This document shows, piece after piece, positions 1 to 64,000 of a stretch of DNA of 64,000 nt. Source of the DNA: Caenorhabditis elegans (lineage: Eukaryota; Nematoda; Chromadorea; Rhabditida; Rhabditidae); NCBI RefSeq assembly GCF_000002985.6, contig NC_003281.10, positions 13,330,001 to 13,394,000 of the forward strand. Reading direction: 5' to 3'. The notes under the pieces were generated by a model that was given only the letters and a program-made list of their open reading frames with translations, did no database searches and was not told the DNA's origin. Made by a program: the position numbers and the translations under genes. Position 1 is the first letter of the stretch; the number at the start of each line of letters is the position of its first letter.

Positions 1-2212
1 CAGGTAACAAGATACTCAACTACATACATTGGCCAGTTTCCTCTCACTATAGTCGGACTCGCAAAAAAAAAACCAACTTGTAGCCTTACTCCGAATGCCC
101 TTGCGTTCTCGTTAAAAATCGTAATGTAAAACATTTAAAAATTAGCACATATGTATATGTACCCCTAAATAAAAGTATCATAACTTTGAAAATTTCTGAG
201 AAACTTTAAAAAAAAATGTAAAAATATCTGGAAAGTTCTTGGAAGTTTTGAGCAACTTTTAAAAAATTGTAGACTACTGGAAAGTATGGTAGACTTTTAG
301 AAATATCAAGATATTTCTGACCAGTTTTGAAAATTATTGCGAACTTTTGGGATTTTTGAAACTGCGTCCTTAAAAAAAATTTGTTTAAAAAATTTTGGAA
401 AAATTGAAAAAGTACATACATTTTCTGGTAATTTTATAATTTCAACCAATAGTAAAAAGTATGAAAATAGTCTAAAAATTCTGCTAGCTCCACCAAAAAA
501 CCAAGTGAAATGGTGCCAAAACTGGACATAGGATATGGATTGAAAAAGGGCACTCAAAACGAATAAAGCCATCATCCTCAACACATGAAAGGATTGAATG
601 ACCAGTATGAATCCTTCAATCCTGCTCCGGCTTTTGGGGTGAACTAAGAGAGTAACCAAAGAGGCGGAAAACGGAAGAGAATAGGTAGATCATATTTCAA
701 ATATATAACTCCTTGATTTCTGAATTTAGTTGCATTTTGGAATATGTGTTACTTTATGGGTCAATTGGAAATTGGAAGAGAAGTAGGAAACTATAGCCCT
801 GTAGGGAAGAATTTTAACAATTTTTTCATTTGGTATTGGAGGTACAGTGTTAAAATGGTCAACTCGGTAATTCCCAAAATTGAATTTAAATAATTATTTA
901 ACTTCATTCAACTGAACATTTTTGTATGCACTTTCAGATTTTTTTTTAAATTTGAATTTTTGGAAAAATATCAAAATGCATTCATTATCACAAAATATAA
1001 TTAAAAAACAATAGCAAAAAAATTAATTTTTCAGACAACTTTTCAATCACCAAAAATGCATTGAAAAAATTTTTTAACTTTTTTTCTGCAAAAATTTTTG
1101 TAGTGGCGCCGGTCTATTACACATTTTAAAAAATTTATTAAAATTTATTCAAAACTCTACTTTATCTGACAATTCTTTAAAAATAATACCAAAATTGAAG
1201 TCAATTGTAACAAGTTGGATCACTCGAAAGTAAAAGTGAAGGAGAGCCCATGTAAGTGACACGTGATTTATGTGGTTCGGAAATCTCGAGACAGGGTCAC
1301 TCTTAAAAGGTTGTACTAGTCAAGAGAGTACCTGAAGATGGAAAATATATGTATATGACGAGTTGGATAATGACAAATTGATTGTTGGCAGAAGTGCAAA
1401 TTTTGTCGAAATATGGGGTGTAGTTGGGGAGCAGCGATTTGTTTTCGAAATTGAAATTAAAAATTATAGTGAAATTTCAAATTTCGGAAGTTTGATATTT
1501 TTGTGAATTTAGCCGCCTATATATATTTTTTGTTGAAAAAATTAATTACCAATTAGGTGTGTGAGTCGATTAATTTAATGGAAATTTCATAGAAAACTTG
1601 CTTTGCGAACTTCAAAAATTAGTTCGCATTTAAAAAAATTTTGAAAAAAAAGTTGTTTCCTAGACTAAAAAGCGTTCAACCTTCTACAAGTCACAATAAA
1701 ATTCGATTTCGATTCCATTTTGGCGTCACAAAGTCTTAATGATTCTAATTGTATGCCTTGAGACGCATACAGTTACATTGTTTTATGGGCTAATTTATTG
1801 GCAAAATGTTATATTCTATCAAGAAAATCATTCTCCAATTAGACAATTTTTAGCGAATGTGGGATTTTTTATTTCAAACTCGTTTGTCTCAATTTACCAT
1901 GAAAAAACGTGAACACAATAAATAAATCAGAGAAAGGTTAAATTTTATAATAATGAGTAGTTCAGATAGACTCATATTTTATGAAAAACGGCCCAACTGG
2001 GATGGAGGGATGTCTAATTGCTTGGAAACGAATGATGACTTTGAATGGAACGGGGAAATGGAAAATGACGAAAAATATTTAATTGTTTTTTGTAAGGTGG
2101 CCTACGCCTGTCTACACCTACTGTCAAAGGACATACGTACATTTATTACATTAATGGGTATTTTATTTTAAATGATAAAAATGCATCAAAAAATATTTTT
2201 AAAATAATTTTT

Positions 2213-2440
2213 GGGAGGCAGGTAGTAGGCAGGCAGGTGTGTAATGTTAAGGTAGACACGTAGGTAGGTATATAGGCAGGCAAGGTTTAAGCAAGCAGGT
2301 AAGCATGATTCCCGCACGTAGGTAGTCATATCGATACGTAAGATGAAGGCATTTAGGCGGCGAGGCACAAGGTAGGTACGTAGATAAACAAATAGGCAAG
2401 ATATAAGTAAGCCTGTTGGTAGGTATGTAGGTGGGCATGA
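2213..2440. repeat. Degenerate GTAGG/GCAGG repeat array
   Basis: The + strand reads as loosely repeated gtaggtaggcaggcaggt-type units. The same motif, often as its C-rich complement, recurs at about 35392-35415, 52245-52280, 54200-54330, 54955-54995, 55155-55215, 55670-55815 and 56405-56630. The unit shares TAGGC with the worm telomere repeat TTAGGC, but is mostly four-base periodic, so a telomeric origin is only a guess. Confidence 0.6.
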
Positions 2441-3599
2441 AGTGAATATCTCTCAGCTTTTTCGATGCTCTCATCACAAGCAAAAATTACACATATCGTA
2501 TAGAGCCGACATCAGCTCCTGCTAATATTTTCATGAAAACATGAGCCAATATGAGTGGAAACGGACAATTAAGCATGGCTAAAACGACAAAAAAAATGGA
2601 GCGGTCATTTTCGTGAAAAACGTGTGTCGGCCATGTTCTCAAAGGAACTAGGGGGAACGGGACATTAAGATGAGTATATTAGGCAATTAGTGCCAAAACG
2701 AGGAGATGAAGAGACGCAGACAGTGAACATACGGACGGTACAAAGTGAAGTGGAGCCGAAAAGAATTGAAAAGAAGAAGAAGATGGTCCCTTGAGAGATT
2801 GAAGTAAGAGAGAGAGAGAAAGAGTACACACCGATTTGGACTCATCTGTGTTCTTGAAATAGGAATTAGGTAGTTGAAAGGAACATTCGATAAACAATTT
2901 GAAGGTTCAATTAAGCTCTGAGAGCATACCAGATTGCCTGAGAGAGTTAAAAGTGAATGTAGATCTTGACAGCTTGTATCTCGATTTTTTTGGAGCTGAT
3001 CAAAAATGTGTCAAAGTAAAAAAAAAATTTCGGCATTTTTGGTGAATCTTCTTGCCCAGCTTGAGAAAATGTATCCCAGAAAAAATATAGAAAGATCGAA
3101 AAGAGTATCTCAAAAACATACATTACAAAACCGAAAAATCACGGACGATACAGGAATTTTTTCTAGAAAAAGACTATGCAATTTGATTTTTCTGGTAAGC
3201 TGTTTGAACATCAGATATATGTTTCCTAATTTGAAAAAAAAAACTGAACATAAAAACCGGCTGATGCAAATATATTATTTTGAGTCTGTGATGAACACTA
3301 TTTCATTTACGATGAGCTGCTCTTTTGAGTTGTCAAAAATGACATATCCGACCTGATTTCTTTGCTCTCTTTTACCCTCACTTTCATTGTGTTTGCACAA
3401 CACAGCCATGAAGAAATTAATTAGGAAAGTGAGAGAGAAATAGAAGGGTATGTATATTTTAATAGAAAACATAGAATAATCTCGTTAAAAAAACCTTTTA
3501 TCTAATAGTCCTGCCTACTCAAAAATTTTTTCGCAAAAAAGTTGGACCATTTTTTTACATTTTGGAATTTTTTTTATTTTTTTAGCGTTTTTAGAAGCC

Positions 3600-4310
3600 T
3601 AGAACACATTGAAATTTTTGGAAAACTTTTGGAACATTTGGAAAACATTTTAAAATTTTGAAATATTTTTGAAAACTGTTGAAACGTATTAGGACATTTT
3701 AAAAACATTTAGAAATAATTTTAAACATTTTTAGAGCATTTAAAATATCTTGAAACATTATGGAATATTTAAGAAATATTCAAAAATATTTTGGAACATT
3801 TTGGAAATTTTTTTGAATTTTTTTGTGCATTTTTAGACGCTCAGAGCACAATGTAAATTTTGGGAAACTTTTGGAAGGTCTTTTAACATATTTGAAAATT
3901 TTAAAGTATTTTTGAAAGTTTTGGTACCATTTGGAACATTTTAAACACATTTGAAAATATTTTGGAAAATTGTTGGATTTTTAAAACATTTTAAAACAAG
4001 TCTAGAACGCGTATAGAACATATGGAAAAGTTATTAAAACTTTTGGAAAACTTTTGAACATTTTTGGAACATTTTAAAATATTTTGGAATATGTTGGAAT
4101 TTCTTGCAGAGCTTTGGAACATTTAGAGCTAGTTTGAAACTTTTTGAAAAAGTTTGGAACATTTTGAAAAGTTGTTGGATTTTTAAAACAATTTAAAACA
4201 AGTCTAGAACATGTATATACAACATATTAAAAAGTTTTTAAACTTTTGGAAAATTTTTGAATATTTTTGAAACATTTAAAAATATTTTGGAACTTTTTTT
4301 GAAAACAGTT
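3600..4310. repeat. Degenerate TTTTGGAACATTT satellite
   Basis: About 700 bp built from diverged copies of a roughly 20-base unit (tttggaacattttgaaaa and variants such as ggaaaacttttggaacattt). Copies differ strongly, so it is old. No coding potential is seen in it. Confidence 0.6.
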
Positions 4311-4380
4311 AGTATTCATCGCGGTTAAAAAATGTTTCCGATATAACTCAAATAATGGTTTCTTCTTTTTTCTATTTAGT

Positions 4381-4551
4381 TTATTGTAAGAATGTTCCAT
4401 TATTTTCCATATCCTCCATACAACAATCTATTATATAATTTTCCCATAATCGTGCAACAGTCTCCTTGTCAATTGTGGAGGTGCATCCAATCGATATCTG
4501 CAATGAGAAGATTCCCATGACAACAGAGACACACTCTGGAAAACGGAGCAT
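4381..4551 (-). CDS. Possible small 56-residue protein (uncertain)
   Basis: A minus-strand ORF starts at the ATG at 4549-4551 and stops at the TAA at 4381-4383. Its first 23 residues are hydrophobic with cysteines (MLRFPECVSVVMGIF...), like a weak signal sequence, followed by an acidic tail with a CC pair. A ctgaaa (acceptor tttcag on the minus strand) lies about 20 bp upstream of the ATG, where trans-splicing could occur. It is divergent from the membrane-protein gene starting at 4684. No family is recognised, and it may be chance ORF in a promoter region. Confidence 0.2.
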   Translation of the reverse strand: MLRFPECVSVVMGIFSLQISIGCTSTIDKETVARLWENYIIDCCMEDMENNGTFLQ

Positions 4552-4683
4552 GGGAACCTTGTTAGGGTGTGGCTGAAAATTGGGCGGAGAACGCTGGAAA
4601 TGTCCCGACTGAAAAAAAGGAAAAACGTACAGCCGGAACCTGTATATTTCATTCATAACAAAGCTCTCACACCTCCTACAAGC

Positions 4684-6422
4684 ATGTTCCGATTCTCTCA
4701 TCTTCTTATTCTTACTGTCCTCTTCAATTTTGGATCTGCCCAAAGTCTTGAATATTCCATTCAAGAATATGCTCCACTCACATTCCGTGATCCAACCACG
4801 GTTTTTGACTCAATTTCCAATTATGCAAGCGAAATCTCTGTGGCTGTTTCGAATGGATGGAATTTTGTTGTTGAAAAGGTATGTTTTATTGTTAAACTGA
4901 CCCTGAAAATTCGAATTTATAACAAGAATTCTGAAAAATATATCAAAACTTTCTAATGGCGCTTCAAAATTTCCAAAAAAAAAGTTTTTAAACTTGTTGT
5001 CTTATTGTGCAAATCGTTTTAACATTTTTTTTAATGGTAGAAAATAGGCCATAATGACCAAATATAACTGAAAGAAAATCCACAAAAGTTTTCTAAAACT
5101 TTACTAAATTTTTTAATAATGGGCAAGATTTCAATAAAAATCAATTTTCGGCAAAGTTGGCTGCGTACGTTAAAGTTGGAGATTTTGGCTAAAAATTGAC
5201 AATTTTTCGGAATTTTAAATCACCATAAAATATCTTTCGCGAAGTTTTTTGAAGGCTCATCAATAAAAAAGATCCTCCATTTCATTGAGAAATTTAAATA
5301 TTTCGTGAAAATTTTTAAATTCCAGATTTCATCGTTTGCATTTGCCTGCACAGACGCATTCAACTCCTACAATCGCTATTTTGGAATCGGATTGATCGTT
5401 TTGTGTATTACATCAATCTTGCTTCTCCTTGCCTATTTAGAAATTCGCCATTATTTTCGATCCAGAACTGTGAGGTGAGCCTAAGTTTCTATTAATTTTT
5501 GTTTCGAGTCTGTTTTTGGGAAACAGTTTTCATTGAAATGTATCGAAAAATTGCTATAAAACATGGCTTAGGCACCACAATGACCAAATATTATAGTAAA
5601 ACAATTTTTTTAATTCTAAATTTTATATGATTTTTGAAAACTGGAATCATCTCAGTTTTTGCCACTTTTTTGGAAGTCATTGATCAAAACTTTATCGTCT
5701 TAATTTATTATTAAATTTTACAGTTTATTTTTGTTTCAGATATTAATATTTAAAAATTGTAGAGGAAAAATTTCAGGCAAAGTTTTGGTCAATTTGGCAA
5801 TGGCCAATTTTTTAAAAATTAAAACTTTCTCAAAAAATCCAAATTTTTTGAATATTGAGCTCAACATTTTTAATTTTTCAAAATATTTATATTCATTTTC
5901 AAATTATTCCAATATCTGAAATAGAAATGTAATTTTGTATTCACCATTTTGAGCACTGTAGTGATAGAAAAGAAACCGTATACATTTCTCCAATTAAAAA
6001 AATTGACAAATTCTTCCAGAACACCTACACTTACCAAATTCACCACCCTAACCTCCCTTCACTCGGACCTCCAAGGAAAATCAGTATTTGCCTCCCCACC
6101 GTCATCAATTCTCATCGGATGCTCTTCCATTAATGAAACCCAGGTACTTCGTGACATCATCGACTGTAGAACTCCATCTCCAATCCCAGACATGCTACTC
6201 CCAACTAGATCTCTTCATTCATCCCAACCTCACTTCTTCACTAACTTTGAGTTCACCGCAGAATCCCTGATGAAATGCTCAACCTTTGTTGGAAAAATCA
6301 ATTATGGATTCAATGGCTCCAAAGATTCCCTGCTCCCACAAAATGAGGAGATTCTTCAGGACCGGGAGCCAAAAGTAAAAAGCTATAAGAATCTTTTCGT
6401 CTCTTATCGTGACATGGTTTAG
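4684..6422 (+). CDS. Single-pass membrane protein, unknown function
   Basis: Three exons join in frame: 4684-4878, 5326-5474 and 6020-6422, giving about 248 residues ending in TAG. Residues 1-19 form a signal peptide (MFRFSHLLILTVLFNFGSAQ). A luminal or extracellular part of about 60 residues follows. A strong transmembrane helix around residues 84-104 (GIGLIVLCITSILLLLAYLE) is followed by basic residues, so the roughly 140-residue Ser/Pro/Thr-rich C-terminal part is probably cytoplasmic. Splice sites are canonical (gtatgt, gtgagc donors; ttccag acceptors). Intron 2 (about 545 bp) contains only AT-rich sequence. I do not recognise a family; it could be a nematode-specific type I membrane protein. 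Start chosen as the only ATG upstream of the signal peptide in this exon. Confidence 0.75.
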
Positions 6423-7213
6423 GTTCTCTATTAGTTTTTTTCCCACTTATTTTCTAAATATTTTTTGTGTTACCTGTATTTCCATTGTCCCTGTCAGCCT
6501 CTTAAAATCCCAGTATCTTTCCTATTGTCCCCTGTAATTCCCATTTTTAAGTTGATTATTTACATCTTGTTTTGTCGTCAAATAACTTTACTATAAAATT
6601 GAACATTGCCCCTTTCTTATAAAAAAACTGTCAAAATGGCAAATTTTTTTAAAAAGACAATTTGCCGATTTAGCCGAAGTCGGCAAATTTCAAAATTTCC
6701 CGCACAGCCCTGGCAGAGCACTATAAGTGATGACTATTTTGACTGTTAAAAAAATTAGCGAAAATGATCTTAAAACAAGAATTTTAGCCGAACACTGTAA
6801 AATCCAAGTAGTATACAATACTCCTACAGTATCCTAGTGTTTCAATAATTGCCCGCTAGGTTTAATTTCAATTCCCGCCAAGTTTCGAGCCGGTTTTTTT
6901 TTTTGAAATTTATACGAACACAAAAAACCACAAAAAGTTTCGTGAAGTTCATTGCTCGAAAAAAAAATTTACACAACACAAATGAGAAAATTATAAAAAA
7001 TTTAAGGAAAAGAAGAGAGAACAGAAAAAATGAAATGAAAATATTTAAACTAATTGTAAGAGTAATCCTCGCTTTGCTGCTTTCTCTTACGAGAGTTTGT
7101 TATTCCACTTTTCGAGCGAGCGTGATTGCTGAAATTTAGAGGTTTAAAATTAGAGTAACCTAATAAAGTTGATTCACGATGTGTAAGAACCGAGAACCAT
7201 CTAAAAACTAAAC
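6423..7213. other. Convergent intergenic region
   Basis: This is the 3' side of both neighbours (the + membrane-protein gene and the - gene ending at 7214). It contains a half copy of the gccgaatttgccg palindromic repeat at about 6655-6716 ending in cgcacagccctgg. No further gene is seen. Confidence 0.6.
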
Positions 7214-9760
7214 TTACAAAAGATTAGAAACGTGTTGCTTGAACAGGAGACTAATGTTCACAGCATTTGAAGAATTGTCTCCTCCTGTCACAGAAAGACA
7301 TCTGACAAGAAGGCCCGCTGGGCCATTTAATAATTGAGCTGGAAAAGTGATTTGTGGTTGTTGTGGTTTTATGCTGGTCGAGTAGAGTTTTCGTTGCTCG
7401 TCCGGGACAACCTGAAAGTTGGGGTATTTAGAACAATAAAATTGCTATGCACCCAGTGCGAAATATCTCGTAGCGAAACCTATGGTAATTCTTTAAATGA
7501 CTACTGTAGTGCTTCTGTCGATTTACAGGATCGATCTTTGAAATTAATTAAAGTATTGATTTATCGATAGAATATTAAAATGAAGCAGAAAATAATACGA
7601 AGAAACCACTATTCGAAAATAAACTCAATTCGAAAATTGTGACCGTAAATCGACACAAGCTCTACAATAGTCATTTAAAGAAGTTTTCGCTACGAGATAT
7701 TTTGCGCATCAAATCTGTTGCGCAATACGCATTCTTCGAATTTTGTGTTCCCGTAATACGGTGCCAAGTGGAAGCGAGTACTGTAGCCCTAAACCTAAAA
7801 GTTAAAAAACATACACTACTGTAGTGCTTCTGTCGATTTACAGGATCGATTTTTGAAATTAATTAAAGTATTGATTTATCGATAGAATATTAAAATGAAG
7901 CAGAAAATAATACGAAGAAACCACTATTCGAAAATAAACTCAATTCGAAAATTGTGACCGTAAATCGACACAAGCTCTACAATAGTCATTTAAAGAAGTT
8001 TTCGCTACGAGATATTTTGCGCATCAAATCTGTTGCGCAATACGCATTCTTCGAATTTTGTGTTCCCGTAATACGGTGCCAAGTGGAAGCGAGTACTGTA
8101 GCCCTAAACCTAAAAGTTAAAAAACATACATTTTTGATCCACACGTTTGCCGCGTTTATCACGATATTCTTGAGTGAAGATGACTGTGCCGTTAGCTGCC
8201 CGAATACTTTATTCACATTAATATCCGCATCATCTGTCAGATTTCTGACGATAACCGTTTTTTCTTTCAAAAAACGAGCTGGAACGAGACTGGCTTTCAG
8301 GCCAGTCGTCACATCATCCGGCTTTTTTCCCATCAATTTTTCATGTTGAATTTGTAACTGGAAAATGAATTAATTGATTTTTTTGGAAAAGTACAGGAAA
8401 AGCCCAAAATTACCAATTTCATCATTCCTCTCATACCGTAACCCACTGTTCTCATGTCTTCTGATCCATGTTGAATAAGTCGGTCAATTCCGGAAAAATC
8501 CACGTTCATGCGACAAGCCATGTTATCGCTTATTGATTTCTGAAAGTTTAGGATAAATTTGTCGGGGTACTGTAGTAGTACTGTAGGATTACTGTAGTTT
8601 TAAAAAAAAAAGTTTTTTCTTCTTTTAAAGGGATATCGGTTTTGGGTTAGTAGGGGATATGATCGTGGTACTGTAGTAGTACTGTAGAGGTTTTTTAAAA
8701 AGTATTTTAAAGTAAAAACGAACATCAAGCTGTTGCATTTGATCTGGAGGCGTATTATAACTTTTGAATCCAATATTAAACGGGCACAGCTTCACACCAG
8801 AATATTCGTTACTTGAAACACATGCATCATTTGAAACCTCCTCCTCGTACCATTGGAACGAATTCGACTGCTCTTGTGGCACTGTTCCATCTGAAGTTGG
8901 TTCAGAGTGTGGTTTTAAATTTTTTTTTATAAGGATTTAACTCACTTTCAAATACTAAATTCGGAGCAATGTGTTCTATCTTGATCTCTGACTGATCTTG
9001 AAAGGTCGATGAACCATTTGAGTTGGCAGCTTCATCTATAGAAAAATAAAACTATGGTGATTTTTTTAGGTGATATTTCAAAAGTAGGCGCAAAAATATA
9101 TAAATATAGACACCAGGGGTTTGCGTCAAATTTGCCGAATTTGCCGTTTGCCGAGATCGGCAAATTTGCCGAATTTGCCGACCACATCAAAAATTTGACA
9201 GTGCAATTCTGACCAAAACTATTTACTTTGTCGCCAAAAATTTAGTAAAATGACACAACATTGAGTTATTTTTATGTTTGAGCAGACACACTACACGGAA
9301 CTTATTCGGAAACCAGACGTTTGTTCAGAATTCAGCTTGCCAAATTTGCCGAATTTGTTGGCAAATTTTGAGATTTGCCGCACACCCCTGGTAGGCACGT
9401 CTATGTTTTTTTTGGAATTTTTCTGGTTAAAATTTGTTTAATTTTTTTTTGGCAAAAAAGGATTTTTTTTTGTTTTTTAAGCAAAAAAGGAGTTTGTGGT
9501 TTTTTTGACAAAAAACTATTTTTTTTTTTTGGTTTTTTGCCAAAAGATTTCTTGCTAAAAATAAAATTATTTGGTATATTTTGTTCATTTGACAGGAATT
9601 AATTTTTTAATTTAAAAAAATGAACATCATTTTTTTGAGATTCGCTATTAAAAATTAAAATATACAAAAAAAACCAACCGTAATTCAATGAATTATTCAA
9701 AGTTTCTTTGCACTCCTCCAACTTTGCCAAAACGTCCAGAATAGTTTCTCGGGAAGCCAT
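7214..9760 (-). CDS. Hypothetical protein, six exons, family not recognised
   Basis: Minus-strand exons 9679-9760, 8946-9035, 8724-8890, 8414-8539, 8130-8357 and 7214-7411 join in frame to about 296 residues. The protein starts MASRETILDVLAKLEE, with a short predicted helix. A polar, acidic, Ser/Asn-rich middle follows. The C-terminal half is better ordered, with motifs such as EKTVIVRNLTDDADINVNKV and a closing segment rich in Gln and Pro. No signal peptide or membrane segment is seen. An acceptor (ttttttag) lies 6 bases before the ATG, consistent with trans-splicing or an upstream exon. The last intron (7412-8129) is mostly a repeat-derived 315-bp tandem duplication, and its donor is the edge of that duplication. 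The exon 3 donor (GTTCGT) is weak but is the only one preserving frame. Function unknown. Confidence 0.7.
7501..8130. repeat. 315-bp near-perfect tandem duplication
   Basis: Bases 7501-7815 and 7816-8130 are direct copies with period 315. The only difference I saw is C/T (ggatcgatcttt versus ggatcgattttt). The unit contains an internal inverted repeat (tctgtcgatttac ... gtaaatcgacacaagc) and the gctacgagatattttgcgc arm of a palindromic element family found elsewhere in the window. Confidence 0.95.
9113..9392. mobile_element. Palindromic MITE-like element, 'caggggt...gccgaatttgccg' family
   Basis: The element begins ccaggggtttgcgtcaaatttgccg and ends ttgccgcacacccctgg, an imperfect terminal inverted repeat around about 280 bp. 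It lies in the first intron of the gene at 7214-9760. A longer copy is at 49021-49421. No transposase is present. Confidence 0.7.
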
Positions 9761-11529
9761 TGTCTCCTAAAAAATAGGTTAAGTATTATTATGAAACTGT
9801 ATATAATTCCAGTAAAATCTATGATATTTTATTTTTGAGCAATATGTAGAAAAATGCACCTCTGCTAAACTAAACATTAAACATAAACTAAACGAACATT
9901 ATCATTGAATATCGAAAAAGTGTATTCAATTTTTTCAGATATTACAATTTTCAACTACAACCGGACCATGTGGAAATTTGCGCGGAAAGAAAAGGAGAAT
10001 GTGTCCCGCAGGGGTAAGAGTCATTGGTTTCGTTGAAATCACGTTGAGTGGGTGTACCATCTGTTGGGGAAATTCTCTCCCCCTGGTCCGGTTCTGACAT
10101 AATCTAGATTTTTCGAGAAAATCAAGTTTCAGTACATACTAAATTTAAAAAAGAAGCTAATAAATTAATGAGAAACTATGCAATCAGCTTTTTAAATAGT
10201 CTATCGAAAACGGTTTACTGGTGTTTTCTTTCTTCTGTTTTTCAATATTCTATTACATTAAATGTTCCTATAAACTAATATTACATAGACGTTTTGAAAA
10301 TGGAGAAATTCGCCATACTTGACGCGCAAGGTCTCGCAGTGAATGCTCTTTCTCTCCGTCTCTTCGCCACATACTCTCTCACTGCCGCACCGCTTTTTTT
10401 TCAATAAAACAGGGTAAATTTAGTGAATTGATTTGAAACTCTATCTGTATTTAAAATAATAATAATTATTATTAAATTATTATTAAAAAAAGTGTGTCAA
10501 CATCTATTTTAATTATGTTAACTACTAAACATAAATAAAATGCGTATTTTTTTGCAAGAAAGAAAAAAAGGCCGCGTAAAAAGGGAGACACAAATAGTGT
10601 TCTAACTAGATTCTCAACGCGATGCGTAGTCTAATATGAACGCAGACATACAAACAAAAACGAGAGGTGACCTCGTTTCCAATCTAATTAGCCATGCTAG
10701 CGTGTACTGAAGTGTCGAACGTCTAATTAGAAAAAAGCAATTAAGCATACGTAATGGCTTTTCTGTCTTTTTTGGAATAATTTGTAAATGGAAAAGTGAA
10801 CTTAATCAATATTTAAGTTGGATTTATTATCAATAGAAAGTTTCAAAATGGAAAAGGTCTCGAAAAATCCAATTTCTAAGCGTGTGCATTTTTCTCTTTG
10901 ATTAGCACCATCTGTTCTTCAATTAGACCCGTTTTTCTCTTTAACGGGAGAAATAGTAATGCACTAGGTAACTTATTGCTTTTTTTTTCTGAAAATTACT
11001 TTGAATTCAAATTTGAATTTTTAAATTTCAAATCAAACTACTGTAGCATCGAGTTTCGCGTCAGCACGAGAGTTGCGCCAGTCGCCGCGCCAAGGCGCCT
11101 AGAAAAAACGGCGCTCGCAATTTATTTTCAATTTTACACATTTTCTCTCCTAATTTATCGATTTTGCGGGATTTCGCACAGATTTTCTTTGATTTTTCAA
11201 CTATTCTCATTGTCCCAGAAATATAATTGAGCATTATGAGCCACCTGCTTTCCCCAGGCACTTGCAGTATCCATGGGAACATGGCGAAAATAGGATTTAC
11301 CAGAAATTTCGAAATAACTCAATTTTTCTAGTGATATTTGTCAAAATAAATGGTTTTCTAGTTTGTAAAATAAGTTTTTAACTAGATTAAGTAGAATTTG
11401 TCCTGTAATTATTGCGAAATAACTATGTTTCTTGATTTTAGGCTCTATTTTCAATAATTCCGGATTTCCTAATGTTTTTCTTCGTTTTGGAAGTAGTTTT
11501 TATTAATTAATATATTTAAATTTCAGAAA
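9761..11529. other. Intergenic region upstream of nud-1
   Basis: Divergent promoter region between the minus-strand gene ending its 5' side at 9760 and nud-1 at 11530. It holds a 49-codon minus ORF (9951-10100), CT-rich promoter-like stretches around 10330-10390, and a GC-rich block at about 11045-11110. No other supported gene. Confidence 0.5.
9951..10100 (-). CDS. Small ORF or possible upstream exon (uncertain)
   Basis: A minus-strand ORF of 49 codons begins MSEPDQGERISPTDG and stops at 9951-9953. Its composition (Pro, Thr, Asp, Gln) is more protein-like than surrounding DNA. It may be a 5' exon of the gene starting at 9760, for example through a donor inside it, but I could not find a convincing donor. 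A + strand GGGTAAGAG donor-like site at about 10011 overlaps it. Treat as unproven. Confidence 0.2.
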   Translation of the reverse strand: MSEPDQGERISPTDGTPTQRDFNETNDSYPCGTHSPFLSAQISTWSGCS

Positions 11530-12539
11530 ATGTCTCAATATGAGCGATTCGACTCGGTGCTGCTCTCCATGGCCCAACAGCTGAGCGGCGGAGTGCCTGA
11601 AATGCTTGATGTACTATTTGAATTTCTTTCGAGGTAAGAAATTTTTTCAAAGTGCTTAATAAATACATGTTTTGTTTCAGAAAGACGGATTTCTACAGTG
11701 GCGCTGGTGTCGATCAAGCCCGGACCCTTCTCCTCGAAAAATTCGATAAACACGGTGGAAAGGCTATGAAGGAAGCTGAAGAAGCCAAGAAACGGAAGGA
11801 AGAGCAGGAGAGGAAGCTTGCTGAACGAAGAGCTGCACAAAAAGCTAAGGAAGAGGAAGAGTTCCGAAATGCGAAAGTCGTGGAAGTCACTGATGAGGAA
11901 GCGGCCGCGTTTGAAAAGGAACAGGCTAAAAATTCTGTTGAAAATCTTGAAAAATTCGTCGATAACGAAGGAGAAACATCGAAAGACGCTGAAGTCGAAG
12001 ATGAGGACAGTAAGCTCATGAAACCAAATAGTGGAAATGGTGCGGATCTTGCCAAATATCAATGGACTCAAACACTCCAAGAACTCGAGGTGAAGATTCC
12101 AATTGCTGCTGGATTTGCTATCAAATCTCGTGACGTTGTCGTCAAAATAGAGAAGACTTCAGTATCTGTCGGCCTGAAGAATCAAGCTCCGATTGTCGAT
12201 GGAAAGTTGCCTCACGCCATTAAAGTAGAAAATTGCAACTGGGTAATCGAAAACGGGAAAGCGATTGTCCTAACTCTCGAGAAGATCAATGATATGGAAT
12301 GGTGGAATCGATTCCTTGATTCCGATCCTCCAATCAATACTAAGGAAGTGAAGCCAGAGAACTCGAAATTGAGCGACTTGGATGGAGAGACACGTGCCAT
12401 GGTCGAAAAGATGATGTATGATCAGAGGCAGAAGGAGATGGGTCTTCCAACGTCTGATGAGAAGAAAAAGCATGATATGCTGCAACAGTTCATGAAACAG
12501 CATCCTGAAATGGACTTCAGCAATGCTAAAATTGGATAA
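11530..12539 (+). CDS. nud-1: NudC homologue, dynein/LIS1 cochaperone
   Basis: Two exons (11530-11633, 11681-12539) encode 320 residues, the usual length for NudC. The N-terminal NudC helical segment ([15 protein letters not shown], then [17 protein letters not shown]) is followed by a highly charged coiled-coil ([18 protein letters not shown]) at about 75-115 and an acidic linker. The CS (p23/Hsp20-like) domain spans about 170-265 and contains [30 protein letters not shown] and [14 protein letters not shown]. The C-terminus is the conserved NudC helix. NudC proteins act with Hsp90 to stabilise LIS1 and other beta-propellers and support dynein function in nuclear migration and cytokinesis. 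An acceptor ending at 11526 lies three bases before the ATG, as in trans-spliced messages. The next gene follows 183 bp downstream on the same strand, so both may share an operon. Confidence 0.96.
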
Positions 12540-12700
12540 TTCTGTGAATTTTGTGAGATTTGTTCCGAAAATATTATATTTATATTCGCATAAATGTACT
12601 CAGTTTGATATTAATTTTATTTCATCTTTAAACTTTTAATAATGTATTTCTCATTCCTTATATCTCTTTTAGATCCCTTAAAAATGCAGTGCTTCAACAC

Positions 12701-12709
12701 AATTTTCAG
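12701..12709 (+). promoter_or_regulatory. Probable trans-splice acceptor of the downstream gene
   Basis: aattttcag ends at 12709, about 170 bp after the nud-1 stop and 13 bp before the Dr1-like ATG. The spacing fits an internal operon gene that receives a spliced leader. This is inference from spacing; spliced-leader type cannot be read from DNA. Confidence 0.5.
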
Positions 12710-12722
12710 ACTCTTCACAGAT

Positions 12723-13320
12723 ATGGATGAGGACAATGAAATCGGACTTCCACAGAAAGGTATCAACCAAATTATCAAAGAAGTTGTTCCTGAAATGCGA
12801 ATCGCCAACGAGTCGAGAGATATGATCAATGCTTGCTGCGTTGAGTTCGTGAAGCATATTGCGAGAGAAGCACAACGAATTGCGAGCCAGGATCAGAGAA
12901 AAACAATATATCACGAACATGTTCAGAAGGCACTGCAGAATTTAGGATTCACACCAGATTATCTCGAGGCCGCCGACAGTGTTCTCGATGCCTGCAAGGT
13001 TGAAGCCGAGAAGAAGCTGCGAAGGAAGAACTCTCGTCTTGAAAAATGTGGTATTCCAGAGGAAAAATTGTACGAAATGCAACAAGAATTAATTCAGAAG
13101 GTAATTTTTTGAGGTTTTCAAAAATAATTTTGTTTTTATAAAACAAACACTCATTTCCTCAATGTTAATATTTATTTTACAGGCACGCCAACAAGAAATT
13201 GAGCAGCAGCTTGCTCACCAACAAGCACAAGCCGCGGCGGTAGCAGCCGCAAACGCACAAATGTTTGGAGGACCATCAGAGGGCTCTTTGGCTCCAACCG
13301 ACGATGACTACGACAACTAG
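12723..13320 (+). CDS. NC2-beta / Dr1 transcriptional corepressor subunit
   Basis: Exons 12723-13100 and 13183-13320 give 171 residues. Residues about 5-80 form an H2B-like histone fold (IGLPQKGINQIIKEVVPEMR, then FVKHIAREAQRIASQDQRKT and HVQKALQNLGF), diagnostic of Dr1/NC2-beta. The C-terminal part is basic then Gln/Ala-rich (QQEIEQQLAHQQAQAAAVAA), as in other Dr1 proteins, and ends in an acidic tail. With NC2-alpha it binds TBP on DNA and blocks TFIIA/TFIIB entry, so it acts in the nucleus on RNA polymerase II promoters. The start ATG is the first after the acceptor at 12709. It lies between nud-1 and ife-1 on the same strand, 288 bp before ife-1. Confidence 0.93.
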
Positions 13321-13607
13321 ATTGTTTTTCTTCGCTTTTTTTTTCTACGGGTTCTCATTTTATTTCTTCATTTGTGTATTTACCTTGATTCATCATCGAT
13401 AATTTCTAAATCTCTTTTTAAAATTGTTGTACTATATTCCACCATTTCCTATTTTCCCCGTGAATTTTTTTACTGACCCGCTCCATATTTCAATGGCACG
13501 TCATTTAGGGCACGATTAGTTGGCGTTTTCCCCAGTTGTTCTCGGCTTCTCAGATCAGTCCTGTTTTTGCCTTGCCAGTTGTCGAGGTGCGAAAATTTTA
13601 AGCGCAA

Positions 13608-14510
13608 ATGTCAGATTCTGAAATAGCATTTGAGAAGCTGAAAATCTCTGGGGAGAAAGAAGGTGAGCCATTCCCTTTTTCATTATCGTTTGAGTACTAT
13701 AAATTATTCACAAAAAAACTGTTTCTCGCCGTTTTGCATCACTTTTTTGGTTCCACGTGCCCATTTTTATTTGCATTCATTTATTCTCTCTGTTTACTGA
13801 TTTTACTAATCGAGTTCTTCCAGGTATGACTGAAACGGAGCAAACGACGGCACCCATTTATCCGCTGAAGCGTAACTGGACGTGGTGGTATTTGAACGAT
13901 GAGCGCAACAAGTCTTGGGAGGATCGTCTGAAGAAGGTGTACACCTTCAACACCGTCTCGGAGTTCTGGGCTCTCTACGATGCTATCCGTCCACCAAGTG
14001 GCCTCAACGCGTTGTGCGATTACAACGTTTTCCGTGACGATATTCAGCCGATGTGGGAGGTTCCGGAAAACTCGAACGGAGGACGCTGGCTCATCGTCAT
14101 TGACAAGGGAAAGACTCCCGAAATGGTCGATGCTATTTGGCTGGAGATTCTCATGGCTTTGGTCGGCGAGCAATTCGGAAAGGACATGGAGTCGATTTGT
14201 GGGTTGGTGTGCAACGTCAGAGGAAAAGGATCGAAGATCAGCGTCTGGACTAAGGATTGCAACGATGATGAAACCAACATGAGGATTGGGTATGCATGTC
14301 TATTTTTAATTCTATCTTGAATTTTGGAATTTCAGAGTTGTGCTGAAGGAGAAGCTGATGGCCGCATCCAAGGACCACTCAAAGCCACTGTTCGATGTGA
14401 TCCGCTACGAAGATCATGAGAGCTGCCAGAAGAAGACCAGCTCGGTTGTGAAAGCCAAGCTTTCATTGCACTCGTCCGATGCTCCAGTCGCCGAGAAATC
14501 CGCCGTCTAA
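13608..14510 (+). CDS. ife-1: eIF4E cap-binding protein
   Basis: Exons 13608-13662, 13824-14289 and 14336-14510 join to 231 residues. An internal ATG at 13826 (MTETEQTTAPIYPL) gives a 212-residue form, so the 54-nt upstream coding exon adds an alternative N-terminus. The eIF4E fold is clear: YPLKRNWTWWYLNDERNKSW, FWALYDAI, MWEVPENSNGGRW (cap-stacking Trp region) and WLEILMALVGEQF, followed by KISVWTKDCND. It binds the mRNA 5' cap and recruits eIF4G. From established work, C. elegans IFE-1 is the germline, P-granule-linked isoform that also binds trimethylguanosine caps. The acceptor before exon 1 (ttttaag, then cgcaaATG) suggests trans-splicing. A poly(A) signal AATAAA lies at 14598. Confidence 0.96.
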
Positions 14511-14958
14511 AGCAGACCATTTTGTATCTGCTCTACTTGTTTTTTAATTACACCCGTTGCTTGGCTAGTATTTCACTCGTTGTTTTGTGATTGGTTTAAT
14601 AAAATTGATGAAAATTAATTGTATTATATTGCCTTGTGGTTTCCAGGCCCAATTTTGTATCTTATTGTAGTGTAGAATGTAGCCTTTAGGTCAGAGAACA
14701 AGTAGCGGGAATGATGATAAAAAAGACACCGCGAAAGTCGGCCATTCTGCTTCTTTTTCGTCTCTGCGTCTCTTCTCTACCTATCTTATCGGCCCAACAA
14801 ACAACCGAAAAACTTTATTTTTGTTCAAAAGCCCCTCTCAAAATAATTATGCAGTTTTCTAAATGCCCTTTTTTTTAGGTTTTTTCACCTCTTCCTAATA
14901 ATTTGTTACTACTTATAAGAACGTTTTTATTTACAGAACCACACAAATACACTGCAAA
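14511..14958. other. ife-1 3' UTR and acaa-2 upstream region
   Basis: Holds the ife-1 AATAAA at 14598-14603, then CT-rich promoter-like sequence (cttctttttcgtctctgcgtctcttctc) around 14750-14780. A likely trans-splice acceptor (tttttatttacag) ends at 14936. No separate gene. Confidence 0.6.
14598..14603 (+). terminator. Poly(A) signal of ife-1
   Basis: AATAAA lies 88 bases after the ife-1 stop codon. Confidence 0.7.
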
Positions 14959-16689
14959 ATGGCAGGAAAATGTGAGTGGGGGTCAAAGTCCATGGTCGTT
15001 GTACTAATAAGTGATCAGTGATGTTTATATTATGTCTGCAGGTGTGTTCATCGTCGGTGCCAAGCGTACAGCATTCGGAACTTTTGGTGGAAAGCTGAAA
15101 GGATTGAGTGCAACTGATTTGGGAGTCGTCGCTTCTCAAGCAGCGCTGAAGCACGCTAATGTTGGAGCAGATGCCGTCGATCATGTCATCTTTGGTAGAA
15201 AGATTTTATTTTTAGAATGATTTAAAGAAAACCTCTAATTTCAGGAAACGTGGTTGCCAGCTCTCGTGATGGAATTTACCTGAGTCGTCACATTGGACTC
15301 AAATCTGGAGTTCCACAAAACGTCGGGGCCCTCACTGTCAACCGTCTCTGTGGTTCGGGATTCCAAGCAGTCGTGAATGCAGCTCAAGCTATCAAGCTCG
15401 GCGAGTCCAACATTGTTCTTGCCGGAGGAACCGAAAACATGTCAATGGTGCCATTCGCTGTTCGAGATATTCGTTTCGGAACTGCACTTGGAAAGAAGTA
15501 CGAATTCGAAGATATGCTCTGGGATTCTCTCAGCGATCCGTATGCCAAGTTAGCCATGGGACAGACTGCAGAGAAGTTGGGCGCACAATACAAAGTTACC
15601 AGACAAGAAGCCGACGAATTCGCTCTGAGATCTCAGACCCTGTGGAAGAAGGCTCAGGAGGCTGGTGTCTACAAGAATGAAATCGTTGGAATCACTATCA
15701 AGGGGCGCAAGGGAGAAGAAAGCTTCGAAATCGACGAGCATCCGAGAGCCACCACCGCAGAAAGCCTTGCCAAGCTGAAGCCTGTTTTCCAAAAAGACGG
15801 ACTAGTGAATGCAGGAAATGCGTCTGGAATTTCTGACGGAGCCGCTGCTCTTGTGGTTGCCGGTGAAGACAGTGTGAAGTCGAAGAATCTGAAACCGTTG
15901 GCTCGAGTTGTTGCCTATTCTGCTGTCGGTTGTGATCCAACCATCATGGGAATCGGACCGGCTCCAGCTATTCGGGAAGTTCTCAAGAAGAGTGGGCTCA
16001 AGATTGGAGATATTGATATCTTCGAGGTAAAATATATTGTAATTTCATCATATTAAAGGCGCACTGATTTATTAAGAAGAGTCTCGGCGCGTGAAAAATT
16101 ATTTTATTGTAGTTTTTGGAATTTTGACGGATTTTTACTGAATTAGCGAACTTTTTCGTTTTATTTTCATTTTTCTGCTAAAATAGGCCGAAAATGAGTT
16201 TAATTGTACTTTGAAATATGATTTTAAACTATTTTAACGGAAAAATCAAAAGAAAAAGAAGTAATTTCATCGAAAAACGCAACCATAAACTTTTTTGCGC
16301 GCCGAGACCCATTTGGATAAATCCGTGCGCCTTTAATAAGGTGGAATTACGATATAAAACTATTTCCACATTCAGTCTTAAATTTATTTTTTCCAGGTAA
16401 ATGAGGCGTTCGCTCCACAAGCTCTCGCCGTTCAACGTGAACTCGGAATCCCAATGGAAAAGCTGAATGTCAATGGTGGAGCCATCGCTTTGGGCCATCC
16501 ACTCGCCGCATCTGGAGCCAGAATTTCCACGCATATTGTGCACGAGCTTCAGTATGTCACCAAAACTTGAATTATATCCATAATCTAATTTTTCTAAAAT
16601 CTTTCAGCCGCCGCAACGTCAAGTACGGAATCGGATCGGCTTGCATTGGAGGAGGACAAGGAATCGCAATTCTCTTCGAAAAAGTTTAA
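14959..16689 (+). CDS. acaa-2: 3-ketoacyl-CoA thiolase, mitochondrial type
   Basis: Five exons (14959-14971, 15042-15194, 15245-16026, 16397-16551, 16608-16689) give 394 residues, normal for a thiolase. The 13-nt first exon encodes only MAGK plus one base. The active-site Cys is in [12 protein letters not shown], the catalytic His in [19 protein letters not shown] and the second Cys in [12 protein letters not shown], so the enzyme should be active. It cleaves 3-ketoacyl-CoA with CoA, releasing acetyl-CoA in the last step of fatty acid beta-oxidation. Like the mammalian ACAA2 enzyme it has no obvious cleaved presequence. The third intron (16027-16396) contains a fragment of a palindromic repeat (gccgagacccatttgg ... 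gtgcgcctttaataa). The acetyl-CoA acetyltransferase branch is a less likely alternative. Confidence 0.95.
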
Positions 16690-17104
16690 TTTGAATTTGA
16701 ATTTGAACTTGTGATTTGATTTGTGTACTATAATTTAAGATATTAGATTTGAGATTTGTCTTCGTGTAAAATTCCATCTTCCACATGTATTTGTATTTAT
16801 ACTTTCTTTTTTTTTCAATATTTTTCCTATTTGCAGATAGAAATGAAAGTTTTATCTAAAAAAAAATTTTTTTCTGAAAAAAACCAAAAATCTGCAAACA
16901 CTAGCACGCAATCTCGCGTCTCTGACGCCAATTCCCCCCCCCCCCCCCCCCCCCATTTCACTCGTAGTTTCCTCGGGTTATGACACCACTAATCCGAGCA
17001 GAATTGATTATTTTTCTCCCTTTATTATATTTCATTTGCCATATGGTTTAGATTTAAAGCTTAAAATAAAATGCCAATTTTCAGATCGGTTCGGGGGTTT
17101 CAAA
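16690..17104. other. Spacer between acaa-2 and mtm-6 with poly-C tract
   Basis: Contains the acaa-2 3' UTR, a 21-base C run (16934-16954) and an acceptor-like ttttcag ending at 17084. The spacing of about 400 bp could be an operon spacer or a short independent promoter. Confidence 0.5.
16934..16954. repeat. Homopolymer C21 (G21 on minus strand)
   Basis: Twenty-one consecutive C bases. On the minus strand this is an uninterrupted G tract, able to form a G-quadruplex. In C. elegans such tracts are the known deletion targets in mutants of the FANCJ-type helicase DOG-1. Confidence 0.95.
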
Positions 17105-17134
17105 ATGCGATTCGAGGACATTGGCATTTCGAAG
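17105..17134 (+). CDS. mtm-6: Distal 30-nt first coding exon of mtm-6
   Basis: The codons read MRFEDIGISK and end at a strong GTGAGC donor. Joined in phase 0 to the exon at 22068 they produce ISK-VDKVCLVDRLG, which matches how vertebrate MTMR6/7/8 proteins begin. An acceptor-like ttttcag ends at 17084, 20 bp before the ATG, which may be a trans-splice site. The 4.9-kb intron to exon 22068 contains the alternative first exon. Confidence 0.7.
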
Positions 17135-20100
17135 GTGAGCGTTTTATGAAATTTTGTAAACAAATCTCTTTTATTCCACGGGCTGGCGGCGATCAAAAAG
17201 CAGGAGTAGAATAAATAAAATATGGATAATGGCGGTATCCGCCAATTTTCTCGTCACCCGAAAAAAAGTACGCAAAAGTTGTTAGGACTTTGTCCTTCCA
17301 GAAAATAAAAATATTACAAAAAAGTAGCGAAAAAAATCAACTGAAAACTTAAATGAAATCGAATTTTTATTCAATTTTCTGGAAGATTTAAATGATTTTT
17401 TATTACTTAAGCATGAGAATTCTGGCCATCTCGTACGCCCATGGGTCTCGCCACGCGGACAACGAGTTACTGTATTTTTTATAAGACGGAATCACTTAAA
17501 ACTGTCAATTTTTTGAATTTTTCCCGTTTTTTCTACATGTTTTCATAGAATGTGCGTACTTATCAAAATAGATATAGGAAAATTCATATGATGCGTTTAA
17601 TTTTGCCATTTGAAATTGGCATTCCAAAAAATAAGTGCCAAACCACAATTTGCCGGTTTGCCGGAAATTTTAAATTCCGCCAAATTGCCGATTTGCCGGA
17701 AAAAATCGTTTGCCGCCCACTCCTGATCTACAGTAACTCGCAGAACGCGTGGCGAGACCCCACGCGCAGAATATATGGTCAATTTGATTATAAATATTTG
17801 GGTTTTCTGTGCTTTTTTTGCTTTTTTTTCGAGTTGTCCGTCGAGATTTATTCAATTTCCTCCGTGTTTTTTTGGCTCCCCGCTTCTCCCAAAAAAGTGT
17901 TCCACCAGATCCATCTGTTTCGTCGAATAATGTAATGAGGTTGACATGCGACGAGATTCAAGAGATTGCCCCTCAACCAACCGACCGGGGCAACTCCAGG
18001 CACCAACTCTTTTTTCTCTATTCTTCTACTAGTTTTGGTCGGTCCCTCATTTCCTCTTCCTGACGACAACTTCTCCCGATCTCCCTCTCTCTCTGGCTCT
18101 CTCTGGAGCCACTACTACCACTCGTTTCTCTGCGCGCGTCATTTTGTAGTGTCTGTGGTGGTCTTGTCGTTTATTTTAAGATTTTCCACTTTTGTTTGTT
18201 TGTGATGAAAGTTTCGCAAACTTGATGTGAATCAAAATCTGCTGAATTTCGAAATTTTCAAAATATTATCCGTTCGCAAAAATTTTCACACTAGGCGACT
18301 ATTGTATTACTGAGATCGTGGCGAGACCCACTCGGACAAACATCGTGTGCCTTTAAACTGGAGTGTCAAAATTTTACGAAGTTACAATTTTTTCAAAATT
18401 GATTGGCTCTGAAGTTTTCATATTCAATTAATTTTGCAAAAATTTTTGCGCTAAAAATACGGTAACCGGTCTCGACACGACAATTGTTGTTAAATGTGAA
18501 AAGGTGTGCACCTTTAAAGAGTACTGTAGTTTCAAACTTTCGTTGTGTCGGAATTTTCCTAGTTTTTCTACTGTTTTTTTTTTGCAAATTCATGTTTGAT
18601 TTTAGTTTTAAATAAACATAAATTTGAATACTGTTAGAAATTAATTAAAACTCAGAAAAGGTCGAAATTACAGTACTCCTTAAAGGCACACATCCTTTTT
18701 TGAGACTGGGAAAATGGAAACTTGTTGATTCTTCTGAAAAATAATATAAAAAAATCGGAAAAACTTGATGTCAAAGGATATTTTACAACTCTAAAATTAA
18801 AAATTTTTTAAATTTTTTAAAAATTAAAAAAATTTTTAAATCGAAAAAGCTTCATCCTTGTTGAAAAAAGCCAGTAATTCGACTTTTCTCAGAATTCATA
18901 ATTCCTTTGACTGATAAATTGCGAAGAATATTAGATTGGCTACTAAGAAAGTTGTCTATAGAATAAATGATTATGAGAATAACTTCTGATGCAAGATCAA
19001 ATATATTCCAGCTCACGCATGAATCAAATCTGTAGTAAACCCGCAAATCCGTAGTATTTATCCCTTTCTAATTGACTTTTCTCGTCGGCTGTCTACTTTC
19101 TAGCTCCTAAAGCCAATAACAAGCTTACCCGTCTGTCGTCCATCAACATTCAGTCATCTGTCAACGCATCCCAGGGCTTCTCCCTTTTTATCTCTAATTT
19201 AGGTTCTTCTCGGTTTTCGCTCCAAATTCATCGTTTCCTTTGTTTTCGCCCCGTATCTGCGTGGTGCCTCCTCGATGTTTTTCATTCAATCTATCTTTAT
19301 TTTGTGCCTAGCTCTTTCTATCTCTCTATAAATAAACAAGGATCCTTTTGCGTTTCAAATATATGTAAAAATTCCAATTCGCGCGCTCCTTCTCTTTCTG
19401 CTTCACTGAATTTCAATGGACCATTTTCCCGAAGACACACACACAATCTTTTCGGCGAAAAAAAAAATGAGCAAGAAACACGGAGAAGGAAGAGCTGATT
19501 AAACCGAAAAAAAAACGACGACGACGAGATGACGGAGACGCTTCTCTTTTTCACCCGGTTTTGCTCATTTTTGCTCATTTTTTCTTTTACAATTAGACGA
19601 TGTATAGATTTAGGATATTTTTCAGGTTTTCTTTCCTATTACGGAAGAATTCTGACAATGCGTATGGCGCACCATATTTTACGCGCAAAATATCTCGTAG
19701 CGAAAACTACAGTAATTCTTTGAATGACTACTGTATTTACGTGTTGATTTACGAGCTCAAATTTTGGAAAGGATTTTTCGTGAAAATAAATTTTTTCGAG
19801 CCCGTAAATCGACACAAGCGCTACAGTAGTCTATTAACAAATTACTGCAGTTTTCGCTAGGAGATATTTTGCGCGTCAAATATGTTCCTCAATACGCATT
19901 CTCAGAAATTAGTGTTTCCGTAATAAATTCTACAAGAATACTCATCGTGGAAACGCGCTCCACTGTCAATTAAAAATGCCCCGCCCCCAATAGTTGGGTC
20001 TCGTTAGGTATCAGGTATTTTCCGGAAAAAACCGGAAATTCAAACTGTGTCAATCATTTTCTCTAATTTTCAAGCATTTTTTCGTTATCTCTCATGTTTT

Positions 20101-23100
20101 TTATGTCGAGATTATTAAGGAAAAGCATTGTTTTGACATAAGAACCTTTTTAAAAACCACAAAACCTAACGAGACCCATCTCGCGGGGGCGGAGCGTATT
20201 CAATTCTCCGTGGAGCGCGGTTTTTTCTATGAAAAAAAAACGCAAACAACGTTTAAAATTCTCTCTTCCTCAAACCAGAAGAGAAGTTTTTTTTTAGTTT
20301 CAAATGGAAAAAAAACCAGCCGCATTTTTAATTTATCCGTCAAGCTTCTCTCTCCTCTTCAATCCAGCTCTCTCATTTCCATGACCTCATTTTGCTCGGT
20401 TTCACTCAACAAAAAAGTTCGGTCCCAAGGGATCTTTTTTCCTCGTTTCAAAAAAAAGTTCTCATCTCTGTTGTTTTTGTTTCCGTTTTCCCTTTCCGGT
20501 TGCTTCCTCCAATTTCAATGTCGTCCGTCCTCTTCTTCGAGACAAAGTACTTTTCTCCTTTTTTTTTCTGCTCCTTAGTTTTTTTTAAGGAAAAAAAAAC
20601 GAGAAAATATGTGCGTAGAGACCTTTCACACTTACTTCAAGGGACTCCCTCTCTCGCTTTTCACACCCTTTTCCCGCTGCAAAAAAGCTTACGGAAAAGG
20701 AAAAATGGATTGGGTTACGGAGACGTTGACAGACGACGGCTTTACGATTTTATGCTTCCCCTTTCCGTTTTTTTTTTCGAATGCTGGAAATTTCTGAATT
20801 TTCGATTTCGTTTGTTGTCAATTTTGCAATTTTGCAATTGTTGCACCAACAATAAGTCTCGACACGAAATTTTTTTTGTCAAATGCAAAATGGTGTGTGC
20901 CTTTAAAGAATACTGTAATTTCAAAGTTTGCGGAATTTCCATTTTAATTTTTTGAAATTAAATTATTACATTTTCATCGGAAAGCTATGAAAAATATTTT
21001 GCATAATATATGGAATTACAGTAATCTTCAAAAGCGCACACCTTTTCGCCTCTGACAAAAAGTTGTCGTGTCGAGACCGGATACCGTATTACAATTTAGT
21101 ATCACTTTTCTGATCAAATTATCCTTTTTATTGAATCCTTTTCACTGAATATCTATTCAATTTCCGAGGAGAAAAATGAGAAAAATGACGTGGCGCTGTA
21201 TCCGTTTCCTTCTTCTCTTCATTTTTTCTTCTCCTCGCAACACTTCTCAAATTGATGACGTTGTTTTTTTTTACATTGAGCGTGTCATCGTTCTAGATAG
21301 TTAGTAGTTTGAAATGCAAAGAATTCGATCTCGTTCGTTATTCCTCCGTTCCACTCCGAAAGTCTCCAAAAATTCCCCAACAACTCTTCCAGCACCTAAA
21401 TGCCAAAAAATGTCGTCAACACCTTCATCGGTGACGACACCACTGTCGGCATGGTGGAATAATATGTCGCTGTCGGGTATCTACCCATCAATCTCCACCT
21501 CAACTCCATCTTCCTCATCCTCGTGGAGCTCGCATTTCGTATTTGGCGGACATCATCATCATACGAACAACAACACGGCGAACACTCCGCAATCTACAGT
21601 ACCCCCGTCGGCGCTGTCGTCGGGTTATACTGAAGATATTACGGTGGCCGGATCACTGTTGAAGGATAAAATTAATGGATTAGTTGATTCTCTGATGGGA
21701 AGAGAGTCGGTTCATTCCGGGTGTGGTTACGGGGAAGATGGACGAATTGCCATGATGGTAAGAAGCTTGAAAAGGGGTGTATATTATGGAGACACAGAAA
21801 CGCGCTCCGCCTTCGAGTGATGGGTCTCGTTAGGTTTTCGCCTATTTTCGAGTATTTTTCATTTTTTTTGTTAGGTTTTTCGAAATGATGTTTAATAATA
21901 TACATGTGAATTTGAGAAGCGAATATGGGTTTTTTCTCAATTTCGACATGGAAATTATTAAAAAATAATAGAAAACTTGACAAAAAGAACGAAGAATACT
22001 TGAAAGCTAGCCCTATAATAGATTATACGAAATTTACAGTTTTTTCTAACGAATTCCCATATTCCAGGTGGATAAAGTATGCCTTGTCGATCGCCTAGGG
22101 TGTCAGGAGAATCTAGTCGGCACAGTCCATGTCACAACTACACACATCATCTTCCGAGCTGAAAATGGATCAAAAGAGTTATGGCTGGCGACTGGGCTCA
22201 TTTCTTCAGTGGAAAAAGGGACGCTAACAGCTGCCGGATGTATGCTAGTGATTAGATGTAAACATTTTCAGGTTTGTAGATAATTTATTGTGATTTGAGT
22301 GAATAATTAATTAAGCTTAATGTTTCAGGTGATAACACTTCTGATCAGTAGAGATAAATCGTGTCAAGACCTATACGAGACGCTTCAACGTGCCGCAAAA
22401 CCTGGTAAGTGATTGAAGTGACATGTTAGCGTGAAGTGAAATATATTATAAAAGATGTATGAAATGTCGTGAAACATCGTTAGTTGATTTGCCGAGTTTT
22501 TGGTTTTTGTCAGCTTCTAAGTTTGAGTTATTACCTCATTCTGTCTCAATTCACTTTAAATATTAAAAACATAGGAAAATACTGTGCTTCATTCACTAAT
22601 GTCGACTGATTTCAGTTTCAGTGAACGTGACGGAACTGCTTGCGTTTGAGAATCGAGAACCCGTAGAAGACGTTCGGGGATGGAGAAGATTGGATTGGAA
22701 TTCAGAAATGACACGGCAAGGGATCACAAAGTCACAATGGACAGAATCGAATATCAATGAAGGATACACGATCTGCGACACTTACCCCAATAAGCTGTGG
22801 TTTCCGACAGCGGCCTCCACATCAGTTCTACTAGGATCCTGCAAATTCCGAAGCCGTGGCCGTCTTCCAGTACTGACCTACTTCCATCAACAAACTGAAG
22901 CCGCTTTGTGTAGATGTGCACAGCCTCTGACGGGATTCTCGGCACGATGCGTAGAGGATGAGAAGCTTATGGAGTTGGTAGGAAAAGCGAATACAAACTC
23001 GGACAACTTGTTCCTGGTAGATACTCGGCCGCGAGTCAACGCGATGGTGAATAAGGTTCAGGGAAAAGGATTCGAAGATGAGAGGAACTATTCAAATATG

Positions 23101-25460
23101 CGATTTCACTTTTTCGACATCGAGAATATTCATGTGATGCGGGCATCTCAGGCACGTCTCCTCGACGCGGTGACCAAGTGTCGTGACGTCACAGAATACT
23201 GGAAAACGCTTGAGGCTTCTGGATGGTTGAAGCACGTGCGGAGTGTTGTCGAATGCTCACTTTTTTTGGCTGAATCCATCAGTCGAGGTACATCATGTGT
23301 CGTTCATTGTTCGGATGGATGGGATCGGACTTCGCAAGTTGTCGCACTTTGTCAACTTCTTCTTGACCCATACTACCGTACTATTCACGGATTTCAAGTT
23401 CTCATCGAGAAGGATTGGCTCGGTTTTGGACATAAATTCGATGATCGGTGTGGACATGTGGGGGCGTTGAATGATGAAGCCGGAAAAGAAGTTTCACCGA
23501 TTTTCACTCAATGGTTGGATTGTATTTGGCAAATTATGCAACAAAAACCACGAGCCTTCCAGGTAAAATCACTGATGTTATTTCGAAATTTTTCTGGATG
23601 TTCCAGAAGTTCTCGAATTTTAGAAAAAATGTTTTCATAAAATTTAGTTATGAAATTCCCGTCAAAATTCTTTTTAATTAAAACTACAGTACCCCTACAG
23701 TACCCCGTGCCCTATACAGTACTACTACAATAATACCCCTTGAAAAAACAAAAACTGTTTTTTTTTCAAAAACTACAGTAATCCTACAGTACCCCATACA
23801 GTACTACTACACTCTTAAAAAGCTGAAGCTCATTTTTTCCAAAAATACAATAATCCTACAGTACCCCTACAATTTTCCTATAGTACCCACTACAGTACAA
23901 TATCCCTTGAAAAAAACAGAAACTCATTTTTTTCCAAAAAAACAATAATCCTACAGTACCCCTACAATATTCTTACTAGTGCCTCCTACAGTACTACTAC
24001 AGTAATATCCCTTGAAAAAACAAGATCTGATATTTTCAAAAAATACAGTAATCCTACAGTACTCCCAACTTGATCTCAACTTCAATTTTCAGTTCAACGA
24101 ACGATATCTGATTGAGATGCACGAGCACGTCTATTCATGTCAATTTGGAACATTTATTGGAAATTGTGATAAAGATAGAAGGGTAAGAGTTTTCTAGATT
24201 GTTTTTCATCAAAACTCATTGAAAAAAAAATTAAATTTCGCGCCAAAATGGAAAAAGTTAAAATTTCTCCATTTTTTTTTGAAAAAAAATTGAATTTCGC
24301 ACCAAGATGTTTTAAAAAATTTGAATTTCGCGCTTTTTTTTGAAAAATTAAATTTAAATCTCGCTCCAAAATGCGTTTAAAAAATTAACTTTTGAAGAAC
24401 CGTTACTCTTAGATATTTATAAATAATTCAATTTTTTCAGGATCTAAATCTGTCAAAACGCACGAAATCTCTGTGGACTTGGATGGATGCGCGTCATGAC
24501 GACTATATGAATCCATTTTATTCGGTAATTTTTAAATCTTCTGAAAATTAAATTCTGAAAATGCGTATTGCACAACATGTTTGACGCGCAAAATATCTCA
24601 AACTACAGTAATTCTTTAAATGACTACTGTAGTGCTTGTGCCGATTTACGGGCAATTCCAAAATCGATCCCGTAAATTGACACAAGCGCTATAGTAGTCA
24701 TTTAAAGAATTACTGTAGTTTGAGATATTTTGCGCGTCAAATATGTTGTCCAATACGCATTATAATACTAACAATTCCAAAAAATCAATCATCTAAATTA
24801 AAATGTTTCCAGCCTACCGCACACGTTGCTCTACTGGATCTTGACACTCGTGCAGCTCGCTTCACAGTTTGGACTGCAATGTATAATCGATTCGACAATG
24901 GTCTACAACCAAGAGAACGGCTTGAAGACCTAACTATGGCTGCGATGGAGCACGTTGGAGTACTAGAATCCCACGTGGCACAGTTGAGAACGAGACTAGC
25001 CGAACTGAAGACACAACAAAATCAACAGATAACTTCAACGAATACACCGACGAATATGGTTGATAGTGGAATGAGCAGTGCAACTGATGATTTGAAGAAT
25101 CTCAGTTTAAGCCATCCTTTGGATCCATTGAGCTCTACACTACCGATTCTGGAAAGAGCAACAAGTCAAGAAAGTGGAGTCATGGATTCATCGTTATACT
25201 ATCCTGATGAGGCTCTGACCAAATATTCACTAAAATGGCAACCTCTTCGTGGAGCCGATAGATGCTCAAATCCAGCGTGCCGAGGGGAGTTCTCATCGAC
25301 GATTGAGAGAAGAATTCATTGTCATTTGTGTGGAATGGTAGGAATAATGTGGAGAAAAAAAGTTATTTTATTAATTTTTTTTCAGATTTTCTGCCGCCGC
25401 TGCCTCAAAGTGTCTGCAGACGAACGTGAACGAGTATGTGACAAGTGCAAAACTGATTGA
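17105..25460 (+). CDS. mtm-6: Myotubularin-family phosphoinositide 3-phosphatase with FYVE domain
   Basis: Common exons are 22068-22271, 22329-22404, 22616-23562, 24093-24182, 24441-24524, 24813-25337 and 25386-25460. Two phase-0 first exons can join them: 17105-17134 (MRFEDIGISK) and 21314-21757 (148 codons). The first gives about 676 residues and a typical MTMR6-type start; the second about 814 with a Ser/Thr/His-rich extension. Order: PH-GRAM (DRLGCQENLVGTVHVTTTH), catalytic domain with CX5R motif HCSDGWDRTSQ, a helical region with coiled-coil tendency (LESHVAQLRTRLAEL), Ser-rich linker, and a C-terminal FYVE zinc finger (Cys pairs in CSNPAC, HCHLC, FCRRC, CDKC) with a degenerate RRIHCH site. 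It should dephosphorylate PI3P and PI(3,5)P2 on endosomes; C. elegans MTM-6 is known to work with the inactive MTM-9 in endocytosis. Introns carry several palindromic repeats. Confidence 0.95.
17435..17770. mobile_element. Palindromic MITE-like element, 'gggtctcgccacgc' family
   Basis: Arms acgcccatgggtctcgccacgcgg and cgcgtggcgagaccccacgcg face each other around about 330 bp. Inside are diverged tttgccggtttgccgg units. It sits in the long first intron of mtm-6. A fragment of the arm recurs at about 18316-18345. Confidence 0.65.
18464..18710. mobile_element. Palindromic repeat, 'ggtctcgacacgac' family
   Basis: Left arm ccggtctcgacacgacaa and gtgtgcacctttaaagagtactgtag; right arm cagtactccttaaaggcacacatcc ... 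gagactgg. Another copy is at 20855-21095 and a half copy at 58587-58672. Non-coding. Confidence 0.6.
19638..19926. mobile_element. Palindromic repeat, 'gctacgagatattttgcgcgtcaaat' family
   Basis: Ends attacggaagaattctgacaatgcg and cgcattctcagaaattagtgtttccgtaat are inverted. Internal arms (gcgcaaaatatctcgtagcgaaaac / gttttcgctaggagatattttgcgc) and cgatttac / gtaaatcg pair. Other copies are at 24557-24764, 25802-26128 and inside the duplication at 7501-8130. Confidence 0.7.
19949..20222. mobile_element. Palindromic MITE-like element, 'gggtctcgttagg' family
   Basis: Left arm gaaacgcgctccactg ... gccccgccccca ... gggtctcgttagg; right arm cctaacgagaccca ... cgggggcggagcg ... cgtggagcgcgg. About 275 bp, no coding sequence. 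Related copies lie at 26469-26732, 40520-40705 (partial), 61591-62231 (long) and a half copy at 21785-21836. Confidence 0.7.
20855..21095. mobile_element. Palindromic repeat, 'gtctcgacacga' family copy 2
   Basis: Begins aagtctcgacacgaaa with tgtgtgcctttaaagaatactg, and ends agcgcacaccttttcgcc ... gtcgtgtcgagaccgg. It lies about 220 bp upstream of the proximal first exon of mtm-6. Confidence 0.6.
21314..21757 (+). CDS. mtm-6: Alternative proximal first exon of mtm-6 (148 codons)
   Basis: Open from the ATG at 21314 to a GTAAGA donor after ATGATG at 21757, phase 0, so it can splice to 22068. It encodes a Ser/Thr/Pro-rich segment with a short His run (GGHHHHTNNNTANT) and a second in-frame Met (MSSTPSSVTT). 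CT-rich sequence upstream looks like a C. elegans promoter. The encoded tail has no recognisable domain and may be regulatory or for localisation. Confidence 0.65.
23690..24066. repeat. Tandem repeat 'aatcctacagtaccccta', about 120-bp period
   Basis: Within an mtm-6 intron, three to four diverged copies of a unit (cccttgaaaaaacaaaaact ... caataatcctacagtaccccta ... cagtactactac) follow each other. Copies differ by substitutions and small indels. Confidence 0.6.
24557..24764. mobile_element. Palindromic repeat, 'gatattttgcgcgtcaaat' family copy
   Basis: A nearly perfect hairpin: aatgcgtattgcacaacatg...gacgcgcaaaatatctcaaactacagtaattctttaaatgactact pairs with agtagtcatttaaagaattactgtagtttgagatattttgcgcgtc...caatacgcatt. 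It lies inside an mtm-6 intron. Confidence 0.75.
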
Positions 25461-25801
25461 TTTATTGATTTTCTTTTCATTCTTTCAATTTTTTAATTTA
25501 TTTCCCTACTTACCAATTTTTCCTCTTTTTAATTTTTACCTTGTATCAAATTTTATATATTTCCCCATGCCCACCGAAATGCTTGTGATCACTTTTTGTA
25601 TATTTTGCACGGGTTTTAACACTTTTGAGCCACTTGAGATTATATGCATAATTTATTTCAGAAAAAATAAACTCTTTGAAATTATATGTTAACTAATTAA
25701 CTAGTTAAAAGACAATAAATAAATAATTATGGAGTTTTCACAAGAAACAATACCAATTAAAGTGTTAAAACCGTTAGCTGGAAATGATAATACAAAGGAA
25801 A

Positions 25802-26128
25802 CGTATTACGGGATCACGAAATTCTGAGAATGCGTATTGCACATCATATCTGACGCGCAATATATCTCGTAGCGAAAACTACAGTAATTCTTTAAATGAC
25901 TACTGTAGCGCTTGTGTCGATTTACGGGCTGGACCTTCTTTAATTGTGACATCGATATTTAATTTTCCTCCAATTTTTTAAAAATATTCAAGCATTACAT
26001 GACAAAAATAATACGCGAAATCGGACTACAGTAGTCATTTGAAGAATTGTTGTAGTTTTCGCTACGAGATATTTTGCGCGTCAGATATGAAGCACAATAC
26101 GCATTCTCAGAATTTAGCCTTTCCGAAT
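25802..26128. mobile_element. Palindromic repeat, 'gctacgagatattttgcgcg' family copy
   Basis: Begins gtattacgggatcacgaaattctgagaatgcg and ends cgcattctcagaatttagcctttccgaat, with internal arms tctcgtagcgaaaactacag and gttttcgctacgagatattttgcgcgtc. About 325 bp. Confidence 0.7.
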
Positions 26129-26468
26129 ATGATTATAAATGAGATAAAGCAATATTTGGGGGGATAAGCTCGTGAAAAGTGAACAAAAGTAATAATATTG
26201 AGATGCACTGTGACAATAAAATGACGGGATTCGGATGTTTCAAGAATTTAATTTTTTTTTAAAATTATTATGCAATTTTGCCCGTAGAGAGTCAGAATTT
26301 AGAGCGCCAGCGCCTCAATTTTGAAGTGAATAAAATGAGTGAAATTTAATTGAGACCTGCTCGCAAAAAATTTAAAATGTAAAAAAAAACTTTTCCAGTC
26401 AAGAAAATAACGAAATTAGTTTAGAAAGTGGAGAAATTCAAATATTATATCAAAATGAAATTTCGCTT

Positions 26469-26732
26469 CACGGCCAAATAAAACGCTCCGCCTATCTATT
26501 ATGGGTCTCGTTAGATATTGGCGAGAAAACAGGAAATTTAGATGATTCCCGTTATTATTTATTTTTCTGGCATTTTCGAGGATTTTTTCATTCCTTAAAA
26601 TTATTTGAAATCACATTGAGTTCAGAAAAAATTACACAAATGTTTGAATTGGCTGGGTTTGCAGCCAAATACCTAACGAGACCCAATTTTGGGGACGGAG
26701 TATTTTTTATTTGGCCGTGGAGCACGCTTGCA
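26469..26732. mobile_element. Palindromic element, 'gggtctcgttag' family copy
   Basis: Ends cacggccaaataaaacgctccgcc and cggagtattttttatttggccgtgg are inverted, with gggtctcgttagat and tacctaacgagaccc inside. About 265 bp. Confidence 0.7.
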
Positions 26733-27114
26733 CTTTGATTTCAAAATTGCGAATTTTTCTGCGTTCTTATAATACTGAAAAACGCGCTTGCCAAATTTAA
26801 TTTCTTTTGTTCTTCTTTTTTTTTAATTAAAAAGTCGAATCAATCTCTTACGAAATAACTCCATATAAATTCGATTTTTCTGTCTTTCGTATTCATCAAA
26901 GGTGTTTTGGCTGATTGGAGGATTGACGAGTATGTGTTGAATATCTTCGGTCTTCGGAATTTCAAAGATGAATTGATTTCCAAAATGAGCACAGAATCCG
27001 GGGCGTGGTCCAGTTATTTGAAAAATTTGCGCAGGTTTTGGAAATTCCTTTTGTTTTTCCAGGATACGCCTGAGAATAATTTTCAGATAAGAAGACCTTT
27101 TTTAAGAAGCTAAC

Positions 27115-29277
27115 TCACAATTTGACATCAGTCTTCAAATCAACTATCTGATACCGTAATCCAGAAAGTGCATCCATCATATGCATTTGTTGGGATGGCC
27201 ATTGAGTTGTTTCCATTAGATGAAGATATTGAAAATCTTCAATGATCTCTCCACGACACCAGCGCTGAAATTAGGAAAGGTATAAGTATTAGCTTGTGTT
27301 AGAATTTCTCACTTTTAAAAAAGAATTTACAGCTTCTGATGGTACCTGCCTTGCCACAATATTGATCATAGGTGAGTTCACAAAATTCAACGTTTTTCTT
27401 GTGAAATGAGTGCTCACTCTGTTGAATGTCAAATTCACTTTTCCGGTCGTCATCTGAAAATTAGTTAATTTGAAATTAAATTGGTTAAAATGGACTGTCA
27501 CTTGTATAATTTCTCGAAATTGCCTAAATTTACCAAATTTAGAAAAGCAAAAATGAACAAATTTGATTAAGGTGCCAAAATGACCAAATATCATAATACA
27601 ATTTTATAAAAAAGTTTGAAAATTTTTGAAAAAAATTTCAAAAAGTGGCAATTACTGAGTTTTTGCCACTTTTTGCTACTCGAATCCCTGCAATGTTTGA
27701 GTATGAATATTTGAAACATAAGTAGACTATGAAATTGGAATTTTTTTTTGATGGAAGACTTTTAGAAAGTGGAAAAACTGAGACTTTTCCAATTAAAAAG
27801 AATCATATAAAATTTTCAATTTTTTTTTGAATTTTTTTACTACGACATCTGGTCTTTGTGGTGCCATATGCATGCTTTAAATTTTAATTTTTTTTGAAAC
27901 TTAAACTTGATCGGGATCAGGGCTGTCTTTTTTTTGTTGGTTTTTTTGTTTTTTTTTTTCAGACTAAAAATACAAAACAATTTTTTTTAATGTTGTGGCT
28001 TACCAAAGAATGATGGAAAATCTGATCCAACTTTCCCACGTCAAGAAATTCCACGTCAATGATCTTCTTTTTGTCATCTAATGGATCAATCGCATTTGGA
28101 ACCAAATTGTCCAACCAATTATTTATAAACCGAATGTTATTTGCACCATGAATAATTAATTTTTTAAGTTTCAGCGGGGGAATTTCACCGGTATAGTTGC
28201 TCTGGAAGATTAGAATTGTTTTATTTCTTCAACTGTAAAGTTCGTACCTGTTGAATAGAATTCTCTTTTCCTGGAATCAAATTCTCCACTTTAATCCGAA
28301 GCGTGTCGATTTGGAAGTTTCGTAGCCAATACTCAATATATCTCGATGTTCTTTCAACAAACGTGGCACTTAATCGAAGTTTTTCCGGTTGAAAAATGCC
28401 TGATGTGATGTTTTTCTGTCGATCAATTGACCATCCTCCGGTTATCCAATTCGGTGATTTTTTCTTGCTCATGAAAATAGAATGGAATGAGTGTTCCGGA
28501 GAAAATTGCGCTGTGATTTCGGCAAATTGATCATGATTCCATGTTGTTGTGAAATGGAGGCATAGTTGTTGTAAATGAGGTTTATCACTTCGAGATATTG
28601 ATAAAAGGATTTTACATGATTTTTCCAGGTTTGATCTGAAAAATTTTCAATTTAACACAGTACATCGTGAACTTAAAATTTGCAAAAAGTCAACATATTT
28701 CCAGTGCTTCCAGCGCCAAAACCACTCCCGGGTAATTTTCAGATGACCTGTGGTAGAAAACATTGGGGTAGAAAACACAGGAAATGAATTAAAATTGTTT
28801 TTCAAAAGCTAGATTAGTAAAATCATACACTGTAAACCGCTTGGTAAAGTTTTGAACAAATCTTCACAAAATAAATTGTTACCGAGAAATTTTCAAAAAG
28901 TTTAAAATTTTCAGATTTTTTATAGAAAACGTTGTATTTCCTGAAAACGTCTTAAATAATTCTTATGATCATAATACCAAATAAAAAACAGTCCGAACCA
29001 AAGTTTAAGCCGATCATTTTTTATTTTTTGAGAGTTTTTTTTCGAGCTCAATGTACTCCTCTACTGCAAAATTTTAGTTTCATAAGTTTCATGAAAATTG
29101 TTTAAAAAAATAAACTAACCTCGTTTTCCTATCCAACGTATTCATTAAAACCAATAACGATTTTGCATCCATATCCAAAAAATGAATACCATTTGGCCTA
29201 TCAATACTATTCAACCATTCCATAACTCTTTGATGCTGAGTCATGTATGTCAGCCTTCCATCCGGTGGTTGAGCCAT
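27115..29277 (-). CDS. F-box-like protein (tentative)
   Basis: Minus exons 29120-29277, 28248-28635, 28004-28201, 27346-27453 and 27115-27264 join in frame to about 333 residues. Residues about 34-62 (LDMDAKSLLVLMNTLDRKTR then SNLEKSCK) resemble the core helices of a C. elegans F-box. The rest alternates hydrophobic and polar segments like nematode F-box-associated domains (for example NIRFINNWLDNLV), but no signature is strong. If an F-box protein, it would link substrates to SKP1/cullin-1 ubiquitin ligases. All donors and acceptors are canonical; exon 1 uses GTTAGT. It heads a run of four minus-strand, apparently fast-evolving genes. It could instead be an unrelated nematode-specific family. 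Confidence 0.7.
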
Positions 29278-31294
29278 TTGACATTGAGATTTGTTTTTAA
29301 ACGATTTTTTGATTTTTATTTTATTTTCCAGATGATGAAATTACCAAGCGTTTTCTGAAAAAAAAAGTACTTGCTTGGAAACGATGTAGAAAAATTTTTT
29401 TAAAAACGAAAAACTGAAAACATCTGTTGGTGTGATTGATTTAGAATCGACTAGGACATTTCGAAAAAATTTTCGTTTAATTTCGAAAATTCGGATTCTT
29501 TTTTCTGCGTTGGAAAAGTGCATTGGGTTCTCAAACAATCGTTCTTATTAATATCTGATTTAATTTTTCATGAAGACTTTTGTATCAGTGTAGAAACTTT
29601 CACATAAAAAACTGTTTGAGTTCTACAAATTTTAATTGAGGTTTCAGAAAGGAGAACCTTTAAAGGTCGAGGAAAAATATGAAGCAAAACTTTGAATTTT
29701 GAAAAAAAAAATTGACAAAAATAATCCTTGGCCTATTATTAATTTAGGTAAAATTTTGAACATAAGACAATTGTCTTTGTTCAAAATAATTTGGTACAAT
29801 TCACATTTTTTTGTATAATTTTTTTAATTATGATTGGTTATTTGAGATAATCAAATGAGTTTCCAATAACCATTCAAAATCTCATAGGCAATGATAAAAA
29901 AAATGGTTAGAAAGAGCAATAAACCGGTGATGAGTGGACGCAATTCCCTTTGTGTGTGTTCCGTACCTCCCTGTTCGTGGTGACTAATTTCTCGGCCACG
30001 GCCGTCGGTTCTTTTTTTCGAATTGAATCGACGGATGTGTGTAGTGAAGGAGAGCGCGTGTGCAAGAGATTGGAGGAATAGAAATGTGAAGAGAAATAGG
30101 GAAGTAGAGGCAAAACACGTATGGTTGGTTGGTGCGTCATAGCATGTGAGAGAGATCAGAAAGGAACGTCTATGATTGGGAGAAGCATTTTCTAACGGGT
30201 AGTGTTGTTTCTCTGATTATGGAGCACTTTGTGAGTATCTTTTGAATAATAATAAATAAACTAGTTGAATGGAAATTGGACTAAAATTTTATTGAAACTC
30301 ATCTTATAGTGTTAGGCTTCAAAGGTCCAATCAGCAAAGACACAATATCGTTAAACTTCAATTGCGCGCGAATTGGAAATTCAAAAACATTTGTTAATGT
30401 AACCACGCTGTTGCAAAAAGGGCCAAATTTTGTTTTAAAAAAGTGCTGGAATTTTGTGTGAATCATTGTCAAGCTTACATAATTTCCATTATTTTTGAAT
30501 TTCCGTCATCCAAAGGCAGCTGTTACTGTTTCTAAGCCACATGGGACATCTGGTTTTAAAGTATTTATATACCTCGGAGTATCGGATGAAAAGTGGAAAA
30601 ATACAGTAAATGAATACTGAAACCTAAATAGTTCAGTATTTGAAATGTACGCGAAAAAGTAACGTAAAAAATACGGTCAAATTATTTTTATTGGTAATTG
30701 TAAGATGTGACCATTTGAAAGCCCGTAGAGACATTCTAATTTCAAAAATAAAACACACACACAAAAAAGATTATTTCATGCTAACCGCGAGAGAAAAAGA
30801 TAAATCATATGATTGTCTTGTGAATGTAGCGTGATCAGGCATTGCAAATGTATTGTCTATAGTACAATATGATAAGGTGAGCACTATTTTTCAGGTGACA
30901 ACGGCTTTAGAAGATTTTCTTAACTTATAATTTATTTTCGGAAAAAAGAGAACATAATTTAGAGTTTCAGCTGTCAGTTGAAACAAGTTACTAAAATTGT
31001 AAAACAAGGAAAATTCAAAATAGAAGTCAGACGAGGTCACGAGAACCAGAATTTAAATGCGAAAACATGAGATTATGTTCTTTGCCAAAACAAGTTAAAA
31101 TACAGGTGCACAAATCATCTGAGAAGTTGAATAGTACATTTATTTTCTGATAGGAAGCCCCTGAACAAGTTACCATAATTTTTTTGTCACAAAATGAGAC
31201 CAAAAATTTTATAAAATCATTTATTTGGAGAACAAAGTGAAACGAGATTCCAAGTAAATATTAAGTGCTCAGCTATCAAAACAATCCACACTTC
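29278..31294. other. Intergenic region, no gene seen
   Basis: About 2 kb of AT-rich DNA between two minus-strand genes. It includes GA/CT-rich promoter-like sequence around 29930-30200, likely upstream control of the F-box-like gene. A + strand ATGGAGCACTTTGTGAGT (30221) looks like a tiny exon with a donor but no partner exon could be found. Confidence 0.5.
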
Positions 31295-34200
31295 TCATTG
31301 CTCATTTTCCACGGAAACACTGTCCTCTCTTCCAGCAATCACTACATCTGTTTGGTATTTCAATTTGAAAAGCATCCATCCAAGTCCCTCGTCTATCATC
31401 ATGGCCACTCCCTGAAAGGAAAGACATTATAAAAATTTAAAATTCAGGACGTCAATCTGTCTGGTCCAAGAAATATTAATTTGGATCAAAATTTGGTTCA
31501 GGTGGCGCCCCTCTTGCATAACTTTGACTCTAACTTTAATATTTCATGTGTCAATTCAGACGGGCAAAACTCGAACCAACTCGGAACCAACTCTAGAGTG
31601 CAAGCTTGCCAACTTCAGCGAGAAGCTGGCCCAGAATGCCGAGAAGGTCTTGAATAATCCGAAGGTCTTGAATAATACATATGTGTCTTCACTGAAGCTT
31701 ATCAGGCAGTAATTCATCAGAGCTAAAGTTCAAAATGTCAAGATTCATAAATACTTACTCCAGAGTAAGAAGAAGGACAACTGCTGAGCGTGATCAATTT
31801 CTGATTTCTCAAGAAAAATGGATTAACTGTCAACTTGTTGCGGGATCTTATAATTGCCTTGAGCCCATTTTTCCGGCACACATCCTCAACTGCTTGAAGA
31901 CCGTAACGAAATGTCGATTTTTCTGAAAATTTTTTAGATAATTTTTTTTTCAATCTATTCAAATCACACCTTCATTGTGATCGAATATTGCCATTGTCGA
32001 AGATGGTTGTCCAAACAAAATATATTTAACATTCAATGGTAAGTTGTCAGGAATCAGAGGTCTTTCGAGTGAATTGATTTCGAATGGATCATAGATCATA
32101 TGAGGTGAGATACCACTTGAAACCGTCAAATATTGTTTTTAGATAAGTGCGAGTAATGGCATACAGTTGCACATTTGACGAGCAGCTCTGAAATTTAAAT
32201 TTTTCGAAAAAAAAAAACCATTTCTTCGCTGATCTAATTTTTCTTTTAATTCTTTTAAAATTCTTGATAACTCACGATAATACAGCATTATCCAGAGTAA
32301 CGTTGAATCTTGGTGCAAAAGAGAAAGCAGTTTCAGCAGATCCTCTCAACATGAATACATGCCTTGGATAGGCAATTTTGAGTGAAGCGATTAGAGAAAG
32401 ACATTCCACTGAATATTCTTCAAAATTACTAGATCCACGTTCAATGTATCCTCCCAGAAATAATAGTTTCCGACGATATGGTAGTCCAACTATTTGTAGC
32501 CAGCGGTGGAGGTCGGCGTATCTGTAAATTATAGAATTGTGCAATAAAGATTAGCAATCTTATATTTACATAGCATTGAACTAAATATAATTATCAGAAT
32601 GCAAAATTCATTTTAATTTGCCGACTCACCTTCCTCTAATCTCTCCAATAATGACAATTGGAAGTGAAAGTGACAAACAAATATTATCATGAAGGAATAA
32701 TTCTTTAGCATCATCAAATAATGAAATCAAATCGTTTGGCTGCCAGGGATAAAAGTACGGTCCGTGGTAGAATAATGCTTCGAAGACTGATTTGTGTGGA
32801 ACATGCCCAATCGGTTTCAGCACCTGCAGCATCAATGTTGGGAGTTTGACCAAAGCAAACTTAAGATACAAATTTACAGACGTTTCTGGGGGTTAATAAG
32901 GTTAACGTGTAGGCACAGAAATTCCTGATTGACAGCCTACAAGACCTATGCATTAACCCCTCATTAGGTACATCATCGTGCAAAAAGTTACATTTTTTCA
33001 AACAATTGTGAATGTCGAAATTTCCAGTTTACAGTCCTATCTAAGTTAACAGTCCTATCTGACGCACAAATAAAAAATCGTGTGAAAAAATACAACTGTG
33101 GTGAAAAAACAACAATTGTTTAATTAGTTTACGTACCAACTATGGCTCCTGAAAGTTGGAACATCCTTAATTTTTCCATCTCTACTTATCTATTCACATA
33201 CAATTTTTCTGTCAGTGCGTGATAACATCTGCCAACTGGCAACATAGCAATGCTGACTCTTAAAAATAGCGAAAAAAGACGGTTACGATGCCTGCCCATA
33301 GGCTCAGCTGCTAGAGGTCTCTAGCAGAAGAGGTAGGGGAAGGAAGCAGCTATGATGTCTCTATTAATCCTTCTCCCCTACAAACCGATTCCTGACATGG
33401 AAGACATATTACGGTATTTGATATTTGTAAGCAACTCACCCTATAAAGCTCGTGTCCAAGACCAGTTGATTTAAAAAATATCATGTACATATCTTCAGTT
33501 TTCTTGCATAGATTCATCAAATGAGTGATGTCATATTTATCGAGTTCTCCTACGTATTTCGAGTCAAAATGATGTTTGGTCGCTAACTTCATGTGCATTT
33601 TCTGTGCACCTAGATAGCTTTGCAATGCTTCAATTTGTTGCTTTTTGTAGTTTGCTTCCAAAAATTCTTTTCTCTCCATACTCTTCGATACATAAATCCA
33701 TCTTGAACCGACTTTCACATATCTTTTGTTTCTTTTCAATCGATTATATGCAATTTTCCATCGAACAAAATTAATTTCTCTGGCTGCACGCGCAAGTCGG
33801 AGATCATTTCGAAGAATTCTCGTTCGAACAATATTCGGATCAACCAGCTGACTTTCTCGAAGATTGTGGTCTCGACAAGAACGGGCGGCCAATACTCTAC
33901 AGTAGTCCAGTAAGGAATGTTGCCCACTGATGGGGAAACCTCCTGAAATTTGCCAAGTTTTGCATATTTGCCAAAAGCTCCCTAATTTGCCAAAAGTCTG
34001 CATAAGCTTAGCCAAAAGTTTTCAAATTTTAGGAAAAATTGCAACTTTGCCAAAAATTTTCAAAATAAAAAAAAATATAAAAAATTGCTGAAGCAATGCT
34101 AAAGGGTACGTAGATTTTGTCAAAGGTTTGCCAAAAGTATTCCAAATCTTTTCCTATTTGTATGAGTGCTCACCCAGATCCTTATGTCCCAACTTGACAA

Positions 34201-35191
34201 TTTTCATCGGCGGTTTTTCAGCCATCATCAATAATATTCGATCTACACTTTCTGCAGAGTCAGACCATTCTCTCACAACATTTGGTCGTATGACAAGCAA
34301 ATGATAGATCAAATATATAACTGATGCAAATAATAGTGAGACGACAGTATTACGAACGAAATCGTCAAGATGGCTTATGTCGGAACGAGCGAAATTCTGA
34401 AAATTCGTGGCAGTTATTTAAAAAATAACTTTAAAAAAAACTAACACCACTTTCAAGTTCCTGAGAAGTTTCGGGCGTTCCAAATCGGTTAAATGGTGTG
34501 AATGGAAATCGACTGAAACATTCTTTACTCTGAAAATTTTCGTTTATTTTAGACGGTATTAACGAACACTTTACCTGGCAACACATTTTGTAAAACGTTA
34601 TTCCAGCTTTGCTGTCGATAGTTGAATATCTGGAAAGTTTAGGCATAAAAAGTTTAAGGTGTTAAAAAAAGGAACTCACACAATAACATAAGGAAGTGTC
34701 TGACGATTTGTGCAAAATATTTTCGGATCCTCATCCCATGGAATAAAGTTTTGACAAGCATATTGAATAGTTTGGTCGGCTCTGAAAATATTTTTTTAAA
34801 TTTTTAATTGCAGTTTCCAATAGAGCTGGGGCATTTAGGTTTGAAGTTTTAAAATTGTGCCTGTGAGTTTTTAAATAGGAAAATTTGCCTTTTTTGATTA
34901 AAACTAAAAAAATTTGGCACGCAAGGGTCACAAAGGGACACAATGTGTTTTTGAGTAGGTCTTGCCACGATCTCTTAATTATATCTACAGGTGCGGCCGG
35001 CTAGCTTCCCAAGTGGATGCATTGCCAATAAGCGCACCCAAATTATTGTATCGAAAATTCCAAACCATCACTTACGTATTAAAAATCTTGACATAGAATA
35101 TGCTGCAATTCAAATTTTCCAAATTTTTCCAAATTTTTCCAAGGATTAACACGAGAATACACCATTTACAGAAGATTTTGATGAATTTCAT
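31295..35191 (-). CDS. Membrane-anchored PP1-like pseudophosphatase
   Basis: Minus exons 35076-35191, 34680-34781, 34575-34629, 34446-34529, 34174-34396, 33440-33942, 32630-32823, 32276-32521, 31970-32187 (or 31970-32115), 31759-31922, 31295-31411. Order: signal peptide (MKFIKIFCKWCILVLILGK), a cysteine-rich ectodomain of about 90 residues ending in MCCQSKECF, a transmembrane helix at about 136-155 (TVVSLLFASVIYLIYHLLVI), a basic helical linker of about 200 residues, then a PP1-fold domain from about 362. Motif changes relative to PP1: GDxHG is GEIRG, GDxxDRG is GGYIERG, RGNHE is RGSAE, HGGxSP is SSGISP, RAHQ is RSRN. All metal and catalytic ligands are therefore lost, and it cannot be an ordinary phosphatase. 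An in-frame TAA at 32139-32141 breaks the long form of exon 9; a TTTCAAG acceptor at 32116 would skip it and yield about 649 residues. It is either a bypassed stop or a recent pseudogene. Confidence 0.75.
32139..32141 (-). other. In-frame TAA inside the PP1-like domain
   Basis: Reading exon 9 from its good tttcag acceptor at 32188, the frame gives NCMPLLALI, then TAA, then KQYLTVSSGISP. Both sides align without a gap to the PP1 segment between the conserved NCxPxAA and HGGLSP motifs, so the stop replaces one ancestral codon. No alternative frame restores it. Confidence 0.8.
33308..33327. repeat. Short perfect inverted repeat
   Basis: ctgctagag and ctctagcag are separated by two bases, inside intron 6 of the pseudophosphatase gene. 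It is too short to call a structured RNA. Confidence 0.5.
33945..34150. repeat. TTTTGGCAAATT degenerate satellite in intron
   Basis: Repeats of a unit close to tttgccaaaagttttc fill most of intron 5 of the pseudophosphatase gene. Related arrays fill two introns of the neighbouring F-box gene (36060-36520 and 37150-37560). Confidence 0.55.
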
Positions 35192-36059
35192 TACGGGAAA
35201 ATTGAGAAATAAATTTTTATTCAGCGATGAGTTGGATTTAAAAAAAATCATAGTCTAACTTGGATATTCGAGAAAAACAGAGGGCACGTATAAAATATTT
35301 ATAATAGAACAGTAAATAAAATAAATGCAATTTCTAATTAAACTTTAAATATTATTAATCAGTGATTTTTGTTGAATTTTTTAATTAAAGGTAGGTAGGC
35401 GGGCAGGTAGGCGCGGGGAAGGCTCTAACTGTTCCAATTTTCTACTGTATTCTTCCGTGTTACATCGATGCTCTGAGATTTTGCCATGTATTCAGGCAAA
35501 TTAACATGAAGGTGTGGAATGGCTTCAACTAGTTTTTCATTAATAACAGAAAATCGTGCATAGTTATTGAGTCCGCAAAATAATGCATATCGATTTTTGG
35601 AGCCAAAAATTAGCAAATACTCAATCATTTCGTGGTCCTGAATGTCCTTGTCACTGGAAATTATTTCGTTGGTTTTTCATTAGTTTCAATTTTTAAACTT
35701 ACAATTTTCTAAAAACTCTTTCATCCAAACATTGAACTTTAATATCAGCTAGCAGACGTTCAGTTCTCAACGGACGAGTCACACTTGTCACTGCCAACCA
35801 ATCAAATGAATCTGGAAGATTTCCAGTTGACCATTTCTGAAATGAGCGGTGTTGTAGGAATATTTTCAATCACCTTACCGTAGCAAGATAATTAAAAGAA
35901 ATCTCATCTTTTACATTATTCAATTGAATTTGTCTACAACAAATTGTTGATAAGTGCTCGTGTCCAATTCCATCATATCCGGTGAGCTTGCATGTATTCA
36001 AGGGGTGTGAAAACTTAAATAAAATGTGGTGATGAAAAGTAATTTTAAAAATTCGAAAC

Positions 36060-36520
36060 AGTTAGAAATTTTTTGGCGATTGTCTAAAATTGTTTGTCAA
36101 TTTACCAGAACTTTTTGGCAATTTTCCAAAACTTTAAAACAATTTTTTTTTAATTTTTTTGTCAAAAAAAAACTTTATGGCAGTTTTTTAACATTTTTGG
36201 CAATTTTCCAAATCTTTTTGGCAGTTATCAACGCTTTTAGCATTTTTTTAGACAATTTTAGCAGTTTACCAAATTTTTTGGCAACATTGAATTTTGGAAA
36301 AATTTTTGGGAATCTACAAAAACATTTTGCCAATTTTCTGAAACATTTTGGCAACTTACCAAAACTTTTTGGCAATTTCCGAAATTTTTGGGCATTTTCC
36401 TTAACTTTTTGGAAATTTAACAAATTTGCTTTGATGCAAATTTTTTTGGCAATTTACAAAAATTGTTTTGCAATTTTCTGGAAATTTACTAAAACTTTTT
36501 GGCAATTTACAGAAGCACAA
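36060..36520. repeat. TTTTTGGCAATTTACCAAAAC degenerate satellite
   Basis: Most of the 515-bp intron between exons 4 and 5 of the F-box gene consists of diverged copies of a roughly 21-base unit (aaactttttggcaatttacc). Confidence 0.65.
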
Positions 36521-37149
36521 AAACCTACTTTCTCGTGGCAAAGGATTTTCTCCCAGTGATCAGACATTAGCATAAAATAAATATTTTCGCCAGAGATAAC
36601 ATCCAACCAATGTGGAATTGCAGATACTGGACGATCTGGAGAAAATATAATTTTGTTATGCTTTAGTCTCTAAGACTTACTGTATTTATCCGAGAAGCTA
36701 AAATTGGTAACTTCCAAACTAGAAGGGACCTGACCATTGTAATCGCCCTAATCACATTGATATTAAACCACTGGTTCAATAAATTTCAATTTTTTCTACA
36801 AAACCTAATATCCAAAGTATGAATCTTAGTTCCTTTCAACCATCCTTGAAAACAATCATCAGCCGCTTTACGGTAATCTCCTTTGACACTTCTCATTTCT
36901 GTTGAACCTTCATTTTTTGTAATATTCAATCCATTACGTTTCCCATATCGATCAAACCGGAATGAATATGATTTTTGATTGGATTCATCAAAATTAACTA
37001 ATATTTCTGCACATTTTCCATTGTGTCGAATTGGAGAAAATTGAAGGCAATGAATATGCGTTGGAACCTTTTTTACCAAATCGTAGTTGGATTTTGATGT
37101 CATTGATAATTTGGCTCTAAATTTTTTGAAGTATACTTTTGTGAAATGA

Positions 37150-37560
37150 TCTTTTCGTAAACAGGCAAACTTCGAAAACTAAAGTTGGCAAAAAAATTCC
37201 CCAAAACTTTTGGAAAGTGACCAAAAAGTTCTGAAAGTTTAGGTAAATTGCAAAAATGTATGAAATTTTTCTGAAACTTTGGCGAAATTGCCAAAAAATT
37301 TTGGTAAATTGCCGAAACGTTTTGGAAAGTTGCCAACAGCTTCGAAAATTCCCAAAAACTTTTGGTAAATTTTGGCTATACCATTTTCAAAAACTGCTAA
37401 CTTGTATTTTTTTTCAATGCCAAAAGTTTTGGTAAGCTGTCTGTTCGCGAATTTCCAGAAAGTTTTGATAAATTGCAAAAACATTTTCGTTAATTTGCAA
37501 AAGGTTTTCGAAAATTCAAGTTGCCAAAATGTTTTGGAATTTACTTAAAAATTTGCAAAA
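37150..37560. repeat. TTGCCAAAA degenerate satellite, inverse orientation
   Basis: The first intron of the F-box gene is filled by units such as ttttggtaaattgccgaaacg and ccaaaaacttttgg, the complement of the array at 36060-36520. Confidence 0.6.
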
Positions 37561-38096
37561 TCGCGAAACAGATCAGCTGAATTTTCAAAACTTTGCACAA
37601 TTGCACATATATGAGTTGCACTTACTTTTCAGTGTAATCTAGATACTCGATGACTTTAATTTTTACATTCTCCGGTAATAGAATCCAATTGTCTTTTTTA
37701 TCAGCTGCTATTTGGAATAGTAATGATTTCAGACAAAATACAGACATTATTAAGTAGATTTTTCCAACAAAAAAAGTGCACCACTAACAGCCTTTAAATA
37801 CTAAAAATGTGTTAGTTGCTAGGGGATACCAAGTTCAAAAATCTTGAGAGAGGAGGAAAAAATGAAATATAAACTTTCAACAAATTACACCCTTTAAAAG
37901 ATCAAAAAGCGGAAATTGTGCGAAATAATCAGAGGATTTCGGGTTTTCTGAGATCTCAGATTCATGACTGGAAACTCGTGATTTGTGATGGCTGCACTTT
38001 ACTTATAACGGGGGAAATGTGTATAGTTTTGTAGAAATCTGAACAAGTATTTCAACAATTAATTTATTGGTTCACATTAGATTTTCTTAAACTCCA

Positions 38097-41057
38097 AGCA
38101 AAGCCACGATAATTGAACAAGAGAACATTGCCACAACAAATATCGTGGAAACTTTTCCGGCACCATTGCATTTGTCTTTTCCGCAACAAAATCGATCGGC
38201 GCATCCTCTTCCAGCATATTCAACTGGTGACTTTTGACACGATTTCGAACGATCCCATGTACATCCTGAAGATTTTAAAGGTACATATTAGGACTGTGCG
38301 GCAACCGGCAACCGAGTTGCCGGGGGTTCAGCAAACCAATAGTTGCCGGTTGTCGAAATTTTTTGGGTTCGGCAACTTCGGCAATTACAGAACTTGTTTT
38401 AAAATTTCGGCGACTGCCGATATAAATGTAAAACAGTTTATGCAGTTTCACAAAAAAAAATTTCCCAAAAAAAAAGAAGTCATTAGGTGGCTGAAAAAAA
38501 ATTTGGCAAAAACAAAAAGTTGCCTAAATTTGTTGAAAACGGGTAATTTGTATAAGAAGAATTTAGAAAATCTAGGTTTAACCCATCAAAAACTATTAAA
38601 AAGTGGCAAACATGACAATTTAAGGCAAAAACTAACCAACTCCTCTAAAATGGTTAATTTTGTAGTTAGAGGACTCAATTTTGATTGCCAAACACTATAA
38701 AATTGCCCTTTTTCAACTTTTAGTGATTTCGAACGTTTTCATAAAAAAATTTTTTGCCAAAAAAAAAGACAGATTAGATGGCTGAAAAAAAATGGGCAAA
38801 AATAAAAAGTTGCTTAAATTTGTTGAAAACGGGTAATTCATATATGAAGAATTTAGAAAAACTAGGTTTAACCCATCAAAAACTATTGAAAAATGGCAAA
38901 AATGACAATTTATGGCAAAAACTTACAATTTTGAAACTTCTCTAAAATGGTTAATTTTGTAGTTAGACGACTCAATATTGATCTCCGAACACTACAATTG
39001 ATTTTTTTCATTTTATAGTAATTTCAAACGTTTTCATAAAAAACTTTTGCCCAAAAAAAGGGCAGTCATTAGATGACTGAAAAATCAAAATGGGCAAAAA
39101 TGAAAAGTTGGCAAATTTTGTTAAAACGGGTGATTCATTTATGGAGAATTCAGAAAATCTGGGTTTGATCCATCAAAAACTATTAAAAAGTGGCAAAAGT
39201 GGCAAAATTGGCATTTTATGGCGAAAATGCACAATTTTGAAACTTCTCTAAGATGGTTAATTTTTTAGTTAGAGGACTCAAATTGCCCTTTTTCTACTTC
39301 TAGTAGTTTCAGAAAAATTATTTTTTTGCCTAAAAAAAAACTAGGTTTCCGCTGATATTACTTAAATTTTCGAAAAAAAATCTGTTTTTTAGAATTGACT
39401 CTGAGCCAACACACACTTATAAATAATTACAAACATTATATTTTTGAGTCCTCTATACACTGAAATATATGTTTGAAAAAAGAGAGAATAAATATGTCAA
39501 AAATCGAATTTCTACGAACTTTTTGAAATTTTCGAAAAAAAAACTGTTTTTTAGAATTGACTCTGAGACAACTCACACATATAAATAATTACAAGCATTA
39601 TATTTTTGAGTCCTCTATTCACTGAAATACATGTTTAAAAAAGAGAGAATAAATATGTCAAAAATCGAATTTTTTCTACGAACTTTTTGAAATTTTCGAA
39701 AAAAAATCTGTTTTTTAGAATTGACTCTGAGCCAACACACATTTATAAATAATTACAAGCATTATATTTTTGAGTCCTCTATTCACTGAAATACATGTTT
39801 AAAAAAGAGAGAATAAATATGTCAAAAATCGAATTTTTTCTACGAACTTTTTGAAATTTTCGAAAAAAAAATCTGTTTTTTGGAATTGACTCTGAGCCAA
39901 CACACATTTATAAATAATTACAAGCATTATATTTTTGAGTCCTCTATTCACTGAAATACATGTTTAAAAAAGAGAGAATAAATATGTCAAAAATCGAATT
40001 TTTTCTACGAACTTTTTGAAATTTTCGAAAAAAAATCTGTTTTTTAGAATTGACTCTGAGCCAACACACATTTATAAATAATTACAAGCATTATATTTTT
40101 GAGTCCTCTATTCACTGAAATACATGTTTAAAAAAGAGAGAATAAATATGTCAAAAATCTAATCTAACAAAATCTAACAAAATTTGGCAAAAATTGTCAT
40201 TTTATGGCAAAAATTCACAATTTTGAAACTTATCTAAAATGGTTAATTTTGTAGTTAGAGGACTCAAAATTGCTCTCCAAACTATAAAAAATGTCTTTTT
40301 TTTAGAATATAATAGTTTCGAACACTTCGAAAAAGTTATTTTTTTGTCCAACAAAAAGGACAGTAAATAGATGTCTGAAAAAAATTGGAAATGAAATTGT
40401 CGTAATAAAGTGTTAGTAATATAATTAAATATTTAATTTCATTTTTAATTTTTATATTTAAAAGATTCAAAATAACGGCAATCATAACGAATAAAACGAA
40501 AAATGTTTGAATTTCCAGATTTGCCGCCATGACCTAACGAGACCCAAGTTATGGGTGCGGGGACTTTTCAGTTTGTGCAATAGCTCTATAGAGCACACTT
40601 GCTCTCAGATTTCAAAAAATATTTTCCCGTCCCCATAATAATGGCGGCAAAGCGGGGCTCAAAGCAAAATCCTAACGAGACCCATGGTTTGGAGGCGGGG
40701 CCTTATTACCTGTCTCGTAAGAGCAACTTCGAATCGTGTTACTTTCGATAGACTGGTTCTTCTGATTACTGTAGAATAGAAAATCTGTTTTCTAAAAAAA
40801 TTCAAATTTCTCGATAAAATCCATCCAATTCGATGCTATCACCTGACAAACACTCCCCTCCGGACACGTCACCAGTTCCCAATTTTTTGAAGAAGCTCGA
40901 TACATATCACAATCCGTTCCGACACAGTTCCAGCATTGTAGGGATACAATGAAAGCTGGTATAGAAAATTGGAAAATCAAATTTAATTTAAATTTGGAAA
41001 AAATTGAAAAATACCTGGAAAAATCGAAATAAAAGTGAAAATCAATGGGATGATCAT
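38097..41057 (-). CDS. Ly6/uPAR-type GPI-anchored protein
   Basis: Minus exons 41015-41057, 40843-40955, 40710-40791 and 38097-38275 join in frame to 138 residues. Signal peptide: MIIPLIFTFISIFPGAFIVS. The mature part starts LQCWNCVGTDCDMY and carries TCPEGSVCQ, an RSCSYETGC segment and the closing FCCGKDKCNG, a typical three-finger Ly6 cysteine pattern. The C-terminus is a 20-residue hydrophobic tail (VSTIFVVAMFSCSIIVALLG) expected to be replaced by a GPI anchor. Such proteins sit on the outer cell surface and often modulate receptors or channels. The third exon was found by phase matching (acceptor tttttttag, donor GTAATA) and is less certain than the others. Intron 3 (2.4 kb) carries satellites and a palindromic element. 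Confidence 0.82.
38289..38412. repeat. Diverged copy of 'gccgg' palindromic repeat
   Basis: ggactgtgcggcaaccggcaaccgagttgccggg ... agttgccggttgtcg ... ggcaacttcggcaatt resembles the ends of the elements at 9113 and 49021, with strong divergence. Confidence 0.45.
38420..39345. repeat. Tandem array, about 290-bp unit, three copies
   Basis: Copies begin near 38480, 38771 and 39067, recognisable from attag(a/g)tgg/actgaaaaa ... aaaaagttg(c/g)c ... ttgaaaacgggtaatt ... tctaaaatggttaattttgtagttag. Fragments of the same unit resume at 40176-40390, after the 164-bp array, so the second array appears inserted into it. Confidence 0.75.
39363..40159. repeat. Tandem array, about 164-bp unit, five copies
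   Basis: The landmark aattgactctgag occurs at about 39393, 39555, 39719, 39884 and 40048. Copies are almost identical (cacatttataaataattacaagcattatatttttgagtcctctattcactgaaatacatg), so the array expanded recently. It lies inside the last intron of the Ly6-type gene. Confidence 0.9.
40520..40705. mobile_element. Partial 'cctaacgagaccc' element
   Basis: Two direct copies of cctaacgagacccaagttatggg(t)gcgggg-type sequence at about 40530 and 40672, flanking gcgcac/gagcacacttgc-like arms. It abuts the third exon of the Ly6-type gene. Confidence 0.5.
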
Positions 41058-41660
41058 GCGAATTTAGAGTGAGTTTGAAACCCGAAAAAAATTGTCAAAG
41101 TTTGTGAAAATATCCGCGCAAATCCACCGGAAGCTGCGGCGGAAATTGAAAAAATAATAGGCGTGGTATCTATCAAGCGGGACAGGGATTTCATTTGGTT
41201 CGAAAAATTTTAAACTACAAAAAAAATGAGTTTTTTCGGGGGGAAATGCTGCTCAGCACTGAGAAGAGAGCTGATAGAACAAGACAAAAAAGCGAAAAAT
41301 TGCTCAAGGAAAGAAACAAAAAAGATAATAGGGCGGATAATTTAAGAGGGGGGTGGGGGAGAAAAAAAGAGAAAAAATATTTTTAACTTAACATAATGAA
41401 AGGGAAGATTCACAACCACCAGGGCGATACACAAATAGAAGAGGGAAAACAAAGAATTAAACGTTTCTACCGGCGCGAGGAGCAAATTCATCGAAATTGA
41501 TTTTTAAAATTCGGTGGATTTCTGATTTCTGATCAATTTCGACCATAACCACCCGAAAATTATAAATCAAAAGTTGAAATTTTTGATGAAAAGTGGAGAA
41601 AGTGCAATGAAAGCAATAGGGAAAATTAGATAATTCGAAGAATTATGGAGAATATTTCGG
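41058..41660. other. Intergenic region between the Ly6-type gene and lis-1
   Basis: Upstream control region of the Ly6-type gene and lis-1 3' UTR. It has A/G-rich stretches (gagaaaaaaagagaaaaaa) and no gene. Confidence 0.6.
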
Positions 41661-44600
41661 TCAACGGCATTCCCAAACTTTGCACGACATATCCACACTT
41701 CCTGTGATGACGAACGGAGATGTTTGATGGAATGCTGAAAATATAGATTTTTCTTGAAAATTATTATAGAAAGTGTTTAAAAAAAACGTTTAAAATTTCT
41801 TCAGAATTTTTTCAATTTTTTTTGCTGAAAGATCGAAGTATTAAAAAAATTTAAAAATCTAAAATTTTAGTTTTTCGATTGGTTCTGTTTCCAATATTTC
41901 AAAAAATTGAAATTTTCGATCTTAAAAATACATTTCGAATTATTTTTTTTGTAGGTTTAAAAAAATCTAAAAATCCAAAATTTTAGTTTTTCAATTGTTT
42001 GCCTTTTTTTAACATAGAAAATTGATTTTAATTTTTTTTCTTTTTGGAAAATAGAGAAAGAAACATGGTTCGGTTTTTTATCTTTAAAAAATCGAAATGT
42101 TTCGCTAGCCTTTTTCGATATTTCACAAAAAATCGATTTTCAATTTTTTTTTTCTAGGAAAATCGAAATTTCGAACTAAAAAAATCAAGTTTTAGTTTTT
42201 CGAGTGGAATTTATTTTAAGAAAAAAAATTGTGTTTTTATATGTTATCTTTTTTTCGGAAAATTTAAAATTTTAGTTTTTCGATAGTTAAATTTATCTTT
42301 GAAAAAAAAAACCAAAAAAATGATCACAAAAAACAAAATATTCTTTTTTTTTTGGTTTTTTTTTAATGTTTTGTAATTTTTGGGGCACTGAGATTTTGAT
42401 CGATTTTTCTTGGAAACTACTAACCAACTGTTGAAACAAAGTGCTCATGCGCTTCAATTGCCTTCATACATCTCTGAGCACTCAGCTCCCAAACTCGTAA
42501 TGTTTTGTCATCGGCTACGGATATCAGGTACTGAAAATTGAACAATTTATTCGTCGGGTTTTTTGTCTAAAATAACAGAAAACAGTCTCTTTTTTTTTAA
42601 TTAAACATTTTCATATGCATGGAAATTCAAAAATTATTCCATCTTTTCTAAGCCTTTGCAAAATTGTGAAAATCATTTACAGATATATTGGCTGTTTTCT
42701 GTCATTTTTGGCCTGTAAATTGCGTTACTTAAACCAACCTTTCCCTTTGGATGGAATGCCAATCCTCGAACCCAATTTTCGTGTGCCAACAATGTGAACA
42801 AGACGTCACCAGTGTTGATGTTCCATGCTTTGATACTTCTATCACGACTTCCACTGAACAGAATGTGTGTAGAATTTCCTTCGGGTTCTGGAAATTATAT
42901 TTAATTTAGCCTATTACCAGGTAGCAGAGTGTATAAAGTTAGAGAGACGCAGACATATCGGTACTTTTTCGGTATTTTCGGCAAAAATGGATTTTTTTGG
43001 TTTTTCGGACTGCAAAAAAAAACAAAAAAAATGTTTTTCAAAAATGTCGTGTTTTAGTTGGTATAATGGAAAAATCATTTTTTTTGGTTTTTTAGTCCGA
43101 GATTTTTTTTGGTCCCAGTCCTACGTGGCGAGGGAAAAGTCGAAACTGTGTGGAATTACGGAGCTTTTTTTCGACAAGTTTAGAATCGAACAATTTTTTT
43201 TGGATTTTTAAAAATTAAATTTGTAGTTTTTTAGTCCAAAATCCAAAAAAACATTTTTTCGGTGACAACCCTAAATTTTAATTACAAAACTAAAGCTTAC
43301 GTTGTCCTGTAACATTGGTGTAAGCCGTATCTGGAGCCCATTCGACGCATTCCACAGCATGCTCGTGATCGCGGAGCACCAATTTTGCGCTTTTCGTGGC
43401 AAACGACCACACGGTGACTGTTTGATCGAGACTTGCCGACGCGAAAAGTGTTCCGTCGTTCGAGATTCGAATCATTCGGACCCAGTCATTATGGCCACGG
43501 AATGTGTAGACGCAATAGCCAGTTGAGATCTAGAAAGGTTGACATTTTTACGTTTATTATCTCTTCCTTGAGGTTAAAAATATTACGTTTGTTCCATTTT
43601 TCTGGGAAATCGGAAAATCGAAAAATTGAGAATCGGAAAACGAAAACTTTTCAATTTTTTAATCGATTCTCGGGAAAATCTAAACCATGCCCTAAAAATT
43701 AACCATATAATTCAATTTTTGCCGAATTACGTTCATGTTGAGGAAAAACATATAGTTTTCTGCTAAAAACCGAAATTTTAAGCAATTTTTCGAAATATCG
43801 AACTTTTTTCGAAATATCGGAAAACCGAAAAACCTGTCTTTTGTTTCTCGGGATTTTTTGGGAAAATGGGGACTGTTTTGTCTTGTTTTTTTTTGGACCA
43901 AAAAACCAAGAAACAATTCTTGGGACAAGCGAATTTTTTTCGGGTTTTTGGAGATTAAAAAAAAATCAAAAACTGTAAAAACTGTACAGCCAGAACTATC
44001 GAAAAATGTTTCCAAAAAAAATCTGAATTAAAAACTTACATCCCACTGCTTAATTGTATGATCTCTACTGGCGGACAATACAAAGTCTCCAGTTGGAAGG
44101 AATGTGACCGATGAGACAGTGTGCTCGTGTCCTTTCAATGATTTTAGGCAGTCATATGTCTGTCCAAAATCCCACAGTTTTATCGATAGATCCGATGAGC
44201 ACGAAACTGAAAATTGGTATAGATGTAATTTTTGACAAAAAAAAAGTTTTTTGTTTGGCGTTTTTCCTTGTTGGAAACTCGTGCATTCGCGAAAAATAGC
44301 TGTGACTTTCTTTTTTTTGCATTTCAAAAAGCTAAACTTCATAAATTTGAGCTCCTTTATCAAACCAAGAGATCTGTGAATTTTTGGTAAGCCCTCACGA
44401 AAAAGGAGATCTGGCACGGTGCCAGCGCATTGAATGTAACTTTTCGCGAAAAAATGTTAAAATTAGCTTAAATTTTTGATATTTTTTCTTCTTTTTAGAA
44501 CAAATTGTTATCTTTTTTCTTATCAATGTAAACCAAATTAGATAAAAAAAAGTAGTATTTGTTGGTAAATTTCTGGAATTTTTTTTTTCGATTTTTCGGA

Positions 44601-46639
44601 AAATAGAAACATCGAAAAGTTTTTCTAGAATTTTTTCGAGAATTCGTGATATCTGTGCACACCGACCCAATTGTTTTCCAGCTGCATCGATCGCGATATC
44701 ATTGACTGCGTCAGTGTGTCCTTTGAGTGTCCTCTCGAGTTGACCCGTCTCGTAATCCCAGACCTGAAAATTAGAAATTGAAGGCGGAATAATGTTTTTG
44801 TGCGGTTTTTGCTATATTAAAATTTCGTAAAATAGTCAAAATTTGCGAAAATCTAAAATTTCGCCAACTTTTCCTCGTCCTAGAAGACGGAATTCAGTTT
44901 TTATAGAATTTTCACCCTTTATAGCACATTTTGGTAGTTTATCTCGAGTTAATTCGTTCATTTAGACACATCTTAGAAAAATACCAAAATTAAGTGCCTA
45001 TCGACTTAAAATGCACCCGAAAGCGAAATAAACTACTAAAATGTGCAATAAAGAGCGATAATCTGACATAAAACAAGGAAAAGTTTGTGATATTTTGCAA
45101 ATTGAGACTTTTTTAATTAAAAAAATTGATTTTCCATGAGATTTTCAAGCAAAAAAATCCCCTTCAAAACATCTATTCAATGGTAATTCCTCGAGTAGTT
45201 CAATACTTCCGTTTCCAATTCAGCCACTTTCTTCCGTTCCTCATTCAAAATCTAGTACCTTAATGGTGGCATCTTCTGAACAGCTGGCCATAATGGTCCA
45301 TAGTGGATGGAAAATGACTCTGGTGATTGGAAGACGATGTCCGGTCAGTTTCTGTGTCTCTGGCGGGCGAGGGATCCAGTCTGCGGCTTGACGCTTGTCT
45401 CTGAAAATTAATTTGTTGGAGGGGGCGAGTTGGTAGGGATTTTTCTGTTAAAAAAGGCTCTAAAAAATTCAAAAAAAAAAAACAGCTGGAATTTGGTTTT
45501 AAATAAATTAATATTTTTGCTGCAAATTTTGGCAGATTTAGATAAATTTTAAGTCTATAAGCAACTAAAAATGTATTTATTTATTTATTTATTTACGCTC
45601 TCGACTACAAAATTACAAAATTATTACGATTACCAAAATAAGATGCATGCAGACTTAAAATGTGCCTGAATCTGCGAGTAAACTAGCAAAACATGCAATA
45701 AAAGGTGATAGTTTTAAAAAAACAGAGAAATTTTTGATTTTAACAAAATTTGGTTCTTTTTTGAGATTTTTTGAGCAGTAAGACTTCTCAAAAAAATTTA
45801 GAAATTCGAAAAAAACCTCTATTTTGCTAAAATCTGAATTTTCGTCCGCTTGTCTCAGTAGTAGCTGCTAAAATTTCGTTTCTAACCAAATTGCCATTTT
45901 TTTTTTGCATATCTTGGCAGTTTGTTCGTTGATTTAGACACACTTCAAGTGGATAGACATTCAAAAATTAACAAAATTGGGTGCCTGCCTATCGACTTAG
46001 AATGTGGCTAAATTCACAAAAAAAAAACCAAAATGTGCAATAAAATGCGATTTTAACAAAATTTGACTCTTTTTTGCAATTTTTGAGCGGTCTTATCTTG
46101 ATATTTCATCTCTTGAACCTTAATGAGCAGGTCCTTGGCGTCATTTATTTAAAAAAATACCTCGTCGGTGCACCATGATTGATTTCCCGTTGTGATTCCT
46201 GAAGTTTTGACTCCAAATCGTTGACTTTCCGTTGAAGTCGAAGAACAGTTGTCCATTTCTTCTCTAGAATACCTCCTAGTGGCTTGATATCATTTTCGCT
46301 CTGAAAATTGGCAATTTACGATGTTTAAAAGTTTTTGAAGCACTAACCAAGCTGGATTCCTTCAAAAATACACTAAACGACTCGCTGTACCCATTGTTTT
46401 GCATATATTCGGCGATCGCCCGATTGCTGAAATTAAAGGTTAATTAATTGGTATTTTATATTGCGAAATTCCGCAATTTTCCGTCAATTCTCTGGGAGAA
46501 CACAGAAAAAGATGAAAATTCAATTTAGAAGCTAGCTAGCTTCCCATAAAAGCGCTCCAGCTTCTTCTTTTTCTTCTTTTTCTCATTTTCCAGGCTTCAA
46601 CACTCACATTTCTTCTTTTTGCCTCTCCGACAAACTCAT
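41661..46639 (-). CDS. lis-1: LIS1 homologue, dynein regulator (PAFAH1B1)
   Basis: Ten minus exons (46608-46639, 46348-46426, 46161-46300, 45259-45400, 44667-44763, 44040-44206, 43301-43529, 42739-42887, 42425-42530, 41661-41734) give 404 residues, the expected length. The LisH dimerisation motif is near the N-terminus ([19 protein letters not shown]), a coiled coil follows ([15 protein letters not shown]), then seven WD40 repeats, for example [42 protein letters not shown] and [13 protein letters not shown], ending KVWECR. LIS1 binds the dynein motor domain and promotes force production in spindle positioning, nuclear migration and neuronal transport. Introns are longer than average and T-rich. 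NudC (nud-1), its known stabiliser, is encoded about 30 kb away. Confidence 0.97.
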
Positions 46640-47982
46640 GTTGTTCGTGGACGACACACCCAAATAAGGGAATTGTGGAAGTGGGGAAGAGAAGAAGTTT
46701 TGGAGAGAATCTTGAAAAAATTCATGGAATTTTAGTTTTTTTCAATGGAAAAATCGATGAAAGTTGAAGATTAGGGCACGAAAAAGACAATTTTTGCGAC
46801 AAAATTATGTTGCGAAACAATTGAAATTGTTATTTTATTAAAAAAAAAAGAAGCAAACGCAAAAAAAAAAACAAGAGAGGCGATGAGATGAGTGGGAAAC
46901 CGACCTATTTGACACGATTTTTCAGTTCATTTTGAGATTGAAAAAGGAAATTCAGATTTTTTGCAGAATAACTGCTAAAATAAGGAATTTTGTGTCATTG
47001 GGCAAACATTATAACTTGAAGAAAAATTTCATAAAAGAAAATGTGAGTCACGATATTGGAACAATTATTCCATGCTGCAAAGTTTGGTGAAAATAAATAT
47101 TTATCTCTAAATATATAACTGACTGAAAATTCGAATAAAAGTGCAGAAAAAATTACTTTTTTCGAGCAAAAACGATTTATTTTTTTCATAAACTTGCGGT
47201 TTTTTAAACTTTCCTGAACTTATAATATTTACAATGAAGAAAAATATTTTTTCCCAACATAAATAAAAAGAAATAGCAAAAAAAAAAAAACGCAGTCCGG
47301 CATCGGGTACAGCGCCCGCCGGAGTGCGCGAATCGAACGAAACGATGACGAAAGGAAGTTGGACGAGACAGTACACAAAAATGGGATGGCGCAGAGAGAA
47401 AAAGAAAGAAGCGCGCGCGTTGGCTCTCGGTCCTCCGTCCGCTGGTTGGGTGCTGGCGACAGAAAACGATTACACTTGTGTATTTTTCTTTTGCACTCTC
47501 TTTTTCTTCTTATTATATAATGTTCCGCGGTTTTTTTTTTCGGTGGCGGAGCACTTTTTCTTATGAGATAACGACTGATAAGCACAGGAACACAAATTAA
47601 TGGCAATGTTTTGTTGCAAAGTTAGGAGAAAAAATAATTATTATTTTTACTATAAAATATAACTTCAAAAATAAAGATTTCGAATATAAAAACTGAAAGA
47701 ACTGCTGAAAAAAATGAATTTTCATGAAAAAAATAAAAAAAATTGAGATTGATTAATCCAAAAACTAAATTCTGTGCAGTTCCCCGTCGCGGTGTTCGCA
47801 CGGATGGCACTACAATTTACGAGCAAATATTTTTTTTGTTTTTTTGTTTTTATTCAAAGATACACGCAATAACTTTATTAGATCACAAACAGAATATAAT
47901 TTGCAAAATATTTTCAGTTTTTTTTTCTGATCAATTAATTAAAATTACTTTTACGAGAAACAAAAAATCCTAAATCAATAAT
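46640..47982. other. lis-1 upstream region
   Basis: Promoter side of lis-1 and 3' side of the cysteine-rich peptide gene. It contains a GC-rich block at about 47290-47460 (cgcagtccggcatcgggtacagcgcccgcc; gcgcgcgcgttggctctcggtcctccg) that stands out from the AT-rich surroundings and may hold lis-1 promoter elements. No gene. Confidence 0.5.
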
Positions 47983-48281
47983 TTAATGTCTTCCTATGAA
48001 GAAAATACACTTCCCAACGTAGCATATGTGGTCATCTCGACAATCTTCATGTTTCTCACAAGGCCTTCCTTCTGTCATGTCATTTTTGTTGATACATTCA
48101 ACAGCTTCTCGATCACACACTTCATCTGCGCGACATTTGAGCTTCACACATACATCAGGGGCTCCATGTGAGATTTGAATGAGAGCAATGAGAAGAAGCA
48201 TAAAAATCTGGAAATATAGAAATATACTTACTTTTAAGTTTATGAAAAAGAATTTTAAAAACTTACAAAACAGGTTTTCAT
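47983..48281 (-). CDS. Secreted eight-cysteine peptide
   Basis: Exons 48267-48281 and 47983-48207 encode 79 residues. A signal peptide (MKTCFIFMLLLIALIQISHG) precedes a mature part of about 58 residues with eight cysteines: DVC, LKC, EVC, VEC, RPC, EDC, HIC and GKC, presumably four disulfides. The spacing in RPCEKHEDCRDDHICYVGKC resembles nematode EB-type modules. No function is assigned; it could be an extracellular effector, ligand or structural peptide. The first exon is only 15 nt. It is convergent with nothing and lies between lis-1 and a REEP-family gene, all on the minus strand. Confidence 0.8.
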
Positions 48282-48477
48282 GTTGAATTTTGAATTTAAA
48301 AATTTAAAAATCGAGAAGGGCAAACAATTGATCTATATACCCTTTCTCATGTGGTCTTTCTCTCTTTTATACCCGAGAAATGAACAGAAAAAAAGCAATA
48401 GAGACGCATACAGAACTAATAACAGAAACTATACAAGGAACCGAAAAGAAATATTTATCGCAATGAAAAAGTTCAAT

Positions 48478-50294
48478 TTACTGTGGCGGTGGTTGATCGG
48501 GCTTAATCACATTGTTATTCGCATCCAAGGCTGATCCCTGATCATTTGGAACAGTTCCAGCGTTTGCTGGAAGCTTTCTGGACATGCTCTTCTCCATATG
48601 AGCAACAAATGGATCAATCAGTTGGTGGTAAATGACGTGGGATCCGTGAGTTTCTGGCAAGTAGAGGTACAAGAGAAATGCTGCTTTGGCAACCCAATAA
48701 ATTGGGAAATATGACATAATGCTTGCGGCGAAGAAGTCGATAATTGAAAAGGCACCGAAAACAGTCCAATAGATCAACCACATTGTATCATCGTCAGTTC
48801 CTTCAGTTCGGATCGCCTGAAAATTAACAAAATTTGATTTAGATTTAATAATTTTCTAGCAGTTACTCGTTGCAGGAAAAATGTCAATTTTATGAAAAAT
48901 AGTGTCCTAAAACATGCAAAACTTTTCTTTTCAGTTACCGCACCAGGGTTTACTGTAGATTTTCAAGTTTTTCGTTTAAGCAAAATTTCGTATGCTTTTA
49001 CAACTACAAATGTGTGCAGATCAGGGGTGTGCGGCAAATTTGCCGAATTTGCCGAGCACGGCAAATTTCAAAAAAGTAGATTTGCCGAATTTGCCGAGCT
49101 CGGAAAATTTCGGAATTTGCCGCATACATCAAAAATTTAGAAAAATATAGACTATTAATTTTGTTCCCAAAAATTTAGAAAAATGGCACAAAATTGAGTT
49201 ATGTTGATGCTTAAGCAGACACTCTACACAGAACTTATTCACACACCAGATTTTTATTCAAAATTCAGTAGTTTTGATGCTCCAAAAAACATCAAAAAGT
49301 ATCACATTTTTCGGGGTTTGTTAAGCACGACCAATTTGCCGAATCAGCCGAATTTGCCGTGCACGGCAAATATTGGAAAAAGAGATTTGCCGAATTCGCC
49401 GAGCTCGCACACCCCTGATGCAGATTAATCTAGATTCTAGAAGTGGTACCTGTACGCAATTCGTCTACCGTAACCCCATACGTTTGAGTGCGGTTTTCTC
49501 AAAAACGAGTAGTCCAATAGCTGTGTGATGCATATAAAAAATGTCCGAAAATAAATTCTAAATTTTTTGGACCAAAGCTTTTTTCCATATCACGCGCCCA
49601 AGCCTGGTTACACTTAAATTATCAGTTGCTTAGATGTACGGTACTACTTGCAAGCTTGCCCGGTCGTGAGAAATATTGTGTGCAAACAGATAATAATAAT
49701 TACGAATCAAAACATATTTGCTCGAGATATCTAGATATACCACATAAATCTCAGTTATTGAATTTTGTACAGTTTGTACCTTAACAGAAACATAAGCCGG
49801 ATAGGCAACTCCAATCAAATTGCACACAAACTCGGCGCCACTTCCAATAATCATGTAGACACAATTGAGCCCGATGAGCCCATATGCGAGCATTTCACGT
49901 TTCAGACCAGTTGCGTCTTCCAACTTTTTCACATTCTCTTTGTAGAATGGTCCATGATCAGCGTACAAGAAGGAGAAGAAGTCACTCTGAAATTTTAAAA
50001 TGTTTAAATTGCTGATTGGGTTTGCCACAAGAATAATGAGTAGGAAATTTTGAAATATGTTAACGCAAGAAAAAACTAGCTAAAAAGAGCACTATTAACT
50101 AGATAGACCGAAGACAGAGGGCGAGTAGCGGGTGCTTTGGGCTTGTGGCAGGAAGTCCTACCGTCTTCCGCAGTCGAAGTCTACAAATGCTTCAGATATT
50201 GTAGAAGTATACTAACCTGAAGGTTCTCAAAATCCTTAGCGGACGTTGTTCCATCGGCTGGTTTTGATTTCACAGGATTCTTGGTCATCGACAT
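48478..50294 (-). CDS. REEP5/Yop1 family ER membrane-shaping protein
   Basis: Exons 50217-50294, 49780-49986 and 48478-48816 encode 207 residues. The TB2/DP1/HVA22 domain is clear: YGLIGLNCVYMIIGSGAEFV, NLIGVAYPAYVSVKAIRTEG, TMWLIYWTVFGAFSIIDFFA, then YFPIYWVAKAAFLLYLYLPE with HGSHVIYH. These are two hydrophobic hairpins that curve ER tubules, followed by an amphipathic helix. The C-terminus is a Pro/Asn/Asp-rich tail. In yeast and animals such proteins act with reticulons in shaping peripheral ER. The large second intron contains a palindromic repeat element (49021-49421). I do not assign a symbol because C. elegans has more than one family member. Confidence 0.92.
49021..49421. mobile_element. 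Palindromic MITE-like element, 'caggggtgtgcggcaaatttgccg' family
   Basis: Begins tcaggggtgtgcggcaaatttgccgaatttgccgagc and ends gccgagctcgcacacccctga, inverted ends about 400 bp apart. It has related ends to 9113-9392 but different middle spacing. It lies in an intron of the REEP gene. Confidence 0.75.
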
Positions 50295-52293
50295 GTCTGC
50301 ACAGCGTTCTCAATTGATTTCCAGAGAAAAGAATGAAGAGAGCAATGAACGAGTGGTTTCGAATAATGAATAAATTTAACCTTTTGGTTTTTTCAGAGGA
50401 AAATCTCATGTGGTGAAACGTGAAATCACGTTGTTTATTTTATTTTAAATAACCGTGTTCTAATTAATTTCTCATGCTACATTTTAAATTTCAAACTGAA
50501 CTAGTTTTTTGAATGTAGATTGAGAACGTGAATGAAACATTGCTGTGAAATGTGCAAAATAATCTGGAACTCTGAAAAGTTATTTTTTTGACAGAAATGA
50601 CAATTCTGAACAATTTTATGAAAGAAAAAATAAAGGCTCCCTATAATTTTCCCGTCATTTTGAATTTTGAAAACAAAACAGCTTTTGGGGTAATATTGCA
50701 AAAAATCTAGAAAAAATAATATATTTTTCAACAAATCTTTGTTTTGCACACACCACAATTTGCGTACAATCCTACCATAAGCCTGAAAACTGAGTACAGA
50801 GGAAACTTGATGATTTAAAACAAATTCATAATCAGCATCTTGAAAAGTTGGATCAATCGATGGAATAATATCTGAACTGTTTTCAATTTCACTTACTAAA
50901 ATGGTTTTTACCTAAAAAGTTATTGTTTTGAAATTTGAATTCATCCCTTTACTTTTTTTCATATCTAAAGATGTCCTTTTCAGATAAAATCCGGTTGGAA
51001 TACTACGAAGACTTGTTGACTTTTAATTTTCTTTTTCTTTTTTTGAAAGTTGAATAGTAGAATTATAACCTTGATTGTCTATACAAGTAACATAGGGAAT
51101 AGTAGGCCTTATCTGAACGGATCATCTATTTTCTAGGCTAGAAGACTGATGTATAAAATAGAAAAAGTATAAAGTAACAAACACATGGAAACCTGGTCTC
51201 TTTGAAATTTTGTTTACTTGATTTTTGAGATTTTAAATTTGATTTGGAAAAATTTTGTGTATAATATTTTTAGATAGTTTTTTTTTGGTAGCTTTGTTTT
51301 GGTGTAACCTTGCTTGACATAACTTTATGTCTCTGTCAAAAGTACTCAAATGACAGTAGAACTTTTCAAAAACAGTGTCAGAAATTTTTTACTCTGGTGA
51401 TGTAGGGACCTTGAAGCCCAGCTGCTTTTGGGCTATTTTCGGGCTAATTCTAAACTTGTTTATTAAACTTTAAATGTCTCTTTTTCCGTTTTCTTTTCTG
51501 AATTTTCAAGCTTTGAAAATTAAGCATCAACTTTGCACCAAAATGCATTTTTCGCCCTATTATAAATAATTTTTTTTGGCTGAAGAAAAACCTAAATGAC
51601 ACTGCTAAAGTGGTAATGGATGTTATCAATCTTCCACAGAGGGCTCATTTTCTTGTTGATATATTTGGCAGGCTTTATTTTTTTTAAAATCAAATACCTT
51701 CATGCCCACTTTTTCCACAAATACTTTTTTGTTTCAAAGTTGAAAATTCAGAGTAACTAACTTTCAAAAACTTAAGTTCCTCCACCCTCAAAAAAGTGAA
51801 AATTCATAAATCAAATCATCCGCTAGCAAGCAACAGCAACAGCAGCACAAGAATATGCAAAACGCGTATCTCCCCCTTTTCATAGTTTTCACTTTTTTTC
51901 AAAAAGAAATTGCAAAGATAAATATCTCACTTACACTTTTCTCATCTCTTCCTCACTTTCCCAAATATCAACTAGTTTCTACTCTTTTTCACACGAGAAC
52001 AAATGGATAAATAAACAAGGAAGATCCCCCACTCTTGTATTACTTTACCACTTTACTTTTTTGAATAAGCATTCATCTTTTTGTTCCAGTTTTTTTTTGA
52101 CTTATAACCTCTAACCTTTTTGAAATTGTTTAAATAGGTATCAAGTTTCCGAAATGTTCAAACTGTTGAAAAGAAAGATCCAAAAAATATTTCTGCCATG
52201 AATTATTCGGTTATATTCTGTCCTTATTTAGAAATGTTTTATGCCTGTCTGCCTACGTGCCTGTAGGCATACCTACCGCCTATTTTGTGCAGT

Positions 52294-52632
52294 TTGAGAC
52301 TGCAGTAGTACTGGAGACTGCAGCATTAATTTTCGAACGGCTATTTTCAATTATAGAGCACTAGTTTTTAGTCACAAAAACTCATTTTTTAAGCAGAAAT
52401 TCATAAAAATTGCGAACTTTCGTAACAAAAAGGCCCAATAATTCAATTACTTTCGTAAATTATCAAAAAATCATCAAAAATATACAAAAAACCCAAAAAT
52501 ATCGAAACTGTCAAGTGACTCTTTCAATAGAAAATGGGTTGCAGCACTATTTTTCGGACCCTTTTTGAATGGAGCACTATTAGAGACTGCAGTACTACTG
52601 GAGATGCAGTACTAATAGAGAATATACGGTAT
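52294..52632. repeat. Palindromic repeat, 'gagactgcagtagtactgg'
   Basis: gagactgcagtagtactggagactgcag at the left faces gagactgcagtactactggagatgcagtactaatagag at the right. It is non-coding and about 340 bp. Confidence 0.5.
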
Positions 52633-53325
52633 AAACATTTTCAAAAAATTTGGAAATTTTGAAATGCTACAATATTCCAAAACTGCCAAAACTTTGCCAG
52701 AAAAATTCCAACTTCTAAAAAAAGTTGTTGAAAAACGCCTGAAATTTCCAAAAAATATCAATGCACACCTTTTCAAATGACTCATGTGATGCATGTATCT
52801 ACTTTTACAAGCCATAATTGCTTAGATTTGTATTTTTCCGAACCTTCAAAATCTCGGTTTCCTCGTTTTTTTTCAAATTCTAAAACTCGTTTCCATAGTC
52901 AATAGGTGTATGCTTCTTCTATTGAATTCTCTCTTGTATCACACTTTCACTATTGCATAATACCCCTTTCAACCGACCACTTGTCTCCAGACTGACCTTC
53001 TTGACCTCTTAAATTTCTAGTTCTTAACACGTTTCTTATCAATTTAACAACAACTTGCTTCATTGTTTTATTCCAAAGTTAGTGCCCTGAAAATGTTCTG
53101 ATAACTTGGAACAGTCACATGATTTCCATTGTTGAAAGTTTTCTTTACCATTTGTGTAACCAAATACTATTTTTGTTCCTAGGATGCTATTTTTTGTTTT
53201 AAAATTTAAAGTTAAGGTTAAATTAAACGAATGCAAAAACTATGAACTTAATGATAAAAATCCAAATGTGATAGCCGCAACTATGCAATAAAATTTCAAA
53301 TAATACGCGCACAGGGAACAAGAGC

Positions 53326-53400
53326 TCTGACCAATCAGCGATGCATCCTCCTCGCTCATTGGTGGGCGTCATTCGCTGTCCGCGCGAATTTAAAATTTCA
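53326..53400. promoter_or_regulatory. Candidate promoter with two opposed CCAAT boxes
   Basis: gaccaatcagcg (CCAAT 53331-53335) and ctcattggtggg (ATTGG 53358-53362) lie 27 bp apart in a locally GC-rich block. Such pairs bind NF-Y in many promoters. No transcript start can be read from the sequence. Confidence 0.3.
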
Positions 53401-56198
53401 CGTTTTACTACAAACTTTTGCTTTGTAGTCACTTTTTATCTCGAAACACCAAAATTCCATAACCTTAGTCATTTGTGTACATCGTAGTATATCTTCTTGC
53501 ACCCTTTATCCGATCGCGTGTTCATTATAGACAACTCGTAGATCTCATAGATCGTACGAGAGAACTAGAGAAAAATACATTTGGGATAAGTTTGTTTAAG
53601 TCAAGAGCTGCTCCCATCTTTTTTGCCTTTCACATTTTTTGAAGTGATCTACGACTGTCTCTTCCTTACTCCTTGAACCTATGTCAATACTTTGAGAGCA
53701 CCGAATTGAAGAGTAGATTTCCGAGAGATTTGGCGCCTAAACTTTGGTGTTCTAATTCAACTTTTATTGCGGATGCTCATTACTCGTACGGTGCTGAAAA
53801 TGTCGGAAAAAAACCTTTCAAAAATTTTTTTTCTGATTTTTAAAAAATTACTTATGTATTATTTAAATGTTTTGAATCAACCGATTAAAAATTATTGTCG
53901 GCGAGTTTTTCAACTTTTTTTATTTGGACTTGAACTTTACAAACCTGCAGCAATGCAATTTTCTTAGCAATTTTTCAAAAAGTCCAAATTAAAAAAAAAT
54001 TTGGCATCTTCCCAAAACTGTCAAGACAGAAAGCATTAAAAAGTCGACAATTTGTTGGAGTTTCTACAAATTTGTCATTTCTCAAAATTTCAAAGTTTTA
54101 AAAAATTTGGAAGCTTGTTGAAAGCATTGTTTTTTCCCAAAAAAAAGTTGTACGTTTTTGTCGACAACTATTTTGTGTAAGTGCTAGTAACATTGTATGC
54201 AGGTAGGCCTACATGCCTACATTATGCCTACCTATGCCTACCTTTGATTATATTCTGACTGAAAACATTTTTCATCTCAAAGTTTAGTTGGAAATTGAAA
54301 ATAAGTGCAGGCGCGAGGCAGGTAAGCGCTGACATGGTTAAAACCAACAAATGAAAACGAGAAATTCCCAACAAATTTCAATTTCTAATTGCTTAATCTA
54401 ATTGCGAACCAATAAAACGGAAACTAACAACAAACAAAAGAAAATTTTCAACCCTCTTCTTTTTTCATTCGTTCATTTCCATTTTAAAGCATTGGCAAGG
54501 CCTTTCCATTTCCCCTCTCTCTCTCACTTTTCTTGACCGCAAGCAAGAGTGTAACATTTTGTAGTAAAGATTCTCTGAAGTCTCTTCCCATCTGTTTCAG
54601 TCGTTTTTTATTATTTTATTCTGTGATTTCTCCGATTTCTCCGATTTTCTCCAAGTGTTTTTTGTTAGTATTAGTATTACACTGATACTTATTTGTCTCG
54701 ATTTTTGAGATTTGAGATTTCTCGTTCAGATTTTTCAAATTTAAGAAATTTAAAAATGATTTTGGAACTAAAATTTTCAAATATCGTGATTAATCTTTCG
54801 CGAACCTTATGTTTTTGCCTCTTAAAAAAAGAAAAAATACATATTCAAATGACTAAAACAAGTATGATTCATTCCACGAATGTTTATAAACTGAAATTTA
54901 TTTTGATATTGTCATTCGTTACTCAATTAAAATTTTTTTTTGAGAGTTTCTTATGCCTACTGGCTTGCCTATGCCTGCCTACCTACCTGCCATTTTCATA
55001 TAGCAGGAGTGAACAGGCTTACGAGTTTGTACTCACTAAAGTTTCTCCGGAGTCTTAAATTTAATTTCTAAGAGTCCAAAAGATGTTCACTACGTCTCAA
55101 AATTTTGATGCATTCATTCATTCTTCATGTACAAAGTTTCCATGACAGTGTTTTCTGCCTCCTGCCTCCCTGTCTACCTGCCCTGTAGGCCTGTAGGTAC
55201 TGCATAGTTGGCCTGCTTAAAAGCCATTATTCCTCCCCAATTGAAAATTGAATTTCCAAAAACCCCAGAATATTTTCTCTGCGTCTCTAAATTTTCCGCT
55301 ACATCTTTTGTTGTTCAGTCAGTTGTTTTTTCTTTTTATTCGTTTTTTTTTCAGTTCAGTTTGAGGTTTTGTGACAAACAACATGTTATGCAATTGAAGA
55401 GAGGATTAGTTATTTTTCTATATGCTTTTTTCTGAAGAATATGCTTTTGGTTTGCGTTTTATTTTGGGTTTTTTTCTAACTTTGAAATTTTCAAAGATGG
55501 TCTATCTTAACTTGTCCAGCTTTGTCTAGGTTTAAAATTGTTTTCAAATTTCGAAAATTATCGAAAATCGCATATAAAACCAAGATTTTGAATAATAGAA
55601 GTAAATTAGATTTAAATACTGCGGTATAAATGAATATGCAATAACCTAGAAACTTGAAAAAAAAAACATACATACCTGCCTACATGTTTGCCGACTTACG
55701 TGCCTGCCTGTACCGACGTGGTTACCTGCTTGCCTATTTACCTGAATTCTTGCCTACCTAAATGCCTACCTATACCTACGTGGTTGCCCACATGACTGCC
55801 TAGGCTACTCTCTTCTACCTAGTTATGAAACTAAAAAGTTTATTGCAATCATGATCATCCCTAAATTAAATTAATTGTTTTTCTTGCGTTGGAAAAACAA
55901 CATAACAAAAATAAAAAAAACAAAGAAAAAACTGCATGAGCTCATTGAAATTCGATGCCTTTCTTTTTTCTTTTTCTTTTTCTATTCATAGACCAACCAC
56001 CCAAACACTTTAATATTCACCATTTTTTCTTGTTTATCTCATTTTATTTCCTCCGTCCAGTTCCAATTTTTCAATCTTCTTTAAAATTGGCAAAATCAAA
56101 TTGAAAATGCATGTCATTTTTCCTGAAATTAACTTCACTTTATTTTCAGAATCAGCCAGACCCACGATTTCTTTTTCAAACTGCCAAATGACGTGAAA

Positions 56199-58275
56199 AT
56201 GAGAGAAGAGCCAACATTGCTCAATCTTCCAAATGAAGTCTTGTTGAAGGTTTGTACCATTAAGCCCAACAGAAAACCATTCATTTTTTAGGTTATCCGT
56301 AACTTGCCACGTCATGATATATTCTTTGGTGTTGCTCATGTAAATAATCGGTTTCGAGGATTGGTGCAAAAGAATTTGAAAACTATCAGACTGTGGGTTA
56401 ATAAAACTGTTTGCCTACCTATACCCACAAGCCTGCCTACATGCCAAAAATTATGTCTACCTACAAACCTATCTATACCTGCATGCCTGCCCATCTACCT
56501 ACAAGGCTACGTACCTGGCCACATGCCTACGCACCTGTCTACCTAACATAAGTATTTATCTATCCCTTACATGCATATCTATCTACATACTTGCATACTT
56601 GCCTACTTGCCTACATGCCTACCTAGATTCATTCCAATATATTTTTGACATGTTCAGAAATTTCTCAATTTTTATCAATATTTGTAATTCCCATATTTTC
56701 CAGATTTGAAGCTCACTGCCACGTCAACATCGTAGACAACAGACCTCTATCAAAATACCGCGAAGATGGAACTGACCCGATTATCACATACAGTTTCACA
56801 CTATTTGATACACGAGGACCTGGTTTGTAAACTACTAGAAGATCATCTAAAAACTTACCATATTTCAGAGTTTACACAAAAACGGCGTCTGTGCCTCCGC
56901 GGAAATGATGTTCGATACAAGGAGCTTCATGTTTCCCATTTCAGCGATTCAACAATGCAAGCTCAATTTGAAAGAGTTGGAACAAGACATGATGTTTCAG
57001 TTTCTCCAATTACTACAAGAACGGTAAGTTTTCTTAAAAATTATCTTTACTCCGTAAAAATTTTATTCAGCTCCTGGCCTACATGAATTTGCAAGCAATC
57101 AGATTTCAAGTTCGGAAGCAATGCAAACCAGAGTCTCAAAGAATTGAGGATAACTTTTTTGCTGACTGTTTAACGTTTTTTGATAAAGTTTGCGGTCGAG
57201 TAGAAATCAAGTAAGTTGCACATTTTCCTTACTATTTTTACAATAATACTTTAGATCTCTGCTCCTCTGCTCAAAAACCATCCTGTTCCCTTGGCAACTT
57301 GCACCAAAGTCACTGATAAAGCTATCAGAACTTCAAGGTCTTCAAAACTTGATTTTGGAAAATATGACAACCTTCGATCCATTCTCAAGTTTTCTGAAAC
57401 TTCCCACTAAGAATCTGGCGAGTTTGCAATTCCGATTAGATCCCAGGCATCGGATGGATATTGATCAAATGACAATGGCACCAGTAAATGGTAGGTTTCA
57501 AAAAATTACTAAAATACTTCTGGCATACAGAACTGATCAAAAAAGGGTATAATTTTTCAGGATCACTTCTAAAAATTTTATCATCATCTGCAGTTTACCG
57601 TCTTGATTTCTCCGCTTACACGGAAGTTTCTCAAATTGTCAGTGCCATCGATGCAGTTGACATGTGCTTTTTTATCGAGGTACTTCACAAATTATTAACT
57701 TGAAATTCAAACTTCTTCAGAAATGGCACTATTCCCCCAAACCATGGATTATCAAAGGAATCTCATTCAACTCTACAGTTACAATCGATGAATTTCGAAT
57801 TGCAGTCTATAAAACTTTACCGTGAGTTTCAAGTTTGAGACATGGTGCATTGGCTTCTCCACTTCGAAAATTGCGTCACACGCGTCTGAATTTCCAGCAA
57901 TTTTGTAGATCAAACGGGGAGGGATAGGGCTCGCTTATAATACTTTTAGGAAATCTAGTTTGGCTGCTATCTGAAAAGCCATTCCGGCTCTGAATTTTTT
58001 GATTAGAAATCATCGATGAAGCGCGTTTGCATTCATCTAGCAATTGGTGAAAAATTAATAAAATATGTTTCAGGCCAAACTTCGCCATACCTGTCCCCTA
58101 CTGTCGATTTCAAACAAGCCATCGAACCTCGATGGGCATCGTTTTGGAATTGGCATGCTACGCAAACGGAGTGAGTTTTCTTTTTGATTTGAATTATAAA
58201 AAAAAATCAATAAATTCGAATTTTCAGACAGCAACCCAGTGGATCATTCGTACCGGTTACATAAATTCGTGTTAG
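56199..58275 (+). CDS. F-box protein
   Basis: Ten exons join in frame: 56199-56249, 56292-56392, 56704-56822, 56869-57023, 57071-57210, 57255-57490, 57561-57679, 57721-57821, 58074-58170, 58228-58275, giving 388 residues. Residues 8-48 are an F-box: LLNLPNEVLLKVIRNLPRHD, then HVNNRFRGLVQKNL. The remainder contains leucine-rich stretches (LQGLQNLILENM, KNLASLQFRL), consistent with an F-box-associated substrate-binding region typical of the large nematode family. It should bind SKP1-like proteins and present targets for ubiquitination. Intron 2 carries a CTACC/GCCTA repeat array (56405-56630). The start ATG is the first in frame with the F-box after an acceptor (ttttcag) at about 56149. Confidence 0.85.
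56405..56630. repeat. CTACC/TGCCTA array in F-box gene intron
   Basis: Repeated tgcctacctataccc, catgcctgcccatctacctac and similar units on the + strand, complementary in sense to the array at 2213-2440. Confidence 0.65.
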
Positions 58276-59406
58276 ACGAACCATCAATTTTTCGGTGAAA
58301 ATCAATATTTTGCTCAGTGATTCTGTATTTTTAAATTTTGTATATAAACGGGTTAATCATATTTAATGTTTTAATTTTTCTCTTTAATGAATTTTTTTTA
58401 GTGATTAAGCATCAGTCTTGAATCGAGAAAAATAATGTTAAATTTCAGAACAAATAAAACACATTAAAAATGTTAAAGGTAAATTGGTTTTTTTTGAGCT
58501 TCCAGGCTCTCAGTCTTTGAACCCATAAATGTTATCAAAAAGTTGCATAAAGACCCAGAAATTCTACAAAATAAGATAACAGGGAGTTTGAAATTACAGT
58601 ACTCTTTAACGGCGCGCACCTTATTATAGTGAGCAAAATTTTGTCGTGTCGAGACCGGGAACCGTACTTTCGTGTTCAATTTTGCAAACTTCGCATCCGG
58701 GTAATAGTTTGATTTTGATTCCTCACTCAGATTCATTGAAATACATAAATATAAACATTTTATTAGGTCTCATGTTTCCCCCACTTTCGATAAGATATTG
58801 TTGTTTGCGAAAATTCGGTCAATTATCAACAAATTGTTCGATAAGATAAGCATTGACTGCTCTTTAAAACTGCACATTCTGGCCAGTTTTCGTTTATTAC
58901 GATTTTTGGAACGATTTCTGGAGTTTAAGAATTTTTTTCGATTTGCAATGAATAGAATTTCGAAAGTTGATGTCAAAGTGAACATTTTGACTTTTCTACA
59001 GTTCCGGTTCAGCAGTTTTTCCGGCGCCAAAAATAGGTTAAATGCCGCGAAAATTGTCAGTTTTGTCTCACTTTCGAAATTTCGAAACATATTTATCAAG
59101 AACGAGGCTGTCATTTTCAGTATTTAAATTTGATTCGATTTCACTATTTTAACTTTACCATTTTTCCTACATGGCGCTCTTTTGGAATTCTTTGAAATTA
59201 AAAAAAAAATATTATTTTGAAAAAAATAATTAATGAACAAGTGTTTTCCCTCCAAGACGCAAGAATTATTTTTCTGTGTGCGCCTTTAAAACTTACAGTA
59301 AACCAGACGGTCAAATTTCTTCATTTTTATTGAAATTATTCAAAGTTTTCTGATTTCTAGAAATTTCTTTTTTTTTCCTAATTTTCTAATTTGATTTCAG
59401 CCCAGA
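58276..59406. other. Intergenic region between F-box gene and isomerase gene
   Basis: Contains a half palindromic element (58587-58672: cagtactctttaacggcgcgcacc ... gtcgtgtcgagaccggg). A likely trans-splice acceptor (tttgatttcag) ends at 59400. No gene. Confidence 0.6.
58587..58672. mobile_element. Half copy of 'gtctcgacacga' palindromic repeat
   Basis: Matches the right half of the elements at 18464-18710 and 20855-21095. The matching left half is not seen nearby. Confidence 0.5.
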
Positions 59407-60713
59407 ATGAAATTGATTATCGAGGAGAACGCCGATAAAGTCGCCGAATTCGCTGCTCGATATGTCGTTACAAAGATCAATGAAGCGACTGAAAATGGAA
59501 AATATCTCGTCTTAGGACTGCCAACCGGCTCAACTCCACTCGGAATGTACAAGAAACTCATCGAATTCTACAATGCCGGAGTTATCTCCTTTGAAAAAGT
59601 GAAAACTTTTAATATGGACGAGTATGTCGGTGAGAAAAATTTGATATTTCTTTAATTAGTTGAAATTAATAAATATTTCCAGATCTTCCACGTGACCATA
59701 CAGAATCGTATCACTCCTTCATGTTTGACAACTTTTTCCGACACATTGACATTAATCCAGCTAATGTAATTTTTTTGATTTTGTTGTTTTTTTTTTTTCG
59801 CCAAATGTGGTTCCAAAGTCAATAATTTCAGATTCACATTCTCGACGGAAATACGTCTGATCACGAGAAGGAGTGTGAAGAGTACGAGCGTAAAATCAAA
59901 GAATCTGGCGGAATCGATTTATTTGTCGGTGGAATTGGTCCAGATGGCCATATTGCGTTCAATGAGCCCGGAAGTTCGCTGGCAAGCCGTACACGTATCA
60001 AGACCCTCAACGAGGATACAATTCAGGTGCGCGCCAGAAAAATTCTCAATGGAGCGCGCCGTGTTGTGTCGATTTACGATTTTTCTTCAGTTTTGTCGGA
60101 AAAAATGTTCCATTGACAACAATAATCCGACGAAATTGAACGAAATTTGTTGGAAAACGTCAATCATCTCGTAAATTGACATGTCACAGCGCGCTCCAAT
60201 GAGAATGTTTCTGACGCGCGTTTGAAAGTCGTCTTAAAATAATTGAATTTTTCGCGCTACATTGACAATTGCCTGCTGGAAAGTCGTGTACTCCACACGG
60301 ACAAATACATTTAGCGTTGCAACTAAACCCCGGCCTTGGCCGAGTCAAAATGAGCCAGAACCGCGTGTGCACATAGATATTTGGAATCAGGAGTAAAATA
60401 ATAATTCCAGGCTAACGCTCGTTTCTTCGGTGGAGACATCACAAAAGTGCCAACACAAGCTCTGACAGTCGGCGTCCAGACTGTAATGGATGCTCGTGAA
60501 GTGATGATTCTCATCACAGGATCACACAAAGCGCTGGCTCTTCATCAGGCAATCGAATGCGGAATCTCTCACATGTGTACGGTCTCTGCGATGCAGATGC
60601 ATCGATGTGCAACGTTTATTGCCGACGAAGATGCCACGTTGGAGTTGAAAGTGAAGACGGTCAAATATTTCAAAGGATTAATGAATCATCATCGTTCACT
60701 TGTCATGTTTTAA
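59407..60713 (+). CDS. Glucosamine-6-phosphate isomerase/deaminase
   Basis: Exons 59407-59629, 59683-59765, 59832-60026 and 60411-60713 encode 267 residues, the standard size. Family landmarks: [18 protein letters not shown] (phosphate loop), [12 protein letters not shown] (catalytic Asp), [17 protein letters not shown] (ring-opening Asp-Gly-His) and [12 protein letters not shown]. The enzyme interconverts glucosamine 6-phosphate with fructose 6-phosphate and ammonia, setting hexosamine flow toward glycolysis. It is cytosolic. An acceptor six bases before the ATG suggests a trans-spliced message, and AATAAA lies at 60840. Intron 3 contains an imperfect palindrome (60028-60224). The gene converges with dnj-17, whose stop is about 210 bp away. 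Confidence 0.95.
60028..60224. mobile_element. Palindromic repeat in isomerase intron
   Basis: gcgcgccagaaaaattctcaatggagcgcg ... gtcgatttacg is mirrored by cgtaaattgacatgtcacagcgcgctccaatgagaatgtttctgacgcgcg. About 200 bp, no coding sequence. Confidence 0.65.
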
Positions 60714-60839
60714 TCTGTATTACTTTTTTTCATGTACCCTTCCACTAATTTTCACTGTAACTTTCACTGTAACTTTGAATACTAAATATTGAACATTTTG
60801 GTACTCATTATTTGCCCATTATTCTTCCCGAAACATTTC

Positions 60840-60845
60840 AATAAA
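60840..60845 (+). terminator. Poly(A) signal of the isomerase gene
   Basis: AATAAA about 127 bases after the stop codon, in the convergent gap with dnj-17. Confidence 0.6.
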
Positions 60846-60924
60846 ATTGAATTTTGAAAAATATTTATTAAACTTTCACAAACAAAACAATTAGAACAAG
60901 AATAAATACCAAAAAAAAAATGTT

Positions 60925-63335
60925 TCACCAATCCTCATCATCCCCCTTATTTCCACGTTGTCCCTTCTTATTTTTCGCCTTCTTCTGTCCTTTTTCTCCT
61001 GGTTTGTTGATGAGCAACGTGGCGTGTCCGGTTTCTTGTAAATGAGCAAATAACCTGGTCCGGCTATCGAATACCTCACGGCATTTATCACAAATTGCAG
61101 ATTTTGGTTCAGTTGACTTCGGTGCTTCTTCCTCTACTGTCGCCGATGGGTTTTGATTTTTATCAGCTGAAAACAAAATTTTTGTTTTTGTTTTAAAGAT
61201 TTTGCAATTCTACAAAATGTACCTCTTCTCTTCTTTTTCTCTTTCTTAACAACTTCCGGGGTACATTCCTTTTCCTCTTCCTCCGGCTGCTCATTTTCCA
61301 CGGGCGGCGCTTCCTGAATCTCGGCTTCTACTGCTTCTGTTTCTTCCACATCAAATATTCCATTCCCCTTTTTCCTATCCTTTCTCTTATTCTTCTTTCC
61401 TTTCGGTGTTTCGTCGGGTTTCGGTTCTGCTTCGGTGAAAATCGTGGAATCTTCTTCTTTCATATGCTTTTTCAGCTCATTCAGCTGACGGATGTGTTGC
61501 TTCGAGTTCTCATGATTCAACTTGGCGTTTCTGAAATTAAGTTTGAAGAATATTATAGAGATGAATATAATCAGACTTTTGAAATTGAGGTGCAAGCGCG
61601 CTCCACGGACAAAAGTTGGGTCTCGTTAGGTAGTGGCGGTAAATCCATAATTTTAAACGTTTTCAATATTTTTTCGTATTTTTTGTCTCTCACTTTTCTT
61701 CAAGGATTTTCATTTTTTTCTAAAATAATCAAAAAATCAAAAAAATTATTTTTCAGAAAATTGACACACAATTTCAACTTTTTTATAAAGTTTTGTATAT
61801 TTTGATAAGAAAAATTAGTCTTTTTTCTTTTTTTTTATATCGGAAAATTACATATCGATTTTTTTTTAGTTTTGGTTCATTCCAATTCGAAAAAAAAATT
61901 CTCGATGTTTTTTTAAAAATTTTTTCAATATTTCAAAAAATTTGATTTTTAGAAAAATGACCTCAAATTTTTCAATTTTTCTTCTTTTTTTTCATTTTTT
62001 AAACGTTTTATTTAGATTTTTCGATTTTAAAAGATCAAAAAAAAATTTTTTAAAGGAGTTCCGATAAATCTATAATTTTCGTTTTTCAATTCTCAATGTT
62101 TCGATTATTGTGCATTTTTTAAGCTTTTTTTTAAACAAAAATCGTTTGAAATTAAGGTTTTGCAGCCAATGCCTAACAAGACCCAACTTTGGAGGCGGAG
62201 CGATTTAATTTTTCCGTGAAGCGTACTTGCATCTCCATTTCAAAAATGGCATTTTTCTGCGTCTTTATAATATTCTGCTTACACAGTTTTGAACGATTTG
62301 CTACAAACAACACAATATGGAAGTTCTTCTCCTTCTTCATCACATTCATCACTACAAGTATCGTAATCCTCGGCCATTTGTAGACTAACTTCAATCAAAT
62401 GAGCAAGACGGGCTGCCTCGGCTTCTTTGTCGTTCAGATATGAGTTGGCTAGCCTGAAAAATTCAATTTTTTCCTTATTTTTCACAATTTCGGAACTTAC
62501 TCTTGATTTTTGGCGATCTGCTTTTTTCGATTATCAGCTTGTTTCTTATGTGCTTCCAATTTTTTTTGCTCCAAAATTTCCCTATATGCTTTGACACGTG
62601 GATCACGTTTTCGAACAAAAGCGACCAGATTCTGAAAAATTTTGTTAAATTTAAATTTAAAATTAAATATTCCGGACAATCATACCCTAATTTGCTCGTT
62701 CCTTTCCTGCTTTCCGACATCCCTAAACTTCTTATTTTCCTGATCGATTTGCCGTGATTCGAATCGATTTGAAGCCTGTGTGATATCATAATGATCCAGC
62801 CAGGCAAAAGAGCGAGTTGTCGAAAAAGAGCTCCAAAAACCGTAGAAACCATTCACAGTTTGCTCCAAATCGGTATCCTTGTCGCCAAACTCTGGATAGA
62901 CTATTGTTGAATCGTTGTACGCATCATATTCCTCAGAAACTAGGATATTGAAGACTTTCCGGTAGACAGTGAAGAAGCCCTGTAATTTATAATTTTGATT
63001 TACTTTTTAGATTTCATTCTCACATTTTTATCGTTTTCATATCCTTGATAGCAAGAAGCGGTGAAATAGGGGAACAAATCCGTGGATTGTTCCTCGAAAT
63101 CCGTATTTTTTCCCTTCAGAATACTTTCTCTATGTCTATCGTAAAATTCGCGTTCTCGTGGATCACTCAAAACGTCGTACGCAGCTTGAAGAAGCCTAAA
63201 TTGCTGAGTACACTCTTCGATGCGATCCGGATTTTTGTCGGGATGCCATTTGAGCGCTAGTTTTCTGTAGTTCTTTTTGATTTTATCGTCATCAGCGTCG
63301 CGTTCAACTTCGAGCACTTCGTAATGGCATTTCAT
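60925..63335 (-). CDS. dnj-17: J-domain protein, DNAJC21/Jjj1 homologue
   Basis: Minus exons 63024-63335, 62686-62979, 62501-62631, 62283-62453, 61223-61530 and 60925-61166 encode 485 residues. The J domain occupies about 1-70 with the essential HPD ([13 protein letters not shown]). A DNAJC21-type middle ([21 protein letters not shown]) and a basic coiled segment ([20 protein letters not shown]) follow. Two U1-like C2H2 zinc fingers are seen: [10 protein letters not shown]...NHENSKQH at about 290-313 and [23 protein letters not shown] near 430-453. Long charged linkers and a Lys/Gly-rich tail complete it. Yeast Jjj1 and human DNAJC21 stimulate Hsp70 to release shuttling factors from cytoplasmic 60S ribosomal precursors; the same role is expected. 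Intron 4 carries a 640-bp inverted-repeat element. Confidence 0.94.
61591..62231. mobile_element. Long palindromic element, 'gggtctcgttagg' family
   Basis: Left arm gcaagcgcgctccacggacaaaagttgggtctcgttagg; right arm cctaacaagacccaactttggaggcggagcg ... ccgtgaagcgtacttgc. The arms are about 600 bp apart with AT-rich middle. It fills intron 4 of dnj-17, so the pre-mRNA would contain a long hairpin. Confidence 0.7.
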
Positions 63336-63626
63336 AGCTGAAATATTTAAAATTTACTCTAAATATGATTTTATTTTATAAATTGAAATGAATAGTTCAT
63401 GCGAAACCATTTAAATAATAATAGAAACAAGAAAAAGAATTAAATGAAAAGAAAAAGTTATCTATCGTCTCTCCTTTCCACACGATGTCTCGCCATCTAC
63501 ATTAGAGCGCAATTGTAAAAAAATAATTTCCTATATTTTTTCCCACGATGTTTTGACGAATTCTGAGAAGCTAATTCACATTTTCCTGTTGTGATTCATA
63601 TTAAATGTTGTTGAGCTAAATAAGAG
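63336..63626. other. dnj-17 upstream region
   Basis: Short AT-rich promoter region (CT-rich tctctcctttcc at about 63468) upstream of dnj-17. No other feature. Confidence 0.5.
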
Positions 63627-63881
63627 CTATCGATTGATATGTCTGCCAAATTTCTTGCAAAAATATAACTGATAAAACTCTCGATAACAAAAGTTCGTTT
63701 CGAGTTCAAGCTCGGAAACCGATTTCCAAAATGTTGTTTCATCTTTATTTTCCTGAATTCCATCAAGTTTTCCCTCATTTAACATTAAAAATCTGTGTCT
63801 CTGATCACTCGTTGATACCAGTATCACATTAAAATCGTCCTTGACGTCGTCCACGCGGCCAATTTGTCCTTCAACCTCCAT
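63627..63881 (-). CDS. Possible small 84-residue protein, divergent from qdpr-1
   Basis: A minus-strand ORF starts at the ATG at 63879-63881 and stops at 63627. The predicted protein is acidic with a balanced composition (MEVEGQIGRVDDVKDDFNVI ... RHRFLMLNEGKLDGIQENKD ... ETNFCYREFYQLYF). It contains no signal peptide or known motif. The frame also stays open upstream to about 63989, where it overlaps qdpr-1 antisense. The start lies 37 bp from the qdpr-1 start on the other strand, so a shared bidirectional promoter would be needed. It is real-looking but could be part of a longer spliced gene or chance. Confidence 0.4.
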   Translation of the reverse strand: MEVEGQIGRVDDVKDDFNVILVSTSDQRHRFLMLNEGKLDGIQENKDETTFWKSVSELELETNFCYREFYQLYFCKKFGRHINR

Positions 63882-63918
63882 ATTGTCATTCTTTACTTTT
63901 TCCTTGCAGTTTCGAACA

Positions 63919-64000
63919 ATGTCCAGTGGAAAAGTTATCGTATACGGAGGCAAAGGCGCACTTGGATCTGCTATTCTTGAATTCTTCAAGAAAAATGGTT
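63919..64000 (+). CDS. qdpr-1: Dihydropteridine reductase, 5' end only
   Basis: Starts MSSGKVIVYGGKGALGSAIL and is cut by the window edge after 27 codons. The GGKGALGSA loop is the NAD(P)-binding Rossmann glycine motif, and the wording matches dihydropteridine reductases, which regenerate tetrahydrobiopterin from the quinonoid dihydro form for aromatic amino acid hydroxylases. An acceptor (tccttgcag) ends at 63909, nine bases before the ATG. The assignment rests on a short N-terminus plus the conserved neighbour order with dnj-17. Confidence 0.8.
   Translation, partial: MSSGKVIVYGGKGALGSAILEFFKKNG

What the first reader, a model, noticed from the sequence alone, without database searches (positions are those of the whole stretch)
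31295..35191. A receptor-like PP1 pseudophosphatase: ectodomain, membrane helix and dead PP1 domain in one gene
Seen: eleven in-phase exons encode a signal peptide, a cysteine-rich ectodomain ending MCCQSKECF, a transmembrane helix, a basic linker and a PP1-fold domain. Known: PP1/PPP phosphatases are soluble and need GDxHG, GDxxDRG, GNHE and two more histidines. Here these are GEIRG, GGYIERG, GSAE, SSG and RSRN, so no catalysis is expected. Inference: it could be a membrane receptor or scaffold that uses a PP1 fold to bind PP1 partners or phosphoproteins. I do not know of a described receptor-type PP1 pseudophosphatase.
Basis: partly seen in the sequence, partly recalled or inferred. Interest (0 to 1): 0.88.

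Follow-up and report, generated by a model that had tools for sequence, protein, structure and literature searches.

The report
Broken receptor-like dead PP1 phosphatase gene
This worm gene joins a short outer domain, a membrane helix and an inactive version of a common phosphatase; this copy is interrupted by a stop codon, but an uninterrupted sister gene on another chromosome shows that the unusual combination is real.

Summary
The eleven-exon minus-strand model (35191..31295) is there: ten GT-AG introns, all in phase, a membrane helix and a PP1-like domain without its catalytic residues. Of six frame-keeping splices that would avoid it, none is convincing. Without bypass or read-through, the gene makes at most a 523-residue product.

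The same genome (its length is that of the C. elegans N2 reference, as I recall it) holds a second, uninterrupted 12-exon gene on contig 2 (recalled name R03D7.8) encoding 596 residues: signal-like start, cysteine-rich ectodomain, membrane helix, linker, dead PP1 domain. The two PP1 domains match at 37% (E 1e-54), form a 100/100 clade, share two introns with phase, and share an extension that crosses the window's linker/PP1 splice.

Verdict: the architecture is real at sequence level and, in the papers I could search, undescribed. The window copy is probably a recent pseudogene or a nonsense allele of the reference strain. The two ectodomains do not align significantly. Function is inferred.

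The parts
35076..35191 (-). exon 1: ATG, hydrophobic signal-like stretch (least certain exon)
   Evidence: codon preference -0.01; single copy in the genome
34680..34781 (-). exon 2: ectodomain, C-x13-C
34575..34629 (-). exon 3: ectodomain, ends at MCCQ
34446..34529 (-). exon 4: ectodomain, SKECF
34174..34396 (-). exon 5: membrane helix (residues about 131-160) and start of linker
33440..33942 (-). exon 6: linker of 168 residues; its last 11 residues begin the family extension
   Evidence: low-confidence helical model
32630..32823 (-). exon 7: family extension and start of PP1-like domain, GEIRG
32276..32521 (-). exon 8: PP1-like domain, GGYIERG and GSAE
31970..32187 (-). exon 9: PP1-like domain, SSG; holds the in-frame TAA
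32139..32141 (-). in-frame TAA, codon 524 of 673
   Evidence: aligned with an Asp of PP1
31759..31922 (-). exon 10: PP1-like domain, RSRN
31295..31411 (-). exon 11: end of PP1-like domain, TGA

Best explanation
The locus is one of two detected members of a small worm gene family whose product is a single-pass membrane protein: cysteine-rich outside, a linker and a catalytically dead PP1 domain inside. The uninterrupted member is on contig (chromosome) II. The window member has recently been cut by a nonsense codon in the PP1 domain, either fixed or peculiar to the reference strain, so here it is a pseudogene or null allele. The family most likely works as a membrane-tethered pseudophosphatase: the PP1-like fold holds PP1-type partners or phosphoproteins at the membrane without removing phosphate, under control of what the ectodomain binds. 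Shown at sequence level: the architecture of both genes, common descent of the two PP1 domains, loss of metal ligands, the stop. Inferred: transcription, topology, surface location, lack of activity, partner binding.
For: In-frame TAA in an otherwise open, in-phase 11-exon gene. Uninterrupted sister gene with the same order of parts. PP1 domains 37% identical, E 1e-54; clade 100/100; two introns shared in position and phase, and 11 residues left of the exon 6/7 splice match the sister gene, 0 of 100,000 random draws as good. A probe of the family extension finds these two loci and no third at E up to 5. Ligand positions: 0 of 6 kept in the window gene, 1 of 6 in the sister; nine of nine other distinct loci checked keep the motifs where readable.
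Against: No transcript data. The two ectodomains and membrane segments do not align better than shuffles. Exon 1 is weak. Both genes are long branches, so the clade could be helped by long-branch attraction. Two of the sister gene's splice sites score low. Only 10 of the many PP1-like loci were checked for motifs.
Confidence: 0.6

Rival explanations
1. The window gene works: the TAA is skipped by an alternative splice or read through, or it is a minor allele of the sequenced strain while most wild worms have an open gene.
For: One stop and no frameshift in 2,022 coding bases, and all splice sites present. A frame-keeping skip exists: exon 8 donor to an acceptor at 32115, 649 residues.
Against: That acceptor scores -3.5 against 0.6 to 14.3 for the 21 used, and the skip would delete a stretch that the sister gene and PP1 keep.
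Confidence: 0.2
2. The 523-residue stump (ectodomain, helix, linker, first half of the PP1-like domain) is a working protein.
For: Everything up to the stop is open and in phase.
Against: The exons after the stop are still open and in phase and still match PP1 and the sister gene, as expected if they were translated until recently.
Confidence: 0.08
3. Two neighbouring genes are wrongly joined: a small membrane protein gene and a PP1-like pseudogene.
For: The outer halves of the two genes do not align; intron 6 is long, 616 bases.
Against: The family extension runs across the exon 6/7 splice, and the contig II gene has the same order of parts. The exon 5/6 splice is supported only by phase and order.
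Confidence: 0.07
4. An ordinary decayed PP1 duplicate with no special architecture; the outer exons are chance open frames.
For: Worms have many PP1-like loci, some with many stops.
Against: Exon 6 lies in a 223-codon open frame; the ligand losses are partly shared with an uninterrupted gene.
Confidence: 0.05

Closest known systems
Contig II gene beside a nanos-type and a GST gene (recalled as R03D7.8), C. elegans
   Same: Order of parts, PP1 domain 37% identical, two introns, family extension, two of the ligand losses
   Different: Uninterrupted; longer ectodomain with eight cysteines; linker of other sequence
PP1 catalytic subunits (PDB 8pq7, 3e7a and others)
   Same: PP1-type fold by sequence, E about 4e-27
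   Different: Soluble by established knowledge; metal ligands kept; no outer domain or helix
Kinetoplastid PPP pseudophosphatases (PMC2175518, passages)
   Same: PPP domains with lost catalytic residues
   Different: No membrane receptor architecture in the passages seen (term 'transmembrane' occurs 0 times in that text)
Receptor PTP pseudophosphatases such as PTPRN (recalled)
   Same: What it works like: ectodomain, one membrane helix, dead phosphatase domain inside
   Different: Unrelated phosphatase fold (PTP, not PPP)

Membership tests
PP1 / PPP phosphatases | Homology over the catalytic domain | tested here: met
   Pfam 6e-10, PDB PP1 3.8e-27, PP1 ranks above PP2A for both genes (calcineurin ranks second for the window gene)
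PP1 / PPP phosphatases | Six metal-binding residues and GDxHG, GDxxDRG, GNHE (positions recalled) | tested here: not met
   0 of 6 in the window gene, 1 of 6 in the sister
Pseudophosphatase | Shown lack of activity with a kept fold and function | not testable with these tools
   Sequence predicts no activity; nothing assayed
Receptor-type membrane protein | Membrane helix in the same reading frame as the PP1 domain | tested here: met
   Hydropathy; frame and splices; sister gene
Receptor-type membrane protein | Signal peptide and surface location | tested here: inconclusive
   Hydrophobic start in both genes; no predictor, no experiment
Three-finger / activin-receptor-like ectodomain | Match to the domain profile | tested here: inconclusive
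   Window: no Pfam match. Sister: Activin_recp E 1.2, below cut-off
Two-gene family with the contig II gene | Extension before PP1, shared introns, shared ligand losses | tested here: met
Two-gene family with the contig II gene | Homologous ectodomain | tested here: inconclusive
   Alignment z between -0.7 and 0.9; cysteine spacing alone shared
Working protein-coding gene | Open reading frame | tested here: not met
   TAA at codon 524

The most novel reading that the evidence does not exclude
Nematodes have a class of receptor-type PP1 pseudophosphatases, the PPP counterpart of the receptor PTP pseudophosphatases: an ectodomain coupled through one helix to a dead PP1 fold that gathers PP1 partners or phosphoproteins at the membrane. 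The contig II gene is a working member, and the window gene a member lost, or segregating as a null, in the reference strain.
Probability: 0.55. Interest if true: 0.72.

Novelty: new variant of a known kind. Interest (0 to 1): 0.55.

Why it matters
PP1 is known as a soluble enzyme steered by separate regulatory subunits. A gene family that fuses a PP1 fold, stripped of its metal site, to a membrane receptor would be a new use of that fold, in an animal where deletion and tagging are routine. The contig II gene can be tested at once, and the window gene offers a natural loss to compare across wild strains.

Tried and rejected
Splice bypass of the TAA: the frame-keeping GT-AG pairs between exon 8 and the end of exon 9 were listed (introns of 38 bases or more); six found, none convincing.

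Ectodomain homology: alignments of window and sister outer parts against 2,000 shuffles gave z between -0.7 and 0.9 in six tests, so I do not claim it. The spacing C-x13-C, then CC-x4-C, occurs in 0 of 20,000 shuffles of the window ectodomain, but I picked it after looking.

More members: window helix and linker, only itself at E 0.001; window ectodomain at E up to 1, itself and one match on contig 6 at 0.9; sister outer half at E up to 1, only itself. I checked motifs in 9 distinct loci besides the sister (18 locus records) and in one more, partial (L036); one search lists 83 Metallophos matches.

Fold of the linker exon: mean pLDDT 45, so no fold search was made. Exon 1 and intron 1 as part of a repeat: no other copy found. 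A first script failed because the files were not yet there.

Papers: R03D7.8, 0 papers; membrane plus PP1 pseudophosphatase terms, 2 papers off the point by their listing; the other searches listed no paper whose title or abstract start describes such a protein. Full texts were not read; passages only of PMC2175518, PMC3827238, PMC8678631, PMC11125478 and PMC8601624. F53A2.9, found in 4 papers, is named in the three I looked into only as an insertion site or in a strain genotype; I could not tell whether it is this gene.

Full report
Setting. The genome held for the window has 100,286,401 bases in 7 contigs and the window is contig 3, 13,330,001-13,394,000. I recall this as the size of the C. 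elegans N2 reference. Neighbours in the window (a CS-domain protein, eIF4E, myotubularin) fit clone F53A2 of chromosome III, by recall.

The observation. I rebuilt the gene on the minus strand: eleven exons, 35191..31295, ten GT-AG introns of 45 to 616 bases, all phases consistent, 673 codons before the final TGA. Exon 6 lies in a 223-codon open frame. Codon preference, trained on 2,839 codons (worm PP1-like open frames plus the sister gene), puts the chosen frame first of three forward frames in 11 of 11 exons; it is at or below zero for exons 1, 3 and 11, and a frame of the opposite strand scores higher in exons 4, 6 and 11. So this measure alone would not prove each exon.

What was missed. 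Codon 524 is TAA, at 32141-32139 in exon 9. The reading around it runs without a gap along real PP1: window MPLLALI-X-KQYLTVSSGISPHM against [22 protein letters not shown], and along the sister gene. So it is a stop within a conserved stretch. Six GT-AG pairs would remove it and keep the frame. The best combines exon 8's own donor with an acceptor TTTCAAG before 32115, scoring -3.5 on a matrix made from the 21 introns of the two genes, whose acceptors score 0.6 to 14.3. It would delete the conserved stretch.

The sister gene. A search of the same genome with the PP1 half found many PP1-like loci. One of them, contig 2 at 10,953,594-10,956,878 on the minus strand, has the whole architecture: 12 exons, 596 residues, no stop; a hydrophobic signal-like start, an NTT sequon, eight ectodomain cysteines ending in KTCCFTPYCN, a membrane helix, a linker, then a PP1-like domain with GDIRG, GGILDSG, GEPE, YSG and RGQ. 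Beside it lie a nanos zinc finger and a glutathione S-transferase, by recall nos-1 and gst-5, which would make the gene R03D7.8. Two of its splice sites are weak in my matrices (a donor GTTCAG and an acceptor AATTAAG).

Common descent. BLASTP gives 37% over 282 positions, E 1e-54. Twelve PPP rows give the two genes as a clade with 100/100 support; both are long branches, 1.25 for the window gene and 0.84 for its sister against a median of 0.19, so long-branch attraction is a caution. Independent marks help. Of five window introns in or next to the PP1 region, two are in the same codon and phase as in the sister (codons 426 and 369, phase 2; codons 581 and 520, phase 1), two are not shared, and one lies outside the alignment. 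Both genes begin the PP1 region with an extension that starts K..G.GH.L and ends HGPY.YP. Its first 11 residues end window exon 6 and the rest is in exon 7, which supports that splice: no random draw of 100,000 reaches its score, and the next best 11-mer of exon 6 scores 8 against 27. A blended 39-residue probe of this extension finds these two loci and no third at E up to 5.

Ectodomain. Here the evidence is weaker. Neither local nor global alignment of the outer parts beats shuffles. The two share C-x13-C, then CC-x4-C, and a phase-2 intron shortly before the first of these cysteines; the spacing is absent from 20,000 shuffles, but I chose it after seeing both. By eye the window gene lacks a counterpart of the sister's exon 2, so its exon 1 may be wrong or its ectodomain reduced. 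Pfam has nothing for the window's outer part and Activin_recp at E 1.2 for the sister.

Catalysis. None of the six metal-binding positions (recalled from PP1 structures) is kept in the window gene; the sister keeps one. H to R in GDIHG and D to G in GDYVDRG are common to both. Nine of nine other distinct loci keep the ligands in the motifs that could be read (18 locus records; the fifth motif was not covered in two of the nine, and two have GDIHA in place of GDIHG). The common ancestor of the pair was therefore probably already dead, which makes the architecture, more than this locus, the finding.

Age of the break. A random substitution in this coding sequence makes a stop with chance 0.046. 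One stop in 2,022 bases is compatible, at the 95% level and counting stops alone, with at most about 100 neutral substitutions, about 5% (my arithmetic); the absence of frameshifts would lower this. The loss is recent or segregating.

What it does. The most likely mechanism for the uninterrupted member is a membrane-tethered pseudophosphatase that binds without dephosphorylating, gated by an ectodomain ligand. It works like receptor PTP pseudophosphatases (recalled) without being one. This is inference from anatomy. Dead PPP domains as such are known, for instance in kinetoplastids (PMC2175518, passages). In the searches named, which cover open-licence papers only and of which I saw listings, I found no paper on a receptor-type one. 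Whether WormBase already carries either gene with this architecture I could not see, nor could I search another nematode.

Noticed in passing
L027:7879-4595 and L027:3227-2880: The uninterrupted sister gene lies upstream of a nanos zinc-finger gene on the same strand and not far from it; an operon with germline expression is possible.
   Followed up: no
G000:C5:9566053-9566688 and G000:C4:5307018-5307653 (L001, L002): Two PP1-like genes with all motifs, on different chromosomes, are 96% identical in protein over the match: a recent duplication.
   Followed up: no
G000:C3:11788537-11789184 and 11790809-11791456; G000:C4:10750707-10751306 and 10955795-10956394: Pairs of PP1-like matches with identical scores in opposite orientation, with several stops inside in one read-through frame; stops may be introns or decay.
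   Followed up: no
window 33943-34153 (intron 5) and about 36020-37540; also L008: Runs of a short unit like TTTGCCAAAAG, giving long odd open frames rich in F, N, G and K.
   Followed up: no
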